This document shows positions 1-64,000 of a stretch of DNA of 64,000 nt, one piece after another. The translations under genes and the position numbers were made by a program. This DNA comes from Vibrio tapetis subsp. tapetis (GTDB lineage Bacteria; Pseudomonadota; Gammaproteobacteria; Enterobacterales; Vibrionaceae): the NCBI RefSeq assembly GCF_900233005.1, contig NZ_LT960612.1, positions 1,488,001 to 1,552,000 of the forward strand. The letters are read 5' to 3'. Numbering within the stretch: position 1 is the stretch's first letter; each line of letters opens with the position of its first letter. The notes beneath the pieces are model-generated. The model was not told where the DNA came from. It saw nothing but the letters and a program-made list of their open reading frames with translations, and made no database searches.

Positions 1-31
1 CTTTTTTAAGCGTTAGAGCGAGCGTTTGCTT

Positions 32-1228
32 ATGGGAACCCAACCCATGGTAACTCCGTCTTCGGTAACTAAGCCTACGGGGCTCCAGTCCTCAGTAACC
101 AAAGTCAAGCGCTCTAAAAATCGTTCGGATCTTCGAACTGGTTTTACGACGGGCGCATGCGCTGCTGCCGCGAGTCGAGCTGCCGTCTATGGTTTATTGC
201 ACAACACGCCTCTTGAACACATCACAATTACTCTCCCAAACGGCGAACCCGCGACATTTGCATTACAGCGATTTGATATTACCCCGCAGGGCGTACTGAC
301 GGGTGTCATTAAAGACGCTGGCGATGACCCAGATTGCACCCACGACGCTGAAGTTCAATGTTATTCAACTTGGGGTGAGAAGCCCGGGTTTGAGGTTGAT
401 GGTGGTGTGGGGGTGGCAAGAGTCACCTTACCAGGCTTAGAGCTTCCTGTTGGTGTGGCGGCCATTAATCCTGTGCCGCTACGTAATATTCAGGACATGG
501 CACTTTTAGAATGGGCTCAGGCCTCCCAAGAGCTGAAGTTGGCACAAGGCATGCGTTTAGAAATCCGCGTACCTGATGGCGTAGAGCGCGCCAAGCAAAC
601 CATAGGTCCGAGACTTGGTTTGATAGGCGGGATATCCATTCTGGGTACTCGTGGTACTGTGAAACCCTATTCAACGTCGGCGTTTTCCGCCTCTGTTAGG
701 CAGTCGGTACAAATTGCGCAAACGAACGGCCAGCGCCACGTTGTGCTGACTACCGGATCTCGCTCTGAAAAATCCGCCATGACCATGCTGCCAACACTTG
801 ATTCACTTTGTTTTATTCAAGCGGGTGATTTTGTTGGAGTGGGGCTACGAGCATCGAAACGCTACGAAGTACCAAAAGTAACCGTTGTCGCCATGATTGG
901 TAAGCTCGCCAAAATGGTGGCCGGTCATATGATGACACACGTATCAGGCCGTGCGATTGATTTTTCTCTGCTTGCTGACCTAGCCGTGCAATCCAAACTC
1001 GATGCCGATGCATGCGCGCAAATACGCCAAGCAAACACCGGAAGACACGTGTTGGATTTATGGCGAGAAACCAACCACCAACCTTTTTTAGACCTTTTAT
1101 GCCAACAAGCAGCGGAGCATGCTGCTGTGTACGTTAAACATGCGGTGACAATTGAATATCGACTGATTGATTTTAATGGTGAATTGTTGGCGAAATATTG
1201 TGTTCAAGGCTTAGGGCTTAAGGCATAA
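32..1228 (+). CDS. cbiD: Cobalt-precorrin-5B (C1)-methyltransferase CbiD
   Basis: CbiD transfers a methyl group from S-adenosylmethionine to C1 of the corrin ring in the anaerobic cobalamin pathway, in the cytoplasm. The family hallmark LRTGFTTGACAAAA lies about 35-50 residues in, and the protein is of normal family length (398 aa). I start it at the ATG at 32. A TTG two codons upstream and an ATG at 47 are also possible, because the first 30 or so residues are a low-complexity leader that the family does not need. It is the first gene visible of a long same-strand cbi operon. Its promoter, and any cobalamin riboswitch, would lie before the window. Confidence 0.93.
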   Translation: MGTQPMVTPSSVTKPTGLQSSVTKVKRSKNRSDLRTGFTTGACAAAASRAAVYGLLHNTPLEHITITLPNGEPATFALQRFDITPQGVLTGVIKDAGDDPDCTHDAEVQCYSTWGEKPGFEVDGGVGVARVTLPGLELPVGVAAINPVPLRNIQDMALLEWAQASQELKLAQGMRLEIRVPDGVERAKQTIGPRLGLIGGISILGTRGTVKPYSTSAFSASVRQSVQIAQTNGQRHVVLTTGSRSEKSAMTMLPTLDSLCFIQAGDFVGVGLRASKRYEVPKVTVVAMIGKLAKMVAGHMMTHVSGRAIDFSLLADLAVQSKLDADACAQIRQANTGRHVLDLWRETNHQPFLDLLCQQAAEHAAVYVKHAVTIEYRLIDFNGELLAKYCVQGLGLKA

Positions 1229-1316
1229 GGCGGGGGAAGAAAAAGCTATGGGGAAATTGAGATATGAGCGTTTGGAATAGTCACACGGTTGATGAACAAA
1301 ATTAAGGAATAGTGAA

Positions 1317-1970
1317 ATGGAAAAGATGCGTCAAATGACTCAGCAAGGCCGTCAAATAGAGAGTGATTCGTTCACCATTATTGATGACGAAATCGAACGC
1401 TTTCATGGTGGTCATTGCTTTACTGCAGAGCAATGGAACATTGTTCGTCGCGCCATTCATACCACCGGCGATTTTGAATACGCTGATTTGTTTAAATTTA
1501 GTGACGATGCCGTGGCATCGGGTATTGCCGCGTTGCAATCGGGCGCACCCATCATTACCGATGTGAGCATGATCGTCACGGGCTTAAATAAGCCAAGACT
1601 CAATCACTTTGGCAATGAAGCGAGTTGTTTTATATCTCATCCAGATGTCATTCGTGATGCAAAAGCAACGGGACAAACGCGTGCAATCCATTCTATGCAA
1701 TACGCTCGCGATAATGGGTTACTTGACGGCGCAATCGTTGGCGTCGGTAACGCACCCACGGCATTGTTAGAGCTACTAAGAATGATCGAGGTGGGCGAAG
1801 TAAAACCTGCGTTGGTGATTGGTATTCCTGTCGGCTTTGTAAAGGCAGACGAGTCAAAACAAGCTCTATACGAACAAAATAAAGTGCCGTTCATTGCGAG
1901 TTTAGGGCGTAAAGGCGGCAGTCCATTAGTGGTGTCGACCATTCATGCCCTGCTTGCTCAATCTATTTAA
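1317..1970 (+). CDS. cbiC: Cobalt-precorrin-8 methylmutase CbiC
   Basis: CbiC moves a methyl group from C11 to C12, turning cobalt-precorrin-8 into cobyrinate. The 217-aa length fits the family. Typical segments are visible: a mid-protein stretch with DVSMIVTGLN and later VGVGNAPTAL followed by IGIPVGFV and ESK, which form the substrate pocket in the family. An AAGGAA ribosome site precedes the ATG. It lies 88 bp after cbiD and 23 bp before cbiET on the same strand, so co-transcription is likely. Confidence 0.95.
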   Translation: MEKMRQMTQQGRQIESDSFTIIDDEIERFHGGHCFTAEQWNIVRRAIHTTGDFEYADLFKFSDDAVASGIAALQSGAPIITDVSMIVTGLNKPRLNHFGNEASCFISHPDVIRDAKATGQTRAIHSMQYARDNGLLDGAIVGVGNAPTALLELLRMIEVGEVKPALVIGIPVGFVKADESKQALYEQNKVPFIASLGRKGGSPLVVSTIHALLAQSI

Positions 1971-1993
1971 TTGCCAGATAGGAGATCATCTAG

Positions 1994-3262
1994 ATGGTGT
2001 GTATTGAGCAAAAAGAAGCGGCTGTGACGGTTATCGGCGTGCCGGAAGATGGCTGTTTAAGCTTGACGAGCAGAGCGGTAAACAGGGTAGAAAAGGCTCG
2101 TGTATTAGCAGGTAACACGCGCTTACTTGAATGGTTTCCCCAATTCAAGGGTACGGTACTGAACATGGAGGTCGGCTTTTCGACATGGCTTGCTCAAGTA
2201 CTGGAAGAAAGCGAAGAAGGCGGTGTGGTTGTGTTGGCTTCTGGTGATCCTTTGTTCTTTGGCATCGGCAGCACATTATTAAAACGTTTACCCAATGATG
2301 AACTGCGCTTTATTCCTTCTCCAAGTTCTATGCAATTAGCTTGCAGCCGCATTGGCCTTGCTTGGCAGGATGCAAAATCCGTTTCACTGCATGGACGATC
2401 CCAACATTACGGCTCAATTCAAGGGCTGTCCAGTCAAATGCAGCAGGGTGATTTGTTTTGCCTATTAACAGACAAACAGAACCACCCGGCTCGCATTGCC
2501 AATCATTTACTGAAATTTAATAACGCGAATTGGCAGGTTTGGGTAGCAGAAAACTTAGGTGGAACCACGGAAAATATATCCGAGTGGACGGTCTCTTCAC
2601 TGGCAGAGTCGGAGCGTGAATTTGACTCCCTTAATGTCGTGATATTGAAGCGCCACCTAAATCCCGATATTCAAGCATGGGGTGGGTTAGGCCAGTACGC
2701 GAGCGATGATGATTTTGAAAAACGCATGCCAAAACGTGGCCTGATCACAAAGCAATCAGTACGCCATTTAGCATTGTGTAGCATGCGAATCAAACCAACG
2801 GATGTGGTGTGGGATATAGGCACAGGTTCGGGCTCCGTCGCGATAGAAGCCGCTAAACAATGCGCTCAAGGTCAGGTGTTTACCCTTGAGTCCAACCCCG
2901 ATTGCTACCCGTCGATTGAAGCGAACATTCAAGCGCACAGTACCGATAACGTGACGTTAGTGAAACAAAAAGCCCCGTTAGGGTTAGATGACTTACCGCA
3001 GCCATCTAGTGTGTTTATTGGCGGCAGTCGTGGGCAAATGGACAGCATTTTGGATACCGTTTGGCAACGGCTCGCCAATAAGGGCGTATTAGTGGCATCG
3101 GCGGTAACTGTAGATTCCGTATCTGAAATCTACAGTTGGGCAAAACGTCATGGTGTTGCCGTACAGGTGCAGTTGGTATCGATTTCAAATGGGGTGCCTT
3201 TAGCGCATTACACCCGTTATCAAGCGGATAACCCCATCCACCTGTTCATCTTTAACAAATAG
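1994..3262 (+). CDS. cbiET: Fused CbiE-CbiT: precorrin-7 C5- and C15-methyltransferase/decarboxylase
   Basis: This 422-aa protein joins CbiE (C5 methylation, residues about 10-210) to CbiT (C15 methylation with C12 acetate decarboxylation, about 235-420). The CbiE half shows the tetrapyrrole-methylase pattern with LASGDPLFFGIG. The CbiT half shows a class I SAM site, VWDIGTGSGSVAIEAA, and a later FIGGSRGQMD. CobL of the aerobic pathway has the same fusion, but the neighbours (cbiD, cbiG, cbiK) put this one in the anaerobic route. The ATG at 1994 follows an AGGAGA ribosome site. Confidence 0.94.
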   Translation: MVCIEQKEAAVTVIGVPEDGCLSLTSRAVNRVEKARVLAGNTRLLEWFPQFKGTVLNMEVGFSTWLAQVLEESEEGGVVVLASGDPLFFGIGSTLLKRLPNDELRFIPSPSSMQLACSRIGLAWQDAKSVSLHGRSQHYGSIQGLSSQMQQGDLFCLLTDKQNHPARIANHLLKFNNANWQVWVAENLGGTTENISEWTVSSLAESEREFDSLNVVILKRHLNPDIQAWGGLGQYASDDDFEKRMPKRGLITKQSVRHLALCSMRIKPTDVVWDIGTGSGSVAIEAAKQCAQGQVFTLESNPDCYPSIEANIQAHSTDNVTLVKQKAPLGLDDLPQPSSVFIGGSRGQMDSILDTVWQRLANKGVLVASAVTVDSVSEIYSWAKRHGVAVQVQLVSISNGVPLAHYTRYQADNPIHLFIFNK

Positions 3263-3374
3263 AAAAGAACAACAGCAGCACTCGACCAAACCGAGTGTGA
3301 CCGTCACAAATTCAAGCCTGCGAGGTCTCCACTTTCGCAAGGCAAAACAACAGAATATTAAGAGAAAGTAAATC
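3263..3374. other. Intergenic spacer with two small hairpins inside the cbi operon
   Basis: This 112-bp gap is the longest break between cbiET and cbiL. It contains CACTCG/CGAGTG with a 7-nt loop (about 3280-3298) and an imperfect GCCTGCGA/TCGCAAGGC stem (about 3315-3343). Neither is followed by a T-run, so they look like mRNA processing or stability elements rather than terminators. The role is inferred. Confidence 0.35.
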
Positions 3375-4202
3375 ATGACATTAGGAACTATGTACGCCAT
3401 CGGAGTCGGAACAGGTGACAGCGAACTGTTAACGCTAAAAGCGCATCGCTTGTTATCTGAAGTGGATGTGGTGGCTTTTCCCGAGAAAGACTTAGGTTCT
3501 AATCATTCATTCGCAAAGCAGATTGTTGCTGGTGTTCTAGAAGAAAGCGATATGCAGGGGCAAATTTGTTACCTGCATTTTCCAATGACTCGAGATCCTA
3601 GCATCAACATGCCAGCATGGCGTAAAGCGGCAGAAACTCTGGCTGAGTATCTTAAGCAAGGTAAGTCAGTGGCGTTTGCAACCGAGGGGGATCCATCGGT
3701 GTATAGCACGTGGGCGTATCTTCAAGAAGAACTTGCAGAGCTACTACCTGCATTAAAAAGTGAAATCATTCCGGGCATTACGTCGATTACTGCGATTCCG
3801 TCTCAGACTCAAATCCCTTTGGCGGATGGTCAAGAGCGCTTTTGTGTTGTACCAGCAACATGGGGTATTGAATGCTTAGAGCGCCTGTCTAAAGAGTTCG
3901 ACACAATCATGCTCATCAAAGCGGGTCGTGTTATTCCTAAATTGATCGAACAGCTAACCAAACTTGATCTACTGGAGTGTGCAACTTACGTATCTCACGC
4001 AACAACAGATAAACAAGAAATTTACTGCAACCTCAGTGACGTACCGGAAGAAAACCGCTACTTCTCTATGGTTCAAATCTCTATTCGTTCACGCAGAGGC
4101 GTATTACGCGGCACATCCGAGGCGCAAAAATGTAAGGCGTTAGATTCAGCGATAGAACCTGTGAGTGAGCGCAATGGGGTAAGCAAGGACGAAGCCGCAT
4201 GA
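3375..4202 (+). CDS. cbiL: Cobalt-precorrin-2 C20-methyltransferase CbiL
   Basis: CbiL adds the C20 methyl group to cobalt-factor/precorrin-2, the first methylation committed to B12. The 275-aa sequence has the tetrapyrrole-methylase layout: an N-terminal YAIGVGTGDSELLTLKA loop, then ATEGDPSVYSTW, then PGITSITAI, which build the SAM pocket. The AGAGAAAG before the ATG at 3375 can serve as ribosome site. The stop overlaps the next start in an ATGA, which points to translational coupling with cbiG. The last 30 or so residues are a poorly conserved tail. Confidence 0.93.
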   Translation: MTLGTMYAIGVGTGDSELLTLKAHRLLSEVDVVAFPEKDLGSNHSFAKQIVAGVLEESDMQGQICYLHFPMTRDPSINMPAWRKAAETLAEYLKQGKSVAFATEGDPSVYSTWAYLQEELAELLPALKSEIIPGITSITAIPSQTQIPLADGQERFCVVPATWGIECLERLSKEFDTIMLIKAGRVIPKLIEQLTKLDLLECATYVSHATTDKQEIYCNLSDVPEENRYFSMVQISIRSRRGVLRGTSEAQKCKALDSAIEPVSERNGVSKDEAA

Positions 4203-5833
4203 AAATAGCCATCTACGCCATCACTCTAAATGGAGCAAAGCAGGCCAAGCGGTTAGCATCAACCTTACCTTTTGCGGATGTGTTTGTCGCCCCAATTGGC
4301 CAAGAGGCCTATGAAGAGGCTCAAACGTTAACCTTACCGCTTTCAAGCTTTTTGGCGCCTAAGTTTAACCAATACGATCACCACATCTGCTTTTTTGCAG
4401 CGGGCATTGTAAGCCGTATGATTGCGCCATTATTACAAGATAAACGCACTGATCCGGGCGTGTTATGTATTGATGATCATGGTCATTTCGTTATTCCTAT
4501 GTTGTCTGGACATCGAGGTGGCGCAAATAGCCTTGCTTGCCAAGTGGCAAAAACATTGGCGGCTACCCCTGTTGTTACCACCGCCTCCGATGTCGCGGGG
4601 ACATTATCTGTTGATATGTTAGGCGCATCATTTGGTTGGAAGCTAGATCCGCGTTGTGAAAGTGCCATTACGTCAGTCAGCGCGGCGGTTGTTAACGAAC
4701 AAAACGTGCTCGTGGTTCAGCAAGCAGGGGAACAAACTTGGTGGCCTCATAAACGTTCTATGGCAAGTAATGTGCAGTGCCATCCCGATCTATCGTCGAA
4801 TCATTTACCCGAACACCGCTCTCAGTTAGAGTCGCTTGAGCCGAATAAATGGGATGGTTTGGTGCTTATCTCCGATCAGTTGGAACCGAAAGGTGCGCAG
4901 CAATGGGAAGACAAAACCGTACTTTGGCGGCCTAAGTCGTTGGTACTCGGCATTGGTTGCGACAGAAACACGCCAGCGCATGTGATAGAAACCGGCATTC
5001 GTTTGTTTCTAAATGAACATAATCTTGCTCATCAAAGCCTGTCGGCATTGGCCAGTATTGCCCTTAAAGCTGATGAAGTGGGCATATTGGAATACTCGCA
5101 AGCGAGCCAAATCCCGTTTGTGACTTATCCAGCCCAAGAACTAGCAGACATAGAAGGGATTGAAAACCCGTCTGAGTATGTCAAAAAAGTAACGGGTGTT
5201 GCATCAGTCGCCGAAGCCGCGAGCTTGAAACGTAGCAGCACCAACAAATTGGTGGTGGGTAAATGGAAGTACAAACAAGACGGCTTTAACATCACACTGG
5301 CCTGCACACGTATTCAATATGACGAACCATTAGCCCGTAAGAAATGGAAAAACTGGTTAGATGAAGTTGTCAAAATCAACGCCCATGGCAATGAAGTCGT
5401 AGAAGGTTTTGAATGCAAGCCCAAGCACGTTGATTTGAACCGACCAATGCTTTACCACAGGCACCACTTACTGGTGTGTGAAGGCGGTCGCTGCGCCAAG
5501 CAAGGTAGCCGAAACCTTGCTCATGATTTACGTCAAATCCTTAAAACCATGGGGTTAGACAAAGGCGATAAGCGCATCAAAATTAGCCGTACTCATTGTG
5601 CTGGCGCATGCAGAAATCGCGCTGCGATGGTGGTGTATGAGCGGTTAACTCAACACGAAACGCCGATCAATAACGGTGTGTGGCTAAAAGCCATTGATGA
5701 ATTCACATTGGAACAATGGCAAGCGTTGTTTGATGCATTGCACACACGTACACCATTACAAAACATATTATCAGAGCAGTTTTTTGCACCCATTGAAGGT
5801 GCGAAAGAGTGTTTAGAAGAATTAAAAGATTAA
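4199..5833 (+). CDS. cbiG: Cobalt-precorrin-5A hydrolase CbiG fused to a 2Fe-2S thioredoxin-like ferredoxin
   Basis: CbiG opens the ring-contraction lactone and releases the C20 fragment as acetaldehyde. The N-terminal domain shows FFAAGIVSRMIAP and SGHRGGAN, followed by a middle linker domain and a C-terminal CbiG domain starting near LVLGIGCDRNT. CbiG usually ends at about 350 residues. Here the chain runs to 544. The extra part, about 415-510, has C427, C432, C467 and C471 in the C-x4-C ... C-x3-C pattern of thioredoxin-like 2Fe-2S ferredoxins. The ferredoxin may deliver electrons to a redox step of the pathway, or may stabilise it; this is inference. The gene overlaps cbiL by ATGA. Confidence 0.9.
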   Translation: MKIAIYAITLNGAKQAKRLASTLPFADVFVAPIGQEAYEEAQTLTLPLSSFLAPKFNQYDHHICFFAAGIVSRMIAPLLQDKRTDPGVLCIDDHGHFVIPMLSGHRGGANSLACQVAKTLAATPVVTTASDVAGTLSVDMLGASFGWKLDPRCESAITSVSAAVVNEQNVLVVQQAGEQTWWPHKRSMASNVQCHPDLSSNHLPEHRSQLESLEPNKWDGLVLISDQLEPKGAQQWEDKTVLWRPKSLVLGIGCDRNTPAHVIETGIRLFLNEHNLAHQSLSALASIALKADEVGILEYSQASQIPFVTYPAQELADIEGIENPSEYVKKVTGVASVAEAASLKRSSTNKLVVGKWKYKQDGFNITLACTRIQYDEPLARKKWKNWLDEVVKINAHGNEVVEGFECKPKHVDLNRPMLYHRHHLLVCEGGRCAKQGSRNLAHDLRQILKTMGLDKGDKRIKISRTHCAGACRNRAAMVVYERLTQHETPINNGVWLKAIDEFTLEQWQALFDALHTRTPLQNILSEQFFAPIEGAKECLEELKD

Positions 5834-5845
5834 GGAAAATACATC

Positions 5846-6685
5846 ATGAAACGTTTACGTCATTATAACCAAGGCACTGCCATCGTATTAAGTTGCTTTG
5901 GCTCGGTAGTAGAACAAGACCGTTATGAGCAAGTGGCCCAGCACGTACAAAGTAACCACCCTGAGGCTCTCGTACGCATTGCAACCAGCTCCAAAATGGT
6001 GATCAAAAAGCTGGCCAGCAAAGGGGTAGAGTGCCATAGCTTACCGCAAGTGCTAGCCGATTTAGACACCAAAGGCTACCAACGAATTTTAGTGGTATCG
6101 GTGTACCTATTCCCAACCGATGAGCACCGTTATCTAACCAGCATTGTTGATGGCTTTAAGCAGTTTTCATTGGCACACATTGAGCAAACGCCAGCCATTA
6201 TGCATCACAGCCAGCATACTAGCCGCCTGATCGGCGCTTTGCATCAGCGTTTTGTTTCAGATAATGGCTTCAACTTATACGTGCATCATGGTGCGCCATT
6301 GTTGGATAACCCGGGTCATCAATCTATCCATTATAGTGATAGCCTGCTGGGTAAATTATCTTCACGCAACTTTGCTTGTTCTTTGGAAGGCGCATGGCCG
6401 TTTGACTTGGTTAAAGGCGAGATCTGTCAGCAAATCAAAGCTCAAGCTAACGAAGATAAACCTCAGCTAACCTTGATTCCTCTATTGCTTGTCTCTGGCA
6501 ATCATTTTGTAAAAGACATGCAAGCGATCAAATCAGAGCTAGACGATCAGTTTGATGTGTCAATTGCCAAACCGGTGAAAGGCGACAAATTCTGCATGTT
6601 AGATATGCCGGAGCTTATCACCATCATGGACAAGCAAATCAACGAAGGCTTGATTCGTTTGAACGCACCAGAGGCTAACAAATAA
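5846..6685 (+). CDS. cbiK: Sirohydrochlorin cobaltochelatase, CbiK type
   Basis: CbiK inserts cobalt into sirohydrochlorin at the start of the anaerobic pathway. The 279-aa length and the order of motifs match class II chelatases of the CbiK group rather than CbiX: SSKMVIKKLASKG, the YVHHGAP loop with H148, the E181-G segment and the LLVSGNH loop with H220. By analogy with Salmonella CbiK, the two histidines and the acidic residue bind the metal. There is no export signal, so it is cytoplasmic, unlike the periplasmic CbiK of Desulfovibrio. An AAGGAAA ribosome site precedes the ATG. The stop overlaps the start of cbiH in TAATG. Confidence 0.88.
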   Translation: MKRLRHYNQGTAIVLSCFGSVVEQDRYEQVAQHVQSNHPEALVRIATSSKMVIKKLASKGVECHSLPQVLADLDTKGYQRILVVSVYLFPTDEHRYLTSIVDGFKQFSLAHIEQTPAIMHHSQHTSRLIGALHQRFVSDNGFNLYVHHGAPLLDNPGHQSIHYSDSLLGKLSSRNFACSLEGAWPFDLVKGEICQQIKAQANEDKPQLTLIPLLLVSGNHFVKDMQAIKSELDDQFDVSIAKPVKGDKFCMLDMPELITIMDKQINEGLIRLNAPEANK

Positions 6686-7518
6686 TGGCCAAACTTACGC
6701 TAATCGGATTAGGGCCGGGCAGTATTGACTTGGTGACGCCTGCCGCTCGTAAAGCCATTGAAACCGCTGATGTAGTGGCAGGGTATAAAGCCTATGTAGA
6801 TTTGATCCGAGAACTGATTTTAGCGCAAGAAGTCATTCAAAGTGGCATGACTCGCGAATGGGAACGAGCTCAAGCCGCAGTCGAAGCGGCGGCGGCAGGC
6901 AGACAAGCGGTATTGGTTTGCTCTGGCGATTCTGGCATGTATGCCATGGCCCCTTTAGTATTAGAGCTATTAGAACAAAATCCCGAACTCAATGGCAAAG
7001 TCGAGCTCGATATTATTCCCGGCATCACGGCTGCGAACGCCTGTGCATCTTTAGTTGGTGCACCGTTAGGCCACGACAGTTGTACTATTTCCTTGTCGGA
7101 TCTTCTCACGCCTTGGGATGTGATTATTAAACGCGTTGAAGCGGCGGCAATGGCGGATTTTGCGGTGACGTTTTATAACCCTCGCTCTAAAAAGCGTACC
7201 GAGCACATTGAAACTGCCCGTGAAATATTACTAAAACATCGAAGCCCAGAAACCCCTGTAGCGGTAGTCAATGCGGCATATCGAGACGATCAGAAAGTGA
7301 CGTTAACGACACTGGCAGAATTCACCAAAGTTGAGTTCGGTATGAACGCAGCTGTTATTGTAGGCAACAGTAATAGCTACCGTTTTGGTGACTGGATCGT
7401 CACGCCTCGTGGTTACAAAAACAAATACCAATTGGCAGACGGCAAAGTGTTAGAGGGCCAAAAACGCGGCCACTCACTGAATACTACCGAAGCACAGCCA
7501 CAAGAGGTGAACGTATGA
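6685..7518 (+). CDS. cbiH: Cobalt-factor III C17-methyltransferase (ring contraction) CbiH
   Basis: CbiH methylates C17 and contracts the macrocycle. The sequence has the tetrapyrrole-methylase features LIGLGPGSIDLVTP at the N-terminus, SGDSGMYAMAPLVLE, and IPGITAANACASLVGAPLGHD, which is characteristic of CbiH/CobJ. At 277 aa it is a normal single-domain CbiH, without the C-terminal Fe-S extension of CbiH60. It starts on the last base of the cbiK stop and ends in an ATGA overlap with cbiF. Confidence 0.95.
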   Translation: MAKLTLIGLGPGSIDLVTPAARKAIETADVVAGYKAYVDLIRELILAQEVIQSGMTREWERAQAAVEAAAAGRQAVLVCSGDSGMYAMAPLVLELLEQNPELNGKVELDIIPGITAANACASLVGAPLGHDSCTISLSDLLTPWDVIIKRVEAAAMADFAVTFYNPRSKKRTEHIETAREILLKHRSPETPVAVVNAAYRDDQKVTLTTLAEFTKVEFGMNAAVIVGNSNSYRFGDWIVTPRGYKNKYQLADGKVLEGQKRGHSLNTTEAQPQEVNV

Positions 7519-8282
7519 CCGTATACTTTATTGGCGCAGGCCCCGGTGATCCAGATTTAATCACAGTGAAAGGGGCACGCTTGGTAGAGCAATGTCCTGT
7601 GGTGATGTACGCTGGCAGCCTAGTCCCTAAAGCCGTGATTGAACGTGCTCGCGACGATGCGCAAGTGTATAACTCAGCGGATATGGATCTTGATGACATT
7701 ACCAAAGTGTATCAAGACGCTCATGAAGCCGGTCAAGATGTGGCGCGGGTTCAAACGGGCGATCTCTCTATTTATTCATCTTTGGCTGAGCAAACACGCC
7801 GCCTAGATGATCTGGGCATTGATTGGCAAGTCATCCCCGGGGTATCGTCTTTTCAAGCTTCTGCTGCGGCGTTGGGGCAAGAGTTAACCTTGCCTGAAAA
7901 ATGCCAAACCATCATTTTAAGCCGCGCTTCGGGTAGAACGCCCGTGCCAGAAAAAGAGAACCTGCGCTCCCTTGCTAAGCATGAAGCAACCTTGTGTTTG
8001 TTTTTAAGTGCGACCTTGATTCGCAAAGTGGTGCGTGAATTGTCTGATGTGTATCCACAAGATTGGCCAGTCGCCGTGGTTGAAAAAGCGTCTCATCCAG
8101 AGCAGCGTATATTACGTGGGACGTTAGCCACCATTGCCGATCAAATGCATGACGCAGGCATTCGTTCAACGGCGATGATCATCGTAAGCAAAGTGTTAGG
8201 AGAGCAAGATTTTGTCGACTCAAAACTCTATGATCCGACCTTTTCTCATGCATGCCGCAAAGCCAAAGTGGTTGAGGAATAA
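7515..8282 (+). CDS. cbiF: Cobalt-precorrin-4 C11-methyltransferase CbiF
   Basis: CbiF methylates C11 of cobalt-precorrin-4. The 255-aa protein carries the family signatures YFIGAGPGDPDLITVKGA, QTGDLSIYSS and IPGVSSFQASAAALGQELTLPE. It overlaps cbiH by four bases (ATGA) and is followed after 3 bp by cbiB, so the three are probably translated together. Confidence 0.96.
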   Translation: MTVYFIGAGPGDPDLITVKGARLVEQCPVVMYAGSLVPKAVIERARDDAQVYNSADMDLDDITKVYQDAHEAGQDVARVQTGDLSIYSSLAEQTRRLDDLGIDWQVIPGVSSFQASAAALGQELTLPEKCQTIILSRASGRTPVPEKENLRSLAKHEATLCLFLSATLIRKVVRELSDVYPQDWPVAVVEKASHPEQRILRGTLATIADQMHDAGIRSTAMIIVSKVLGEQDFVDSKLYDPTFSHACRKAKVVEE

Positions 8283-8285
8283 GCC

Positions 8286-9266
8286 TTGTCATTAGTGCTT
8301 TGGATGGCGTTGTCTGTAATTAGCGCGTGCCTACTTGACCGATTATTTGGGGAGCCTAGAAAATGGCACCCACTAGTCGGCTACGGCAATTATCTCTATT
8401 GGCTAGAGAAACGTTTAAATCTCGATGTTCTGCGCGACAGCGAGTTTGATGTCTCCCAAGCTCATCAATATAAAACCAAACGCCGAGGAATCATTGCTTG
8501 GTGTTGCGCTACCTTACCTCTTGTGATGATAGCGGGGGGGATATTTGAACTACTTTTCCACGGATCTTTTCTTCTCTATTGGATCAGCAGTACTTTGGTC
8601 TTGTATGTGTGCATTGGTCAAAAGAGCTTATTGCAACATGCTGATTGGATTCATCGGCCCTTGGTCGCAGGAGACATAGAACAAGCAAGAGAAAAAGTGG
8701 GTTGGATAGTCAGCCGAGAAACCAGTGAAATGGATGAATATCAAATCACCTCTGCCACCATTGAGTCGGTATTGGAAAACGGCAACGATGCTATCTACGG
8801 TGCTCTATTTTGGTTTCTTGTTGCGGGGCCAATTGGCGCAATTGTTTTTCGTATGGCGAATACTATGGATGCCATGTGGGGGTATAAAAACGCGCGTTTT
8901 ATTCATTTTGGCTGGTGCGCCGCCAAACTCGATGATGCCCTTGGTTATCTTCCCGCCAGACTGACCGCCATAAGCTACGCCTTAGTGGGCAATACCCATC
9001 TTGCGTTGAACTGCTGGAAGCAACAAGCTGATCACTGTGAAAGCCCGAACGGTGGCCCAGTAATGACCAGTGGAGCAGGAGCGTTAAGTATTGCGATCGG
9101 TGGCCCAGCGGTTTATCACGGCGTGTTAAAACAAAAGCAATTCATGGGGCGTGGCATCAAAGCTTCAGGGTCAGACATAGCCCGAGCGTGCCAGTTGGTT
9201 CAAAGCACAACACACATATGGTTGGTGACAATGTCACTTATTGCGGGCTTGTTATCAATACAATAA
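8286..9266 (+). CDS. cbiB: Adenosylcobinamide-phosphate synthase CbiB
   Basis: CbiB attaches the aminopropanol (phosphate) arm to adenosylcobyric acid at the inner membrane. The N-terminal hallmark LLDRLFGEPRKWHPLVGYG, several hydrophobic helices and the later NGGPVMTSGAGAL segment are typical of the family, as is the length (326 aa). The start is taken as TTG at 8286, because GAGGAA lies 6-7 bases upstream. GTG at 8295 or ATG at 8304 are alternatives but would remove part of the first membrane helix. Confidence 0.92.
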   Translation: MSLVLWMALSVISACLLDRLFGEPRKWHPLVGYGNYLYWLEKRLNLDVLRDSEFDVSQAHQYKTKRRGIIAWCCATLPLVMIAGGIFELLFHGSFLLYWISSTLVLYVCIGQKSLLQHADWIHRPLVAGDIEQAREKVGWIVSRETSEMDEYQITSATIESVLENGNDAIYGALFWFLVAGPIGAIVFRMANTMDAMWGYKNARFIHFGWCAAKLDDALGYLPARLTAISYALVGNTHLALNCWKQQADHCESPNGGPVMTSGAGALSIAIGGPAVYHGVLKQKQFMGRGIKASGSDIARACQLVQSTTHIWLVTMSLIAGLLSIQ

Positions 9267-9315
9267 CAACCGAAATAATCACAACTAACGTTTCGGATAA
9301 TACAATGGATATGAC

Positions 9316-10395
9316 ATGCTAAATCATGGAGGCAAGCTTCGCCAATACGCGAAGCAATTTGAACGCCCTTTTAATGAGTGGGTGGATCTTTCCACAGGCG
9401 TGAGCCCGTTCACTTACCCAATCGGGAATATCCCAGAACCAATCTGGAATCGATTACCAGAAGACGAAGACGGACTAATTGAAGCGGCTTGTGGTTATTA
9501 TCAATGCAACAATCTACTGCCTGTCGCAGGGAGCCAAGCGGCCATTCAGTTATTGCCTAAGTTGGTTTTAAATCGATACTTAACCTTGCCTAACATCGCC
9601 CAAGACGATGTGCCTATTTTTAGAGTGGGCTTGCCAAAGGTTGGTTACAAAGAGCACCAGTTAGCATGGCGTAATGCCGCTTTTATCTATAAGCAAAGTG
9701 GCGTGCTGTTAGAGTATTATTTTTATGATGGAGAGCCAGCGCCAGCCGATTTAGTTCAACTGGATGCGCTACTGGTGATCAACCCCAATAACCCATTGAC
9801 GGACAAATTCACTCCAGAGCAATTGTTAGCATGGCGCCGTTCAATGAAGCCCGATGCAGTATTGCTGGTGGACGAAGCCTTTATGGACATGACACCAGAG
9901 CAAAGTATCCTTCATCACTATGCGAGTCATTTCGGTTCCAAGTCGTTACCTGAAAATATCATGGTACTCAGATCGCTTGGAAAATTCTTTGGGCTAGCAG
10001 GGCTGCGTGTCGGATTTCTATTTGCCTGTCCCCTGATATTAGAACGGGCAAGGTCTCACATTGGGCCGTGGGCGCTAACGGGCCCTAGCCGTTTTGTTGC
10101 AGCCCAAGCATTAACGGATCACCCATGGCAGCAGCAAAATCGTTCAAGATTGCTAAAAGAAGGGGATCGAATGCAGCAGTTATTGGCGACTCATTTTTCC
10201 CAGCCACCTAATGGACATTTTCTGTTTTATACAGTAAAGCTCGATAACGCAGAAGAAGTGCATATCGCGTTAGCCCAGCAAGGCATTTTGACCCGTTTAT
10301 GTGATGAAAAAGACGCAGTTCGCTTTGGTCTACCAAAAACAGAGCAAGAATGGCAAAGCTTGGAACAAGCACTCAATAGAATTAAGGAAGTTTGA
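9316..10395 (+). CDS. cobD: PLP-dependent threonine-phosphate decarboxylase / CobC-like aminotransferase-fold enzyme
   Basis: The family makes (R)-1-amino-2-propanol phosphate from threonine phosphate, the linker used by CbiB. The 359-aa sequence has a fold-type I PLP pattern: DLSTGVSP near the N-terminus, a VINPNNPLT substrate loop, LLVDEAFMD, and the PLP lysine in RSLGKFFGLAGLRVGF. The position between cbiB and cbiA supports the assignment. CobC and CobD are close homologues, and the two names cannot be separated by eye. The ATG at 9316 follows a 49-bp gap. Confidence 0.87.
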   Translation: MLNHGGKLRQYAKQFERPFNEWVDLSTGVSPFTYPIGNIPEPIWNRLPEDEDGLIEAACGYYQCNNLLPVAGSQAAIQLLPKLVLNRYLTLPNIAQDDVPIFRVGLPKVGYKEHQLAWRNAAFIYKQSGVLLEYYFYDGEPAPADLVQLDALLVINPNNPLTDKFTPEQLLAWRRSMKPDAVLLVDEAFMDMTPEQSILHHYASHFGSKSLPENIMVLRSLGKFFGLAGLRVGFLFACPLILERARSHIGPWALTGPSRFVAAQALTDHPWQQQNRSRLLKEGDRMQQLLATHFSQPPNGHFLFYTVKLDNAEEVHIALAQQGILTRLCDEKDAVRFGLPKTEQEWQSLEQALNRIKEV

Positions 10396-11714
10396 TGAAT
10401 ACCAAACCTGACTCACAGCACTGTCCTGCGCTTGTTGTTGCCGCGCCATCTTCTGGTAGTGGTAAAACAACCGTCGTCGCCGCATTAGCAAGGTTACTGA
10501 CTCAACAAGGAAAGAAAGTTCGGGTGTTCAAAACTGGGCCAGATTTTATCGACCCACAATTTCTTTCTTTGGCGTGTCAATCGCCGGTTTATCAATTGGA
10601 TTTATGGATGTGCGGAGAAGATGAATGCCGACGCTTGTTAGCCGAAGCCGCAGCAGAAGCCGATATCATCCTAATCGAAGGTGTGATGGGCATGTTTGAT
10701 GGGCAATGCTCCAGTGCCGACATCGCGGCCAAGTTTGGCATTCCCATCCTAGCGGTGGTAGACGCTGGAGCCATGGCTCAGACTTTCGGTGCCTTGGTAC
10801 ATGGGTTGGCCACTTATCGAGAAGACGTTTCCATCTTCGGCGTGATGGCAAATCGAGTCGGCTCGCCTCGACATGCTGAAATGTTGCAAGAAAGCTTAAA
10901 ACCCGGTGTTGAGTTTTGTGGCTGGCTAGCCAAAGATACTGACCTTAGTTTGCCTGAGCGCCACCTAGGTTTGGTGCAAGCGTGTGAGCTGGAAGACATT
11001 GAACAAAGATTGGACAAAGCCGCGTCTGCATTGGCAGAACATGGTGATATACCGCTCCCTGAACCGATTGATTTCAGTTTCGAAGTTGATGCTGCTAATA
11101 AAACCTATTCTTACGCGCTGGAGGGTAAAACCATCGCCGTGGCCTTTGACGCCAGTTTTGCTTTTTTATATCAAGCAAACATCGACTTGCTACAGGAAAT
11201 GGGTGCAAACATCGTTTATTTTTCGCCCCTCGCCGGTGACACTTTGCCAACCTGTGATGCCTTGTATTTACCGGGTGGTTACCCTGAGCTGAACTTGGCC
11301 GAACTTGCCAATAACGCAAGTTTGATGGCTGAGATAAACGAACATATTAGCCAGCAGAAGCCGTGTTTGGCAGAGTGTGGTGGCATGTTGTATTTGAGCC
11401 AGTCTCTAACCAACAAGCAAGGTGAAGTTCAAACTCTGGTTGGCGCGTTAAATGCCCAGTCTGAAATGCAACCGAAATTGGCCGCGCTGGGTATCGTAAA
11501 AGCGAAATTTGGTACAGAAGAGCTCAGAGGACACACGTTTCACTACTCAAGAACCATGAGCGATGAAGCGATTCTGGTGCGTCCTGTGTCGCAATATGGC
11601 AGAGAAACCGACCCAGTTTGGTACAAGCATCAAACCATTGCCTCTTACATCCATTGGTATTTTCCTTCTAACCCGAACGTGGTGGCTAAAATGTTCAATG
11701 GGGAACTGTGCTAG
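10395..11714 (+). CDS. cbiA: Cobyrinate a,c-diamide synthase CbiA
   Basis: CbiA amidates the a and c side chains of cobyrinate with ATP and glutamine. The N-terminal half is a P-loop synthetase with SSGSGKTTVVAAL and KTGPDFIDP. The C-terminal half is a glutamine amidotransferase with LAECGGMLYL, whose cysteine is the nucleophile. I choose the ATG at 10395 (439 aa), which overlaps the previous stop as TGATG and has AAGGAAG upstream, over the TTG one codon earlier. It is the last cbi gene here. The next gene faces the other way. Confidence 0.95.
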   Translation: MNTKPDSQHCPALVVAAPSSGSGKTTVVAALARLLTQQGKKVRVFKTGPDFIDPQFLSLACQSPVYQLDLWMCGEDECRRLLAEAAAEADIILIEGVMGMFDGQCSSADIAAKFGIPILAVVDAGAMAQTFGALVHGLATYREDVSIFGVMANRVGSPRHAEMLQESLKPGVEFCGWLAKDTDLSLPERHLGLVQACELEDIEQRLDKAASALAEHGDIPLPEPIDFSFEVDAANKTYSYALEGKTIAVAFDASFAFLYQANIDLLQEMGANIVYFSPLAGDTLPTCDALYLPGGYPELNLAELANNASLMAEINEHISQQKPCLAECGGMLYLSQSLTNKQGEVQTLVGALNAQSEMQPKLAALGIVKAKFGTEELRGHTFHYSRTMSDEAILVRPVSQYGRETDPVWYKHQTIASYIHWYFPSNPNVVAKMFNGELC

Positions 11715-11735
11715 CGAGTCTTTTCTTTGTTATCA

Positions 11736-11767
11736 GCGCTTCCTAAGCTTAGTTTTCTTGGAAGCGC
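11736..11767. terminator. Possible bidirectional terminator after cbiA
   Basis: GCGCTTCC and GGAAGCGC form an 8-bp GC-rich stem around a 16-nt loop, between the convergent ends of cbiA and the HAD gene. No good T-run follows on either strand, so intrinsic termination is uncertain. Confidence 0.45.
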
Positions 11768-11781
11768 GAATAAGCTAGCTT

Positions 11782-12444
11782 TTAACAAGTGGCCTCATGT
11801 TCCGATTCAACAAGCGGGATCACATCAAATAGTGAGTCGAAAATGTGCGTAGCACGGGCGGCAATGTCTTCTCTGGGTGGTAAAATATCAGGCACCATTG
11901 CGGCCATGCAGCCAGCATCTAACCCAGATTGCATGCCATTATTGGAGTCTTCTAACACGAGGCAGTGCTTGGGCTCTATCGCTAATAACTGAGTCGCACG
12001 AAGGTAACAATCGGGTTGTGGCTTTCCGTGTTCAATATCTTCTGCTGTCACGATGGCATCAAACTGATTCAGATAGTCTGAATGTTTGAAGTGATGCTCG
12101 ACTTCTGGGCGATGAGACGAGGTGACTAACGCACACTTCAAGCCGTGTTTTTTTAGCGTTGCGAATAAGCGGTCGAACCCCATTTTGTAAACCACACCAA
12201 CGGCGCGTTGATTGCGCAATTCTTGTTTGCACACGCTGCGATAGCGCTCTAGATCCAACTTATCACCAAATTCCGCTTCAAGCAGCCGTTCACATTCCGG
12301 ATCTTGAGTGCCGATGAAGTGCTGGTAGACATCGTCGGTCAGATCCAGTCCTTGTTCTTTGGCTGCATATTGCCACGCAGCCTTGTAAATGTGCTCACTA
12401 TCGAAAATCAGCCCATCCATATCAAACAGCAGTGCTTTTATCAT
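11782..12444 (-). CDS. HAD-superfamily hydrolase, beta-phosphoglucomutase-like
   Basis: A 220-aa cytoplasmic HAD phosphatase of subfamily IA. Motif I, LLFDMDGLIFDSE, carries the nucleophilic Asp and the acid/base Asp. A cap domain follows at about 20-90. Motif II is ALVTSS, and motif IV is VLEDSNNGMQSGLDAG. Proteins of this type dephosphorylate small sugar or nucleotide phosphates. The substrate cannot be told from sequence. It stands alone, convergent to cbiA and not obviously part of an operon. Confidence 0.85.
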   Translation of the reverse strand: MIKALLFDMDGLIFDSEHIYKAAWQYAAKEQGLDLTDDVYQHFIGTQDPECERLLEAEFGDKLDLERYRSVCKQELRNQRAVGVVYKMGFDRLFATLKKHGLKCALVTSSHRPEVEHHFKHSDYLNQFDAIVTAEDIEHGKPQPDCYLRATQLLAIEPKHCLVLEDSNNGMQSGLDAGCMAAMVPDILPPREDIAARATHIFDSLFDVIPLVESEHEATC

Positions 12445-12580
12445 GGTTCTTCCTATTGATTATGACCGTACCGTTTTACCAAGTTTTGGAAGAAAAATGA
12501 GCCGCTTAGCTCACACCCTTGAGACTGTTAACCTGAATTTTACAAATTTGTGCCTCCATTGAGTGTGAGTAAGCTTCGGT

Positions 12581-12700
12581 CAACTACATGGACCAACTAC
12601 ATGGACAGGCAACTACATGGACAGGCAACTACATGGACAGGCAACTACATGGACAGGCACCTAAAGGCAACTACATGGACAGGCACCTAAAGCTCAAAAA
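12581..12700. repeat. Tandem array of about six CAACTACATGGAC(AGG) units
   Basis: Six copies of CAACTACATGGAC begin at 12581, 12594, 12610, 12626, 12642 and 12668. The central ones have a strict 16-bp period (CAACTACATGGACAGG), and the last two carry the extra CACCTAAAG. The next 18 bases, with CATGGACACACACTAAAT, resemble the same unit. The array therefore appears to be made of copies of the left end of the adjacent RAYT element. Confidence 0.85.
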
Positions 12701-12703
12701 CAT

Positions 12704-13991
12704 GGACACACACTAAATACGATTTAGCCTGAATGATTTACGCAATCAGTACAATCGAACTGTCTTGATTAATTTTGGTATGTGGGAAGAAGGTCGTAAG
12801 GTGGTATGTTTAAGAAAAGTGACTGTTTGTGAGTTTATGATTTAGATGCAGTTAGCCAACTTAATGCTGGCGTAGTGTTTGTGATTATAAAATGCGAACA
12901 TTTCTTTTATTCGAGCTGATAACAGTGAATTTTTGTTTTACCTAGTGCCGTTTTGGCTTGTGCAAGACTACTCGGTGAGCCTATTGCTGTGGAACGTTTC
13001 CTTTCAAGCGTGGTACAGACTTCAAGCCAATCACTTTGATTGAAATTAAGTCTCTCCAAAATGGGTGGCAAATTGTTAGCCATTGTTGCTTTATTCTCTC
13101 GAAACTGCCTTGCTGTCCAATCTACTAATTCGATGTAATCTATTAATCTAAAAGGTATTCCATCCATCAACTTGTTTGTTGCATTGCCAATAAAGGGGTG
13201 CAAACAAGGCGCGGTTACAAGGTTGTCATTAAGCGCCTTTAGCCTTGCTTTTATTGAGGTAAATTCAGAGTGTTCAGGGGACTTCGCTATCCCCGCGCGA
13301 ACCGGATTTAAGTCCACATAGGTCATGGCAGCGGCTAAGGCCTTTTCATCAAGCAGCGCTTGGCTTTTGAAGCGACTTTCCCAAAAGTGGCCAGTACATT
13401 CATCCTCCTGATTGGCTTTACATGCAATGTCGTAGTTGAGCTCTTTCATGAACCAACTTAATGACCATAACCTCTCTCGCCAGATATTGATGATTTCTAT
13501 GCACTTATCTTGCTCTGCTTGGGTCTTTAATTCCTTTCTTAGCCAACGCTGAACCAAGACAGGCAACTTGTGAGACTGACTCCAACGCTCAATCACTTCA
13601 TCCAGTGTTAATCTAAGAGCCTTGTCGCGATTGATGTGCAACACCAAATGGTAATGATTCGACATCACCGCATAGGCGCAGACATCAATGCAATAGGTGC
13701 GAGTGAGGGACTGAATTTTGTGCTCAATCCATTCTCTTCGGTGTTCGTAGCTCTTGTTAGTCGAGGCATCGCTGCCACATAAAAAACTTTGCCTTACACA
13801 TCTCGACACACAGTGATAGTAGGGCGTTGCCTCGACGGAGATAAGCTGCTTTCTTGCTGTAGCCATGAACATTTCCAATGAGTTTTTTACTAAGATAGCA
13901 ATGGCGTAGAGAAGGATAAGTTTTGAAGAATAGAAGTGGAGTGGTGTCGAGGTAAAGTCAGTCGTTTGGTCATACTATTTGGTGTGTGTCC
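12704..13991. mobile_element. RAYT-type element bounded by 15-bp imperfect inverted repeats
   Basis: GGACACACACTAAAT at 12704-12718 is the reverse complement, with one mismatch, of ATTTGGTGTGTGTCC at 13977-13991. The two repeats enclose one HUH transposase gene and about 100-190 bp of flank on each side. RAYTs mobilise or scatter short repeats rather than moving as classic insertion sequences. The element lies between the HAD gene and the phosphonate pair. The exact ends are inferred from the repeats only. Confidence 0.6.
12907..13866 (-). CDS. REP-associated tyrosine (HUH, Y1) transposase
   Basis: This is a Y1 transposase-like single-strand DNA nuclease of the RAYT group. It begins MATARK and ATPYYHCVSRCVR, then carries the HUH motif HYH inside VMSNHYHLVLH. 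The downstream TYVDLNPVRAG segment probably contains the catalytic tyrosine. GHFWESRFKSQ is another RAYT hallmark. I use the ATG at 13866, since family members start with MATARK. A TTG at 13878 and an ATG at 13872 are in frame. The gene seems intact (319 aa). Its role in the adjacent repeat array is inferred. Confidence 0.88.
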   Translation of the reverse strand: MATARKQLISVEATPYYHCVSRCVRQSFLCGSDASTNKSYEHRREWIEHKIQSLTRTYCIDVCAYAVMSNHYHLVLHINRDKALRLTLDEVIERWSQSHKLPVLVQRWLRKELKTQAEQDKCIEIINIWRERLWSLSWFMKELNYDIACKANQEDECTGHFWESRFKSQALLDEKALAAAMTYVDLNPVRAGIAKSPEHSEFTSIKARLKALNDNLVTAPCLHPFIGNATNKLMDGIPFRLIDYIELVDWTARQFRENKATMANNLPPILERLNFNQSDWLEVCTTLERKRSTAIGSPSSLAQAKTALGKTKIHCYQLE

Positions 13992-14099
13992 GGTTAGGGC
14001 ATGTTCTAAATAGTGAGCAGCTGTTTTAGTATCGTGGTGGTGGTTCACTCGTTACTGGCTGCTCATCGTATATTGTGTGGCTTTAGTCGTGGAGGCAGG

Positions 14100-14711
14100 T
14101 TAGGTGCTTGAACAGCTGTCTGTGTGCAAGGACGTTTCTGCCTTCATGCTGTTATTTGAAATCAGCAGTGCTTGGGTTAAGCATTGTTCGGTTAATGCTA
14201 GGTAGTAATCAAGACTAGGATGCGCTAATGCTTCTTCTTTGCCTAGGTCGTCAAATAATCTCACTTGAATCGCATCTTTGTGGTAAGTCTCAGCTTCAAA
14301 TAGTTGTACTTCACCATCGCTCATTATTCCACCTTGGACATGCAAAGTGTCTTTCGATGCTTGGCTGAGTTTAGCCATGTAGCCGGGCTTTACCGTACAC
14401 AGGTAGCGCTTTGCCGCGACATGAAGCTGAATTGGGTCAAGGATACTGCTTGGCAGATATGGGCGTAGAAAATCAGCGCCAATATTTTCGTGGAAACCGT
14501 CTATACCGTTTTCTGTTATATCTTCAGGAAGCCCTAAAATTAAATGGCCAAAATCATGCAAAAAAGCGGCGACAACCACTTCGCGAGTGCTGTTTTTCTT
14601 TTCGGCAAAGTACGCGGATTGCATCATGTGTTCAGCCATAGAGATACGTTCACCATAGGCGACATGACCGTTCTCGATGAATTGCTGGTGGATAAAATCG
14701 ATAACTTTCAT
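14100..14711 (-). CDS. HD-domain mixed-valent di-iron oxygenase, TmpB/PhnZ-like
   Basis: Enzymes of this family cleave 1-hydroxy-2-aminoethyl- or trimethylaminoethylphosphonate oxidatively, releasing phosphate. The 203-aa protein shows YGERISMAEHMMQSA, then the HD pair in AAFLHDFGHL, and downstream histidines expected to hold two irons. The start is the ATG at 14711, which overlaps the stop of the dioxygenase gene as ATGA and follows AAGGAGAG. An upstream ATG at 14771 would run inside the neighbour. Coupling with a 2OG dioxygenase supports phosphonate catabolism. TmpB-like is preferred over PhnZ because the partner is BBOX-like. Exact substrate is inferred. Confidence 0.78.
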   Translation of the reverse strand: MKVIDFIHQQFIENGHVAYGERISMAEHMMQSAYFAEKKNSTREVVVAAFLHDFGHLILGLPEDITENGIDGFHENIGADFLRPYLPSSILDPIQLHVAAKRYLCTVKPGYMAKLSQASKDTLHVQGGIMSDGEVQLFEAETYHKDAIQVRLFDDLGKEEALAHPSLDYYLALTEQCLTQALLISNNSMKAETSLHTDSCSST

Positions 14712-15790
14712 TGTCGCTCTCCTTGAATGGTACGCATGGTACTCAGTAAGGAGTCCTTGTCGGCATAGCATCCCTGCAAATGACGCTTACCTATAGCGGC
14801 CACTTCACGACCATGCAGCACACGCTCGTTATCAAACATCATTAATTCGCCAGGCTGTAGCTTGCAAGTGAACTTACATTCTTCACTGTGTAGCACCGCC
14901 ATAAAGCATTGGTAGGCTTCGTAAAAAGCGCGCTGTTCATCGAATGGCAAGCGGATAGTTTGAATAGAGCGGTTGTTAAGGCGTACTTTCGTAACTTTAC
15001 CTTGGCTATCTGTTTCAATAACACTGCCACAGCTTTGTAGGTCTGCTTCGGTGCTTTTAAAGCGGTAGCTCAGAATGGCGCTGTTCAAGATGTCGAAGTG
15101 ATGCTTATAGCGTTCTTTTACTATCTGCGCAGCATAAAAGCCATCGGCTAGGGCGGTAATACCACCTTCAGGTGCCGCCACTAAACAGTGCAATAATTGC
15201 AAGCTAGGGACAGGGTGGCGATAAGGGTTATCGGTATGCAGGCTCAGTGGCTTCGGTGTAAAGGCCAGATTCTCTGGGTTATCTTTGGTGATGACTTCGA
15301 AGTATTTGCCGTAATTGGTTTCACGAACGTAACCGAATTTATCGACGACTTCTAATAGTTGCTGATCGTGATTAGGTACATGATGAAGAAACGCAATGCC
15401 ATGTGTATTGACATGATTAAGCCACTGATATTTTGATTCTGGTTTATCAAGGTCGCGGTAATCAATACTGAATGCGGCTTGATCTAATTGGCTGCCCCAT
15501 AGCGTTATACCTTCATCGGTATCGGAACTAAGACTCACTGCTTCAGAAGGAAATAGAAGCGAATCAGGGTAAATTGATTGATGGCCATCCTGCCATTCAA
15601 CAAAGAGCTGATCGTTATCGTATCGGGCGTCAATGATCTCGATGTCGAGATTAAGGTTAATGACTTCTTGTAGTCGCTGACCAGACGGATGTAGGCACTC
15701 TGAGCATGGGCAATTATCACGCAGCCAGAAGAAATGAAAAGGCGTGTTGTTAACCGTTAAGTGTGTGTCAAAAATTGATAATACATTCAT
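14708..15790 (-). CDS. Fe(II)/2-oxoglutarate dioxygenase of the gamma-butyrobetaine hydroxylase family, TmpA-like
   Basis: A 360-aa protein with an N-terminal GBBH-like domain, including the Cys/His-rich FWLRDNCPCSECLHPSGQR that binds zinc in relatives. A TauD-type catalytic domain follows, with HTDNPYR (His-x-Asp) and the distal His in RVLHGRE. TmpA hydroxylates the carbon next to phosphorus in 2-trimethylaminoethylphosphonate, and TmpB then cleaves it to glycine betaine and phosphate. The pairing with the HD oxygenase and the binding protein upstream supports this. Gamma-butyrobetaine hydroxylase proper is the alternative. Confidence 0.75.
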   Translation of the reverse strand: MNVLSIFDTHLTVNNTPFHFFWLRDNCPCSECLHPSGQRLQEVINLNLDIEIIDARYDNDQLFVEWQDGHQSIYPDSLLFPSEAVSLSSDTDEGITLWGSQLDQAAFSIDYRDLDKPESKYQWLNHVNTHGIAFLHHVPNHDQQLLEVVDKFGYVRETNYGKYFEVITKDNPENLAFTPKPLSLHTDNPYRHPVPSLQLLHCLVAAPEGGITALADGFYAAQIVKERYKHHFDILNSAILSYRFKSTEADLQSCGSVIETDSQGKVTKVRLNNRSIQTIRLPFDEQRAFYEAYQCFMAVLHSEECKFTCKLQPGELMMFDNERVLHGREVAAIGKRHLQGCYADKDSLLSTMRTIQGERQ

Positions 15791-15807
15791 GTAAATACTA
15801 CTTCTTA

Positions 15808-16812
15808 TTAGCTTCTGTTTTCTGTGCGAGATTCAAAATGCGCAGACCATTTTTTTAAAACAGCAGCGCGGTCGTTTGCCATGGCATTAAAATCAATATC
15901 AGCAATAGCGGATTCAACATCGGGGTAGTTTGCTACCTCGCCGTTGACCTCTTTATGAGCAACGACGGGGTAGACGGTGTTGTAGAGCTCGTTGGCTTCT
16001 TTGGTGATAGACCAGTTCACCAAGGCTTGTGCGGCTTTAGAATCGGTATTAACCAATGCAACTGCTTCGGTATCCCAACCAATCCCTTTTGGTAATATCA
16101 AATCAATCGGGGCACCCTGCGATTTGAGCTTAGCGGCGCGAAGTGCGAATGAGATACCAATCACCGCTTCTCCTTGGGCTGACTCAACGCATGGTTTTGA
16201 GCCTGAATGGGTGTACCTGACGATGTTATTGTCTAAGCGCGTCATGTAATCCCAGCCTTGTTCATTACCCATTGTTTGTAACCATGCTGAAACTTGGGTA
16301 TAGCCCGTACCGGAAGAACTCGGGTTAGGCATGACGATGTGGCCTTTGTAAATCGGGTTGGTGAGGTCTTCCCAGGTGGTGGGCTTAGGTAAGTTAAGCT
16401 GCTTGGCGATAATTTCGTTAAAACAGACAACGTTGAAAAAAGCGTCGTGACCATACCAAGCTTGATTTTCTTGAGGATCGATCATGGTCGATTTTAATGA
16501 TTGTAAGCCCACGGGAGTAAAGGGCTTGATGACGCCTTGCTCTTTAAGTAGTGCCAGTGAAGAACCTGCCAGACCCCAAATAACATCTGCTTGGGTATTT
16601 TTCCCTTCAGCGAGCAACTTAGCGGTGATGACGCCCGTTGAATCTCGAACCCAATTAATGTCGATATCGGGATGGCTTTTTTGAAATGTATTTTTGAAAT
16701 CGGCCAATAAGTCTGTTTCAAAAGCGGTATAGACTGTGATCGTTTCTTTTGAGTAAACGTGGGATGACGTAGCAAGTAATAGCGTTGCGCCGAAGCAATG
16801 TGCAAGTTTCAT
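15808..16812 (-). CDS. Periplasmic binding protein for 2-aminoethylphosphonate-type substrates (orphan)
   Basis: A 334-aa extracellular solute-binding protein of the iron(III)/aminoethylphosphonate group. A signal peptide covers about the first 22 residues (LLLATSSHVYS), and the mature part begins KETITVYTAFETD. Motifs such as WGLAGSSLALLKEQG and NPSSSGTGYT are typical of PhnS/FutA-like proteins. It is the first gene of a three-gene unit with the two oxygenase genes, 17 bp upstream. No permease or ATPase gene is adjacent, so it must use transporter parts encoded elsewhere, or the transporter genes have been lost. Confidence 0.78.
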   Translation of the reverse strand: MKLAHCFGATLLLATSSHVYSKETITVYTAFETDLLADFKNTFQKSHPDIDINWVRDSTGVITAKLLAEGKNTQADVIWGLAGSSLALLKEQGVIKPFTPVGLQSLKSTMIDPQENQAWYGHDAFFNVVCFNEIIAKQLNLPKPTTWEDLTNPIYKGHIVMPNPSSSGTGYTQVSAWLQTMGNEQGWDYMTRLDNNIVRYTHSGSKPCVESAQGEAVIGISFALRAAKLKSQGAPIDLILPKGIGWDTEAVALVNTDSKAAQALVNWSITKEANELYNTVYPVVAHKEVNGEVANYPDVESAIADIDFNAMANDRAAVLKKWSAHFESRTENRS

Positions 16813-17192
16813 TTTGCATCCTTAGTGATTGTGAGCTTGGCGATAATAAGAGTGGTTAATGAAGACTTGGTGTGATTTTTGTTACGAATAGGTTAATTGT
16901 TTTGGTGGGTAGGTAATAAATACACTTTAGCTATTTTCAACAAGTACTTGTATTGCGACGGCTTAGTACTAATTGACGTCTTTAGTTCATTTTTGTCTCT
17001 CGTGACGGAGAAACATTCATCGTCGTTTCCTTGTGATGGCTCCGTTGATCTGGGTGAAAATCCATCAATCTGAACAATCGATATTGACGATCTACCATAG
17101 CTTTACCGAACGCTGACAAATCATGACTGTACCTGTTTGATTTCAAGAGTAATATGAACTCACTAAAACCTACAATTAGGAGGTAAGTTTTT
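16813..17192. other. 380-bp divergent intergenic region
   Basis: This region separates the leftward phosphonate unit from the rightward SIMPL gene and must hold both promoters. A leftward 79-codon open frame (16982-17221) overlaps the SIMPL start, has no recognisable features and is not called. I see no strong hairpin or known operator. Confidence 0.5.
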
Positions 17193-17903
17193 ATGACTAC
17201 TTCAAAATCATCTTGGGCCATTGGTGTGGGCCTTGTACTTGGGCTTGCGTTGCTGGGTTTCCAGTTGCAGCAGGCTGTTATCAGTTTTAAAAGCTACGAG
17301 CGGGTAGTGACGGTGAAAGGCTTGTCTGAAAGGGAATACCCAGCAGACACCGTTATTTGGCCAATTGAGTTAACGGTTGCCGACAACGATTTGCAAAAAG
17401 TGTATCAAACCCTCGAAACACAAACCAAGCAAGTGCGGGAGTTTTTAATTGAACAAGGCATAGAGGATTCAGAGTTTTCGCTCTCTTCGCCAAGTGTCGT
17501 GGATAAAAAAGCCCAACAGTACGGCGATAGTTATGTTGAGTTTCGCTATCTTGCTAACCAGAGCATCACGATATACAGTACCAAAGTGGACACGGTTCGA
17601 GGTGTAATGAACAAACTTGGCGAGCTTGGAAAGCTAGGGTTGGTTTTAAACCAAGACAGCTATAGCAGCCAACCTGAATACCTTTTCACTCAGCTAAATG
17701 ACGTAAAGCCAGAAATGGTAGAAGAAGCAACCCGTCAGGCAAGAGAAGTCGCGCAGAAGTTTGCCGCGGATTCGCAAAGCCAGTTGGGTAAAATCAAGCG
17801 TGCTTCTCAAGGCCGTTTCAGTATTTCAGATCGAGACAGCAATACCGCACACATTAAAAAATTGCGTGTTGTTTCTACGGTTGAATATTACCTTTCTGAC
17901 TAA
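17193..17903 (+). CDS. SIMPL (DUF541) domain protein, YggE-like
   Basis: A 236-aa envelope protein with one N-terminal hydrophobic anchor (about residues 8-30), followed by a SIMPL domain that begins VVTVKGLSEREYPAD. SIMPL proteins such as E. coli YggE are linked to oxidative stress tolerance, but the biochemical function is unknown. A strong AGGAGG ribosome site precedes the ATG. It is a single-gene unit ending at a bidirectional terminator. Confidence 0.85.
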   Translation: MTTSKSSWAIGVGLVLGLALLGFQLQQAVISFKSYERVVTVKGLSEREYPADTVIWPIELTVADNDLQKVYQTLETQTKQVREFLIEQGIEDSEFSLSSPSVVDKKAQQYGDSYVEFRYLANQSITIYSTKVDTVRGVMNKLGELGKLGLVLNQDSYSSQPEYLFTQLNDVKPEMVEEATRQAREVAQKFAADSQSQLGKIKRASQGRFSISDRDSNTAHIKKLRVVSTVEYYLSD

Positions 17904-17911
17904 ATGGTCTT

Positions 17912-17961
17912 AAGCGTGCTCACCCTCCGTCAAGAGAGCTTTTGGTAAGGAGAGCACGCTT
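17912..17961. terminator. Bidirectional terminator hairpin
   Basis: AAGCGTGCTC and GAGCACGCTT form a 10-bp perfect stem around a 30-nt loop, between the convergent SIMPL and ABC transporter genes. It is positioned to serve both strands. Confidence 0.65.
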
Positions 17962-17972
17962 TAATGGCTCGT

Positions 17973-19661
17973 TTAGGCGACTCTCCCTGCATACCATAAC
18001 TCTTGATACTGAGAGTTGTTGTTTAACAATTCATTATGATTGCCATTGGCGACGATCTTTCCTTTGTTTAACAAATAGATGGTATCGGCATCGGTGACGG
18101 TGTCTAAGCGATGTGCGACGGTAACGAGAGTTTTGCCTTTGCAAAGTTGTTCGAGTGTACCGAGCACCTCTTTTTGTTTTACCTGATCCAAGGCCGATGT
18201 GAACTCATCCAAAAGCACGATAGGCGCGTTATGAAGTAGGGCGCGAGCCAAACTCAAACGTTGTCTTTCTCCTCCAGATAATTGGCAGCCATTTTCGCCA
18301 ACCTCACTGTCTAGCCCTTGAGGTAAACGTTGCAGTAATTCATTCAATCCTGCGTTGGAAACCGCCTCTTGTAATTGCGCTAAACTCGCGTTGTTATTTG
18401 CAATTAACAGATTGTCTTTCAAGCTGCCTGCAAACAACTGTACTTCTTGCGTCACGTAGCTGATGTGCTGATACAACTGCTCTGTTCCTATGTCCTCTAG
18501 TGTTTTACCGCCAATCTTAATAAGCCCATGTGTTGGGTTATGGAAAGCCGCAATAAGGTGCAAAAGGCTAGACTTACCTGATCCACTGGGACCGACAATA
18601 GCGACGTGCTCACCCTCAGAAACAATCAAATCAATGCTATTTAATACGGTTTGCTCCCCGAACGTTAGGCTCACTTTTTCCAGCGAAATATCATAATGAT
18701 TCGGTGCCTGTCCCTTCTGGGTTTGTTGAGGAGAAGAGGCGAGCTCTCGCAATCGACGAGCTGAATTGATAAACAACCGCAGAAGTGTCGAGAACAAAGC
18801 AAGACGGGCCAAAGGGCGAACCGTAGCAATGGTGGCCAAAATGGCAGCAAGGCAGTCCGTTAAAGAAATGGCACCATAGCCATACAAAGTTGATGCGACG
18901 GCGATCATAGCGGGTAGGCTCAACTCAAGTATTAACGTTGCGCCCATAACACCTGTACCCCCAGCCCATTCTAAGCCGAGCCCGCTTTGCCTTACTTGTT
19001 CGATGCGTTGGTTGAGAGGGGCAGACAACCTTTCGGAGCGACCAAAGCTTTTTAGCATCGGTAAACAAGCGATAAACTCAAAGATTTGATTAGCACTTTG
19101 GGTCGTATGCTTGTGGTTGTCTTTGGCCATACGGCTTAGTCGACCTTCTGCCATCATCAGCACTAAGATGGCGAGGGCGACAAATAAGGCCAGTACCGCC
19201 GCCAGTGTTGGTGACACCCACAGCATAAACACCAGCATACAGGCGGGGATCACCCAAGCGGCAAAAAAGTCCGCCACGAGGTGACTGAAGATGTCTTCAA
19301 ATAATTTAAGGTCGGTGGTGACCAGCTTCATTCGCTCGCCAAGCCCTTTGCCGATTAATTGCGCCAAAGGCTGCTTACGTATGTCTGATAACAACTGGCT
19401 ACGTAAGTGATGCGTGATGTCGTATGCACCAAGAAAACTTTGTTTAGCGGTTTGGCCCGAGAACCATTGTAATGTAACCACTGCTCCTGAAATGCATAAC
19501 AACCACGTTAACTGAGGCGCATCTTGCGTATAGAGAAAAACAAATATCATGGCCCACACGATGGCGGATAATAACTCCGTGAACATTTTACCTGCAATGC
19601 CAACAAAAAAATCGTGGCTGCTGGCTTTACTGTATTGCAAAAGAAATCGAACGTTATCCAT
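17973..19661 (-). CDS. ABC half-transporter (permease-ATPase), IrtB/YbtQ-like
   Basis: A 562-aa protein with an N-terminal six-helix membrane domain (about 1-300) and a C-terminal nucleotide-binding domain. It has Walker A GPSGSGKSS, the Q-loop region VTQEVQLF, signature LSGGERQRLSLARALL, Walker B IVLLDEFTSALD and the H-loop AHR. It overlaps the upstream half-transporter gene by 8 bp, so the two probably form a heterodimer. Pairs of this type (IrtAB, YbtPQ) have an exporter fold but import ferric siderophores. The adjacent AraC regulator and Fur-like sites support that role here. Export of a siderophore or another compound remains possible. Confidence 0.8.
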   Translation of the reverse strand: MDNVRFLLQYSKASSHDFFVGIAGKMFTELLSAIVWAMIFVFLYTQDAPQLTWLLCISGAVVTLQWFSGQTAKQSFLGAYDITHHLRSQLLSDIRKQPLAQLIGKGLGERMKLVTTDLKLFEDIFSHLVADFFAAWVIPACMLVFMLWVSPTLAAVLALFVALAILVLMMAEGRLSRMAKDNHKHTTQSANQIFEFIACLPMLKSFGRSERLSAPLNQRIEQVRQSGLGLEWAGGTGVMGATLILELSLPAMIAVASTLYGYGAISLTDCLAAILATIATVRPLARLALFSTLLRLFINSARRLRELASSPQQTQKGQAPNHYDISLEKVSLTFGEQTVLNSIDLIVSEGEHVAIVGPSGSGKSSLLHLIAAFHNPTHGLIKIGGKTLEDIGTEQLYQHISYVTQEVQLFAGSLKDNLLIANNNASLAQLQEAVSNAGLNELLQRLPQGLDSEVGENGCQLSGGERQRLSLARALLHNAPIVLLDEFTSALDQVKQKEVLGTLEQLCKGKTLVTVAHRLDTVTDADTIYLLNKGKIVANGNHNELLNNNSQYQELWYAGRVA

Positions 19662-21342
19662 GTGTGCATTCCTTTAACGAGCCGTTATCAATAGTCCAAT
19701 GCTGTGTAGGGCGAATCATGGTGCTGGCGACTGCGTTAGTCAGCGACGAACCCTTGCCGCGGGTTCTGTGGTTGATGATGATCTGAATTTGATCAGGAAA
19801 AGCGTGGTGAATTGAATCCAATATGCTGAGTTCTGATTTTTGATCCAAGTGAGCAGTGGCTTCATCCAAGACCAGAATAGGTGTGTTGGCCAACAAGGCT
19901 CGAGCGATAGCCAATCGTTGCATTTCTCCGCCACTGAATGTGCGGTGTGTTTCTCCCATGTCGGTATCAAGCTGATTAGGTAAGGCGCGAATTAATGTAG
20001 TCAGTTCCAATCTATCGAGGGTTTGCCAAACCGTAATATCGTCGCATTTTGGGTAGGAAAGTAAGAGGTTATCTCGAATGCTGCCACTGAAAAATTGACT
20101 GTGCTGGCTAACCACCGCAACATATTTGGCTCGATTTTGATCCGTAAGAGTCGAGACGGCTTGATCGTTGATATACCAACCGCCCTGTGTCGCACTCAAA
20201 GCCCCCGTGAGTACCTCGATGAGCGAGCTTTTACCAGAACCGGAAGGGCCTTGAATGAACACGCGATCTCCTGAACTTAACGAGGCATTGATGTCTCGTA
20301 GGACAGATTGCTCGCCTCTGTCTAAGTACAGTTTCTGACAGCTTAGCGTTTGCACAGAGCCTGAGTATAAGGCCAAGTTTGTTTCCGAATAACCGAACAA
20401 GGGGATCAATCGGTCTAAACACAAAAACGACTGTTGAGCTTGGCCGAAAACCTGAGTTAAGTCGAGCCATGGCTTTAACAGGCCAGCGGTAATGGCAGAG
20501 ATCATGATGAGTTCGGCAATAGACAACTGACCCTGCATGGTAAAGCCAATAGCGACAGGGACCACAAGAATGAAAGACGTTTGAGCGATGGTGATAAAGC
20601 CAACCCATGCAGTGATGAGTTGCTTAGTGTAACTGGAAACCATTTTATTGTGCTTTTCCATGGCTTTATGCAGTTGTTGGTAGCTTTGCGCATCGACGGA
20701 AAACAATTTCATGACGCCAATGCTACGTAGGAATTCAAGCTGTGCTGAATGCATGGTGGCTACGATGCTTTGGTACTTCTCGAAACGGCCACTGAACCCT
20801 TTCATCATGAGAATTTGAATGGTTGCTGCAATAGGCAAGGGGATGAAAGCGATCAGCGCAATACGCCAGTCGATGTAAAAAAGCAGTCCTGAAAGCAATA
20901 TTGGCATCAGTAAGCCGTTAATGATGTCGGTGCCGTGGTGCGCAATGAGCGGCTCTAATTGTTGGCAATCGTTAGAAATACGCTTTTCTAGATCGGCGCG
21001 TTTGTAGCGTTGTAGCTGCTCCAATGGCATGGCACCGAGTACTTTCACCATGTGTTGTCTTACTTTTTGAATGACATGATAAGCCACAAGGTGCGCCTGC
21101 CAAACCGCAGCGATGTAGAACACATAGCGAACCAATAGCGCGGAAGCAATGACAACAGAAAGAACAACTACAGAGCCTTGGTTCATGATGGCTTCAATTG
21201 CCAAATACACGGCAATCCAAGGGATGAATTCAACTATAGTGGCAAGCAAAGCAAATATAATCGAAGCGTACACGCGCAGTGTTTCACTTCTGAGCATGGT
21301 AAAAAACGCGTCTTTACGCGTCATGGTTTGAACTAAATGCAT
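19654..21342 (-). CDS. ABC half-transporter (permease-ATPase), IrtA/YbtP-like
   Basis: The 562-aa partner of the downstream half-transporter. Six hydrophobic segments lie in the first 300 residues. The ATPase domain has GPSGSGKSSLIEVL, VVSQHSQFFSG, signature FSGGEMQRLAIARALL and ILVLDEATAHLD. The H-loop region reads IIINHRTRG. I start at the ATG at 21342, six bases after AAGGAG. The TTG at 21348 abuts that ribosome site and is unlikely. Unlike mycobacterial IrtA, there is no N-terminal siderophore-reductase domain, so iron release must happen elsewhere. Confidence 0.8.
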   Translation of the reverse strand: MHLVQTMTRKDAFFTMLRSETLRVYASIIFALLATIVEFIPWIAVYLAIEAIMNQGSVVVLSVVIASALLVRYVFYIAAVWQAHLVAYHVIQKVRQHMVKVLGAMPLEQLQRYKRADLEKRISNDCQQLEPLIAHHGTDIINGLLMPILLSGLLFYIDWRIALIAFIPLPIAATIQILMMKGFSGRFEKYQSIVATMHSAQLEFLRSIGVMKLFSVDAQSYQQLHKAMEKHNKMVSSYTKQLITAWVGFITIAQTSFILVVPVAIGFTMQGQLSIAELIMISAITAGLLKPWLDLTQVFGQAQQSFLCLDRLIPLFGYSETNLALYSGSVQTLSCQKLYLDRGEQSVLRDINASLSSGDRVFIQGPSGSGKSSLIEVLTGALSATQGGWYINDQAVSTLTDQNRAKYVAVVSQHSQFFSGSIRDNLLLSYPKCDDITVWQTLDRLELTTLIRALPNQLDTDMGETHRTFSGGEMQRLAIARALLANTPILVLDEATAHLDQKSELSILDSIHHAFPDQIQIIINHRTRGKGSSLTNAVASTMIRPTQHWTIDNGSLKECTHG

Positions 21343-21354
21343 AAACAACTCCTT

Positions 21355-21373
21355 AATAGGAACTATTCTCGTT
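21355..21373 (-). promoter_or_regulatory. Weak Fur-box-like site before the ABC pair
   Basis: On the minus strand the sequence AACGAGAATAGTTCCTATT matches the Vibrio-type Fur consensus (AATGANAATNATTNTCATT) at 12 of 16 defined positions. It lies just upstream of the transporter start. The comparison was made by eye, and the site could be chance. Confidence 0.35.
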
Positions 21374-21409
21374 TAATGGGCAAGATCTGGCTGTCAAATA
21401 TGGGAGAAA

Positions 21410-22267
21410 TTATGTTCGATTGCGGAAATTGTTCGGCGTGATGCCTACATGGCGTTTAAAGACTTGAGTGAAATGACTGCTAGATTGATAGCCAAGGGAC
21501 AAGGCTATGTCAGTGATAGGCTGAGTTCCGTGCTGGAGTTTGTCTTTGGCTAAGCTTATTCGGTGATGCTGAATCCAGTACGCAACGCCGACGCCTAACT
21601 CTTCTCGAAATGCACTTTTGAGGTAGCATTCGTTTGTATTTAACGCTTTAGCAAGTGACTTTATGGTCCAACGGGTGTCGGGCCTGTGTTGCACTTCGGA
21701 ACAGGCTCTATCGACAAGGCTTTGTGGTTTTGGTCTTGTCATGATGAGCGCGAGTATTTCTAACATTTTTCCATGTAACCAGATCTTGCGTGCTTCGCCT
21801 GAGTACTCGCATTCCCATACCGTTCGAACCACGGCCGTAAGCTCTTGAAAAAGTGGCGTTTGCCAGCCCGCGCTGTAGCCTTCAAATGGCAATAAGAAGT
21901 CGTCCGACTGGCTGGTGGCAAGTGAACTGGCGATGCCATGATTGAGTGGAAACTGCATGCGAATGGCCTGCATTTTCCCGCCTTTAGGTAAGATGATGGT
22001 CTCTTTCTTCAATGGCATGCTGATGACGGTCGCCATAAAGCGGTTTTCGAATGAAGAAGCAGGGTAGTCAGGATAGTTAGGTGAATAGGCGTCATTCGCA
22101 CCCATGACACTGATATAGCAGCCAGAATCGACAGGATCATTGATAACCGTATCAGCGCTAGCACGGTAATTCACGATTTGAGCAGTACACTGAGGCCCTA
22201 AAACGATCGTATCGCAGCATCCCATTAAATGTTTGGCCTGCGTTAGACTGTTGACGAGATTACCCAT
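21410..22267 (-). CDS. AraC-family regulator, PchR/YbtA-like
   Basis: A 285-aa transcription factor. The N-terminal 180 or so residues are a ligand-binding domain without clear motifs. The C-terminal pair of helix-turn-helix motifs includes TNECYLKSAFREELGVGVAYW and IALSLGYQSSSHFTQVFKRHVG, typical of the PchR/YbtA branch that senses ferric siderophores. A strong GGAGGAG precedes the ATG. It is encoded directly upstream of, and on the same strand as, the ABC half-transporters, which it likely activates. A Fur-like site sits in its promoter region. Confidence 0.83.
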   Translation of the reverse strand: MGNLVNSLTQAKHLMGCCDTIVLGPQCTAQIVNYRASADTVINDPVDSGCYISVMGANDAYSPNYPDYPASSFENRFMATVISMPLKKETIILPKGGKMQAIRMQFPLNHGIASSLATSQSDDFLLPFEGYSAGWQTPLFQELTAVVRTVWECEYSGEARKIWLHGKMLEILALIMTRPKPQSLVDRACSEVQHRPDTRWTIKSLAKALNTNECYLKSAFREELGVGVAYWIQHHRISLAKDKLQHGTQPITDIALSLGYQSSSHFTQVFKRHVGITPNNFRNRT

Positions 22268-22284
22268 GACTCCTCCCTATTTAA

Positions 22285-22299
22285 TGAGAGTTATTATCA
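22285..22299. promoter_or_regulatory. Fur box upstream of the AraC-type regulator
   Basis: TGAGAGTTATTATCA matches the palindromic Fur core TGATAATTATTATCA at 13 of 15 positions. It lies 18 bp upstream of the regulator start, in the region shared with the divergent MBL gene. This is a good iron-repression candidate and supports a siderophore role for the locus. Confidence 0.6.
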
Positions 22300-22517
22300 T
22301 TTATTGTAATGCGATGAGCAACCATTTGAGCATTGAGTGAGCGTCTTTTTTTGAAGATAAATACGAAATTTCAAGCGAGGGTTATAGTGTGCCGTATGGT
22401 TTATTTCGTTGTAATAACAAATAAAATCAACAGAGTAAGGGCAATTACCGCTTAAGTTGCGCTGCCTGTTGTGGCATATTGAAAGTACTAAAATTTGCTA
22501 TGAAAAGGAATCACTGA

Positions 22518-23354
22518 GTGGAACTAAAAGTATTGGTAGACAATAACACCATCATCGATCGCTATTTTCTAGGGGAGCCGGGCGTTTCTTATTTGGTCAC
22601 AGATGGCGATACGAAAATTCTTTTTGATGTCGGTTACTCAGATGTTTTCATTCAAAATGCGATTAAGATGAAAGAGTCGCTGCTCGACATAGACTTTGTG
22701 GTGATTTCGCATGGTCACAACGACCATACTGGTGGGCTCGTGCCACTTTCGAAGCTCTATTCAGAAGCCAAAGCCGAATCCACCCAACATAACAGCCCAA
22801 CCTTGGTCGCCCATCCCGACGCTTTTTCGTATAAAGAATACGACGGTGGTGAAATTGGTTCGGTATTGGATGGCAGCAAAGTGGCTAAGTATTTTGATAC
22901 CCAACTTAGCACTAAACCAATATGGCTCACCAAGAATTTGGTTTTTCTTGGTGAAATCCCAAGAACGAACGATTTCGAAAACATTGAACCGGTTGGATTA
23001 TACGAACATGAGAGTGGGTTGCAGGACGACTACGTTCGAGACGACTCTGCAATGGTGTATCAATCAGAAGATGGTTTGGTGATCATCACTGGCTGCTCAC
23101 ATGCAGGGATTTGCAATATCATTGAATACGCAAAGCAGGTCTGCAATGAAGATAGAATCTTGGATGTGATTGGTGGCTTTCATCTACTTGAAGCAAGCAA
23201 GGCGCAATCGGAAGGCACGTTGAAATACTTTGAAGAACATGCCATTGATACCATTCATCCATGTCATTGCACGGGCCTTGAGCACAAAATCAAATTGTCA
23301 CATTGCGCGCAAGTCCAAGATGTCGGCGTCGGTCTTTCTTTGAGTTATTCATGA
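22518..23354 (+). CDS. Metallo-beta-lactamase-fold hydrolase, MJ0301-like
   Basis: A 278-aa MBL-fold protein. The metal-binding motif is HGHNDHTGG, followed by TGCSHAGICNI, GGFHL and the C-terminal HPCHCTG. This order matches the group annotated as dihydropterin-ribofuranosyl aminobenzene phosphate synthase-like hydrolases, whose true substrates in bacteria are mostly unknown. The start is GTG at 22518 with AAGGAA upstream. There is no signal peptide. The GNAT gene follows after 22 bp, suggesting a two-gene unit. Confidence 0.82.
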   Translation: MELKVLVDNNTIIDRYFLGEPGVSYLVTDGDTKILFDVGYSDVFIQNAIKMKESLLDIDFVVISHGHNDHTGGLVPLSKLYSEAKAESTQHNSPTLVAHPDAFSYKEYDGGEIGSVLDGSKVAKYFDTQLSTKPIWLTKNLVFLGEIPRTNDFENIEPVGLYEHESGLQDDYVRDDSAMVYQSEDGLVIITGCSHAGICNIIEYAKQVCNEDRILDVIGGFHLLEASKAQSEGTLKYFEEHAIDTIHPCHCTGLEHKIKLSHCAQVQDVGVGLSLSYS

Positions 23355-23376
23355 GTATCTAAAAAGAGTACAAGTA

Positions 23377-23853
23377 ATGGAATTGGTACCGTTTAAAGAA
23401 AAGGATTTTGACGTACTCTTGGGGTGGGTCGATTCAGAGCAGCTCAATTATCAATGGGGTGGGCCGCTATACGTTCACCCATTAACCGCAGAACAAATCG
23501 CCAAACATTGTGACCAACCGGAAGTGCACTCTTATCTTTTCCAAGTCGATGGACAAAATGCGGGCTTTATAGAGCTGCGTCACCTTGAGGCCAAAAAATA
23601 CCGATTGTGTCGCGTTTTCATTGCCGACCCATTTCGCGGCCGAGGCTTATCTAAAATCTTGGTGACTCGCGCAATAGACAAAGCTCAGTCACGTTTTGGC
23701 TGTAATGAGCTGTCTTTGGCTGTTTTTGAGCCAAACACCAGTGCGAGGCGGTGTTACTTAGGGTTAGGGTTTATCGAGGTCGACAAGATTCAGGGCAGCC
23801 GGATCTTTAATGGCGAAATTTGGCATACCATCGAAATGCAAAAACACCTTTAA
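23377..23853 (+). CDS. GNAT-family N-acetyltransferase
   Basis: A 158-aa single-domain acetyltransferase. The acetyl-CoA binding motif A is visible as VFIADPFRGRGLSKILV, and the C-terminal part has NTSARRCYLGLGF, the usual motif B. The RimI/ElaA-like short form gives no substrate clue. It follows the MBL gene closely on the same strand. Confidence 0.85.
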   Translation: MELVPFKEKDFDVLLGWVDSEQLNYQWGGPLYVHPLTAEQIAKHCDQPEVHSYLFQVDGQNAGFIELRHLEAKKYRLCRVFIADPFRGRGLSKILVTRAIDKAQSRFGCNELSLAVFEPNTSARRCYLGLGFIEVDKIQGSRIFNGEIWHTIEMQKHL

Positions 23854-23860
23854 GCTGTTG

Positions 23861-24148
23861 TTAATGGTTGTCCATAATACGGCCATTTCGAACTAGCGCG
23901 CGCCTCACATTCTTACACATCTTCCCAAAGCGATTTAGCTCTTCAAATGTTGGCGCTATGCCTCGTTGGACTTGGTGTTCCCAATAGGTTAAATCGCTAT
24001 CGACCAATTCCATCAGTTTCTTCGGGCAGCCTTGGCAGCTGTTATCTGGCCCACACACAAACGTGTCTTCGTCATACAAAGGAAATTGATGTTTTACGTC
24101 ATCAATAATGTTCTGCATTGCTTCAATAAGGTTAGGCTTACCGGCCAT
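23861..24148 (-). CDS. Small conserved-type hypothetical protein with Cys cluster
   Basis: A 95-aa soluble protein, function not recognised. It has C-x6-C-x2-C in the segment CGPDNSCQGCPKKLMEL, and a fourth Cys in KMCKNVRR. A metal-binding role (zinc or Fe-S) is possible. It lies between a convergent GNAT gene and the amidotransferase gene on its own strand. There is no strong ribosome site before the ATG. Confidence 0.6.
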   Translation of the reverse strand: MAGKPNLIEAMQNIIDDVKHQFPLYDEDTFVCGPDNSCQGCPKKLMELVDSDLTYWEHQVQRGIAPTFEELNRFGKMCKNVRRALVRNGRIMDNH

Positions 24149-24228
24149 AACGAAACCAACTTACGGGCTCAATTTGAGTGGGGCGACATTGTAGAGCAAG
24201 AAGTTTATTTGCGCAGCACAATTTGTTG

Positions 24229-24957
24229 CTACACCATTTGTTTGTGTACAAGGGTAAGCCACTTTGCCGCCAAATGATTGCAGATCTTTTGTTGATTAAG
24301 GAACTGATTTTTCGTTGTGTTGAGCATCGCCTGATGAATAGGGCGCGTTGTTTCATCTAGATTGGTTGCTACCCTATCGGCCCAGCCATTCACAATGTCA
24401 GCGGTTGCTTCAGGATGAAATTGAACGCCGTAGCTGAATTGACCCACTCTAAAGGCTTGGTTTTGGCAGTGCTTTCCGGTGATCAGCAATTGCGCATCGA
24501 AAGGAAGCTCTAGCGTATCTTGATGCATCTCGTACATAGATAAAGTTTCTGGAAGTCCGGATAATACTGGGTCTTGTTGACCAACTTGGTTGATGGACAA
24601 GTCAGTAAATGCCACTTCCCACCCATCATTAGAGCGATATTCACCGCCAAAAGCGCGAGCAAGAAGTTGAGCGCCTAAACAAATACCAAAAATGGGCTTC
24701 TGTTGACGATGATACTCTTTAATAAGGTCAACAACACCCGCTAAGAATGGCGCTTGGTCATCATCAAAGGCACTCATTCTTCCACCGAGTACAACTAACC
24801 CGTTAAAGTCTGCAGTGGCTAAGCTATCAAGGCTGTCGATATAAGAATGATGAGTTGTAAGCTTGCATCCTAGCTGTTGTAGCGCTTTACCGAAGTCACC
24901 AATCGGTACGATGTCATCATTTTGTATTACAAGAATTCTGCTTAGACTTTTATTCAC
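24229..24957 (-). CDS. Class I glutamine amidotransferase-like protein
   Basis: A 242-aa protein of the GMP-synthase-like amidotransferase group. The nucleophile elbow is GICLGAQLLA (Cys), and the His-Glu pair is in VQFHPEATAD. It has no fused synthetase domain, so it resembles the stand-alone YfeJ/gamma-Glu hydrolase type. Substrate unknown. Confidence 0.8.
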   Translation of the reverse strand: MNKSLSRILVIQNDDIVPIGDFGKALQQLGCKLTTHHSYIDSLDSLATADFNGLVVLGGRMSAFDDDQAPFLAGVVDLIKEYHRQQKPIFGICLGAQLLARAFGGEYRSNDGWEVAFTDLSINQVGQQDPVLSGLPETLSMYEMHQDTLELPFDAQLLITGKHCQNQAFRVGQFSYGVQFHPEATADIVNGWADRVATNLDETTRPIHQAMLNTTKNQFLNQQKICNHLAAKWLTLVHKQMV

Positions 24958-25063
24958 ATAGACTCCCTGTGTTCGTCGAACAGTCGAGTGGGTAGAAGGG
25001 TAAACTTGAACGTAACATTTATGATCTTATGTTACGGTGATGTTTATCATATTAACGTTACTG

Positions 25064-26091
25064 TTAGCAGGCACCCGAATACAACGTCTGCGCCGCATTA
25101 ATTTTGCTTAACAGCTTTTGCCGTAACGCTTGCGGTTCAAGCACTTCTACAATATTGATGTGTTTGAGTAGCCACCACTCGAACCCATTGCAGTCGCGGA
25201 CGTTGGCTCTTATTACAGTATAATCTTCTTGCTCCTCGACAATGGTTTGACAGTCAGATAACTTGGTTTCAAACAGAATATGCTCACCGCTGTAGTTTTC
25301 GACTCTAAGCACAACATCCATGAGATTCCCGCCAGAGAAGTAATTCCAGTTGTTCTCAATCCATGTCCCTGTATCAAATTCGTTTTCATAGTTGAGTGCG
25401 CTAAAGCTTGTTTTTAACGACTCGATACGGTGGACTGCGAATGTTCGATGTTCATCTATGTCATTTCTCTTGGCCAATAAGTAAAAACTGTTGCCGTGTA
25501 AGGTCACGCCTAATGGAGTGACATCATATTGCGATGGGGTTTGCGCACCTCGTTTACGATACGACATGGTCAGAGTAAGTTTATCCAGAATGGCCCGCTC
25601 AATTATGTTGATATGTTCATTGTTAATCTCGGCCGGAAGCAATTGAAACTCCATTGGCGCGTAAGCAAAACGTTCCCGCCATAGACGCTGCTTTCTATCA
25701 CTTTCTATATTGGCGGTGCTAATTAACGCCGAAACTTCATGATGCATGCTTGGTGGCAACATGTTCAAGATTTCATGTTCAAGATTTCATGTTCTATCAT
25801 TTGAAGCGATACAACAGAAGACATCGCGCTGGGATTAATCGGGTGTGCTTCTCCGCTGCGTATTTGATAGCGGTGTGGGCGGCAGTTTTCAATCTTCTCA
25901 ATACAGGTGTGCTGCTCACATATGGTAGCCAGAATCCGTTGCAGCTTACGCATTTGAGAAGGGGAGTCGAGCTGTTCATCAATCAACTGGCAGTTCACCA
26001 AGATCTGTTTTAACTCAGTAGTGGAGATACTGTCTGGAGCGCATGGGATTGACTGCAACGTTTTTTGATATCGATTAAATATATTTGACAT
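25064..26091 (-). pseudogene. WYL-domain transcriptional regulator broken by a 14-bp tandem duplication
   Basis: Two open frames, 26091-25765 (108 codons) and 25768-25064 (234 codons), are the halves of one WYL regulator. The first part ends with IEHEILNMKS and then stops. If one copy of the 14-bp repeat at 25761-25788 is removed, the text reads IEHEILNMLPPSMHHEV and gives an intact 337-aa protein. The restored protein has an N-terminal helix-turn-helix region and a WYL domain near residues 150-240 (YDVTPLGVTLHGNSFYLLAKR). WYL proteins sense ligands and often control defence genes. It is divergent from the CARF-like gene, its probable target. Confidence 0.85.
25761..25788. repeat. Perfect 14-bp tandem duplication inside the WYL gene
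   Basis: ATGTTCAAGATTTC occurs twice in direct succession and is followed by a third partial ATGTTC. Since 14 is not a multiple of three, the duplication shifts the frame. Such repeats can arise and revert by slippage. Confidence 0.95.
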
Positions 26092-26209
26092 AAAATCACC
26101 TCGGATTGTTTTTAGAAAATATCAAACAATTAATCACAAAGCGACACTTTTTGTCGTCTACTGTTGGCATACTGTTTTGGTCGTGTGAGTTAACCAAGTT
26201 GAGGTAAGA
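26092..26209. promoter_or_regulatory. Divergent promoter region with a TTGTTT/AAACAA inverted repeat
   Basis: This 118-bp region lies between the WYL gene and the CARF-like gene. It has TTGTTT (26106-26111) and AAACAA (26124-26129), 12 bp apart, and a small CGACA/TGTCG hairpin near 26151-26166. Either could be the operator of the WYL protein. This is inference from position. Confidence 0.4.
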
Positions 26210-26926
26210 ATGCAGCGAGTTTTATTGGCGGTAACAGGTAATCATCCGCAAGTCGTGACTGAGACACTATTTAGTATGCATCAAGCTAAACAGCCGATGC
26301 CGGAAAAAATCATCGTTATGAATACTCCGGACAGTCGCGTTAATCGTGAGCATTACCTTCTCATACAACAAGGTTTAGAACGTTTTATTTCTGAGCATCA
26401 GTTAGACCCGATAGAGCTGAGTGAACAGTGCACGACTGGAACAAAAGAAAGGTCAGTTAAGCCCTGCCAGCGTCTTACACTGATCATCAACCCACGTAAG
26501 CTGACACTCAACATTGCTGACGAAGAAATCAAGTTAACACCCAAGTATTTTGCGTTCTATTCGTGGTTACTAAAGCGTGAATCACAAGGTCAGTCATTGC
26601 TCGAAATCGAAAGAGGTTTTGAGGACAATACCCACCTAGCGCGTGACTATTTAGATTCAGCGTACGATGTGGTTCGTGACCCTCGCTTCTATGGAACGTT
26701 TGGTATTGAAAGGGAAGACATTACAGACAACAGCTTGGGCTCGCTTAAAGGGATGGACAGAAAATACGTAGAGCAATGCCGTTCCAATTTGAAACGTAAG
26801 TTCAGAGAAGCGTTGTCGGCTGATCTGGCTAAGCGTTTGGAAGTTAAGTCAGGGAAAGTAGACAAAGTACACGCATGCTGGTTGAAACTCGCCGCGAATG
26901 ATATCGACGTTCAGTGGGCGGCTTAA
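26210..26926 (+). CDS. CARF-like (Cas_NE0113-type) protein with winged-helix C-terminus and missing CARF core
   Basis: The first 60 or so residues, with RVLLAVTGNHPQVVTETL and the following IIVMNTP, match the start of the CRISPR-associated NE0113/TIGR02584 family, whose CARF domain binds or cuts cyclic oligoadenylates. The rest of the CARF domain, including the conserved glycine-rich GGRKTM-type loop, is absent. After residue 88 the chain passes into a helical part (KLTPKYFAFYSWLL ... CRSNLKRKFREAL) like the winged-helix tail of longer family members. The gene is intact in frame (238 aa), with no cas genes or CRISPR nearby. It may be a domesticated regulator or a deletion remnant. Confidence 0.65.
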   Translation: MQRVLLAVTGNHPQVVTETLFSMHQAKQPMPEKIIVMNTPDSRVNREHYLLIQQGLERFISEHQLDPIELSEQCTTGTKERSVKPCQRLTLIINPRKLTLNIADEEIKLTPKYFAFYSWLLKRESQGQSLLEIERGFEDNTHLARDYLDSAYDVVRDPRFYGTFGIEREDITDNSLGSLKGMDRKYVEQCRSNLKRKFREALSADLAKRLEVKSGKVDKVHACWLKLAANDIDVQWAA

Positions 26927-26954
26927 CTCACCATGAGACGTTCTATAGGGCAGA

Positions 26955-27290
26955 ATGATGCGCAATAAACTCAAGCAAAAGAACATACAAAGAGTCGAAT
27001 TTTTTCGCCGGCAGTTACCAAAACTGTCGGTCTCTTTGCCACAGAAAATTCGCGTTTATCGCCATCTAGATCGTGTGAAACACATCCGGCGTCACTTCAA
27101 TCGATTTGGCTTTGAACTTGTATGGCAAGAAGCTGAGTACTGCTCACTCATCAACATGATGCGAGTGCCTCACGTTAGCCACAAAGGTGTAACGCATCCG
27201 GCTTTCAATACGGTGTTTACGGATATAGAGGAACTGCCGTTAGAAAAACGCCATTTATGGGGGCGAATTGATGCAAAAGAACACGACTGA
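26955..27290 (+). CDS. Hypothetical basic protein
   Basis: A 111-aa protein, not recognised. It is rich in Arg, Lys and His in its first 60 residues and acidic at the end. There is no signal peptide or membrane segment. It follows the CARF-like gene by 28 bp on the same strand and is probably co-transcribed. A nucleic-acid-binding role could be guessed from charge only. Start at ATG 26955 or 26958. Confidence 0.55.
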   Translation: MMRNKLKQKNIQRVEFFRRQLPKLSVSLPQKIRVYRHLDRVKHIRRHFNRFGFELVWQEAEYCSLINMMRVPHVSHKGVTHPAFNTVFTDIEELPLEKRHLWGRIDAKEHD

Positions 27291-27427
27291 AAAATAATTG
27301 TTCATTGTTGTACTTACCTCTGTGGGTGACTATTATCTGTGCGGCATTTACATCGATATACTGGTGTCCAAACTTTGTAGCACGAGTGTGTTAAAAGAGC
27401 TTATATTTACACGTAAGGCAAAACAAA

Positions 27428-27736
27428 ATGAGATTTCGTAAAAGAATTAAAATTGCCCCGGGTCTTCATATTAATTTGAACTGGTCTAGCAAAAAAGGCG
27501 TAACAACCAGCGCAAGTGTTGGTGTACCGGGTGCGAATGTGAACATTGGCAAAACCAAAGAGGGGGTTGGGTTAAAGCGGGGTACGGTAGGGCTTCCGGG
27601 GAGCGGATTTTCTCATCAGGTTAATTTGGACAATTCGAACCAAACGATACAAGTACAACCCAAACAAAGCGGAAATATCTGGAAGTACGTGTCGATATTG
27701 TTGGCCGCGATGCTGTTGATAAATATCTTTGGATAA
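27428..27736 (+). CDS. DUF4236 domain protein
   Basis: A 102-aa protein. Residues 1-60 match the DUF4236 pattern: FRKRIKIAPGLHINL, then SVGVPGANVNIG and the glycine-rich GTVGLPGSGFSH. A C-terminal membrane helix lies at about 80-101 (WKYVSILLAAMLLINIF). The function of DUF4236 is unknown. It often occurs in accessory regions. It stands 137 bp after the previous gene. Confidence 0.8.
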   Translation: MRFRKRIKIAPGLHINLNWSSKKGVTTSASVGVPGANVNIGKTKEGVGLKRGTVGLPGSGFSHQVNLDNSNQTIQVQPKQSGNIWKYVSILLAAMLLINIFG

Positions 27737-27951
27737 AACAACAAATATCTAACTAAAACAGGGAAGCAGAATGTCTCAACTTTGGCTTATAGACGGAGAC
27801 CAACTCATTAAGCAGGCTGTCGCCGATTTTTGCATTTAAGTGGCAAATTGTGATGGGCTATATGCCAGCGGCATTTTGTAGAGAGTCAGTCAGAGCCTGT
27901 AAAGCGTGTAACCGATCGTACACTTTAGTTCGTAGATTAAGGCTCTAAATT

Positions 27952-27979
27952 AAAAAGGTGTACGTTATTACACTTTTTT
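27952..27979 (+). terminator. Rho-independent terminator-like hairpin
   Basis: AAAAAGGTGTA pairs with TACACTTTTTT around a short loop, ending in six Ts. It lies downstream of the DUF4236 gene and the mini-ORF and would stop rightward transcription. Confidence 0.6.
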
Positions 27980-28154
27980 CTCGTTTGGCTGCACACTCAA
28001 TACTAAAGTAACTGTAGTGGCTATAGTTGATTTGGTCACCTAGTGCTTCCCGAAGAGTGCAGTCCATGGAGATCCGGATGAATAGTTAGAAAAAGTAAAG
28101 TCAGGCCTAGGGATGTTACTCATCAACAAGGTTAGGGAATAAGGTAGTAAATCA

Positions 28155-28182
28155 GCCGCTATTGTTCTCCATCAATAGCGGC
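28155..28182. other. Strong hairpin, GCCGCTATTG/CAATAGCGGC
   Basis: A perfect 10-bp stem with an 8-nt loop. No T-run follows, so it may be a RNA processing or recombination-associated structure. It sits about 25 bp before the duplicated ADP-ribosylglycohydrolase start. Confidence 0.6.
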
Positions 28183-28206
28183 ACTTTCACAATATTACGA
28201 TATCAA

Positions 28207-28293
28207 TCCTTCTGCCATAATGCAGCGCTAACACAAGAGATTGCTATGACAAATTTCGACCAATACGCTTCTCGTGCTGAAGGTAGGTGCTCT
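28207..28293 (+). pseudogene. Copy of the 5' end of the ADP-ribosylglycohydrolase gene
   Basis: The stretch from about 28207, including the leader, the GAGATTGCT ribosome region and the first 13 codons from ATG 28246 (MTNFDQYASRAEG), is clearly homologous to 31990-32068, the start of the ADP-ribosylglycohydrolase gene ([13 protein letters not shown]). Homology then ends abruptly, and the frame stops at 28320. It is a diverged partial duplicate and not a functional gene. Confidence 0.82.
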
Positions 28294-28360
28294 GGTAGTC
28301 ACCGAATCAAGAATGGGTAAGCGTAAGAGAATGTGTGAATTACAGGCCAATAATCGCACC

Positions 28361-29089
28361 TTATTCTGTTATTAATTCCGGTATTTTATTGAGACCGCTA
28401 TCGCCAATAGTATTTGCACCATCTATAGTTACGCCATCACAACTTACATAAACCTTGCCATTACGTCGGATTTGTGTACATTCCTCCGGGATTACTTCGA
28501 CTTCTTTTTCAACTATCTTTTCTTTTTCTACTATGGTTTCGACAGGGACTTCAACTTTTTTTATCACTTCCTTGATCAGAGGTGTTTCTACTGTCCATCG
28601 GTATAAGCGATAAATCCCTAGGCATAATAGTGCGATCAGAAGCAGCGCGATTATGACAATTAGAGCGTTTTTGATGCGGTTTCGAACGACTTGTTTTTGT
28701 AACTCCTGCTCTTTTTCAATAAGCTTTAATTTTTTTAACTCATGCTCATGTTCTTTGTCGAGTATACTTTGCTTTGTATCATGGGTTTTGAGCTGCGTAG
28801 AATTCGATGTCTCTATGACTTTCGTTCGAAGTTGTTCTGTTTCAAGTTGGTTTTTAAGAGCTTCAGCTTCTTCAAGAGCTTTAGTATTTTCCGCTTCCAA
28901 TCTGTGTAGCTCTGCTTCGTGCTTCTTCTTAGCTACTTCAATATCGTATTCTAATTTATCCAGCTCATTTTGAGGTGAAGAGGTTGGTTTTTCACTCCCA
29001 TCATCAGTTGGCTGCGAGCGGTTGTTTGTGCTCTCTATGAGCCTCTTCCTCATTATCGCGTTGAGATCGGTTAAGCTCATGCTGTGCAT
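28361..29089 (-). CDS. Single-pass membrane protein with long coiled coil and VEVPVE repeats
   Basis: Function not recognised. The 242-aa protein has a charged Glu/Lys-rich coiled coil at about 41-138, one membrane helix at 140-163, then a KKVEVPVETIVEKEKIVEKEVEV stretch (173-199) like the repeats of the gene upstream. A short tail follows with two Cys (ECTQIRRNGKVYVSCDG). It overlaps the previous gene by 86 bp in another frame. Starts at 29089 or 29080 fit, and neither has a strong ribosome site. Overlap and shared repeats suggest it works with the 551-aa protein in one envelope complex. Confidence 0.7.
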   Translation of the reverse strand: MHSMSLTDLNAIMRKRLIESTNNRSQPTDDGSEKPTSSPQNELDKLEYDIEVAKKKHEAELHRLEAENTKALEEAEALKNQLETEQLRTKVIETSNSTQLKTHDTKQSILDKEHEHELKKLKLIEKEQELQKQVVRNRIKNALIVIIALLLIALLCLGIYRLYRWTVETPLIKEVIKKVEVPVETIVEKEKIVEKEVEVIPEECTQIRRNGKVYVSCDGVTIDGANTIGDSGLNKIPELITE

Positions 29090-30659
29090 TTAAAAGTGCC
29101 TCTAGTTCAGCGCCAGTAATATCTGCTGGGACAGGAATAATTCGTTCATGGATAATTACTTGTGGATCCTTTATAAAATAAGGTTCAGGTTCTTTCTTGA
29201 TTTTTTCAATGAAGACAGGTACTTCCTTTGGTACTTCCACTATACGGTCAACCTCAACGGGCACTTCAACTCTTATCTCAATAGGAACTTCCTTTATTAC
29301 CTCAACCGTTTTCTCCACTTCGACTTCAACGGTAACTTCTTTAATGACTTCAACCGTTTTTTCGACTTCGACTTCAACAGTAACTTCTTTAACGACTTCA
29401 ACTACTTTTTCGACTTCAATAGGAACTTCAATTATCTTGTCGACTTCCACTTCAACCGGGATTTCAACGGTTTTTACCACTTCCTTTTCAATGGCTTTTG
29501 TACGGCGATGTGCCCAAACACGAAAATATTGCATCATCCGGTTATAGAGAGCTTCACGGCGAGTAGCACGACTTTCTCGAAGCTTTATTGCCGCATCAAG
29601 TTTTCGTAAGGTAGCTTTCTTTTTACGTAGGAGCCTTGACCTAAAGATGCAGACAAGCTTTTTCAATAGTTCAATACGAGTAGACTTGCGCTCCTTCTTG
29701 ATGGTTTTTTCTCCAATACGCTCCTTTCTTGCTTGTATGTTTTCTGGTGAGTCTAACGCTATAAACAAATTCAAAATGAAATATACCGGGTAAATTAGCC
29801 CTGATACTAGTCCGACAAAAATGCCAAATGGATCTTTTGGTATATAACCGAAAAGGCTTGCTGAAGATCGAATAACTTTTTCATATGCGGCTTTCTTCAT
29901 TTCAAAATTAGACTCAACACCCGCGTGCTGGTTAATTTCCTCTGTATCAGATAGCTTTTGCTCGCGAATGACCTTTAAAACTGTGTCGAGGTCTTCTTCT
30001 GTTTTAATTATGCGTTTGTCTAACCGATCGCGGTTTGAGTACAGATTAGGTAACTCTTTTCGTAAACGGTCAGCTTGATCTTCAAAGCTGGCTACCGAAT
30101 CGCGGCAGTCTGCAACGGCTGAACAATCTAGAGCTTTTAAGCGCCTTTCACTTGCAGCTTGAGACATGATATTGATCTTTTCGTTTAGATCACCGATCTT
30201 TGCTGTTAGCTCTTCACGTTCAGGGCGCATGAGCGTAAGTTGCTCTCGTAGGGTTAGCACTTCTTTTTCTCGTGTGTCCAAATACGCAGCATTATTTGAG
30301 TTTCGAGTTCTCACCTCTTCAACTTGTCGAATTTCGTGCGTAGCGAGGGATGATAAGTAGCTGTTTATACCTGAGTAACACAAAAATGCGAAAGCAGGAA
30401 CTAATATAAAAATAACACTTTTTAGAATTCGGCTGATCTCAGGCCATTTACTAATTACAGCTGACGTCCAAAGCAATACGGCTATTTCTGCACAGCCAAG
30501 AAGAATACCGAAAGGAGAAGCCAACCCAAACCATGGGTCGTCATGAAATAATTCATCGTAGCCTTTTACGTTAAAGGCGATGACCAAGAACCCCATCACA
30601 AGTAGGACTATGCGTAATAATGGGTGTCGTGGCCAATGTTTTTTTAATAGGTCAAACAT
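29004..30659 (-). CDS. Polytopic membrane protein with coiled coil and EV-rich repeat tail
   Basis: A 551-aa protein I do not recognise. Three membrane helices lie at about 13-33, 45-66 and 80-103. A coiled coil of some 150 residues follows (108-262), then a fourth helix at 275-301 and a basic segment (310-390). The block 391-490 is built of VEVPVEVEV and KTVEVIKEV units, and the tail is proline- and charge-rich. The coiled-coil section has two Cys (CSAVADC). The topology recalls DUF4407-type proteins, but I cannot confirm it. It starts on the stop of the lipoprotein gene (TAATG), so the two are translationally coupled. Confidence 0.72.
   Translation of the reverse strand: MFDLLKKHWPRHPLLRIVLLVMGFLVIAFNVKGYDELFHDDPWFGLASPFGILLGCAEIAVLLWTSAVISKWPEISRILKSVIFILVPAFAFLCYSGINSYLSSLATHEIRQVEEVRTRNSNNAAYLDTREKEVLTLREQLTLMRPEREELTAKIGDLNEKINIMSQAASERRLKALDCSAVADCRDSVASFEDQADRLRKELPNLYSNRDRLDKRIIKTEEDLDTVLKVIREQKLSDTEEINQHAGVESNFEMKKAAYEKVIRSSASLFGYIPKDPFGIFVGLVSGLIYPVYFILNLFIALDSPENIQARKERIGEKTIKKERKSTRIELLKKLVCIFRSRLLRKKKATLRKLDAAIKLRESRATRREALYNRMMQYFRVWAHRRTKAIEKEVVKTVEIPVEVEVDKIIEVPIEVEKVVEVVKEVTVEVEVEKTVEVIKEVTVEVEVEKTVEVIKEVPIEIRVEVPVEVDRIVEVPKEVPVFIEKIKKEPEPYFIKDPQVIIHERIIPVPADITGAELEALLNAQHELNRSQRDNEEEAHREHKQPLAAN
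29292..29387 (-). repeat. Two 48-bp units coding EVTVEVEVEKTVEVIK
   Basis: Residues 425-440 and 441-456 of the 551-aa protein are identical 16-residue units. The surrounding 100 residues are degenerate versions of the same pattern. The long Phe/Asn-rich open frames on the opposite strand are a by-product of this repeat. Confidence 0.8.
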
Positions 30660-31728
30660 TAATATGTCTCTGTGTTCATAAATTTATTTACATTGTCAGT
30701 TCGCAAGATATACATGTCGTCTCTTCCATAGTTTTTCATGAATATGTCATATAACTCTTTGTTACCACCAATGTACTGCCAGAAATATTGGTACTCTTTG
30801 TACATCTGCTGAATGATTTCAGGGGTATCAGGTTTACTTGGGAAAAACGGACGATGAAACCCGACTTCAGCACCCTTTTGAATGCGTTTCGTTGTCCCTG
30901 CTGCGTAGATAAATCCACATGAAGAATAGCAACGCATATATTTATCACTGTCTGTTGTCCAGTTATTATCATGAATATAGTAAGCAATTTGTAAACCTTC
31001 ATTCACTAGTCCGCCAGGGCTGTGTAGCATGATACGGTTTAAGTGAATTCCGTTGCTTTTAAAGTGATTTACGTATTTTAAAAACTTTGAATATGCCCCT
31101 TTTACAATTGGGCCTTCACCATATAGATAATGGCCATATGAGTCTTCGCCCAACATAAACGTTAAGGAAGTTGCATTTTTTAAAGGGTGCTCTAACTTTT
31201 TCGGAGCGCTTATATTTGGTGAAAAAATGGGTAACTTGGTTTCCTCAAAGCTAGGCTCTGGCTTCCATTTCCAATCATCTTGTTTTTTTTGTTTTAATGT
31301 GGAGCTAGGCTCATTGTCTAATTCAGGCTCTTTTTTCGGATTGGTGCTAGGCTCGGTAGTGGTTTTAGGCTCTTGTTCTGGCTTGGCGTTAGGCTCGGTA
31401 TTGGTTTCAGGCTCTTTATCCGGTTTGGCTCTAGGCTCGGTATTGATTTCAGGCTCTTTATCTGGTTTGGCGTTAGGTTCAGTGAAGGGGCTAGGGACAA
31501 TCGTAGGCATGGATTGAGTCTCAGAAAGATTATTATCACTATTGGTTTTTGATTTGATTCGCGATTCTTTTGAGTTACGTTCGTCGGTCGCTTTTTTGTG
31601 CTACTTGATGTGATGTCGAGTTGTCCAGTGGTGGTGCTATTGGTTGAATAGCTACAACCAGACAAAGCTAGAGATAGAGTGCTGGTACATAGTAGAAGGT
31701 GTGTTATAAGACGAGGAAAGTTCATCAT
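30659..31728 (-). CDS. ClpP-fold lipoprotein requiring a -1 frameshift
   Basis: Two frames join into a 356-aa protein. The first (from ATG 31728) encodes a lipoprotein signal with lipobox LALSGC (Cys25). The second, open up to 31600, encodes a proline-rich repeat linker and a ClpP/crotonase-fold domain like COG3904 periplasmic proteins. The fold shows NRIMLHSPGGLVNEG, the nucleophile region CYSSCGFIYAAG (second Ser) and the His in VGFHRP. At 31597-31591 the frames meet in ACA AAA AAG, so a -1 slip on A_AAA_AAG gives ...STKKATDERNSKE... as one chain. One lost A in an A7 run, or a sequencing error, would look the same. It is probably an envelope protease-like protein heading the three-gene operon. 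Confidence 0.72.
31313..31480 (-). repeat. Four 42-bp tandem repeats encoding a Pro-rich linker
   Basis: The 14-residue unit EPNAKPDKEPEINT recurs four times with variation (EPRAKPDKEPETNT, EPNAKPEQEPKTTT, EPSTNPKKEPELDN). It links the lipid anchor to the ClpP-fold domain and probably spans the periplasm or the peptidoglycan. Confidence 0.9.
31591..31597 (-). promoter_or_regulatory. A_AAA_AAG slippery heptamer in the frame used by dnaX
   Basis: In the upstream frame the codons are ACA AAA AAG CGA, so the heptamer sits exactly as X_XXY_YYZ. After a -1 slip the next codon is GCG, which continues into the long downstream frame. I see no clear upstream Shine-Dalgarno-like stimulator or strong downstream stem. 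Confidence 0.6.
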
Positions 31729-31765
31729 TTTTATTAGCTACCAATTGCCCTTGTTTATTGGAAAC

Positions 31766-31801
31766 AAAAAAACGCCAGGGATTATATTTTCTCCCTAGCG
31801 T
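31766..31801 (-). terminator. Intrinsic terminator just upstream of the lipoprotein gene, same strand
   Basis: ACGCTAGGGA and TCCCTGGCGT form a 10-bp stem with one mismatch and a 10-nt loop, followed on the minus strand by seven Ts. It lies 38 bp before ATG 31728. No leftward gene precedes it. It could be a transcription attenuator of the operon or the end of a small leftward RNA. Confidence 0.65.
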
Positions 31802-32028
31802 CATACTTAGCATTCTTTGATGTCGTATTATTGCATTATATCAGTGGTAGCACAACATAGATTGAATTTTGAGCTTAGTAAGATTGCGTATATATACGGA
31901 TTTACGTGCAACTCCTATATTGGGGCTTTGAAAGCGCGCAAGATGCCTTGTGCCTATTTTCACAAGCTTTCAATATCACACCTTTTCAAAACTCCTGCCA
32001 AAATGCACCTCTAATACAGGAGATTGCT

Positions 32029-33485
32029 ATGACAGATTTCGACCAATTCGTTTCTCGTGCCAAAGGCGCATTACTAGGCTTAGCTTTAGGTGATGCGCTC
32101 GGCACAACCTTAGAGTTTAAAGCCAAAGACTCATTTGAACCCATTACCGACATGGTAGGTGGTGGTCCGTTCAATTTGGAAGCTGGGCAGTGGACGGATG
32201 ATACGTCAATGGCGCTTTGTTTGCCGACTCGCTTTTAGAGCAACGCGAGCATAATGCACAAGACCAGATGCAACGTTATCTACGGTGGCGCAATGAGGGG
32301 CACAACTCAGTGACTGGCCACTGTTTTGATATTGGTAACACGATTGCAGCAGCGCTCGACAAATTCGAGGCAACAGGTGAGGCTTACTCAGGAAGCTACG
32401 CTGGACATACCGCTGGTAATGGTAGCTTAATGCGTGTAGCGCCTGTTGTACTCTTCTACATGAACAACCACAAAGACTGCCGTAGAGAAGTGAACAATTA
32501 CGTGGTGTTGAGCTCAAAAACAACCCACAGTGAAGCTCGCTGCTTAAAAGCTTGTGAGGTCTTGTCGAACCTACTGCATGACATCTTGCTTGGCGAACAA
32601 GACAAAAACACATTAATCGATAACCTAAAGTCTTATCAGTTTGAATGCCCAGAAATACTGCAGGCCATTATGGATGCGAGTAACACAAAGACGTCACGAA
32701 ACGAGATATTTGGTCGTGGATACGTGGTGGACTCACTAAAAGCGGCGCTGTGGTGCTTTATGAACTCGGATGATTTCTCACAAGGAGCGTTGCTTGCCGC
32801 TAACTTAGGTGACGATGCCGATACAACCGCTGCTATCTACGGGCAAATAGCCGGTGCGTATTACGCAGAAGAGGGCTTACCTAAACACTGGCTTGAAAAA
32901 CTCGCGTGGCGGGAAGAGATCAGTCAAAAAGCAGAAATGTTGGCGTTAAATGGCCCGCAACCTGAGCGAAGTGAACATGTCTTTCAGGTAAGGCTTCGAG
33001 ACCCTGTAAAACAAGAGCCGCTTGAACCACAAGAGCTGCCTCAAAAAGAACTAGAAGCAATGGCAGCGAATTGCCCTGTTTTGGATATGCGTCAACCATT
33101 GACTCGCACGCAGATCTTGATGCACGTGCAAGCTTATTTTTGTCATACGTTTGATGCGCCGGAACTGGTTGTAACCGAATCAAGTAATGTGATTGAAGAC
33201 CTAGAGCGTTTTTATTACGCAAAAGTTGAGGGCATATCTCAAGATGATGTGGAGTATAAATCGTTTATTGGTGCCTTATCAGACCGAGGTTTAGTTGGCT
33301 ATTTGGCCATTTGCTATGAGTTGCCAGATACCATGGGCTTCGATGCCACTACCCTTGTAGAGCCTGACTTTGACTCTTATTTTGCTGTTGAAATCAAAGA
33401 CACCAACGATTGGGAAACGGTCGGTGATTTTATTAATAGCTGTATGGCGATCAATCAAGCATATCTTGCAATAAGCGCCAACTGA
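32029..33485 (+). pseudogene. ADP-ribosylglycohydrolase (ARH/DraG family) with a 1-base frameshift
   Basis: The family removes ADP-ribose from proteins, nucleic acids or small molecules using two Mg ions. From ATG 32029 (after CAGGAGAT) the protein reads [13 protein letters not shown] and [12 protein letters not shown], then leaves frame. The other frame resumes with ADSLLEQ and includes TAGNGSLMR and the second metal motif NLGDDADTTAAIYGQIAGA. Restoring one G (TTGCC to TTGGCC at about 32223) gives 485 aa. The last 130 residues are an extension I do not recognise. The rest of the gene is clean, so the loss is very recent or an error. Confidence 0.85.
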
Positions 33486-33563
33486 TCCGCCAGAATGACA
33501 GCGCAAGTAACGCTTATTGTTCGATATCAAATTTAGTTTAATGTAAAATAGAACAAAAGTCGC

Positions 33564-33597
33564 AAGTAAGGTAGCCAATGATAGGGTTACCTTACTT
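33564..33597 (+). other. Strong hairpin between the glycohydrolase and phosphoesterase genes
   Basis: AAGTAAGGTAGCC and GGTTACCTTACTT pair at 12 of 13 positions around an 8-nt loop. No T-run follows. It ends 30 bp before the phosphoesterase start and may control read-through or mRNA stability. Confidence 0.5.
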
Positions 33598-33626
33598 TCG
33601 TATCAAATTCCATGATGAGAGAAAAA

Positions 33627-34988
33627 ATGACCAATCCGTATTTGCTTCCTAACGATCTGTATTCGTTGTTATTTATTGGTGATGTTCACGGCCGTGTTGA
33701 TAAGCTTAATGCATTGTTAGAGCAAGAGTGCTTTATTGAACACGAGCTCGTTGATGAAGATGAAAAATCGGACTTTTATACTAGCCGAGTTGTGTTTGTT
33801 GGCGACCTCATTGATAACTCTCATGGCCATAACGCAGACCATATTACGACGCTTGAGCGTGTAAAATACTTGATGGACAAGGGCGTCGCACATTGTGTGA
33901 TGGGCAATCATGAGCTCAATGCGATTGGTTGGCTACTTAAGAATGACCAGGGTCAACCTCTGCGTAAACATAGCGATAAAAACCGTAAGCAACACGCTCT
34001 TTTCCTTGAGCAATTAGGCGAAAACAGTGAGCTTCATCACCAATGGGTGAACTGGTTCAAAACGTTGCCTATCTTTATCGATTTTGGCTCGATTACAGCA
34101 ATACACGCATGCTGGAAGTCTTCGATAATCGAGAAGTTGAAACCCTATCTTAATTCAGATAACTCACTCAAAAGTGAATATTGGCACAATGCATTTGATG
34201 AGCAACATGAATTGCTCGAATTACTTGAAGTCGCACTAAAAGGCCCTGAATACGAGCTTCCTGCCAGTTACTCATTTAAAGATAAAACGGGCTTTGAGCG
34301 TCGAAATATTCGTGCTAAATGGTGGATGGAAGATGCAACGACGTATGCCGATGTCGCTCAGGTGCCTGCTTCTGAAGTGGAAAATATCCCAGAAATCACG
34401 TTGGCTGAAAGCGCTCGAATAGAGCCGTTAGATAAGCCTGTTATCGTTGGCCATTACACACTATTTGGAGTCCCTAAGCTGCAATCTAGTAAAGTCGCTT
34501 GTGTGGATTACAACGGTGCTCGAGATTCTAATCCATTAGTAGGTTATCGTTTTGAATTGCAGCGAGATGAGTCGGATCTTGTTCAATTAGATGACGAACA
34601 ATTTACTTTTTCCTTTAAACGAGAAACGATGGATAGCGTTTCGAAAGGAAAACTTGAATTACTTGAAGGTTATTTAGACTCACTCCCAGCCATTGGCGAA
34701 CACGAACTTAAAAAGTATCACCATCAATTAGAAGCTATTTCGGATACGCTTCGCTTAGAGTGGGATCCTATCGGTGTAGGTAGCGAGCCTGAGATGGACG
34801 ATGAGTATTACGCCTACATTCAACCGGTATTGCAGTTATTGCTACACAGTGAGCGTAATGTACTGGCGTATTACTTGCTCGCGTGTGAACAAGAATACAT
34901 GGGAGTAGAGCGAGAGTGCGCAGAACTGTCGTGTGGCCTAGTTGCGAATCAATTAACTCACGCTTGGGACTTGAATCAACCTAGTTAG
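33627..34988 (+). CDS. Calcineurin-like metallophosphoesterase
   Basis: A 453-aa cytoplasmic protein of the calcineurin-like phosphoesterase superfamily. Metal-binding motifs are LFIGDVHGR, VVFVGDLIDN, MGNHELNAI and later VGHYTLFG. The long C-terminal part (after about 340) is helical and unassigned. The start is taken at ATG 33627 with GAGAG upstream; ATGs at 33612 and 33615 are in frame. It follows the ADP-ribosylglycohydrolase gene on the same strand. The pair might act in turn on ADP-ribosyl or related phosphate groups, but that is only suggested by position. Confidence 0.8.
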   Translation: MTNPYLLPNDLYSLLFIGDVHGRVDKLNALLEQECFIEHELVDEDEKSDFYTSRVVFVGDLIDNSHGHNADHITTLERVKYLMDKGVAHCVMGNHELNAIGWLLKNDQGQPLRKHSDKNRKQHALFLEQLGENSELHHQWVNWFKTLPIFIDFGSITAIHACWKSSIIEKLKPYLNSDNSLKSEYWHNAFDEQHELLELLEVALKGPEYELPASYSFKDKTGFERRNIRAKWWMEDATTYADVAQVPASEVENIPEITLAESARIEPLDKPVIVGHYTLFGVPKLQSSKVACVDYNGARDSNPLVGYRFELQRDESDLVQLDDEQFTFSFKRETMDSVSKGKLELLEGYLDSLPAIGEHELKKYHHQLEAISDTLRLEWDPIGVGSEPEMDDEYYAYIQPVLQLLLHSERNVLAYYLLACEQEYMGVERECAELSCGLVANQLTHAWDLNQPS

Positions 34989-35005
34989 ATTATAGCCGTC
35001 ATATA

Positions 35006-35043
35006 CAAAAGACCTCGGTGAATAAGCTCACAGAGGCCTTTTG
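35006..35043. terminator. Bidirectional terminator after the phosphoesterase gene
   Basis: CAAAAGACCTC and GAGGCCTTTTG pair with one mismatch, forming a stem with A and T tracts at its base. It lies in the convergent gap before the PhoD-like gene. Confidence 0.6.
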
Positions 35044-35145
35044 CTTAGTTTTAAGTATTTACCCTATTAGAACAAGGGTGAAGCCAATCAAAGGCGATGC
35101 TTTAAATTGTCCTGAGGACAAGCTTTTTTTGGCAAAACGGCATTG

Positions 35146-37158
35146 TTAAGGAAATTTGACCTTCTCCCCTTGGCCAGTCAACAAACAAATCTCTTTTGGT
35201 TTCCCATTTTCATCGAGTCGTAATTCCCCGATGGCGCTTTGATTAACCAAGCGATAAAACTCTTGGGTATCTGGGTTGCGTTTAGTGATCTTTAGGCGTT
35301 TACGCTTGGTAAACCAGTTTAATGGAGAACGAGGGCTGTACAACACCGTGTCCAACGCATCACAGGTTTTGAGTAAGCGATCAGGAAACTGATTCTTAAT
35401 GCCGCTACAGGTAATTTGATAGATGTTTGGGCTATTTTTACTGTGCCTCAGTTTTGCGTCATACGCGAAAGAGTAATGCACATCGCCAGATAGAATGACA
35501 AAGTTGGTCGGGGTTTTCGTATGGGTGAAAATACTGATAAGTGTGTTAGCGCTACCTGGATGTGCCATCCAATTTTCTGCATCAATAACGAGAGGTTTGC
35601 CAGCAATAGTCATGGTTCTTTGTAGCATCTCAATGAACTTAACACCAAAAATCGGAGCGGCAGAAATAATGATGACTTTGCTTTGATCGAGCAATTCTTG
35701 TTGAAACTCGGTCATGGCTTCCCAGTCGAGTAGCCCGGAAGGTTTGTTCATTTTAGACTCAGAACGCCAGCGTCGAGTCCGAGTATCCAAAACGACCACT
35801 TTGGGAGAGGTGTGAATGGTGTAATGCCAACCTTCAAAGCGAGATAGATGCAAAATCAGGTCATCATGAGCGTCGAGACTTGGTTCTGGTAAATTCGCTT
35901 CATCAAGGAATCTTTCCACCTTGGTGAGAAACGCTTGGTTGAACTTTTCAGGCGCATTGCCCCAACCTTGACATAACCAATAGGCGATGAGGCCATTGCC
36001 AATTATTCGACGAGAAAATAGATTGTCATACGCCGCTTTTTCCCAGCCGACGGTGAGGTTCCAGTCGTCAGTAATGTCATGGTCATCAAAGATCATGTAA
36101 GTCGGAATATGAGCCAATAACCGTTGAACTTGCTTCAGACCAGAGACAAATTTGCGGATGTGTTTTTTCTCTTCGTGCCACTTTTTTTGCCATTGAGGAG
36201 TCATGGCTTTCCCGTCAATTTCAAACCCTCGCTGTTCAAGTTGCTCAAGATCAATGAGATCCCATACTGTCGGTGACCACACCAGCAAATACATGGCGAA
36301 GTATTCCGCGAAACTGATCAGATGATTTTCACATTCGGTGGAACTGAATATCGGGATATTGCGATGTGGGAACAGTTTAGTCAGTAAGGTTCCGTCATCA
36401 ACGTAATGGGGCAAGATCTTATCGCGACCATAATAGCATTCAGCGTGCTGGTACAACTCATTACTGTTGGTGATTGGCGCTTGTTTAAAGCTCTCCGATG
36501 GCAGGCCGAGTAAGCGAATGGTTTGTTCGATCGCGCTGAGCGTTGGGCCCGCTACATGATCTGCGTAGATTTGATCTCCGCTCATGATTAGCATGTCTGG
36601 TCGAGATGTCGTGTCTAGCGTTGATATTTTAGTATCCGCGGCGACTAATGCATCGTCACTAAAATGATGTGGATTGCGGCATGAACCATGCAGTACGTAA
36701 TCCGCTTTTTCACTGATCACAAAACGGATACCTGCAAGACCCTCTGTATTGTGAGCGTAATTCAAATGAGGCACCAAGGTGGTAACTGGCCCATGCTGAG
36801 TGTCTATTTGGTAGCTTAAAGCCGTTTGAGTGGGGAAGTTAGCTGAAATCGTCAGCATACAAACCCACGCGTTTGTGCCTATTTGTAGCTGTTGTTGAGA
36901 CTCGATTGTGTGCTGAGTGCAAAAATCGTCTGTTTCGGTACTCTTAATTTCAACGCTACCGGTTAACGGTTCAGACGTTACTAGCCATAAATTAACCTCA
37001 TTGTTGGTAACTTTACGCAGTATGGGACCGGCAAGTACGAGAGGTAAACGGGTTGCTTCTACAGACAAGTCAGCTTCCTTTATATGAGGCAAAGATGGAT
37101 AAAGACAGAAAATAGGATATCGAAATTTGTATTTGTTTGCACTGTGTGATGTAGCCAA
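35146..37158 (-). CDS. PhoD-like alkaline phosphatase / phosphodiesterase
   Basis: A 670-aa metallophosphatase of the PhoD-like family. The metal sites appear as MSGDQIYADH, IFDDHDITDDWN and LSGDVHYSFAYD. No signal peptide is evident, and the N-terminal 150 residues form a family-type beta domain, so a cytoplasmic location is likely, unlike secreted PhoD. Substrate unknown. Ribosome site before the ATG is weak, so a later start cannot be excluded. It is a single-gene unit. Confidence 0.82.
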   Translation of the reverse strand: MATSHSANKYKFRYPIFCLYPSLPHIKEADLSVEATRLPLVLAGPILRKVTNNEVNLWLVTSEPLTGSVEIKSTETDDFCTQHTIESQQQLQIGTNAWVCMLTISANFPTQTALSYQIDTQHGPVTTLVPHLNYAHNTEGLAGIRFVISEKADYVLHGSCRNPHHFSDDALVAADTKISTLDTTSRPDMLIMSGDQIYADHVAGPTLSAIEQTIRLLGLPSESFKQAPITNSNELYQHAECYYGRDKILPHYVDDGTLLTKLFPHRNIPIFSSTECENHLISFAEYFAMYLLVWSPTVWDLIDLEQLEQRGFEIDGKAMTPQWQKKWHEEKKHIRKFVSGLKQVQRLLAHIPTYMIFDDHDITDDWNLTVGWEKAAYDNLFSRRIIGNGLIAYWLCQGWGNAPEKFNQAFLTKVERFLDEANLPEPSLDAHDDLILHLSRFEGWHYTIHTSPKVVVLDTRTRRWRSESKMNKPSGLLDWEAMTEFQQELLDQSKVIIISAAPIFGVKFIEMLQRTMTIAGKPLVIDAENWMAHPGSANTLISIFTHTKTPTNFVILSGDVHYSFAYDAKLRHSKNSPNIYQITCSGIKNQFPDRLLKTCDALDTVLYSPRSPLNWFTKRKRLKITKRNPDTQEFYRLVNQSAIGELRLDENGKPKEICLLTGQGEKVKFP

Positions 37159-37328
37159 ATTATCAATGAGACGTTAAAAAATACGCTTTATATAAATTTT
37201 ATGAGTTAAAGCTCATATTGTGACGTATGCCCTTGTTTACTTGCTGTGTTTTGATAATTTCTAACCTGAATCATGGAAATAATTTGAAGGCGAACTTAGA
37301 TTCGCAGCTGCTAGGTAAGGGATTGAAA

Positions 37329-37604
37329 ATGAGTAATTGTGTATGGAACAATTTCGGGGTGTTAACGGAAGTTAGAATTGATGAGAATTTTGTTTGGGTA
37401 TCAAACCAAGATGGTCGAAGCCTAAAAATGAGTATCATCAGCTACAAAGATAAGTACCAAGATGTGTATCAAACTGCCCTCGGTTTGGTAGGCAAAAAAG
37501 TACGCCTGAATACAAGCCAAAGTAATGGCGAGCAGGCTGTTTGGTTTAGTCACATTTCAGAAGTTTCTAAACGTCGTGCTGCGGTATTAGAAACAGTAGA
37601 ATAG
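37329..37604 (+). CDS. Small hypothetical protein
   Basis: Function not recognised. I choose ATG 37329 (91 aa, beginning MSNCVWNNFGVLTEV), because AAGGGA lies just before it. The longer frame from 37227 adds an unlikely hydrophobic start. The sequence looks like a small beta-rich domain. A clear terminator follows, so it is a one-gene unit. Confidence 0.65.
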   Translation: MSNCVWNNFGVLTEVRIDENFVWVSNQDGRSLKMSIISYKDKYQDVYQTALGLVGKKVRLNTSQSNGEQAVWFSHISEVSKRRAAVLETVE

Positions 37605-37637
37605 TCAATATCGGTGAGTTTCCATCCTGATATTGTA

Positions 37638-37675
37638 AAGAAAGGTCGACTTTTTAGGAAGTCGGCCTTTTTGTT
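37638..37675 (+). terminator. Rho-independent terminator
   Basis: AAAGGTCGACTT and AAGTCGGCCTTT pair with a single G-T wobble around a 6-nt loop and run into TTTTTG. It terminates the small gene before the helicase. Confidence 0.85.
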
Positions 37676-37761
37676 TGTCTAGGGCTTAGGGTTAATGCAA
37701 TTCTTACCCAATCTAAGGTAAAATACCGCTCTGTTTTAATTAAACGTCCAATTCTTTCCTC

Positions 37762-39972
37762 ATGGCGCAATTTACCGAAGAACAAAAATCAATAATCAAA
37801 CACCGTGAAGGCAATGCGTTGTGTTTAGCGGGCGCAGGAACAGGTAAAACCACCACGCTTGTTGGTGTTTATCAGGCACAAACCCGCCTGGTGCCTGAGC
37901 AAAGTATTCAAGTGCTCATGTTTAATAAAACCATTTGTGATGATTTTAGAAGCAAGCTATTAGATAAGGGATATAACCCGCACCGAACGGTTAAAACCTA
38001 TCACGGGTTTTGTCAGGAACTACTAACACGTCAAGGGCTTGGTTCTAGGTTGGTGTTTGAGCCCATGCGCCGCACACAGCTCATTAGAACCGTCCTGCAA
38101 AAAATGGCGCTGAGTTGTCGTCTTCCAACCACTAAACGCTTACTCAAAAAGCCTAAAACTGTCGCCGTGCTGGAAAGCTTTATTAGCTTGGTAAAAGCCA
38201 TTGGGCTGAGTGAAGACGAGGTCTTCGAGGCGCAAAACTATGGCGAAGAATATGATTTTTTGCTGGACGCCTATAAAGTGGTCGAGCAAGAAAGGTTGCG
38301 CTCTGGATTACTGTTTTTCGATGATTGGTTAATCGAATCGGTAAAGCTTCTCTCAGAAGATTTGGAGTTCCGAGCGCGAATTCAGCAATCAATTCAGCTC
38401 GTTATTGTCGACGAATTTCAAGACACTAACCCAGTTCAACTTAAGCTTCTCAAGCTTATTGTGGCAGACGGCGCACGGATCATGGCTGTGGGCGATATTA
38501 ACCAATGTATCTATAGGTGGCGGGGCAGTGAGCCTTCCATCATGCTGCGATTCGTTCAAGAGTTTCCACCTTGTACCACTTACAAACTGAGTCATACCTT
38601 TCGATTTGGCCATAGTTTAGCGATTGCTGCAGATCATTTGATTAGCCATAACAAAGAAAGATTCAAAGATTTTTGTACCGTGCCTGCTCAAAGTGTTGAA
38701 GACACGCAGATAGAGCACATAAAAACCTCGACCATTGCCTCGCACGTGGTGAAGGCGGTGAAAGGTCAATTAGAGGAAGGCTGCGAATCCGGTGAAATAG
38801 CCGTCTTGGTTAGGCGTTGGTCACAAGCCATGCTGATTGAATTGGCGTTTATCAAAGCGAATGTGCCGTACATGGCACCGGAGGGCAGTACGCTGGCGAA
38901 AAGCCGCGAGGTTAAACTTCTACTGCAGTTAATGAACTTAGTTATCCGCTGGCATGAACACCAAAAGATAGACAGCCAGATACTGCAAGAACTGTTCAGT
39001 TATCCTCATTGCTATTTGCGTGGCGAGATCCTACAGCCACTTTGTCGTGCACTGGCTAGCGTTCCACCAACCAGTTGGGTTAGGGAAATTGATAAATTTT
39101 CGGCTGCCAACAAACGTAAAGATCAAAATTTTGATAACGCGATTGAACGAGTCACATTGATACGTTCATTACTTAAAAAAGACATGAAAGCTCGGCAGAT
39201 CTTTGAAGAATATCGAGCCGGGTCGGATCTGGATCATTGGTTAAGAAAGTCTGAAGCCACTGAAGGCGACGTTGAAGAAAGCTTAGATAAGCTCAACGCA
39301 TTAACGGCGGTACTGAAAGGTTTAAATTATGACTGTAACCAAGCCAAAGACTTTTTTGAAAGCACGCAGCAAAGAGCGGCTCAAAGTTCGAAGAAATCAG
39401 ACGGTGTGCGTTTAACCACGATATTTAGAGCGAAAGGCTGCGAATACAACAATGTGCATTTACCCTTCTGGGATAGAGGCATATTCCCGACGGAAGCGAA
39501 ATTCGATACAGGACAAGGGCCAGATTACGAAGAGGAACGTCGCGTTGCGTATGTTGCGGTTACCCGAGCGAAGCAGAGAGCCAAAATCTACACTGGTGAT
39601 TCACCGAGCCCGTTTGTGTCCGAGTCTTATCTGCCGTTGGCACACGCATTCGGGCCAAGTTTATACAAAGAACAGAGCCTACCGTACTTTGAAACCGAAG
39701 CGCTTGAATTGTATTTAACGCAATTGGGCCGAGTTGATGATTGCGCCGAAGCGCCTAAAAAGCCGCTTAATACTCGGCTAAGAGACAACAATCGTAGCCA
39801 ATCAACCGAGGAAGGAGTGGCAGCGGTAGGAGACAGAGTTCGACATATTCAAGGTGATAAAGGCACTATCACCAACATCTCTGGGCCGAAATTTACCGTG
39901 AAATACGATTCCAATAAATCGCATCAATATCAAATGGTGATGTTCAGTCGATTTTTTGATTTAATCGGTTAG
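37762..39972 (+). CDS. UvrD/Rep-family superfamily I DNA helicase
   Basis: A 736-aa ATP-dependent 3'-5' helicase. Motifs in order are Q-motif FTEEQKSIIKH, Walker A AGAGTGKTT, motif II VDEFQDTN, motif III GDINQCIYRWRGS, motif IV-type FR and motif VI RRVAYVAVTRAK. The final 50 residues (VGDRVRHIQGDKGTITNISG) form a KOW/Tudor-like domain as in PcrA. It differs from UvrD proper in its shorter 2B region and is likely an accessory helicase. No obvious partner gene, although the next gene is only 20 bp away. Confidence 0.85.
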   Translation: MAQFTEEQKSIIKHREGNALCLAGAGTGKTTTLVGVYQAQTRLVPEQSIQVLMFNKTICDDFRSKLLDKGYNPHRTVKTYHGFCQELLTRQGLGSRLVFEPMRRTQLIRTVLQKMALSCRLPTTKRLLKKPKTVAVLESFISLVKAIGLSEDEVFEAQNYGEEYDFLLDAYKVVEQERLRSGLLFFDDWLIESVKLLSEDLEFRARIQQSIQLVIVDEFQDTNPVQLKLLKLIVADGARIMAVGDINQCIYRWRGSEPSIMLRFVQEFPPCTTYKLSHTFRFGHSLAIAADHLISHNKERFKDFCTVPAQSVEDTQIEHIKTSTIASHVVKAVKGQLEEGCESGEIAVLVRRWSQAMLIELAFIKANVPYMAPEGSTLAKSREVKLLLQLMNLVIRWHEHQKIDSQILQELFSYPHCYLRGEILQPLCRALASVPPTSWVREIDKFSAANKRKDQNFDNAIERVTLIRSLLKKDMKARQIFEEYRAGSDLDHWLRKSEATEGDVEESLDKLNALTAVLKGLNYDCNQAKDFFESTQQRAAQSSKKSDGVRLTTIFRAKGCEYNNVHLPFWDRGIFPTEAKFDTGQGPDYEEERRVAYVAVTRAKQRAKIYTGDSPSPFVSESYLPLAHAFGPSLYKEQSLPYFETEALELYLTQLGRVDDCAEAPKKPLNTRLRDNNRSQSTEEGVAAVGDRVRHIQGDKGTITNISGPKFTVKYDSNKSHQYQMVMFSRFFDLIG

Positions 39973-39991
39973 CGAGCAAGGTTAATAACGC

Positions 39992-40747
39992 ATGAAAACA
40001 ATGAACAAATGGTTGATTGGACTTATTTTATTGGTAACTGTTGGTTGCGCAAATATCAGCCAGGATCAGACTAATTTAAAACAAGGTGATGAGTTAGTTG
40101 TGCTTGCTCATGGCCTAGCAAGAAGTGGCAATGCTATGTGGAAGCTGGCTCAAAGAATAGAGGGTGCTGGCTTTCATGTGTGTGTCATCGATTATTCCAC
40201 TATCGGCCAGTCACTTGAGTCAACATTACAAGAGACAGAAAACGAAATAGACCTGTGTTTAAAAAATGATAACCGCGTTCATTTTGTCGGTCATTCACTG
40301 GGTGGTTTAGTCATACGCTCTTATCTAGACAAGCACAAAGAGTTAAAAAATACTCAACGCTTGGGTGAGGTGATTTTTATGGGAACCCCCAACCATGGCA
40401 GCGAAGTTGCGGACCATTTTGACGGTCGTTTGTTGATGAATATTGCAGGAGGAACCAGCCAATCTTTAGTAACGGGCAATCGTTCGTTAGGCGAGGTCAT
40501 TGCAGAGCCGGACTATCAAGCGGGGGTGATAGCGGGAACCAACAGTAATGGTGCAACCAATCGATTTTTCGACGGTCCTAACGATGGCTTGGTTTCTGTA
40601 AACTCAACTAAAGTCGCCAACATGAAGGATTTTATCACGATCGAAGTGGGTCATTCCATAATGCGTTACGATGAAGTGGTGGCGAATCAAACGATACACT
40701 TTCTAAACTATGGCGTGTTTGATCATCCAAACACGCCTGTCCAGTAA
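39992..40747 (+). CDS. Lipase-like alpha/beta hydrolase lipoprotein
   Basis: A 251-aa protein with a lipoprotein signal peptide (lipobox VTVGC, Cys19) and an alpha/beta hydrolase domain. The nucleophile elbow is VGHSLGGL. Upstream LAHGLARSG forms the oxyanion loop, a PNDGLVS segment carries a likely catalytic Asp, and the final VGHSIM holds the His. Triacylglycerol lipase or esterase of the envelope is the best guess. It lies 19 bp after the helicase gene, likely by chance rather than function. Confidence 0.82.
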   Translation: MKTMNKWLIGLILLVTVGCANISQDQTNLKQGDELVVLAHGLARSGNAMWKLAQRIEGAGFHVCVIDYSTIGQSLESTLQETENEIDLCLKNDNRVHFVGHSLGGLVIRSYLDKHKELKNTQRLGEVIFMGTPNHGSEVADHFDGRLLMNIAGGTSQSLVTGNRSLGEVIAEPDYQAGVIAGTNSNGATNRFFDGPNDGLVSVNSTKVANMKDFITIEVGHSIMRYDEVVANQTIHFLNYGVFDHPNTPVQ

Positions 40748-40762
40748 GAAATCGGGCAGTAT

Positions 40763-42481
40763 TTAGAACTGGGCGTCGACCTGAAAGTGCATCGGCTGTT
40801 TGGTGTATGGGTGATCGAATGACAGGGATTCTGCGTGCAAGTGTAAGCGGTTCGCTTTCATACCATACAAATCATCGCCGATAATAGGCATATTTAACCC
40901 CAAATAGTGAGCGCAATGCACACGAAGTTGATGGGTTCTGCCAGTTTTAGGGTGCAGATATAGCTTGGTTTTTCCGTCAGCTCGCTCGATGACTTGCCAC
41001 GTTGTTTCAGCCGCTTTACCGTGTTCTTCACATACCATTTGTCGTGGTCGATCATCAAGATCGCCGCGCAATGGTAATTCAATTTTACCAACATCCTGCT
41101 CTACGATGCCATCCACCAAAGCCACATAGCGTTTCTCGACATGACGAGTAATAAACTGCTTTTGTAGGCTTTTATTGGCGCGTTTAGTGAGGGCGAACAC
41201 TAAAATCCCAGAAGTAGACATATCCAGTCTATGGATGACGAACGGGCCTTCTACATCTGTAAACTGTTGTTGTAAGCGATAATAAGCGGAGTCCTTAATG
41301 GTACGGCCAGGGACGGAGAGAAATTCAGCGGGTTTATTTACCACAACAATGGCTTCATCTTGGTAAAGGATATCGAGTTCTTTGCCTTCGGCTGGGTTCT
41401 TTAATAATGGGTTGTCATCCACTTTCATGCCTTTCAGCATGTGCCCTAAAATTGGCTCACATTTACTCTGACAAGATGGGTAGTATTTTTTATGCAAACG
41501 AACTTCTGATTTCGGCGAGCTCCCCCACCAAAATTCTGCCATGCAAATAGGCTCCAGTTCATTCTTGTAAGCGTAATGCAATAACTTAGGTGCAGCACAT
41601 TCGCCAGCGCCGGCTGGTGGCGTAGGGTTTTTAGTCGGCTCAAAGATATCGATCAGAGACTTTTGTTCACCTAAGCGATTAAGAAAGTGATATTGAGAAA
41701 ACAACCGATGTTGCAGTGCGAGCGATAAGATAGCTCGTTGTTCTTTAAGGTTATCCAGCTCCTGAGTGAGCTGAGAAAGCTGTGATTGAACTGAATCTAG
41801 TTTTTCTTGCCATGTTCGTTTTAAGATCTTCTGTTGGTTTTTTTCCGCAACACTTTGTTTACCTAGCCGGCTTTTAAGATCGTCAAATTGCTCACTGCAT
41901 ATAGTTTGAGCGCTCAATGATTTTTCTGCTTCAACGCGCGTAGCTTTTCTTGCCGCTCGACTCAAAATCATGCTTTGACGTTGAGCTTCAATTTCATAGT
42001 TCGCATGGTTTTGTAGCTGCTGAAGTTGAGTACTTAATTCATCAAATAGAGGGTTATTTCGATGTTGTGTTACTTGCAGGTTGATGGCGGTGATTTGATC
42101 GGTATCGTCACGGAAAAAACCGTCTTCTTTTAGCATATCAAACACTGGGGGTACAAACCCACTTAAGATATTTTGGTCAGCTATCTTTCCAGAAAACGCG
42201 CTCAAAAATCCAATCTCGCCTTGAGTGTTTTTCACTACAAGTACGCCAAACATTTTACCCGTTGCCTTTTCCGTGTCATCAAATTGATGGGCACTAATAC
42301 TCGGATGCCCAAAGTGATGTTGCCATTGTGTTTGCGTTTCTAAGTGATGCTGGAGTTGACGTGCGGCTTGCTCACATAATGGGTGCGCTTGGTAATAAAA
42401 AGGGAAAGTGAACTTATCAGGAACTGAAGACGCATCAATAGGTGACGCGAAATGAGTAAAGGCGTTGTGTTGAGTAGGCAT
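40763..42481 (-). CDS. RluA-family pseudouridine synthase with long N-terminal extension
   Basis: A 572-aa protein. The C-terminal 220 residues are an RluA-type synthase: VVNKPAEFLSVPG, the catalytic Asp in HRLDMSTSGILVFAL, RYVALVDG and GRTHQLRVH. The first 350 residues include a long coiled coil (about 165-255) and a Cys-containing region. This long form is an RNA-modifying enzyme of uncertain target (23S rRNA or tRNA). It is convergent to the lipase gene. Confidence 0.82.
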   Translation of the reverse strand: MPTQHNAFTHFASPIDASSVPDKFTFPFYYQAHPLCEQAARQLQHHLETQTQWQHHFGHPSISAHQFDDTEKATGKMFGVLVVKNTQGEIGFLSAFSGKIADQNILSGFVPPVFDMLKEDGFFRDDTDQITAINLQVTQHRNNPLFDELSTQLQQLQNHANYEIEAQRQSMILSRAARKATRVEAEKSLSAQTICSEQFDDLKSRLGKQSVAEKNQQKILKRTWQEKLDSVQSQLSQLTQELDNLKEQRAILSLALQHRLFSQYHFLNRLGEQKSLIDIFEPTKNPTPPAGAGECAAPKLLHYAYKNELEPICMAEFWWGSSPKSEVRLHKKYYPSCQSKCEPILGHMLKGMKVDDNPLLKNPAEGKELDILYQDEAIVVVNKPAEFLSVPGRTIKDSAYYRLQQQFTDVEGPFVIHRLDMSTSGILVFALTKRANKSLQKQFITRHVEKRYVALVDGIVEQDVGKIELPLRGDLDDRPRQMVCEEHGKAAETTWQVIERADGKTKLYLHPKTGRTHQLRVHCAHYLGLNMPIIGDDLYGMKANRLHLHAESLSFDHPYTKQPMHFQVDAQF

Positions 42482-42582
42482 TTTCAGCTCTTTTGTCTAA
42501 TGGTTATCAAATTCCGAACGTCGGATTCTAACCTCTACTGCTTACGAGAACAAATCGACCAGTAAAGGGCTGGGTGCGTTGG

Positions 42583-43458
42583 CTAGAACACCGATTCTAA
42601 TGCATGGCATAACCAGGTACAGGCCGGCCCTTTGCTACTATCAAGTTGAGTGATCCGATCTACCGGAACTTGCCACGTTTTGATATCAAATTGCACTGGC
42701 AACCGAGTCAATTGACCTAAGTCTATGCCTATTTGAGCAATGTGAGCGGGAAGGTAAGACCAACCTATTTTTGCTTCAGCCATTTTACGCATGGCGACAA
42801 AGTCATTGGATTCAAAAATGATAGGAGAGAGCAGCGGTACGTAATCTGGAACATAGTGAGTTTCTTCACGATTGATAATCTGAGGATATTTGGTTAACTC
42901 TGTACGGGTGACTTCTTTTAACTGACTTAAAGGGTGCGTTTTATGGGCAACGGTGAAAAAGGCGACTTGCCCAATAAATCCTTGTTCAGTACCAACGTGC
43001 ATATTATTGCTGATCAGCATGAGTCCGATGTCCGCTTTATTGTTTGTGATTTCCGCTGGTACACGCGCACTGTTGACAGTATTAAGAATCAGTTTTGTCG
43101 TCGGGTAGCGCTGATTAAATGATTTTAATACGTCAAAAAGCTTTGGAACCAATAGTGCCGGATCGGCACACAAAACGAGCTGAGTTTCATTTCCCACCGC
43201 CATGTTTGAGGCTGCTTGCTCCATTTCCTGAGCTTGTGTTAATACGCATTTCGCATATTCCAACAGCTTTTGTCCAGATTCTGTTAAAACAGGTGAGCGA
43301 GAGCGTCTATCAAACAACGTCTGATTTAAGTCTATTTCTAGATTTGCAATCGACTGACTCACTACCGACTGAGCCTTCCCCAACTTTCGTCCAGCAGCTG
43401 AAAAGGATCCTTGTTCGGCACATACAACAAAGGTTTGTAATTGAGCGAGATTTAACAT
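42583..43458 (-). CDS. LysR-type transcriptional regulator
   Basis: A 291-aa LTTR with N-terminal winged helix (LQTFVVCAEQGSFSAAGRKLGKAQSVVSQSI) and a periplasmic-binding-like effector domain. It is divergent from the PACE efflux gene across an 82-bp gap, the usual arrangement of AceR-like regulators with their transporter. It likely activates that gene. Ligand unknown; polyamines or biocides are family-level guesses. Confidence 0.85.
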   Translation of the reverse strand: MLNLAQLQTFVVCAEQGSFSAAGRKLGKAQSVVSQSIANLEIDLNQTLFDRRSRSPVLTESGQKLLEYAKCVLTQAQEMEQAASNMAVGNETQLVLCADPALLVPKLFDVLKSFNQRYPTTKLILNTVNSARVPAEITNNKADIGLMLISNNMHVGTEQGFIGQVAFFTVAHKTHPLSQLKEVTRTELTKYPQIINREETHYVPDYVPLLSPIIFESNDFVAMRKMAEAKIGWSYLPAHIAQIGIDLGQLTRLPVQFDIKTWQVPVDRITQLDSSKGPACTWLCHALESVF

Positions 43459-43540
43459 ATCTGTTTTTCCGATAGAAACTAACTTTGAGTTAGCTTAATT
43501 ATAGATAGAATGGCGACATATATCTAGAGGGGTAAACCGT

Positions 43541-43960
43541 ATGTCGAACAAAGAGCGTGCATTTCATAGTGTGCTATTTGAGCTATTTGCAATTATGTTA
43601 TTGATTCCATTAGGCAGTCTGATTGGGGGGATTGATACCCATACCATGACAGGCGTCGCTATTTTCATGAGCTTGATTGCAATGGGATGGAACTACCTGT
43701 TTAACGTGTTGTTTGATAAATACTTTGGGGCTGATCGTTCGAAAAGGAGTGCGCGACTCCGCGTGAGCCACGGCGTCATGTTTGAAGGCGGATTGTTAGT
43801 CTTAACTTTGCCATTGTTGATGTGGTTCTTACAGCGCAGTTTCATGGACGTGGTGGTGTTAGAACTGAGTATGATTGCCTTCTTCTTGCTGTATGCGATC
43901 GTATATAACTGGGTTTATGACGTACTTCGAGGTCAAGTATTAAAAGCAAGGGCCGTGTAG
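43541..43960 (+). CDS. PACE-family (AceI-like) efflux transporter
   Basis: A 139-aa inner-membrane protein with four helices arranged as two tandem bacterial transmembrane pair domains. Motifs include the N-terminal RAFHSVLFELFAIMLLIPLG and MSLIAMGWNYLFNVLFD, then the second repeat RVSHGVMFEGGLLVLTLPL. PACE proteins export chlorhexidine and short diamines by proton antiport. Divergent from a LysR gene. A strong terminator follows. Confidence 0.9.
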   Translation: MSNKERAFHSVLFELFAIMLLIPLGSLIGGIDTHTMTGVAIFMSLIAMGWNYLFNVLFDKYFGADRSKRSARLRVSHGVMFEGGLLVLTLPLLMWFLQRSFMDVVVLELSMIAFFLLYAIVYNWVYDVLRGQVLKARAV

Positions 43961-43993
43961 ATAACCAACCTTTGTTCTACGAAGCGACCATAA

Positions 43994-44026
43994 AAAAGCA
44001 GCGGGATCATCGATCGCGCTGCTTTT
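43994..44026. terminator. Strong bidirectional terminator
   Basis: AAAAGCAGCG and CGCTGCTTTT form a 10-bp perfect stem around a 13-nt loop containing GATCATCGATC. A and T tracts flank both sides. It serves the convergent PACE and RidA genes. Confidence 0.85.
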
Positions 44027-44046
44027 AAAAATAGATTCAGAATGGT

Positions 44047-44394
44047 TTACTTCTCAGCAGCAACCACTGAAATCTCTACAAGTAGAGTATCGCGAGCCAT
44101 GCTTGCTTCAACACAAGCACGTGCAGGTGCGTGACCTTCAGGAACCCATGCGTCCCACACTGCGTTCATTTCAGCAAAGTCTTTCATATCTTTGATGTAA
44201 ATAGTTGCAGAAAGCATGTGCTCTTTGTCACTACCAGCTTGGTCAAGTAGAGTCTCTACTTTGTCTAGCATGGTTTGAGTTTGCTCAGTGATGTCTTTAG
44301 TCGCATCAGCACAAACCTGGCCACATAGGTAGATCGTACCGTTATGCTTAACGATACGGCTCATGCGTTGCTTAGTTTCCATTCTTTGGATCAT
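44047..44394 (-). CDS. RidA-family protein (YjgF/YER057c/UK114)
   Basis: A 115-aa protein of the RidA fold. It has the [10 protein letters not shown] segment, the helix around [18 protein letters not shown], and the closing [23 protein letters not shown], in which Arg and Glu line the active site. RidA hydrolyses reactive enamine/imine intermediates of amino acid metabolism. This subgroup is outside archetypal RidA and may have another substrate. Starts at 44394 or 44382 both possible. Confidence 0.88.
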
Positions 44395-44614
44395 GATAAT
44401 CTCTATTTGTTTTCGGAATACAGAAGCCGATCAGTTTATAAGAACTGACGAATCATTCAATATCTAATCAAAACTATTTGCAAAATAACGCAAAATAATA
44501 AAAATTTTTTATTTTCAAGGCTATTTTCCCCCCTTATACCCCATTTGAGTGATGCCAAGAGAAAGACATTATCTTAACTTTCGAGTGATAACTCACTTAT
44601 CAAGGAAGAAGGTC

Positions 44615-45997
44615 ATGAAAGCATCTCAATTTTACCCCGCCTTGACGCTCATTGCAGCCGCAATGCTTAGCGCATGTGGCGGAGGTGATGGCTCAGATCC
44701 TGTATCTAAGTCCAACTACTTGAACGTAACGGCCATTGATGGATACCTGAAAGGAGCCGAAGTTTGGTTGGATATAAACAAGGATTACCAGTGGAACACA
44801 GGAGAGCCTAAAGCCATAACAACTGACGGCGGTAAAGCCAATTTAAACGTAGATGGGATACCCAATTCAGAGAGCTACCCCATTGTTGTAAGAGTCATTC
44901 CTGGACAAACCGTTGACGAAACCACCCCCGATCAAACCGTGAAAACCGGTTACCTAATGTCGGCTCCGTCAGGGGAGTTGGATATCACGCCACTATCAAC
45001 ATTAGTACAAGTTTCAATGGTGAACGGTTCGCTAACAAAAGCACAAGCCACTGAAAAAATTGCGATGGATCTCGGAGTATCCAAAGAAGAGGTGCTGGGG
45101 GATTATATCGAGAAAAGTGCGTCCGGTGCTGCGATGAAAGCAGAAGCACTCGTGAAAGCGGAGGTGATGCCTCAAAGTGCCGTACATGCCTCTCAAGCTG
45201 ATAAGGTCGTCGACCAAGCGAATTCTATTGCACCATACCTGAAAGATCTGAAACAAGATGAAATCATTATTGTTGATGGCGATACCTGGAAAGTAGGAGT
45301 TGATGATAACGATGACGATGATGACGGTGTGATCGATAGCGAAGACGCATTCCCATACAACGCGCAAGAAACCGTAGATTCTGACGGCGATGGCATCGGT
45401 GACAATGCCGATCAATTTCCCAATGATGCTAACGAACAATTTGATTCGGATGGGGATACTGTCGGTGACAATACCGATGTCTTCCCAATGGATCTCACAG
45501 AGAGCAAAGACACTGACGAAGATGGTTTAGGGGACAACGCCGACAAGTTCCCAACCGACCCAACCGAGAAGTTTGATTCTGACAAAGACAAAGTCGGCGA
45601 TAACGCAGACGAATTCCCCAATGACCCCACGGAAACAAAAGATACAGACAAAGATGGTTTAGGTGATAACGCCGATAAATTCCCAATCGATCCAACTGAA
45701 AAATACGATTCTGACAACGACAAAGTCGGCGATAACGCAGACGCGTTCCCCAATGATCCGACTGAGACAAAAGACAGCGATAAGGACGGCACTGGTGATA
45801 ATAAAGACAAGTTTCCTAACGACCCGAAAGAATCAAGCGATGCCGATTCAGACGGCATAGGCGATAGCAGCGATAACTGCCTTTCAACCGCAAACCCAGA
45901 CCAAGCAGACAGTGATGGTGATGGGGTGGGTGATGCGTGTGAAAGCGTAGAAATAACATTTGATAATGCAGTATTTGACCAAGCGACTTGGCAATAA
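44615..45997 (+). CDS. Lipoprotein with thrombospondin type 3 (calcium-binding) repeats
   Basis: A 460-aa surface lipoprotein. The signal peptide ends in lipobox MLSACGGG (Cys21). Residues about 30-230 form a carboxypeptidase-like beta domain (AIDGYLKGAEVWLDINKDYQWNTGEP) found in many vibrio lipoproteins. From about 235 on there are some eight TSP3 repeats of 21 residues, such as DSDGDGIGDNADQFPND, rich in Asp and expected to bind calcium. A final Cys pair and short tail follow. I use ATG 44615, preceded by AAGGAAGAAGG, not the upstream 44549. It is directly followed by a secreted protein gene. Confidence 0.85.
   Translation: MKASQFYPALTLIAAAMLSACGGGDGSDPVSKSNYLNVTAIDGYLKGAEVWLDINKDYQWNTGEPKAITTDGGKANLNVDGIPNSESYPIVVRVIPGQTVDETTPDQTVKTGYLMSAPSGELDITPLSTLVQVSMVNGSLTKAQATEKIAMDLGVSKEEVLGDYIEKSASGAAMKAEALVKAEVMPQSAVHASQADKVVDQANSIAPYLKDLKQDEIIIVDGDTWKVGVDDNDDDDDGVIDSEDAFPYNAQETVDSDGDGIGDNADQFPNDANEQFDSDGDTVGDNTDVFPMDLTESKDTDEDGLGDNADKFPTDPTEKFDSDKDKVGDNADEFPNDPTETKDTDKDGLGDNADKFPIDPTEKYDSDNDKVGDNADAFPNDPTETKDSDKDGTGDNKDKFPNDPKESSDADSDGIGDSSDNCLSTANPDQADSDGDGVGDACESVEITFDNAVFDQATWQ
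45300..45920 (+). repeat. 63-bp tandem repeats encoding TSP3 units
   Basis: About eight imperfect units of 63 bp encode the Asp-rich TSP3 motifs. They also create long antisense open frames that are not genes. Confidence 0.85.
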
Positions 45998-46021
45998 CTC
46001 CAACGAAAAGGACGACAAATC

Positions 46022-47274
46022 ATGATGAATTTAAATAAATATATGCTTGCTGCGATTGCTGTTGGTGGATGCTTAATCAGTATGCAGAGTATGGCGGCAG
46101 ATAACTTGACGACATTTAAGCGGGTGATGTTATCAAAGCGGCTGAAATGAACGACAACTTCACCTACCTTGAGGGACTGGCTAATCAAGCAAAACTCGAT
46201 TTCTCTGCCAAAACTGTCAACATTGACTGCAGTGCTGATGCACAAGCACTAAGAACGTATCTGCTTTCGGTTCAGCCTAGCCAGTTTGCTAAAGTAAAGT
46301 TAACGGGTGTTTGTGAGGGCGACAGTAAAGGGGAGCTGGCAATCACACGTAGCGATATTTGGATTGAAGGTGGAGAGATTTCAGCTCAAGTATTAGTAAG
46401 AGGGAAGCAAGACGTCAGTTTCGCGGATGTGAGTTTTACCAGTAACCTCAAACCAGAATTTTGGATCGATGGCGGTGGTTCCGCTTATTTACAGAACCCA
46501 GTTTTTACCGCGGGAGCAAACCCAGTTGTAACGGCCAACAGTGCGTTAGCCTATCGAGGTGATGTTACAGGGATCAATTTTTACGCAAACCAAGCATCCC
46601 GTCCCTTTTTCTTTTCTCCGACGGGCACTGCAAGCTCTGTGAGACTTGAAATTGGCGCCGCTATGGAGTTTGGTGGGCTTACTACGACCTCTTTAGATGC
46701 AAACACAGGGGGAAGCCTTAAAGGAACATCACTTACGGCTGACTATATTAATATCAATAATGGCGCATCTGGAATGGTGGAAACCATCGTCGCAAATGAA
46801 GAGCTTATCCTGAAAGGAAATGGTGCTTTGTTTGCGGGTAACATGACGGGGAAAAACTTGAACGTGATGCAAAGTTCCTCGCTAAAAACCACGGGTGACG
46901 TTACGGGTACGGAATTGTTTGTAAGTTACGGTGCAAGTGCACGAATCAAGGGCAATGCAACAGTAACAGACTTCCATGTAGGGTCTACCTCTAGTGCTCG
47001 TATTGATGAGAAATTAACATCGACCAACGTTTCAGTTGTTGAGGGCTCGACATTGAGAACAAAAAATCTAGCCGTTAACAATAATCTGTTTGTGCGTAGA
47101 GCAACCGTTAAGGTAGACGATGAGATTAGCTATACCACGGTGGATGCGGGTTCATATAGTGACCTGTATCTTAATATGTCCCTCTCCAAAATGTGTGCTG
47201 ACTTCAACCCGGCAGCTGTAATGGCTTGGAGTACTTTAGATTCACAGTCATTCCCAGAAAACTGCAGTAATTAA
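46022..47274 (+). pseudogene. Secreted beta-solenoid-like protein with a 1-base frameshift after the signal peptide
   Basis: From ATG 46022 a 26-residue signal peptide (cleavage after SMAA) leads to ADNLTTFK, then the frame is lost. The long downstream frame continues ADVIKAAEMNDNFTYLEG. Adding one A at the AA of 46118-46119 joins them into a 417-aa protein. The rest is a run of short beta-rich repeats with few Cys, like a beta-helix or bactofilin-type solenoid (VRGKQDVSFADVSF, GNATVTDFHVG). It follows the TSP3 lipoprotein gene by 24 bp and is probably its partner at the cell surface. If the frameshift is real, no secreted product is made. Confidence 0.75.
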
Positions 47275-47347
47275 AGTTGGCTAACTTAACGTAAAAACAG
47301 TCAGTGGTTGTATAAACAAAGCATTAGAATAACTTGTAGTTATGAAT

Positions 47348-47393
47348 GGCGCCTTGCTTATTTGAATTTCATCTAAGTTAGGTGCCATTTTTT
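47348..47393 (+). terminator. Rho-independent terminator
   Basis: GGCGCCT pairs with AGGTGCC (one G-T wobble), with an inner CTTA/TAAG pair, and is followed by ATTTTTT. It ends the TSP3 lipoprotein operon. Confidence 0.75.
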
Positions 47394-47479
47394 ATGACTA
47401 TCGCCCACTATGTGCAGATCCTAAATGCTAGTTTTAAAAAGAATTAGAGCAAAAACCCAACTTAGGGCAAGTAGGAACT

Positions 47480-49258
47480 ATGCACAGCAGTCAACTACCA
47501 GATCGATTGGTAGGGAAAATTTATGATACCGCGCTAGAGCCTCGCTTATGGCCAGAATTGCTCGAACATATGGTGACGTATTTAAAGCCGAATATTGAGG
47601 TAGGCGAACAAGGGAAAATAAACACAAACCTGATATGGGTAAAGGAACCAAAGGAGGAAGTCCCAAGTTCTTATACACAATTGCTCGAACACATGCAGCG
47701 CAGCAGCGATATAGCAAAGCGTTTAGGTGTTGTTAAGGAGAAAGAATGCATACAGCGTAAGCTCCTTAATCAAATCCCGCTTCCCTGCGTGTTATTAAGG
47801 GCAGACAAGCAGATCGTTGAAATCAATGATTCGGCGATGCGCTATATGTCGACGAATAGAGAGTTGTCGGTCAATGGCAGTCATCTTACTTTTGAAAGTG
47901 GGCGATTAAGGGCTGAATTTGAAAGCGGCATGGCTTCGTTGTTTTTCCCCGGACAAAAGAATAAAGAAATCGCATTTGTTGTGAGGCCATCATTCGATAC
48001 AAACCCTACGACGATTAATTTAACTCGCGTGGATAATCTGCAGGGCCTTGAAAGTCATGTGTTGATGTTTATTGCGACAGTGGATCAAGCGCAAAAGGTC
48101 GATGTTTCGTCATTTTCAACTCGCTTTAAATTGACGCAAGCGGAACAAGAGATCCTTAAAAGTCTCGTTGAGGGCAAGACTCTACAATTGGTGGCGGCGC
48201 ATAAGAAGGTGTCGATTCACACGGTGCGATCGCAATTAAAGTCGATATTTGGTAAAACGGGTTGTCATCGGCAAAGTGAGTTGGTGAAGTTGGTGTTACT
48301 GCAATCTACACAACAAGAACGGCAACAAAAAGAAAAGCAAAACATCATCCTATTGGATGCACAGTGCTTTCACCAAACCATGCTATTACCTGATGGCAGA
48401 AAACTAGGCTATAGCGATGTCGGAAATAAGAGTCACGCGCCATTAGTTATGTTGCACCCCTCGACGGGGTCGCGTTTGCAGCAGCATCCTAATAAGCAAA
48501 TCGCATTCGAACAAAGAGTCAGAGTTATATCGATAGATAGACCTGGATACGGTTTATCTGATACTTGTGAGGGAGCGAGTTTAAAGAGCGTGGCCAAAGA
48601 TGTGGGATATTTGATGGATTCACTTAATATCCAACGCTTCGCTGTCGCGGGTTTTTGTGGAGGAGGACCATATGCCCTGGCAGTGGCGGCGCAATTTCGC
48701 CATCGGGTTGTGCATACCAACTTAATTAGCTCCGTTACCCCATTTCAAGAAATTAACCTGTTACACGGAGTCAAGACAACCAACAAGATGATGGCACATT
48801 TGGCGTTAAAAGCGCCAGAGGTATTGCGGCATCTCATTTTCTTGATTGCGAAAAATGTCGTGGATGAGCCAGAGCGATATTTTGACCAAGTCATCGAGCA
48901 TTTGGGTGTGAGTGATGCGTCGGTCTTGCAAGAGCCTGAAGCGTTGGAAAACTTTGTCGTTGCATTTCAAGAAGCCATGAGGCAAGGCAGCGCAGCATTT
49001 GTGCATGATCTTTATACGCTATCTAACCCGTGGGAAACTGATTATTCAGCGATAACCTCTCCGATTACCATGTGGCATGGTCATGAAGACAGGCACGTTC
49101 CTATTCAGTATGCCCAGCAACTAGCTCATGTTCTTTCAAACGTAACGATTAAGAACCAGCCTCAACATGGACACTTTCTTATTTACTACTTATGGGGGGA
49201 TATTCTAGCAGAATCGGCTGCTGCGTTTGAGCAAGATGAACAGATAGAAAGCGCCTAA
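47480..49258 (+). CDS. LuxR-type HTH regulator fused to an alpha/beta hydrolase with Cys nucleophile
   Basis: A 592-aa fusion. Residues about 90-200 form a PAS-like sensory part. Residues 213-275 form a LuxR-type HTH (FKLTQAEQEILKSLVEGKT ... KVSIHTVRSQLKSIFGKTG). Residues 300-585 form an alpha/beta hydrolase. In the nucleophile elbow VAGFCGGGPYAL the usual Ser is replaced by Cys393. The Asp is in HGHEDRHVP and the His in QHGHFLI, giving a Cys-His-Asp triad as in dienelactone hydrolases. It may sense, or cleave, a small ester or lactone and switch transcription. Ligand and targets unknown. Confidence 0.8.
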   Translation: MHSSQLPDRLVGKIYDTALEPRLWPELLEHMVTYLKPNIEVGEQGKINTNLIWVKEPKEEVPSSYTQLLEHMQRSSDIAKRLGVVKEKECIQRKLLNQIPLPCVLLRADKQIVEINDSAMRYMSTNRELSVNGSHLTFESGRLRAEFESGMASLFFPGQKNKEIAFVVRPSFDTNPTTINLTRVDNLQGLESHVLMFIATVDQAQKVDVSSFSTRFKLTQAEQEILKSLVEGKTLQLVAAHKKVSIHTVRSQLKSIFGKTGCHRQSELVKLVLLQSTQQERQQKEKQNIILLDAQCFHQTMLLPDGRKLGYSDVGNKSHAPLVMLHPSTGSRLQQHPNKQIAFEQRVRVISIDRPGYGLSDTCEGASLKSVAKDVGYLMDSLNIQRFAVAGFCGGGPYALAVAAQFRHRVVHTNLISSVTPFQEINLLHGVKTTNKMMAHLALKAPEVLRHLIFLIAKNVVDEPERYFDQVIEHLGVSDASVLQEPEALENFVVAFQEAMRQGSAAFVHDLYTLSNPWETDYSAITSPITMWHGHEDRHVPIQYAQQLAHVLSNVTIKNQPQHGHFLIYYLWGDILAESAAAFEQDEQIESA

Positions 49259-49285
49259 TAGAAAGTCTTTTAGTAGGCGATAAAA

Positions 49286-49317
49286 AATCACGGATGGTAT
49301 CTCAGCCACCCGTGATT
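49286..49317 (-). terminator. Terminator for the SLC13 gene, partly bidirectional
   Basis: AATCACGGATGG and CCACCCGTGATT pair at 11 of 12 positions around an 8-nt loop. On the minus strand TTTTTTA follows. On the plus strand only a short T-poor tail follows. Confidence 0.75.
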
Positions 49318-49349
49318 CTGTTTGAAGAGCGCTTAATTTAAATGATGTC

Positions 49350-50738
49350 TTAAGTCCACAATATGACCGCTAATAGAGTTAACGTCCCGATACAAGCAAT
49401 GTTGAGCAAAATACCAACTTTAAGCATCTCTTGTTGTTTAATATGACCAGATGCATAGACGATGGCATTTGGCGGAGTCGCAACAGGCAACATAAACGCA
49501 CAGGATGCCGCTACAGCAATTAATACAGACAAAATGATAGGTGACATACCGAAGGCCTCGGCAACCGCCGCAAATACCGGAATGAGCAGAGCGGCACTGG
49601 CCGTGTTACTGGCGAACTCAGTTAAAAACACAACAAAGCCTGCCACAATTAAGATAATAAAGAACAAGCCAAAATGAGAGATAGCATCACTCAATTCAGA
49701 AGCCAAAAACAAGCTTGCTCCGGTTGCTTTTAATACATTACTTAAACAAATACCGCCACCAAACAACAGCAACACGCCCCAGTCAGCGGTTTTTTCGACG
49801 TCTTTCCAGTGAACAACTCGAGCGAAGTTAACTAATACAATAGCCAACAATGCCACTAATGTATCAAACTTAGAAAAGCCGCCTAACATGGCATTAATGG
49901 GTTTTGAAAAAATCCATAAGCAAACGGTCAGTGCAAATATAGCAAGAGTGACTATCTTGCCTTTGTCCCAATTAACTGGCTCATAATTGATCTCGAAATT
50001 GCCCTTTAAGTCAGGCTTTAAAACAAAATAGAGTAGAGAAATAGCAACAGGAAGCAACACAATAGTTGCAGGTACGCCAAAGGACATCCATTCTGTAAAT
50101 GTGAGCCCGACTTCAGCCGCTGCAATAGCATTGGGCGGGCTACCAACGATGGTCGCAATCCCCCCAATACTGGCACTGTAAGCGATGCCAAGTAACACGA
50201 ATACATAGGTTTTATGGCCTGACTCTTCGTTTACTTTACTTAGAATACCAAGCACTAATGGCAACATCATTGCCGTTGTTGCGGTATTACTGATCCACAT
50301 CGAAAGCCCTGCGGTTGCGCCAAATAGCATGAACACGGCGACGCTCATTTTACCTTTCGCCATGATAAGCACTTTGTCCGCAATGACTTTGTCTAGCGCT
50401 TGACGCCGCATGGCAGCCGCTAAGGCAAAACCACCTAAAAATAAGAAAATAGTAGAGTTAGCGAAATTATTGAGCGCAGTTTGAGTATCAAATACCCCGA
50501 GGCCAACGGCCAAAATAGGCACTAGAAGTGCGGTTACCGTTACATGTAAGGCTTCGGTTAACCACAAAATAGCGATGAAAGCTAAAATGCTGATCCCAAG
50601 TACGACTTGCGGATCATACGGCAGGGTGTTGTACAGAACCAAAAATAAAGCGATGTCAGACAAAATGATGATGCTGTTGCGGTTAAAAAACCATTCTCTG
50701 GTGTTCGAGGGAAGAGGGACGTTGTCGTTTCTATTCAT
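49350..50738 (-). CDS. SLC13/DASS-family sodium-coupled anion transporter
   Basis: A 462-aa inner-membrane carrier with about 12 hydrophobic segments. Family motifs include [12 protein letters not shown], the SNT segment in [15 protein letters not shown], and the second-half repeat [17 protein letters not shown] plus [12 protein letters not shown]. Substrates are dicarboxylates, citrate or sulfate. The SNT motif occurs in both repeats, as in sodium:dicarboxylate carriers. I use ATG 50738, preceded by AAGGAAG; the upstream extension is unlikely. A LysR gene lies directly upstream on the same strand. Confidence 0.88.
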
Positions 50739-50939
50739 GTTGGGCTTCCTTGAGGGCGACACAAGGTTCAAAAGACGCAAATTAACGCCTTTTGACGTTG
50801 TTATTATATGTTTTAGTATGCATATGTAGTGGAACACAAATTTACAATCGTCACTGTTAACCGCATCAAAACTATGGATAAAATCATTAGGAAGTTAAGC
50901 GCATTTGATAAAACTTTTAAGTCGCGCAGAGATAGAGAG

Positions 50940-51845
50940 TTAGGAGACCGTCCCTTCAGAAGCCAGTTTGATTTGACTGATCAAGGACTCAATTTTGTCG
51001 GGTAATTGGCCTAGTGGTACATATATTCCAATACTGCCGATCTTTTCATTATTGACGGTGAGGCATTTCAGGCCTTTTTGTTCCAAATAAGATTTGAGCT
51101 TATGAGTGTACGGCATCACAGCCTGAGTCATTAGCAGCATATCAATGCTGGCAGAAAGTGAATCAACGTCATATATGATTTGATTAACGGGCTGTTGTAA
51201 CGGGTTATGTGCATGAGGTTGATCGATTAGCATGGAACCGTGACGAATATGATCAGGTGTTGCGCGAAGTAAAGGGAACTCATCCAATAAGTTCATCGGA
51301 GTATCGTTGATAAGCAAAGGGTGCAAAGGGTGCACATAATAAGCTTCGAACTCTTGGAAAAGAGGGATAAAGCGCACTTTAACCTGAGGGGATAAGTTCG
51401 CGACCTCATGACCGATGAAAAGGTCAAGTTCGCCTCGTATTAAATGGTGCATCAATGACAAGTTGTTGCCAAACTCAAGGTGAAACGAACTAGAAGGCGC
51501 AGTAAGCTGATATTGTTTTACGCTTTCTTTAACAAAACACTCCCACCACGCTTCACCTGTACCTAATTTTATACGGCCAAACTGTCTCTGTGATAATTCA
51601 TTGAGGCTGTGAACCATCTCTAGATGTTTATCTTGCTGCTCCCGAGCATAGCGTAAAAATACATGGCCATATTCTGTCAGTTCTACCCCCTTAGAACGTC
51701 GGTCAAACAAGGCAACCCCAAGTTGTGATTCAAGCTTTTTAATGGCGGACGTTAACGAAGGTTGGCTAAGCTTAAGAGATTCGGCAGCGTGCTTAATTGA
51801 TCCGTGATGGGCGACGTGTAAAAAATAACGATGATTCTTGTTCAT
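50940..51845 (-). CDS. LysR-type transcriptional regulator
   Basis: A 301-aa LTTR. The DNA-binding helix-turn-helix is HVAHHGSIKHAAESLKLSQPSLTSAIKKLE. The effector domain follows without specific motifs. It is 201 bp upstream of the SLC13 gene on the same strand and divergent from the GH13 gene, so it could control either. Confidence 0.85.
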   Translation of the reverse strand: MNKNHRYFLHVAHHGSIKHAAESLKLSQPSLTSAIKKLESQLGVALFDRRSKGVELTEYGHVFLRYAREQQDKHLEMVHSLNELSQRQFGRIKLGTGEAWWECFVKESVKQYQLTAPSSSFHLEFGNNLSLMHHLIRGELDLFIGHEVANLSPQVKVRFIPLFQEFEAYYVHPLHPLLINDTPMNLLDEFPLLRATPDHIRHGSMLIDQPHAHNPLQQPVNQIIYDVDSLSASIDMLLMTQAVMPYTHKLKSYLEQKGLKCLTVNNEKIGSIGIYVPLGQLPDKIESLISQIKLASEGTVS

Positions 51846-52052
51846 CTAAATAGGCTCACAGTGACAAAGATTTAGTGTGATACCGCTAGAATAAATAACA
51901 AAGAAATTTTGTGATGGCTATATCAATAGTTTGAATTTCGTCACTTTAGGTAAGGTTTGTATAGTTTTAATCTATATCATTAGGGGTTGAGTCTATTTTT
52001 TTGTTGCAGGAGAAGGCGATAGGATTCACCGTAACAGTAATCAAAAAGTGTA
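51846..52052. promoter_or_regulatory. Divergent promoter region, LysR and GH13
   Basis: A 207-bp AT-rich region between divergent genes. No clear LysR-box palindrome was found by eye. GCAGGAGA at 52005-52012 lies too far from the chosen start to be its ribosome site. Confidence 0.4.
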
Positions 52053-53693
52053 ATGAATATGGAACAGAAATGGTGGCATGACGCGGTAGTCTATCAAATT
52101 TACCCGCGAAGCTTTTGTGATTCGAATAAAGACGGTATTGGCGACATTACGGGCATTATCAGTAAGCTAGACTACTTACAGACGCTAGGCGTGAATGTTC
52201 TTTGGTTATCTCCGGTTTATCAGTCGCCAATGGACGACAACGGATATGATATTTCAGATTACCAAGAGATAGCCCAAGAGTTTGGTTCAATGGAAGATAT
52301 GGAAGCCTTGTTTTATCAGGCTCAACAGCGAGACATTAAGATCGTGATGGATCTTGTTGTTAACCATACTTCCGATGAGCACGAATGGTTCAAACAAGCT
52401 CGTGAATCGAAAGACTCACCCTACCGTGATTTTTATATTTGGCGAGACGCAAAGCCAGACGGCTCAGTGCCGGATGACCAGTGTTCTGTTTTTGGCGGTT
52501 CAGCGTGGGAGTGGTGTGAAAAGTCTCAACAATATTTTTATCATATTTTTTCGCGCTGCCAGCCTGATTTAAACTGGAATAACCCAGAGATGGTTAAGCG
52601 AATCCACGACATGATGAATTGGTGGATTGACAAGGGCATCGGTGGTTTTCGTTTGGATGTGATTGACCTGATTGGTAAAAACATAGATAAGCGAATCATG
52701 GGGAATGGCCCTAAACTGCACCAGCGATTGCAAGATATGAACCAAGCAACGTTCGGAGATAAAGACTTATTAACCGTCGGTGAAACCTGGGATGCAACGC
52801 CAGAAATTGCCAAAATGTACTCAGAGCCGAACCGCAATGAATTGTCGATGGTGTTTCAATTTGAACACATTACATTGACCTGGCAAGACGGAGACAAATG
52901 GCGACCAAAGGCCAAAGATATTAACGCACTAAAAGAAGTGTTAATTAAGTGGCAATTGGAGTTAAAAGACGGTGGTTGGAATTCGCTGTTTTGGAATAAC
53001 CATGATTTGCCACGTGTTGTCTCTAAATATGGCTGCGTTGGTGAGCATAGGGTTGCGTCTGCAAAAATGTTAGCAACAGCAATGCACATGATGAAAGGTA
53101 CGCCGTACATTTACCAAGGTGAAGAGATTGGCATGACCAATGTCGCGTTTGATTCTCTTGAGGACTACCGAGATATTGAAACGCTTAACTTTTATGACGT
53201 AAAAACCGGTTCGGGCACCAGTCATGATGAAATGATGGAAGCGATTTATCAGAATAGTCGAGATAATTCGCGTACGCCTATGCAATGGAATGGGAGTGAA
53301 AACGCTGGCTTTACTCAAGGAAGCCCTTGGATAAACGTCAACCCTAACCACAAGGACATTAACGTCGAGCAAGCATTGGAAGATAACAACTCCATTTTTT
53401 ATCATTACCAGTCTTTAATCGCGTTAAGAAAAGCGCACCCGGCGATTGTTTATGGTGATTTCACACCAATCTTGCGAGATAACGAGCAGATATTTGCTTA
53501 TCTTCGTCATGATGATAACGAACGCTTGTTGGTGATCAATAACTTTAGTAATGAAGAGCAGGCGATTGTTTTGTCAGAACAATTTCAGGCCCAAGAAGTA
53601 GAGTGCTTATTGTCTAATCGGCAGCCAGTGACAGAGCTTAGCAATAAGCTGTACCTGACGCCGTATGAATCGATGGTCTTGAAGCTGAAGTAG
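52053..53693 (+). CDS. GH13 alpha-glucosidase (oligo-1,6-glucosidase / trehalose-6-phosphate hydrolase type)
   Basis: A 546-aa cytoplasmic glycoside hydrolase of family 13, subfamily 31-like. The conserved regions are VVNHTSDEH, the nucleophile Asp in GGFRLDVID, the acid Glu in LTVGETWD and the third Asp in WNNHDLPR. It hydrolyses alpha-1,6 or alpha-1,1 glucosyl linkages; no PTS or transporter gene is next to it, so the substrate is open. ATG at 52053 or 52059. Confidence 0.88.
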   Translation: MNMEQKWWHDAVVYQIYPRSFCDSNKDGIGDITGIISKLDYLQTLGVNVLWLSPVYQSPMDDNGYDISDYQEIAQEFGSMEDMEALFYQAQQRDIKIVMDLVVNHTSDEHEWFKQARESKDSPYRDFYIWRDAKPDGSVPDDQCSVFGGSAWEWCEKSQQYFYHIFSRCQPDLNWNNPEMVKRIHDMMNWWIDKGIGGFRLDVIDLIGKNIDKRIMGNGPKLHQRLQDMNQATFGDKDLLTVGETWDATPEIAKMYSEPNRNELSMVFQFEHITLTWQDGDKWRPKAKDINALKEVLIKWQLELKDGGWNSLFWNNHDLPRVVSKYGCVGEHRVASAKMLATAMHMMKGTPYIYQGEEIGMTNVAFDSLEDYRDIETLNFYDVKTGSGTSHDEMMEAIYQNSRDNSRTPMQWNGSENAGFTQGSPWINVNPNHKDINVEQALEDNNSIFYHYQSLIALRKAHPAIVYGDFTPILRDNEQIFAYLRHDDNERLLVINNFSNEEQAIVLSEQFQAQEVECLLSNRQPVTELSNKLYLTPYESMVLKLK

Positions 53694-53717
53694 TTGCTTG
53701 TTAAATATTGAAAAGAA

Positions 53718-53753
53718 AGCCCAAAACCTTCAGTAAGGTTTTGGGCTATTTTT
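53718..53753. terminator. Strong rho-independent terminator
   Basis: AGCCCAAAACCTT and AAGGTTTTGGGCT form a perfect 13-bp stem with a CAGT loop and run into ATTTTT on the plus strand. The A-rich left flank gives Ts on the minus strand, so it may also end the syp operon. Confidence 0.9.
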
Positions 53754-53790
53754 ATGACATTTTGTTGCTGTTCTGGCGCTTTCTCTACGC

Positions 53791-54432
53791 TTAACGGCCT
53801 CGACCGTCAACCATGATGAGAATGGTTTTGGTCAAGATACCTAAATCGGTGATTAGCCAGCTTGATAAAGAGTTCATTGAAAGCGCGTAGCTGTGATCAA
53901 AACCTACTTTACGACGAACATCATCGATGCACGTGTCGTAACCTTGATTAACTTGAGCAAGGCCAGTAATACCGGGCAATACACCATAAGTACGGTCAGC
54001 AAAGTAAGGGATAGCCGTTTCCAATTTGCTGTAGAAGGTTGGGCGCTCTGGACGAGGACCAATCAATGACATTTCACCGCGCAGAACGTTAAAAAGTTGT
54101 GGTAATTCGTCTAAACGAGTCTTACGTAAAAAGCGGCCTACCGGTGTGATGCGTGGGTCGTTCTCGGTTGCCCATACGGCACCTGAACGGGTCTCTGCGT
54201 CTTGGTACATGGTGCGAAATTTGATGATATCAAAGAACTCCATGATTTCTGGGGTCGATTTACCGACACGTTGTTGGCGGTATAACACTGGGCCTTTAGA
54301 AGTAAAGGCGATAGCCGCCGCGATGATTGGGAAAATTGGCATCAAAAGAGCTAAGCCAACCACAGAGCCAACTAGGTCAAAGGTACGTTTTGCAACAGCG
54401 ATGATTTTGTTTGAATTCATTAAACGGTTCAT
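53791..54432 (-). CDS. sypR: Undecaprenyl-phosphate sugar-1-phosphate transferase SypR
   Basis: SypR starts repeat-unit assembly by moving a sugar phosphate onto undecaprenyl phosphate at the inner membrane. The 213-aa protein has one N-terminal hydrophobic segment (about 18-42) and the monotopic phosphoglycosyl transferase signatures KFRTM, RKTRLDELPQLFNVL and SLIGPRPERP. It lacks the extra membrane region of WcaJ. Last gene of the syp operon, 9 bp after sypQ. Start at 54432; ATG at 54420 is an alternative. Confidence 0.88.
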   Translation of the reverse strand: MNRLMNSNKIIAVAKRTFDLVGSVVGLALLMPIFPIIAAAIAFTSKGPVLYRQQRVGKSTPEIMEFFDIIKFRTMYQDAETRSGAVWATENDPRITPVGRFLRKTRLDELPQLFNVLRGEMSLIGPRPERPTFYSKLETAIPYFADRTYGVLPGITGLAQVNQGYDTCIDDVRRKVGFDHSYALSMNSLSSWLITDLGILTKTILIMVDGRGR

Positions 54433-54441
54433 AGGTTTTCC

Positions 54442-55629
54442 TTAACGATTAACTCGTGTCCATGGACTAGATTCTAAGCCGATTAGGTAGCGTAAGCCGC
54501 CTACCAAGTTTGCAAAGTGGCCGATAAGCAGGTAGCTCAACCAGCGACAGATTTTGTGACTAAAAATGTTCGGTAATAAATGACCTAGTAGGCCAATACT
54601 GTAAGCCGTTATTTGTATGATAAGCATCGACATGAAAATAATATGACTCGATAGCAAGGCCGAACTTATCAAACACGCCAGCATCAGGTATGGGCTAATG
54701 AGCCTTAAACCTTTGCCTGAAAAAAAGGTAAATGCTGTGCCTCCAAATTTCGGATTAAACAAGCTTGATAACGTAATGGCTTGCTGCATGTTGCCCGCAG
54801 AAATACGTAAGCGGCGTCTAAAATCATTGTTTAGGTCAGTCGGTTCTAATTCAACTGATACCATGTTGCTGTCGTATATCGCTTGGTATCCTTGCTCGAC
54901 AATCTTCATCGGTAACACAAAATCGTCATTAATGGTGTTAGCCGCAAGCGGAGTAAATAAGTCAGTACGGAAAAAGAATAAAGCACCGTGTGAACCCAAC
55001 GAAGAGCCAAGTGTGGTTTCGTTGGTTTTAACTTGGTTTTGATATTCCCAGTACTTTCTTTCTCCTTCGTTACTTGATGTTCTCAGTTGATACGTTGCGT
55101 TTACAACGCCGATATGGTCATTTTTAAAGTGAGTATCAGCGACGATTAATGCGTCCATCGCGATGAGTGCAGACACATCACTCAAGGCCGTAATATCCGT
55201 ATCGACATCTTCCATTGCTCTGTTAATCACCGCCACTTTGCCTAGGTTTTCTGAATACGCTTTAACTTCAATGTGAGTATCCGCACAGATAGCTTCTTGC
55301 AATGTCATTTGTGCTTCTTCTACCGTGTTGTCTGTACAACCGTCACAGGCAATGATGACTTTTAACCTATCTCGAGGGTAATCGAGTGAAGCGATGTTAC
55401 GAATTTTTTCACCTATCCACTGTTCTTCATTAAACGCTGGTACCAAAATCGTTATGCTAGGGCGAGTTTGGTCTTGGCGGTTCTTACGGTAGCCATACCA
55501 TTTTTGTTGAGCATGGTTTAAAGGGTGCTTTTTTGAATACCATTTCAACAGCAGTGGGTAACCAATGTGATGGTAAACCACCAGAAATGCACAAGTTAGA
55601 CAGATAATAATCAGTGTCCAATCCATCAT
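54442..55629 (-). CDS. sypQ: Membrane glycosyltransferase family 2, SypQ
   Basis: A 395-aa processive-type GT2. An N-terminal membrane helix (about 4-24) precedes the catalytic domain with TILVPAFNEEQWI, ACDGCTDNT and DVSALIAMDA, and two or three C-terminal helices (about 300-375) follow. The sequence lacks a clear QxxRW motif, having RRRLRISAGNMQQA in that region. It likely adds a sugar or polymerises the syp polysaccharide. ATGA overlap with sypP. Confidence 0.87.
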   Translation of the reverse strand: MMDWTLIIICLTCAFLVVYHHIGYPLLLKWYSKKHPLNHAQQKWYGYRKNRQDQTRPSITILVPAFNEEQWIGEKIRNIASLDYPRDRLKVIIACDGCTDNTVEEAQMTLQEAICADTHIEVKAYSENLGKVAVINRAMEDVDTDITALSDVSALIAMDALIVADTHFKNDHIGVVNATYQLRTSSNEGERKYWEYQNQVKTNETTLGSSLGSHGALFFFRTDLFTPLAANTINDDFVLPMKIVEQGYQAIYDSNMVSVELEPTDLNNDFRRRLRISAGNMQQAITLSSLFNPKFGGTAFTFFSGKGLRLISPYLMLACLISSALLSSHIIFMSMLIIQITAYSIGLLGHLLPNIFSHKICRWLSYLLIGHFANLVGGLRYLIGLESSPWTRVNR

Positions 55630-56768
55630 GCTACTACTCCTGTTGTTAAGTCTAAGTATGCTTGAGCCATTTTGTTTACATCGTTGTTTTCTAAGACAAA
55701 ATCTCTTGGTGATTTTTGGCTTGGGTTTTCTAACATTTCCAAGACGACACTGGCCATATTGATAGGGTTATTCGGGCTCATGAGGCGGCCAGAGTATGGG
55801 CAGAGAGTTTCTTCGGCTGCGCCCACTTGGGTAACGGCAGTCGGTACACCACAAGATTGAGCTTCAAGCGGTGATAATGGGAACCCTTCATGACGGGAAG
55901 GAAGACAAAAAATGTTTAAGGTCTGATAGAAGCGAGCCATGTCGTCAACGAGACCAACAAACTTAACGCGCTCTTCCAATTCCAATTTCTTGACCAGATT
56001 TTGCAATGCCTCTTTTTTAGAACCATCGCCTGCAATCACAAGCATGATATTGGCAGGAAGAAAGCGCATTGCACTGATGAGTAAATCGTGACCTTTTACA
56101 TGCTCAAGGCGACCCGCACTACCAATGATGGTTTTGTCCATCGGGAAACCATAATGCATGCGAGCAAGCGGTAAGCTATTGGGTAAAAACTTCGCGCAAT
56201 CAATGCCATTTTTTATGGTCACTGTGTTTGCGTAACCAAAACAGCTGTCTAAGTGCGCTTTTACTCGAGCGGCATCCGCAACCAATGTCGGCGTTGCAAT
56301 TTTCAATGCCCATTTTTCCAAACGAACCGCTTTGGCGTTCTTAAGGTGCCATGCATCATGCTCTGTATGAATTCGATGAGGAACGCCAGAAATTTTTGCA
56401 GCGATAGAGGCATAAACAAGTGGCCCAATATGATGGGTATGAACAACATGAGGTTTAACAAGGTTGAACAGTTTGATCAGTTCTTTAAGAAGGTTAACCT
56501 GAACGCCAGCGGCTTTGTTTAGAAAGACAAGTTGATCGGCGTGCGACTCAAGTCGAGGCCAATCTTGCAGTGCTTGTTCTTTATTACCTTCAAGACTCAC
56601 AATGATGACATGGTCTTGAGGTTGGGCGTGATTCGCTAAATCTAACGTTAAGGTTTCTAAACCACCAGGGGCTAATTTTTGAACCACATGAACAATGGTC
56701 TTTGCTGTTGATTGGTTGCCTAATGTCAGAGCAACTTCTGTGTTTTTAACATCTGAGAATACAGTCAT
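55626..56768 (-). CDS. sypP: Glycosyltransferase family 4, SypP
   Basis: A 380-aa cytoplasmic GT-B fold enzyme. The N-terminal domain has APGGLETLTLDLA and HTHHIGPL. The C-terminal donor-binding domain has GRLEHVKGHDLL and the E-x7-E motif in SRHEGFPLSPLEAQSCG. It starts a transcription unit, because a 337-bp gap with a sigma-54-like promoter and an octamer repeat precedes it. Position matches sypP of Vibrio fischeri, known to have its own SypG/sigma-54 promoter. Confidence 0.88.
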   Translation of the reverse strand: MTVFSDVKNTEVALTLGNQSTAKTIVHVVQKLAPGGLETLTLDLANHAQPQDHVIIVSLEGNKEQALQDWPRLESHADQLVFLNKAAGVQVNLLKELIKLFNLVKPHVVHTHHIGPLVYASIAAKISGVPHRIHTEHDAWHLKNAKAVRLEKWALKIATPTLVADAARVKAHLDSCFGYANTVTIKNGIDCAKFLPNSLPLARMHYGFPMDKTIIGSAGRLEHVKGHDLLISAMRFLPANIMLVIAGDGSKKEALQNLVKKLELEERVKFVGLVDDMARFYQTLNIFCLPSRHEGFPLSPLEAQSCGVPTAVTQVGAAEETLCPYSGRLMSPNNPINMASVVLEMLENPSQKSPRDFVLENNDVNKMAQAYLDLTTGVVA

Positions 56769-56841
56769 AACATTTATCCTTGAGTCATTTTGCAGTTTAG
56801 AGAAAGTTAATTTTTTACCTTCTCACCGTATACAATAGATA

Positions 56842-56858
56842 TTGCACAAGGCGTGCCA
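56842..56858 (-). promoter_or_regulatory. Sigma-54-type promoter before sypP
   Basis: On the minus strand TGGCACGCCTTGTGCAA matches the -24/-12 consensus TGGCAC-N5-TTGCA with one mismatch, and GG and GC are exactly 10 bp apart. It lies about 75 bp before the sypP ATG. In V. fischeri, sypA, sypI, sypM and sypP are driven by SypG and sigma-54. Confidence 0.72.
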
Positions 56859-56958
56859 TAAATGGATTGTCATTAGATACAACAACTTAGATTTTTTGTG
56901 TCAGTTTGTTATTTTGATTTCTTGTTTTGACAGTCATTTTAAAATAGGAATTGAATGT

Positions 56959-57059
56959 GGCAGAAAGGCAGAAAGGCAGAAAGGCAGAAAGGCAGAAAGG
57001 CAGAAAGGCAGAAAGGCAGAAAGGCAGAAAGGCAGAAAGGCAGAAAGGCAGAAAGGCAG
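56959..57059. repeat. Octamer tandem repeat (GGCAGAAA, 12 copies)
   Basis: Twelve perfect GGCAGAAA units run from 56959 to 57054, plus a partial GGCAG. It sits about 100 bp upstream of the sypP sigma-54 site, where an activator would bind, and 46 bp after the sypO stop. Such repeats change length by slippage. A 74-codon rightward frame crosses it but looks accidental. Confidence 0.95.
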
Positions 57060-57105
57060 CGCCTAGATGCCAGTAACATAGTGTATTGGGGAGCTAAAGA
57101 GGGGG

Positions 57106-58530
57106 TTAACGAATACGTGGAATAACCGTTAATACAGGAACGCCGGTTAATTGCTCTAATTCCTGACGAAGGCGAATGGAGGTATCGAATATTTCCATCA
57201 GCACGGCCAAGCCAACGCCGAGAAACAATCCAGCAAATAGCCCTGCGATAACAAAAACGATCGTTGGGAAGTTTGTCGGCGTACTTGGTGTATAGGGTAG
57301 ATCGATTATTTTAACGCGATCGTTTTGTTCAAAGATACCAAGAGAGCCAGTCAGTTGCGCCATTTCGTATCGAGACATTAATTCTTCGTAAAGGGTTCGT
57401 TTTATTTCAACATCACGAGTTAAGCGGTAGAGTTGTTTGGTGTTATCACCAAAATTGGTCGCTTTCATTTCCAGTTCATCAATCATGCCTTTCAGGCTCT
57501 TGGTTTCTTCTTTTAACGATTCGTAATTGCCTCGAGCAACTTGCAAGTTATGCAGCTGAGATACTAATAATGGTTGAACGCTTCTAAGCTCATCGGTGTT
57601 GGTTGAACTGGCAATATCCCATAGTTGGTCACTATTTAATCCGGGTTGCTTTTGTTGCAGCATGATGGTTCTTTCTTGTTCTAATCGATTCAATTCACGT
57701 TTCTTCGCTTGTACGGCGCTGTGGTTGTCGGTGTATTTTGCTCGCAATAAGGTGAGTTCACTGCGTATGTCGATTATTTGTTCCTCGATTCGACCGACCA
57801 CAGGGTTAGTTTTAGATAATTGCTCGTCAAGTGACCCCATACTTTTTTCAACGCCAGCTAACTCGGCTTGTTTTTCTGCCAAGCTTTGCTTGAGGGTCGC
57901 CAAGCGGCTCAAGCTTTGATTTTGCATATCCGGCGTCAAAGCAGAATTTAAGTTCGTGTATTGCGCCAACGCCTGTTCTGCCTGTTCAAGTTCCGTTGCT
58001 CGCTTTTTGATATGAATGGTTAAAAACTCACTCGAATCGGTAATCGAAGAGCGTTCTGGTGCTAATAGCTGTTCGATGAAATGTCGACTAACCGACTCGA
58101 GCATGGCTTTCATGCCATCTGGTGAGTTTGATGTGTGGTTGATTTTAAGGAAGTCTTTACCGAGTTGCGAGACACTCAAACTGTTTGATATTTTTTGAAT
58201 GACGCGCTCTACTTCCGCAGGTGACATGTCATCGTTAATTAACTTGAGCTCAGCGGCTACAGAATGTAAAACATGGCGACTTTTTAACAAGGTTTTCACC
58301 GCGCTTAATCTTTCGTTGAGCATGGTAGAGACCGCAATATCTTCAAGGAAAGGGTTCATTTTCGCGGTTTCTTGCAACAACATACTGGTATGAGAACGGT
58401 ACTGTGTTGGTGCCATTTTACTCACACTTAAGCCAATGAAAGGCATGATTAAAATGGGCACAAAAATAACGTACCGACGTCTCCAAGCTGCGCTTAATAA
58501 TATCAATAAACGAAATTTTAGTTTAGTCAT
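57106..58530 (-). CDS. sypO: Polysaccharide co-polymerase (Wzz/GumC family), SypO
   Basis: A 474-aa chain-length regulator of the inner membrane. Membrane helices lie near residues 14-34 and 438-462. The part between is periplasmic, with a long coiled coil (about 185-390). The C-terminal PTNFPTIVFVIAGLFAGLFLGVG region is the usual Pro-rich second helix. No cytoplasmic tyrosine kinase domain is fused. Overlaps sypN by ATGA. Confidence 0.88.
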   Translation of the reverse strand: MTKLKFRLLILLSAAWRRRYVIFVPILIMPFIGLSVSKMAPTQYRSHTSMLLQETAKMNPFLEDIAVSTMLNERLSAVKTLLKSRHVLHSVAAELKLINDDMSPAEVERVIQKISNSLSVSQLGKDFLKINHTSNSPDGMKAMLESVSRHFIEQLLAPERSSITDSSEFLTIHIKKRATELEQAEQALAQYTNLNSALTPDMQNQSLSRLATLKQSLAEKQAELAGVEKSMGSLDEQLSKTNPVVGRIEEQIIDIRSELTLLRAKYTDNHSAVQAKKRELNRLEQERTIMLQQKQPGLNSDQLWDIASSTNTDELRSVQPLLVSQLHNLQVARGNYESLKEETKSLKGMIDELEMKATNFGDNTKQLYRLTRDVEIKRTLYEELMSRYEMAQLTGSLGIFEQNDRVKIIDLPYTPSTPTNFPTIVFVIAGLFAGLFLGVGLAVLMEIFDTSIRLRQELEQLTGVPVLTVIPRIR

Positions 58531-59645
58531 AGAAGTTCCAACATTCTGTCAACGAATTCGCTCCGTTTGTCCCAACTGTCTTGCCCAACCAGAGGTCGAG
58601 TGTTCGGCGTGTCGTTTTGAACCTGACGAATGGCCTGTTCCATGAGTTCGGCACTATTGGCTACTTGGACGTGGTCCTTGTAAGGCGCTAAGGCCGGAAA
58701 ATCGGTGGTGACGATTGGGCGGTTAGCCGCAAGGTACTCCATCAGTTTTAGAGGGCTACAGGCTTCAATTTGCGAATTATGCTTGAAGGGAAGTAGGCTC
58801 ACGTTCCAGTGTTGCGAATATTGTGGTAACAGATGATGAGGTTTTGCCCCTAAATAAAATAGGTTGTCAGTTTTAGGAAGCTGTAATTGATTTTTTTCAT
58901 TTGGCCCAATAAAAACAAAATCCCAGTCGGTCATTTTTGCGGTGAGTTCACGTACGAGATCATAATCCAGCCATTCAGATAAACTTCCATAAAAGCCGGC
59001 TATAGGGCGGTCACCATTGGGTAGATCATGAGCGCGTGGGGCCGGTGTCGCAAACAGTTCTACATCGACACCATGCGGAAGTAATTCGGTTTTTTGTGCT
59101 GGGAATTTGGTTTTGATATTACTGCTTGCAGCAAAAATGAGGTCAGCTTTTTCGACCAGCTTCTTCTCATGACTTCGCACCGTGTGATGATCGACACCCG
59201 CGAGAGACTCGAAATCATCGCCGCAGTAATACACCACCGCCGCTTCATTTAACTCACCGCATAAATCGGCGGCAGTGGGCAAAGAAGACCACAAAATAGG
59301 GGACTGAAGTTGTTGCTGTTCAATAATAGGAAGCAGCTGACTCAGCATCCATTTCTTGGCCAGACTGCATGCAAAGTTTGACGCAGGAGCGGGTATGGTT
59401 TTTAAATTCACGATCGTAATATTAGGGTTGTCATTTGCTTTCGCCATCGGTTGATAATGAGCTTTACTCTTCCCCATCAATTTGTAGGCCGCGCGCTTGG
59501 CATCACCGAAAGAGAGTTTAGGTTGACGTAAACCAATGGAGTTTACCCACACCACTTTACGAGAGTCAGCCAAACGAGAAACTAGATGCTGGGTGCTCGA
59601 CGGAAGACCACCAAAATCTTCTCCAAATACAATAAGATCGTGCAT
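58527..59645 (-). CDS. sypN: Glycosyltransferase SypN
   Basis: A 372-aa GT-B glycosyltransferase of the group 1 (TuaH-like) type. Visible parts are GEDFGGLPSSTQHL near the N-terminus, YYCGDDFESLAGVDHH, LLPHGVDVELF and the donor loop ACSPLKLMEYLAANRPIV. It adds a sugar of the repeat unit in the cytoplasm. Gene lies 9 bp after sypM and overlaps sypO. Confidence 0.85.
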   Translation of the reverse strand: MHDLIVFGEDFGGLPSSTQHLVSRLADSRKVVWVNSIGLRQPKLSFGDAKRAAYKLMGKSKAHYQPMAKANDNPNITIVNLKTIPAPASNFACSLAKKWMLSQLLPIIEQQQLQSPILWSSLPTAADLCGELNEAAVVYYCGDDFESLAGVDHHTVRSHEKKLVEKADLIFAASSNIKTKFPAQKTELLPHGVDVELFATPAPRAHDLPNGDRPIAGFYGSLSEWLDYDLVRELTAKMTDWDFVFIGPNEKNQLQLPKTDNLFYLGAKPHHLLPQYSQHWNVSLLPFKHNSQIEACSPLKLMEYLAANRPIVTTDFPALAPYKDHVQVANSAELMEQAIRQVQNDTPNTRPLVGQDSWDKRSEFVDRMLELL

Positions 59646-59654
59646 GGTAGCTCC

Positions 59655-60404
59655 TTAAGCTTGCGCTTTTAAAAGTGTAGTTGTTGATTCAAGACTGCGA
59701 ACGACTTTTGCTGGATTTCCCGCTGCGATCACAAAAGGAGGTAAACTGCGCGTTACGACGCTGCCAGCAGCAACAATGGTACCTTCACCAATCGTCACGC
59801 CGCCCTTTACCGTAACGTTTGAGCCCAGCCACACATCTTTTTCCAAAATGATGTCTCCAACTTGGCTATCTTCGTCAGGCAAGCCAAGTGCTCGTTGTTT
59901 TGCATCTAACGGGTGGCCTGAATAACCAAATAGAAAGGCTTTGCCGGCAATGCGCACGTTGTCTTTAATGATAACGTTGCGTCCAACGGCGATCGTGGTT
60001 TGCCATCCAATGCCGACATTATTGCCAATTTCAAGTTTAGGATTAATGCTGGCACTGCGGCCGCTAAACGTTGTTTGGCCACTAATTCGACAATGGCTGC
60101 CAAGGTTGATTGTTAAGGGGCCAGTAACAAGAGGGACTCCCCCATAAACGTAAACGTTTTTACCGCGTTGATTAAGACGCCCTTTGAAGGCTGGTGTATG
60201 GACAAAAAGGCGTAAAGTGCTATTTAACACAGACAGCAACAGTTGATGGATAAAGTACACTGCTTTGTTAAAAAGCCGTGGCGTGGGGAACTCAAAGTTA
60301 CGAACGGCTTTTAACTGAACAAACAAGCGACGATAACTTGGATTTGGGTGGTTTTGAAGCCATTGCTTAAACTGATTCGTTTTGAGAGCTAGCATACTAT
60401 TCAT
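59655..60404 (-). CDS. sypM: Hexapeptide-repeat acyltransferase SypM
   Basis: A 249-aa O-acetyltransferase of the left-handed beta-helix type. Hexapeptide repeats run from about residue 85 to 225 (GNNVGIGWQTTIAVGRNVIIKDNVRIAG; VWLGSNVTVKGGVTIGEGTIVAAGSVV). It likely acetylates a sugar of the repeat unit. Position matches sypM. A possible sigma-54 site lies upstream. Confidence 0.86.
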   Translation of the reverse strand: MNSMLALKTNQFKQWLQNHPNPSYRRLFVQLKAVRNFEFPTPRLFNKAVYFIHQLLLSVLNSTLRLFVHTPAFKGRLNQRGKNVYVYGGVPLVTGPLTINLGSHCRISGQTTFSGRSASINPKLEIGNNVGIGWQTTIAVGRNVIIKDNVRIAGKAFLFGYSGHPLDAKQRALGLPDEDSQVGDIILEKDVWLGSNVTVKGGVTIGEGTIVAAGSVVTRSLPPFVIAAGNPAKVVRSLESTTTLLKAQA

Positions 60405-60432
60405 CCTTAAAATGCGATTCTATATCTATGCT

Positions 60433-60450
60433 ATTTCACATATCGTGCCA
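60433..60450 (-). promoter_or_regulatory. Weak sigma-54-like promoter before sypM
   Basis: Minus strand TGGCACGATATGTGAAAT has a perfect -24 element but GTGAA instead of TTGCA at -12. It lies 29 bp upstream of the sypM start. In V. fischeri this position carries a SypG-dependent promoter, so the match is suggestive. Confidence 0.4.
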
Positions 60451-60493
60451 AAATATAAAATATTATTTATCAGTTACTTACGTTTGCTTGTAT

Positions 60494-61882
60494 CTAGGTG
60501 GAGGGTAAGTTCTCTTTTTGAGTGGCATTTTGACTAGCGTTTTGAGTGATGTTAGCAACAGCAATGGTTAGCGCGGCGAGGATATAAATGGGCCAATTGA
60601 AGCCTTGCGTGAGGAAAGTGCCCGAGATGATGGTACCGATTAGTCCGGCATAAACAGCATTTGCCGAGGCGGTTAAATAACTTCCGCATTGTGCGGGGCT
60701 CTCATTTAACGTTGTTAAGGTTTTGCGCGCAGTGATGATAAGAGAACCAATGAAGCAAACGAATATGATTAACCCCAAGATCCCTGTTTCTGCGAGAACG
60801 CCAAACCAAGTACTGTGCACCGCGTGATTGAGGCCATCCCAATGCGAGCTATAGTAATAATAATTGAAATAGAAATTGTTAAGCCCAACGCCTGTTAGCG
60901 GATTATCAAGAGACATTTTGAAAGCGGCTTCCCATGCGTATAACCTGCCCATTGCAGAGGCATCGACGCCGGCTTCGGCTGCGCCTCCAGATGCTCGCTC
61001 ACCTATCCCGGCTACGAAGTAGAGAACCAGAGCGCCGATTGCGCCCAATGACATGACCAGGGTTTTAGATTTGATCAGGCGATAGGCGTAAACAGCGAAT
61101 ACCGCAACTGCGCCCATTAACCCACCACGACTTTGGGTAGCGATGACGGCCATCATTAGAATGATACTCGTTATGCCACTTAACACTCGCAAATAGCTAG
61201 GGATACCTTGAGTGGTCACCAAGCTTATAGAAAACGCCAAAGGAAACATAAGGACGAGAGCCAAATCGTTAGGATCGCCAAGCATAGAACCAAAATCTCG
61301 GCCGATGGTGACACGGCTCCCTTCGACCAATCCAATGCCGTTGATAGAATTGTACATGGCAACGCAACCGACCAATAATCCGGAAAACGTGATTAAAACC
61401 GACATCCTAGCGAGATTTTTGCTGCTGTCGAGTAACCACGTAATGGCCAACGTCATCACGATGATTTTCCAGTACATATTCTTGAAGTAATCAAGCGCGA
61501 TAGGGCGATTAGAAGCAAAAACCACCCCAATGATGACAAGAACCTAAAAAATGGCCAACCAAGTTAGGCTACGATGCCAATAGATTTTAAGTTCACGGCT
61601 AATAAGGCTATGCCATAGCAAAGCAGAAAGTGCGCCCAATGAAAGGAGTAGAGGTATCTTAAGCGGGTACAATGCTGGTACAACTTCATGAATTCTGAAA
61701 AATGAAAACAATACAAATAAAGTAACAAACCAAAACGTTTGGCTAATAACCACGAGTATGCCCAACGGCAAAACTGAAATGACTAACGCAACGGCCGGGT
61801 TAGGGACAAGTCGCCATACCATTGCTATTAGCAAACAGACAAAGACGGCGATGAAAACATGCGTGCGATTAGATTTGGTCAT
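60494..61882 (-). pseudogene. sypL: O-antigen ligase/polymerase family protein SypL with in-frame amber codon
   Basis: The first part (61882-61544, 112 residues) and the second part (open from 61543 to 60494) are in the same frame. They are separated only by TAG at 61546-61544, codon 113. Read through, it is a 462-aa, 10-12 helix protein with the O-antigen ligase domain (GVGLNNFYFNYYY, HAVHSTWFGVLAETGILG). SypL joins or polymerises exported repeat units in the periplasm. The GTG at 61525 could restart the second half but would lack several helices. A base change, not an indel, is needed to explain this. Confidence 0.85.
61544..61546 (-). other. In-frame amber stop in sypL
   Basis: TAG interrupts the sypL reading frame after ...SLTWLAIF and before VLVIIGVVF, with hydrophobic membrane-helix sequence on both sides. 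A single base substitution explains it. Confidence 0.9.
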
Positions 61883-63315
61883 TGCTGCGTTCGCCTTGTA
61901 AAACGTTGGGATACATCATGCCAAATCGTACTTTGAGCAATCGGGAGTAACGCTAATTTCGTTGCGAGTAATAGTATGAGTATAGGTGCACTCAGTGCCA
62001 TTAAGCTAATAACGGTGACTGACAAATCTTGGGCAAACAAATACAAAAGCCCAAAGGTGACGACAAATAGGGTTGAAAGTTTACTGAATTGATAAGGCAA
62101 AACAGAGAGCATCTGACTTAAGTAGGTGACGGCCAGCATACGCACGAACTGAGCACTAAATAATGCGAACAGGATCCCCCAAATACCGTAGGATGTTAGC
62201 GCAAATGCGACAGTGAGACCGAATAAGGTCGCTGCGATATTGGTATACAGTAACCATTGTGTTTTTTTGTGGAAAAGAATGCCTATATTGGTTAATTCAG
62301 TGATTTCTTTACACCAGGCAACGGCAAGAGTCGCGACCAATAATTTACTCGCATCATGGTACAAGTCAGGAAGAGCAATCAATATAAAGACTTGTCCGAT
62401 GCCTGCCATGAATAATGTCAAACAAGAAATAAGAACTAAACCATATTGTGTTACCCGTAAAGTAGCGTTCGCACCTTTGTTGTTTAAGTAATCAAAACGC
62501 TTGGGCATCCACCACATTCCAAAGGGCTGCACCAAAATACACATAGCGAGAGAGAATTTGGCTGCAATAGCGTATTGCCCGAGTTCTGCGAGCGAAGTGG
62601 AAGCGGCGAGTATCCAGCGTTCTGCTCCGTTTAAACCAAAAGCGACCAAGCCGGAGAGCATCATAGGAATGCAATACGTCAAATAAGTTCGAAATGGAAT
62701 GGTGTTTTTGGTCGATAGATCCAAGCGGCTATAGACTTGAATTGCTATCAGCTGGGCTAGGTGAGCGATAAAACTAGCGAATAGAATACCAGCAACACTT
62801 GGCATGAATTGCAGAACCAGTAAAACCAAGGTCACTTGAAATACACTGGTACCAATACAAATCTTGAGGAAGGCTTTGACTTGGTCTTGCATGCGTAACC
62901 AAGCTAAACCAAGGCCAATGGCACTTTCTAAAGACAGTGATAGCAGTAAGACATTGATTTCAATTTGAGAAGCAGGAATCCATTGCGTAACGGGCAAGGT
63001 GTTGGCTGCAAACAAGAGGCCGGCTGAAATGTTGCCTGAAATCATCAGCCCATTCCTAAACAATTCACTCGCAATGGCTTTTCGTTGCACTGAATTCGTT
63101 TGTTCACCTGCAAAGCGATAAAGCGCCTCATGCATGGCTAACCCCATCAGTAGGCCAAAAAACATGCCAATCGAAGCGAGCAGTTCGAGCTTCCCCAGTT
63201 GTTCAGGGAGTAAGTATCTCGCCATGATCGGTAGCATAATGAGGGATATTCCCTTAATGAAGAATAAGCCAAGTGCATAGCCAGTCATATTTTTTAACGC
63301 AGATGGGATTTTCAT
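61879..63315 (-). CDS. sypK: Oligosaccharide flippase (Wzx/MATE-like) SypK
   Basis: A 478-aa polytopic protein with about 12-14 helices of the polysaccharide biosynthesis (RfbX/Wzx) family. It moves undecaprenyl-linked units across the inner membrane. The N-terminal YALGLFFIKGISLIMLPIMARYL is the usual Wzx start. ATGA overlap with sypL, and a one-base overlap with the upstream glycosyltransferase. Confidence 0.88.
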   Translation of the reverse strand: MKIPSALKNMTGYALGLFFIKGISLIMLPIMARYLLPEQLGKLELLASIGMFFGLLMGLAMHEALYRFAGEQTNSVQRKAIASELFRNGLMISGNISAGLLFAANTLPVTQWIPASQIEINVLLLSLSLESAIGLGLAWLRMQDQVKAFLKICIGTSVFQVTLVLLVLQFMPSVAGILFASFIAHLAQLIAIQVYSRLDLSTKNTIPFRTYLTYCIPMMLSGLVAFGLNGAERWILAASTSLAELGQYAIAAKFSLAMCILVQPFGMWWMPKRFDYLNNKGANATLRVTQYGLVLISCLTLFMAGIGQVFILIALPDLYHDASKLLVATLAVAWCKEITELTNIGILFHKKTQWLLYTNIAATLFGLTVAFALTSYGIWGILFALFSAQFVRMLAVTYLSQMLSVLPYQFSKLSTLFVVTFGLLYLFAQDLSVTVISLMALSAPILILLLATKLALLPIAQSTIWHDVSQRFTRRTQQ

Positions 63316-64000
63316 TAGTGAGCCCTCGTAGTTAAAGAAGAGCTAGAGTCTTGTGTACCTGACTTTGCCATTGTGCTGGCATTGAACGGCAGCGTTTCTA
63401 TTGCGTTATCGTTAACCGCCTGATAGATGGCTTGATAAACCAATTCGGCTTGGAAGTGCATCGCCATTTTTTTCGCCTGCTCTCCCAGCGCCGAGATTAA
63501 GCCTGTATTTGAGGTTACTTTAATAACCGCGGCTTTTAGGCTTTCTACATCGTTAGGCAGGTATTTGATGCAATGGACATCTTCGATTAGAACGTTATCC
63601 CAATAGGCGCCGTCTGCTGGAATGATGACACACATGCCAGCCGCCATGGCTTCTAGAGTGGCGAGTCCAAATGGTTCGCTGGTACTTGTCGATACATAGA
63701 TATTGCTCTCAGATCGTATTTGATCCAGGTTGTTTGGCTGTTGAAACCAAGTCACGCCTTGAATCGCAATAGGCGCATCACTCACCGTCAAAGTCGTATT
63801 TTGAGGTTTGATATAACAAATATTAGTACTGGTAAGGCTACGGTTAGGTAGGGTTTTTAAGCAATCGACCAAAAGATCCAGGCCTTTCCATTTAAGTAGC
63901 GATGCAGACCAAAACAAACGGGGTTCGTCGTATTGACATTGAGTTGGCCATTTTTGACGCGAGAGCCCATTATTAAACGTTTGGCAATGAGGCCGTTTGA
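63315..64000 (-). CDS. sypJ: Glycosyltransferase family 4, SypJ (5' part outside the window)
   Basis: The reading frame is open from the window edge at 64000 to the stop at 63315, so at least 228 residues are seen. The donor-binding domain is present: PHCQTFNNGLSRQ near the edge, then PRLFWSASLLKWKGLDLLV, and the E-x7-E motif in SEPFGLATLEAMAAGMCV. The N-terminal acceptor domain would lie beyond the window. The internal TTG at 63917 is not the true start. Position before sypK matches sypJ. Confidence 0.85.
   Translation of the reverse strand, partial: KRPHCQTFNNGLSRQKWPTQCQYDEPRLFWSASLLKWKGLDLLVDCLKTLPNRSLTSTNICYIKPQNTTLTVSDAPIAIQGVTWFQQPNNLDQIRSESNIYVSTSTSEPFGLATLEAMAAGMCVIIPADGAYWDNVLIEDVHCIKYLPNDVESLKAAVIKVTSNTGLISALGEQAKKMAMHFQAELVYQAIYQAVNDNAIETLPFNASTMAKSGTQDSSSSLTTRAH

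Follow-up and report, generated by a model that had tools for sequence, protein, structure and literature searches.

A conserved three-gene locus encoding a predicted ClpP-fold domain and two membrane proteins, with a possible role in defence at phage entry

Three adjoining genes, here called A, B and C, were identified in the window (the whole stretch of 64,000 nucleotides of Vibrio tapetis subsp. tapetis DNA that was analysed). In all 21 non-redundant loci, the window counted, their homologues keep this order and lie on one strand. The gene set, B and C are new; the fold predicted for A is known. Our preferred reading, which we hold tentatively and at somewhat less than an even chance, is that A, B and C form an envelope-spanning protease module that defends the cell at the entry stage of phage infection.

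The trio as a recurring unit

As the initial annotation had described, the ORF list of the window places the three genes together on one strand, all of them open and adjoining or overlapping (Table 1). The A/B junction that it had drawn was found as TAATG, with one base common to the A stop and the B start, and the overlap of B and C that it had reported amounts to 86 bases when the longest C start is used.

Table 1. Coordinates of features of the A-B-C locus in the window.
Feature	Position	Strand	Description
A N-terminal ORF, 136 aa	31318..31728	(-)	signal peptide, lipobox LSGC-S; stop codon begins at 31320
A main ORF, 283 aa from first ATG	30659..31510	(-)	linker and predicted ClpP-fold domain
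A AAA AAG heptamer	31591..31597	(-)	shares the lipobox frame; the final stop of the downstream frame (31603-31601) lies 3 bases before it
Second A AAA AAG heptamer	31330-31336	(-)	further heptamer of this kind
A linker tandem repeats	31322..31477	(-)	42-bp (14-residue) unit, 3.7 copies; unit a multiple of 3
Codon of Ser196 of A	30923..30925	(-)	presumed ClpP nucleophile position
Codon of His219 of A	30854..30856	(-)	presumed ClpP catalytic His position
B, 551 aa	29004..30659	(-)	four predicted TM helices, coiled-coil hairpin, long tail
C, 242 aa	28361..29089	(-)	N-terminal coiled coil, one TM helix, Val-Glu segment

The loci come from a number of genera of Gammaproteobacteria and from one viral contig, and this recurrence in distant genomes speaks against a trio found only once. 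Distribution was patchy, with B present in 12 of 227 genomes of the genus and a count of 1 of 11 in another genus. Pairwise distances of A, B and C correlated in a mirror-tree comparison of 20 loci, with L055 and 7 duplicates left out (r 0.77, 0.61 and 0.76; 0 of 2000 permutations), a correlation that is expected from shared descent alone.

The statement that no named system has this makeup also held. None of the three proteins reached a Pfam or NCBIfam cut-off, no PADLOC family names them (none better than E 0.17), and none was found to be an ordinary member of a characterised family. PDB sequence profiles gave nothing useful for A, B or C, and PHROGs searched with the window proteins gave weak matches for A. 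The trio is described in no title or abstract among the matches listed, those of PMC13190303 and PMC11890865 included; PMC3091676 names a gene, VV2_1138.

Predicted folds, topology and reading frames

Structure prediction and fold comparison confidently assigned a ClpP fold, of the ClpP/crotonase-like type, to residues about 95-283 of A, and the closest solved fold was that of a stomatin-specific membrane protease. The domain carries the motifs SPGG, YSSC and FHRP. Ser196, His219, Gly166 and Gly167 are each present in 38 of 38 aligned relatives, and we take the Ser and His to be the ClpP catalytic positions, and the Gly pair the oxyanion motif, from a reading against ClpP motifs and not from superposed coordinates. 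The predicted fold and the invariant Ser, His and Gly-Gly agree with the Ser-His ClpP-like fold that had been proposed. Candidates for a third catalytic Asp are D264 (25/38) and D265 (22/38); D187, D189 and D228 are invariant across the 38 relatives, without an assigned place in the active site. At E 0.1 the 38 A members together matched 11 Pfam families, and CLP_protease was none of these. On these residues and motifs, A is probably a serine-peptidase domain and a putative protease.

While the conserved unit and the fold stood, the initial annotation had also taken A for a single intact lipoprotein gene, and this failed: in the window the lipobox lies in the N-terminal ORF and the protease in the main ORF, in another frame, so that the lipobox is not in frame with the mature protein. 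After the lipobox the N-terminal ORF reads out of frame with the protease, whose frame is open from about 31600; over about 280 bases both frames are open. Outside the window, 19 of 20 non-redundant loci have the protease in one frame with a lipobox-like Cys, as in the intact trios of Shewanella inventionis and Vibrio fluminensis, while A of the remaining locus, L011, begins only 59 bases from a contig end and cannot be judged. In three relatives, P0113, P0122 and P0148, the annotated A lacks a lipobox at its start. Because A is split over two frames, this copy may be inactive or may depend on frameshifting. The heptamer A AAA AAG is shift-prone, and A in the window might conceivably be made by programmed -1 frameshifting at this sequence, or else be switched off. 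The linker consists of Pro/Glu/Lys repeats. The 283-aa product is listed on 6 contigs, possibly copies of one assembly. Near the split A, the genes for a WYL regulator and an ADP-ribosylglycohydrolase are split as well.

B had been described as a four-helix coiled-coil protein. The coiled coil was found, but the four helices, as read from the model, are transmembrane (13-32, 49-70, 77-106 and 277-302). A long two-helix coiled-coil hairpin is predicted at 108-245, where C179 and C185 form an invariant pair. A basic helix (305-385), disordered Val-Glu repeats (389-505) and a conserved C-terminus make up the tail. The model had a mean pLDDT of 73, and no convincing solved relative of the fold was found, the matches listed being coiled coils and other long-helix proteins (best E 0.024). 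That the hairpin is periplasmic and the tail cytoplasmic we infer from loop 1, from the residues that follow TM4 and from the Cys pair; charges were not clearly positive at the N-terminus (2.1 Lys/Arg against 1.7 Asp/Glu) or in loop 2 (0.2 against 0.5).

The coiled coil and transmembrane helix of C were read from its sequence, and the one hydrophobic helix agrees with the single pass that had been assigned to it. The coiled coil is predicted to be cytoplasmic and the C-terminal end, with the conserved motif CTQIRRNGKVYVSCDG that holds an invariant Cys pair, to be periplasmic.

VEVPVE is present in both B and C of the window, as had been noted, but the direct contact that it was thought to indicate did not survive comparison. 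Near-strict VEVPVE was found in most aligned rows of B (29 of 40) but in few of C (5 of 36) and none of A (0 of 38), so it is no conserved shared tag, and it probably lies on opposite sides of the membrane, in the cytoplasm in B and in the periplasm in C. The poor conservation in C and the opposite predicted sides ruled it out as a shared contact tag. The A protein of the viral contig (L015, outside that alignment) has VEVPVEK in its linker.

Genomic neighbourhood, viral contig and plasmids

Zorya II lies directly downstream of the trio in two loci, L008 and (by similarity) L054, where the trio, a small fourth gene, ZorA2, ZorB2 and ZorE2 follow one another on a single strand. The same fourth gene occurs without Zor relatives in L012, L013 and L053, and no ZorA2, ZorB2 or ZorE2 relatives were grouped in the 19 other loci, up to about 10 kb a side. 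Relatives of PD-lambda-1 (SNIPE) adjoin the trio in two loci, L002 and L046. In two loci the fourth gene, after C, encodes a GIY-YIG protein whose N-terminal segment is hydrophobic; by BLASTP its GIY-YIG had no detectable similarity to that of SNIPE (best E 0.069).

Defence neighbours were present in 7 of 20 test loci and in 1 or 2 of 20 control regions of 12 kb, taken at random from 10 genomes, for a one-sided Fisher value of 0.02 or 0.06 on counts made after the fact in sets that were drawn differently. The seven comprise the PD-lambda-1 and Zorya loci named above together with L003 (AIPR/MzaE), L004 (McrBC) and L053 (DarG-like macrodomain); L002 and L046 were assigned via protein clustering, and L003, L004 and L053 (3 of 7) by sequence reading. 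Among the controls, one region (L074) holds a PD-lambda-1 relative, and the second, where counted, represents mads_3 matches (3 members, best E 2.6e-47) of unmapped location. Matches not counted as loci were AriA, mad8, mad2 and PDC-S57 in the controls and dCTPase, PDC-S31, PDC-S57, AbiU, mad2 and REase_II in the test set. Raw PADLOC matches at E 1e-10 numbered 19 (15 families) among 82 neighbour proteins, with Zorya genes and GIY-YIG fourth genes left out, and 13 (9 families) among 82 control proteins; the test ORFs were picked by hand (82 of 214), the controls were 82 of 100, and no single drawing rule applied. The trio sits among ordinary genes, by reading, in L005, L006, L007 and L045, and the neighbour Pfam families (25 listed of 82) are mostly ordinary (chemotaxis, metabolism, transposases). 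For the earlier suggestion that the trio is possibly defensive, the Zorya II, SNIPE-related and GIY-YIG neighbours offer circumstantial support, but their excess over random regions is at most suggestive.

One 172 kb IMG/VR contig, IMGVR_UViG_3300035070_002905, carries the trio, and IMG/VR scans with three different queries gave no further viral contig with it. The third ORF after C on this contig weakly resembles T4 Spackle (E 0.0065). The markers phrog_2 (which we take to be terminase), PF07068 and PF03237 had no match on the contig, and its viral nature is therefore IMG/VR's classification. The PF07068 control also matched nowhere, which leaves that marker with little weight. A had no match in 50,697 phage records. 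Against plasmids, A gave partial matches of <60% identity in 51 records (26-32% in the 20 rows listed), and the operon DNA gave one short match of 75.8%.

Comparison with known systems and possible functions

The predicted fold of A is the same as that of ClpP and PH1510-N (NfeD-type), and by motif reading the SPGG, Ser and His positions correspond. A differs in that its domain is tethered, belongs to a lipoprotein and has no Pfam family, with 10-18% identity among the matches listed, and in having B and C as partners in place of a stomatin or an AAA+ unfoldase. PH1510 reportedly uses Ser-Lys, whereas in A a His is invariant. Two A relatives, P0108 and P0117, are labelled "COG3904 family protein" (predicted periplasmic protein), a link made by the source label alone. 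B relatives P0009, P0033 and P0040 bear the name DUF4407 (PF14362) in UniRef, and in two examples read, the order of transmembrane helices, coiled coil and transmembrane helix resembles that of B. Membership of B in DUF4407 was rejected: 0 of 40 B proteins matched at E 0.01, the best B place scored 14.7 bits against a cut-off of 31.3 (six genomes), and hhalign with a two-protein DUF4407 alignment gave E 0.11 over the coiled coil only, not the transmembrane regions.

According to PMC13190303, SNIPE (PD-lambda-1) is a membrane-located defence acting at the entry stage. The trio differs in having no nuclease or DUF4041, although two loci add a GIY-YIG gene of their own; the PD-lambda-1 profile did not match A, B or C, and the DUF4041 and GIY-YIG Pfam domains were also absent from them. 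Zorya II is, like the predicted trio, a complex of the inner membrane that extends into the periplasm and far into the cytoplasm, but here too the trio lacks the nuclease, and the Zor profiles (ZorA MotA/ExbB, ZorB MotB) did not match A (283 aa), B or C at E 1. Rz/Rz1 spanins pair an inner-membrane coiled coil with a Pro-rich outer-membrane lipoprotein, in which the trio is alike. It differs from them in the enzyme-like domain of A and the predicted cytoplasmic coiled coil of C; the best spanin profile match was phrog_3843 to C, at an insufficient E 0.51.

Read as an entry-stage defence, the trio would be complete in itself, would move horizontally as a module and would assemble a machine that spans the envelope. 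A would be an outer-membrane lipoprotein whose ClpP-fold serine-peptidase domain, because its disordered tether has roughly 95-175 residues, could reach across the periplasm. B would be an inner-membrane protein raising its hairpin into the periplasm above a long cytoplasmic tail. C, its partner, would cross the membrane once, with its coiled coil in the cytoplasm and a small end with a disulphide in the periplasm. Together, B and C would sense an envelope breach as a phage enters, A would cleave a phage protein, injected or from the tail, or else trigger the response by cutting B/C, and a partner in the cytoplasm, for example a membrane nuclease encoded in the operon or a Zorya II next to it, would finish the response.

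A fuller version, which we find doubtful when taken whole, is that of an unrecognised whole-envelope anti-phage system with an outer-membrane-tethered ClpP-fold protease, an inner-membrane sensor pair and exchangeable inner-face partners, whose A is frameshifted or switched off here. Guided by B/C, A would destroy or read phage injection proteins in the periplasm while a membrane-anchored GIY-YIG nuclease or Zorya II acted on incoming DNA, making the trio the proteolytic counterpart of SNIPE. If true, periplasmic proteolysis would join the known ways of halting phage DNA at entry, and the system would be compact and transplantable, its three genes allowing sensing (B, C) and cutting (A) to be separated by single changes. 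Even without a defence role, the trio would be a conserved envelope-spanning unit outside Pfam and NCBIfam cut-offs.

The closest solved fold of A, the ordinary character of most listed neighbour families and the small excess of neighbour PADLOC matches (19 to 13) would all suit a protease that serves the host in envelope quality control or stress signalling, in which B and C would present membrane or periplasmic substrates to A with no phage link, comparable in principle to the membrane ClpP-fold protease and stomatin pair of PH1510/NfeD. We consider this unlikely, since the trio is too patchy among genomes for housekeeping, is followed at once by Zorya II in two loci and has a copy on a viral contig. 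That same copy, followed by the Spackle-like ORF, could instead mark a superinfection or plasmid-entry exclusion system, carried by a phage or island against its competitors and not for the host. Such a role seems improbable, given a single viral contig across all scans, a marginal Spackle match, three viral markers tried and none found, and no A in the phage records. Least probable is that the trio and the small fourth gene are an accessory part of Zorya II and no system of their own; the unbroken runs in L008 and L054 would fit this, but in the 19 other loci, among them three with the same fourth gene, no such Zor relatives were grouped in up to about 10 kb a side.

Compatible with any of these readings is that the module is dead or dying in this genome, through decay of the island or assembly errors, which we regard as a serious possibility though not quite an even one. 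Three split genes (A, the WYL regulator and the ADP-ribosylglycohydrolase) have their split points within about 6.5 kb, and A is in one frame in every other locus except the one that cannot be judged. Against decay, the 283-aa product recurs on several contigs, though these may be copies, B and C are open and conserved, and an A AAA AAG heptamer stands in the lipobox frame exactly where the frame change first becomes possible.

Gene layout and similarity to known families

The initial annotation had described an operon in which A (a lipoprotein with a ClpP-like fold behind a Pro-rich spacer) is followed by B (a four-helix coiled-coil protein) and C (a single-pass coiled-coil protein). B is modeled with four transmembrane helices and a coiled-coil hairpin, and C has one predicted transmembrane helix. 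The three genes do lie in that order on one strand, with one base common to the stop of A and the start of B, and with the B and C genes overlapping.

Positions of the trio and other features in the window
Feature	Position	Strand	Remarks
A	30659-31728	minus	two frames
A N-terminal ORF	31318-31728	minus	signal peptide and lipobox
B	29004-30659	minus	open frame
C	28361-29089	minus	open frame
WYL/WCX-domain regulator	25064-26091	minus	108-aa and 234-aa ORFs, split at a 14-bp tandem duplication (25760-25794)
238-aa protein	26210-26926	plus	residues 1-77 match PADLOC CARF profile (E 6.9e-35)
ADP-ribosylglycohydrolase (PF03747)	31906-33485	plus	two frames, split near 32217-32238
8-bp repeat	56959-57059		12.6 copies

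None of the window's three proteins reached a Pfam or NCBIfam cut-off, and PADLOC gave no match better than E 0.17 for the main ORF of A, B or C. Among aligned members, at most 2 of 40 B (E 0.01) and 2 of 38 A (E 0.1) shared a match to any one Pfam family; the few matches were coiled-coil, low-complexity or stray. DUF4407, the UniRef name on three B relatives, was not borne out as the identity of B. The window's A weakly matched PHROGs phrog_30575 (unknown function, E 2.9e-6) and protease families (2e-4 and 6e-3), and an NCBIfam ClpP-related head maturation protease (E 0.08). We found no description of the trio in the literature searched. The fold of A is known, and the machine is without a name in the databases and literature searched.

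Recurrence of the trio

Protein searches returned 40 relatives of B, 65 of C and 54 of A, the window's own included in each, and DNA scans placed the trio on one viral contig and at 14 loci on genome contigs bearing organism names, which cover Vibrio, Enterovibrio, Shewanella, Endozoicomonas, Colwellia, Ferrimonas and an Oceanospirillales bin. In whole-genome searches, B was present in 12 of 227 genus, 13 of 296 family and 4 of 394 order genomes (the window's genome included in each), in 1 of 369 class genomes (the window's own), and in 1 of 11 genomes of another genus; these sets overlap. After removal of seven duplicate loci (L044, L047-L052), all 21 non-redundant loci, window included, had the order A-B-C on one strand, in distant genomes of several genera. 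Because loci were gathered via A or B, what this establishes is that strong homologues are linked, and not that A or B never occurs alone. Five order genomes held weaker A-like matches only. Trio G+C was below that of the flanks in 18 of the 20 loci having flanks. Two trio loci, L006 and L008, have upstream genes in common (clusters 5 and 14-16), as would be seen at a shared site.

On a 172-kb IMG/VR contig (trio at L015:2895-5459), the A linker starts with VEVPVEK repeats, not Pro/Lys/Glu, and a DUF805-looking gene, by sequence reading, follows C. At L055, B is interrupted by an IS-like ORF; the locus has two transposase-like ORFs of 306 aa (6300-7217 and 8665-9582) that begin with the same sequence, one within B and the other just upstream of A.

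Frame split of A

A had been taken for an intact lipoprotein, which fails in the window, where lipobox and protease occupy different frames, and stands in 19 of the 20 other non-redundant loci, where a lipobox-like Cys is in frame with the protease (L011 is truncated at a contig border). In the window, linker and protease share an ORF that ends at 30659 and whose frame is open only past a stop at 31603. Two A AAA AAG heptamers occur in the lipobox frame of the overlap, one of them 3 bases past this last stop of the other frame. The linker repeat unit is 42 bases, so copy number has no effect on frame. A simple lipobox expression matched 33 of 38 aligned A relatives (window's ORF included); those unmatched were the window's own ORF, P0113, P0122, P0148 and P0147, which has LLQAC. 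The split may reflect a lesion, an assembly error or programmed frameshifting; the WYL regulator and ADP-ribosylglycohydrolase genes nearby are also split, which favors lesion or error. In the regulator gene, the interruption may be either a lesion or a switch. At L054, an ADP-ribosylglycohydrolase homologue near the trio is likewise in two ORFs.

Gene neighbors and proposed role

At L008, the order is A, B, C, a small gene, ZorA2, ZorB2 and ZorE2, spaced by no more than about a dozen bases; a further Zorya set (ZorA1, ZorB1 and a partial ZorC) lies beyond them, the Zor genes being PADLOC assignments. The order from A to ZorE2 recurs at L054, by similarity to the L008 proteins (48%, 67% and 45% identity for ZorA2, ZorB2 and ZorE2), with about 160 bases after the small gene. 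This fourth gene (115-206 aa, conserved core WGxG...GGxYxxVxxxNH; e.g. L012:12915-13304) lies 3' of C at five loci, with Zorya II next in these two and without Zorya at L012, L013 and L053; the L008 copy did not reach a Pfam cut-off. The gene that follows C at L009 and L046 encodes a GIY-YIG domain along with an N-terminal hydrophobic segment; the domain is a Pfam match at L009, and the L046 copy shares 49% identity over 98 residues. Relatives of PD-lambda-1 occur by protein cluster (cluster 11) at L002 and L046, and PADLOC gave two PD-lambda-1 members among neighbors. PD-lambda-1, renamed SNIPE, reportedly works from the inner membrane, where it cuts phage DNA during injection (PMC13190303), and Zorya is modeled as an envelope-damage sensor recruiting nucleases (PMC11890865).

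We tentatively propose that A is an outer-membrane-tethered protease acting with B and C at phage entry, a stage to which the gene company, the patchy spread and the exchangeability of the inner-face nuclease all point. The lipobox, with a +2 residue other than Asp in all 33 matches, argues for this tether under the +2 sorting rule for lipoproteins. The protease domain, tethered in this way, would meet the B hairpin and C's periplasmic end. The main rival, an envelope protease that serves the host and has nothing to do with phage, is somewhat less likely. Defense genes were found at 7 of 20 trio loci versus 1 or 2 of 20 random regions, test and control ORFs being drawn by differing rules and three of the seven assigned by sequence reading. 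With Zorya genes omitted, PADLOC gave 19 matches in 82 trio neighbors versus 13 in 82 random ORFs, the latter including one PD-lambda-1 gene, which weakens the defense-neighbor argument.

In the window's 238-aa protein, the CARF-matching residues also matched Cas_NE0113 below cut-off, and the remainder is without an assignment. Elsewhere, the perfect repeat GGCAGAAA, just outside ORF 57106-58530, is a candidate phase-variation site.
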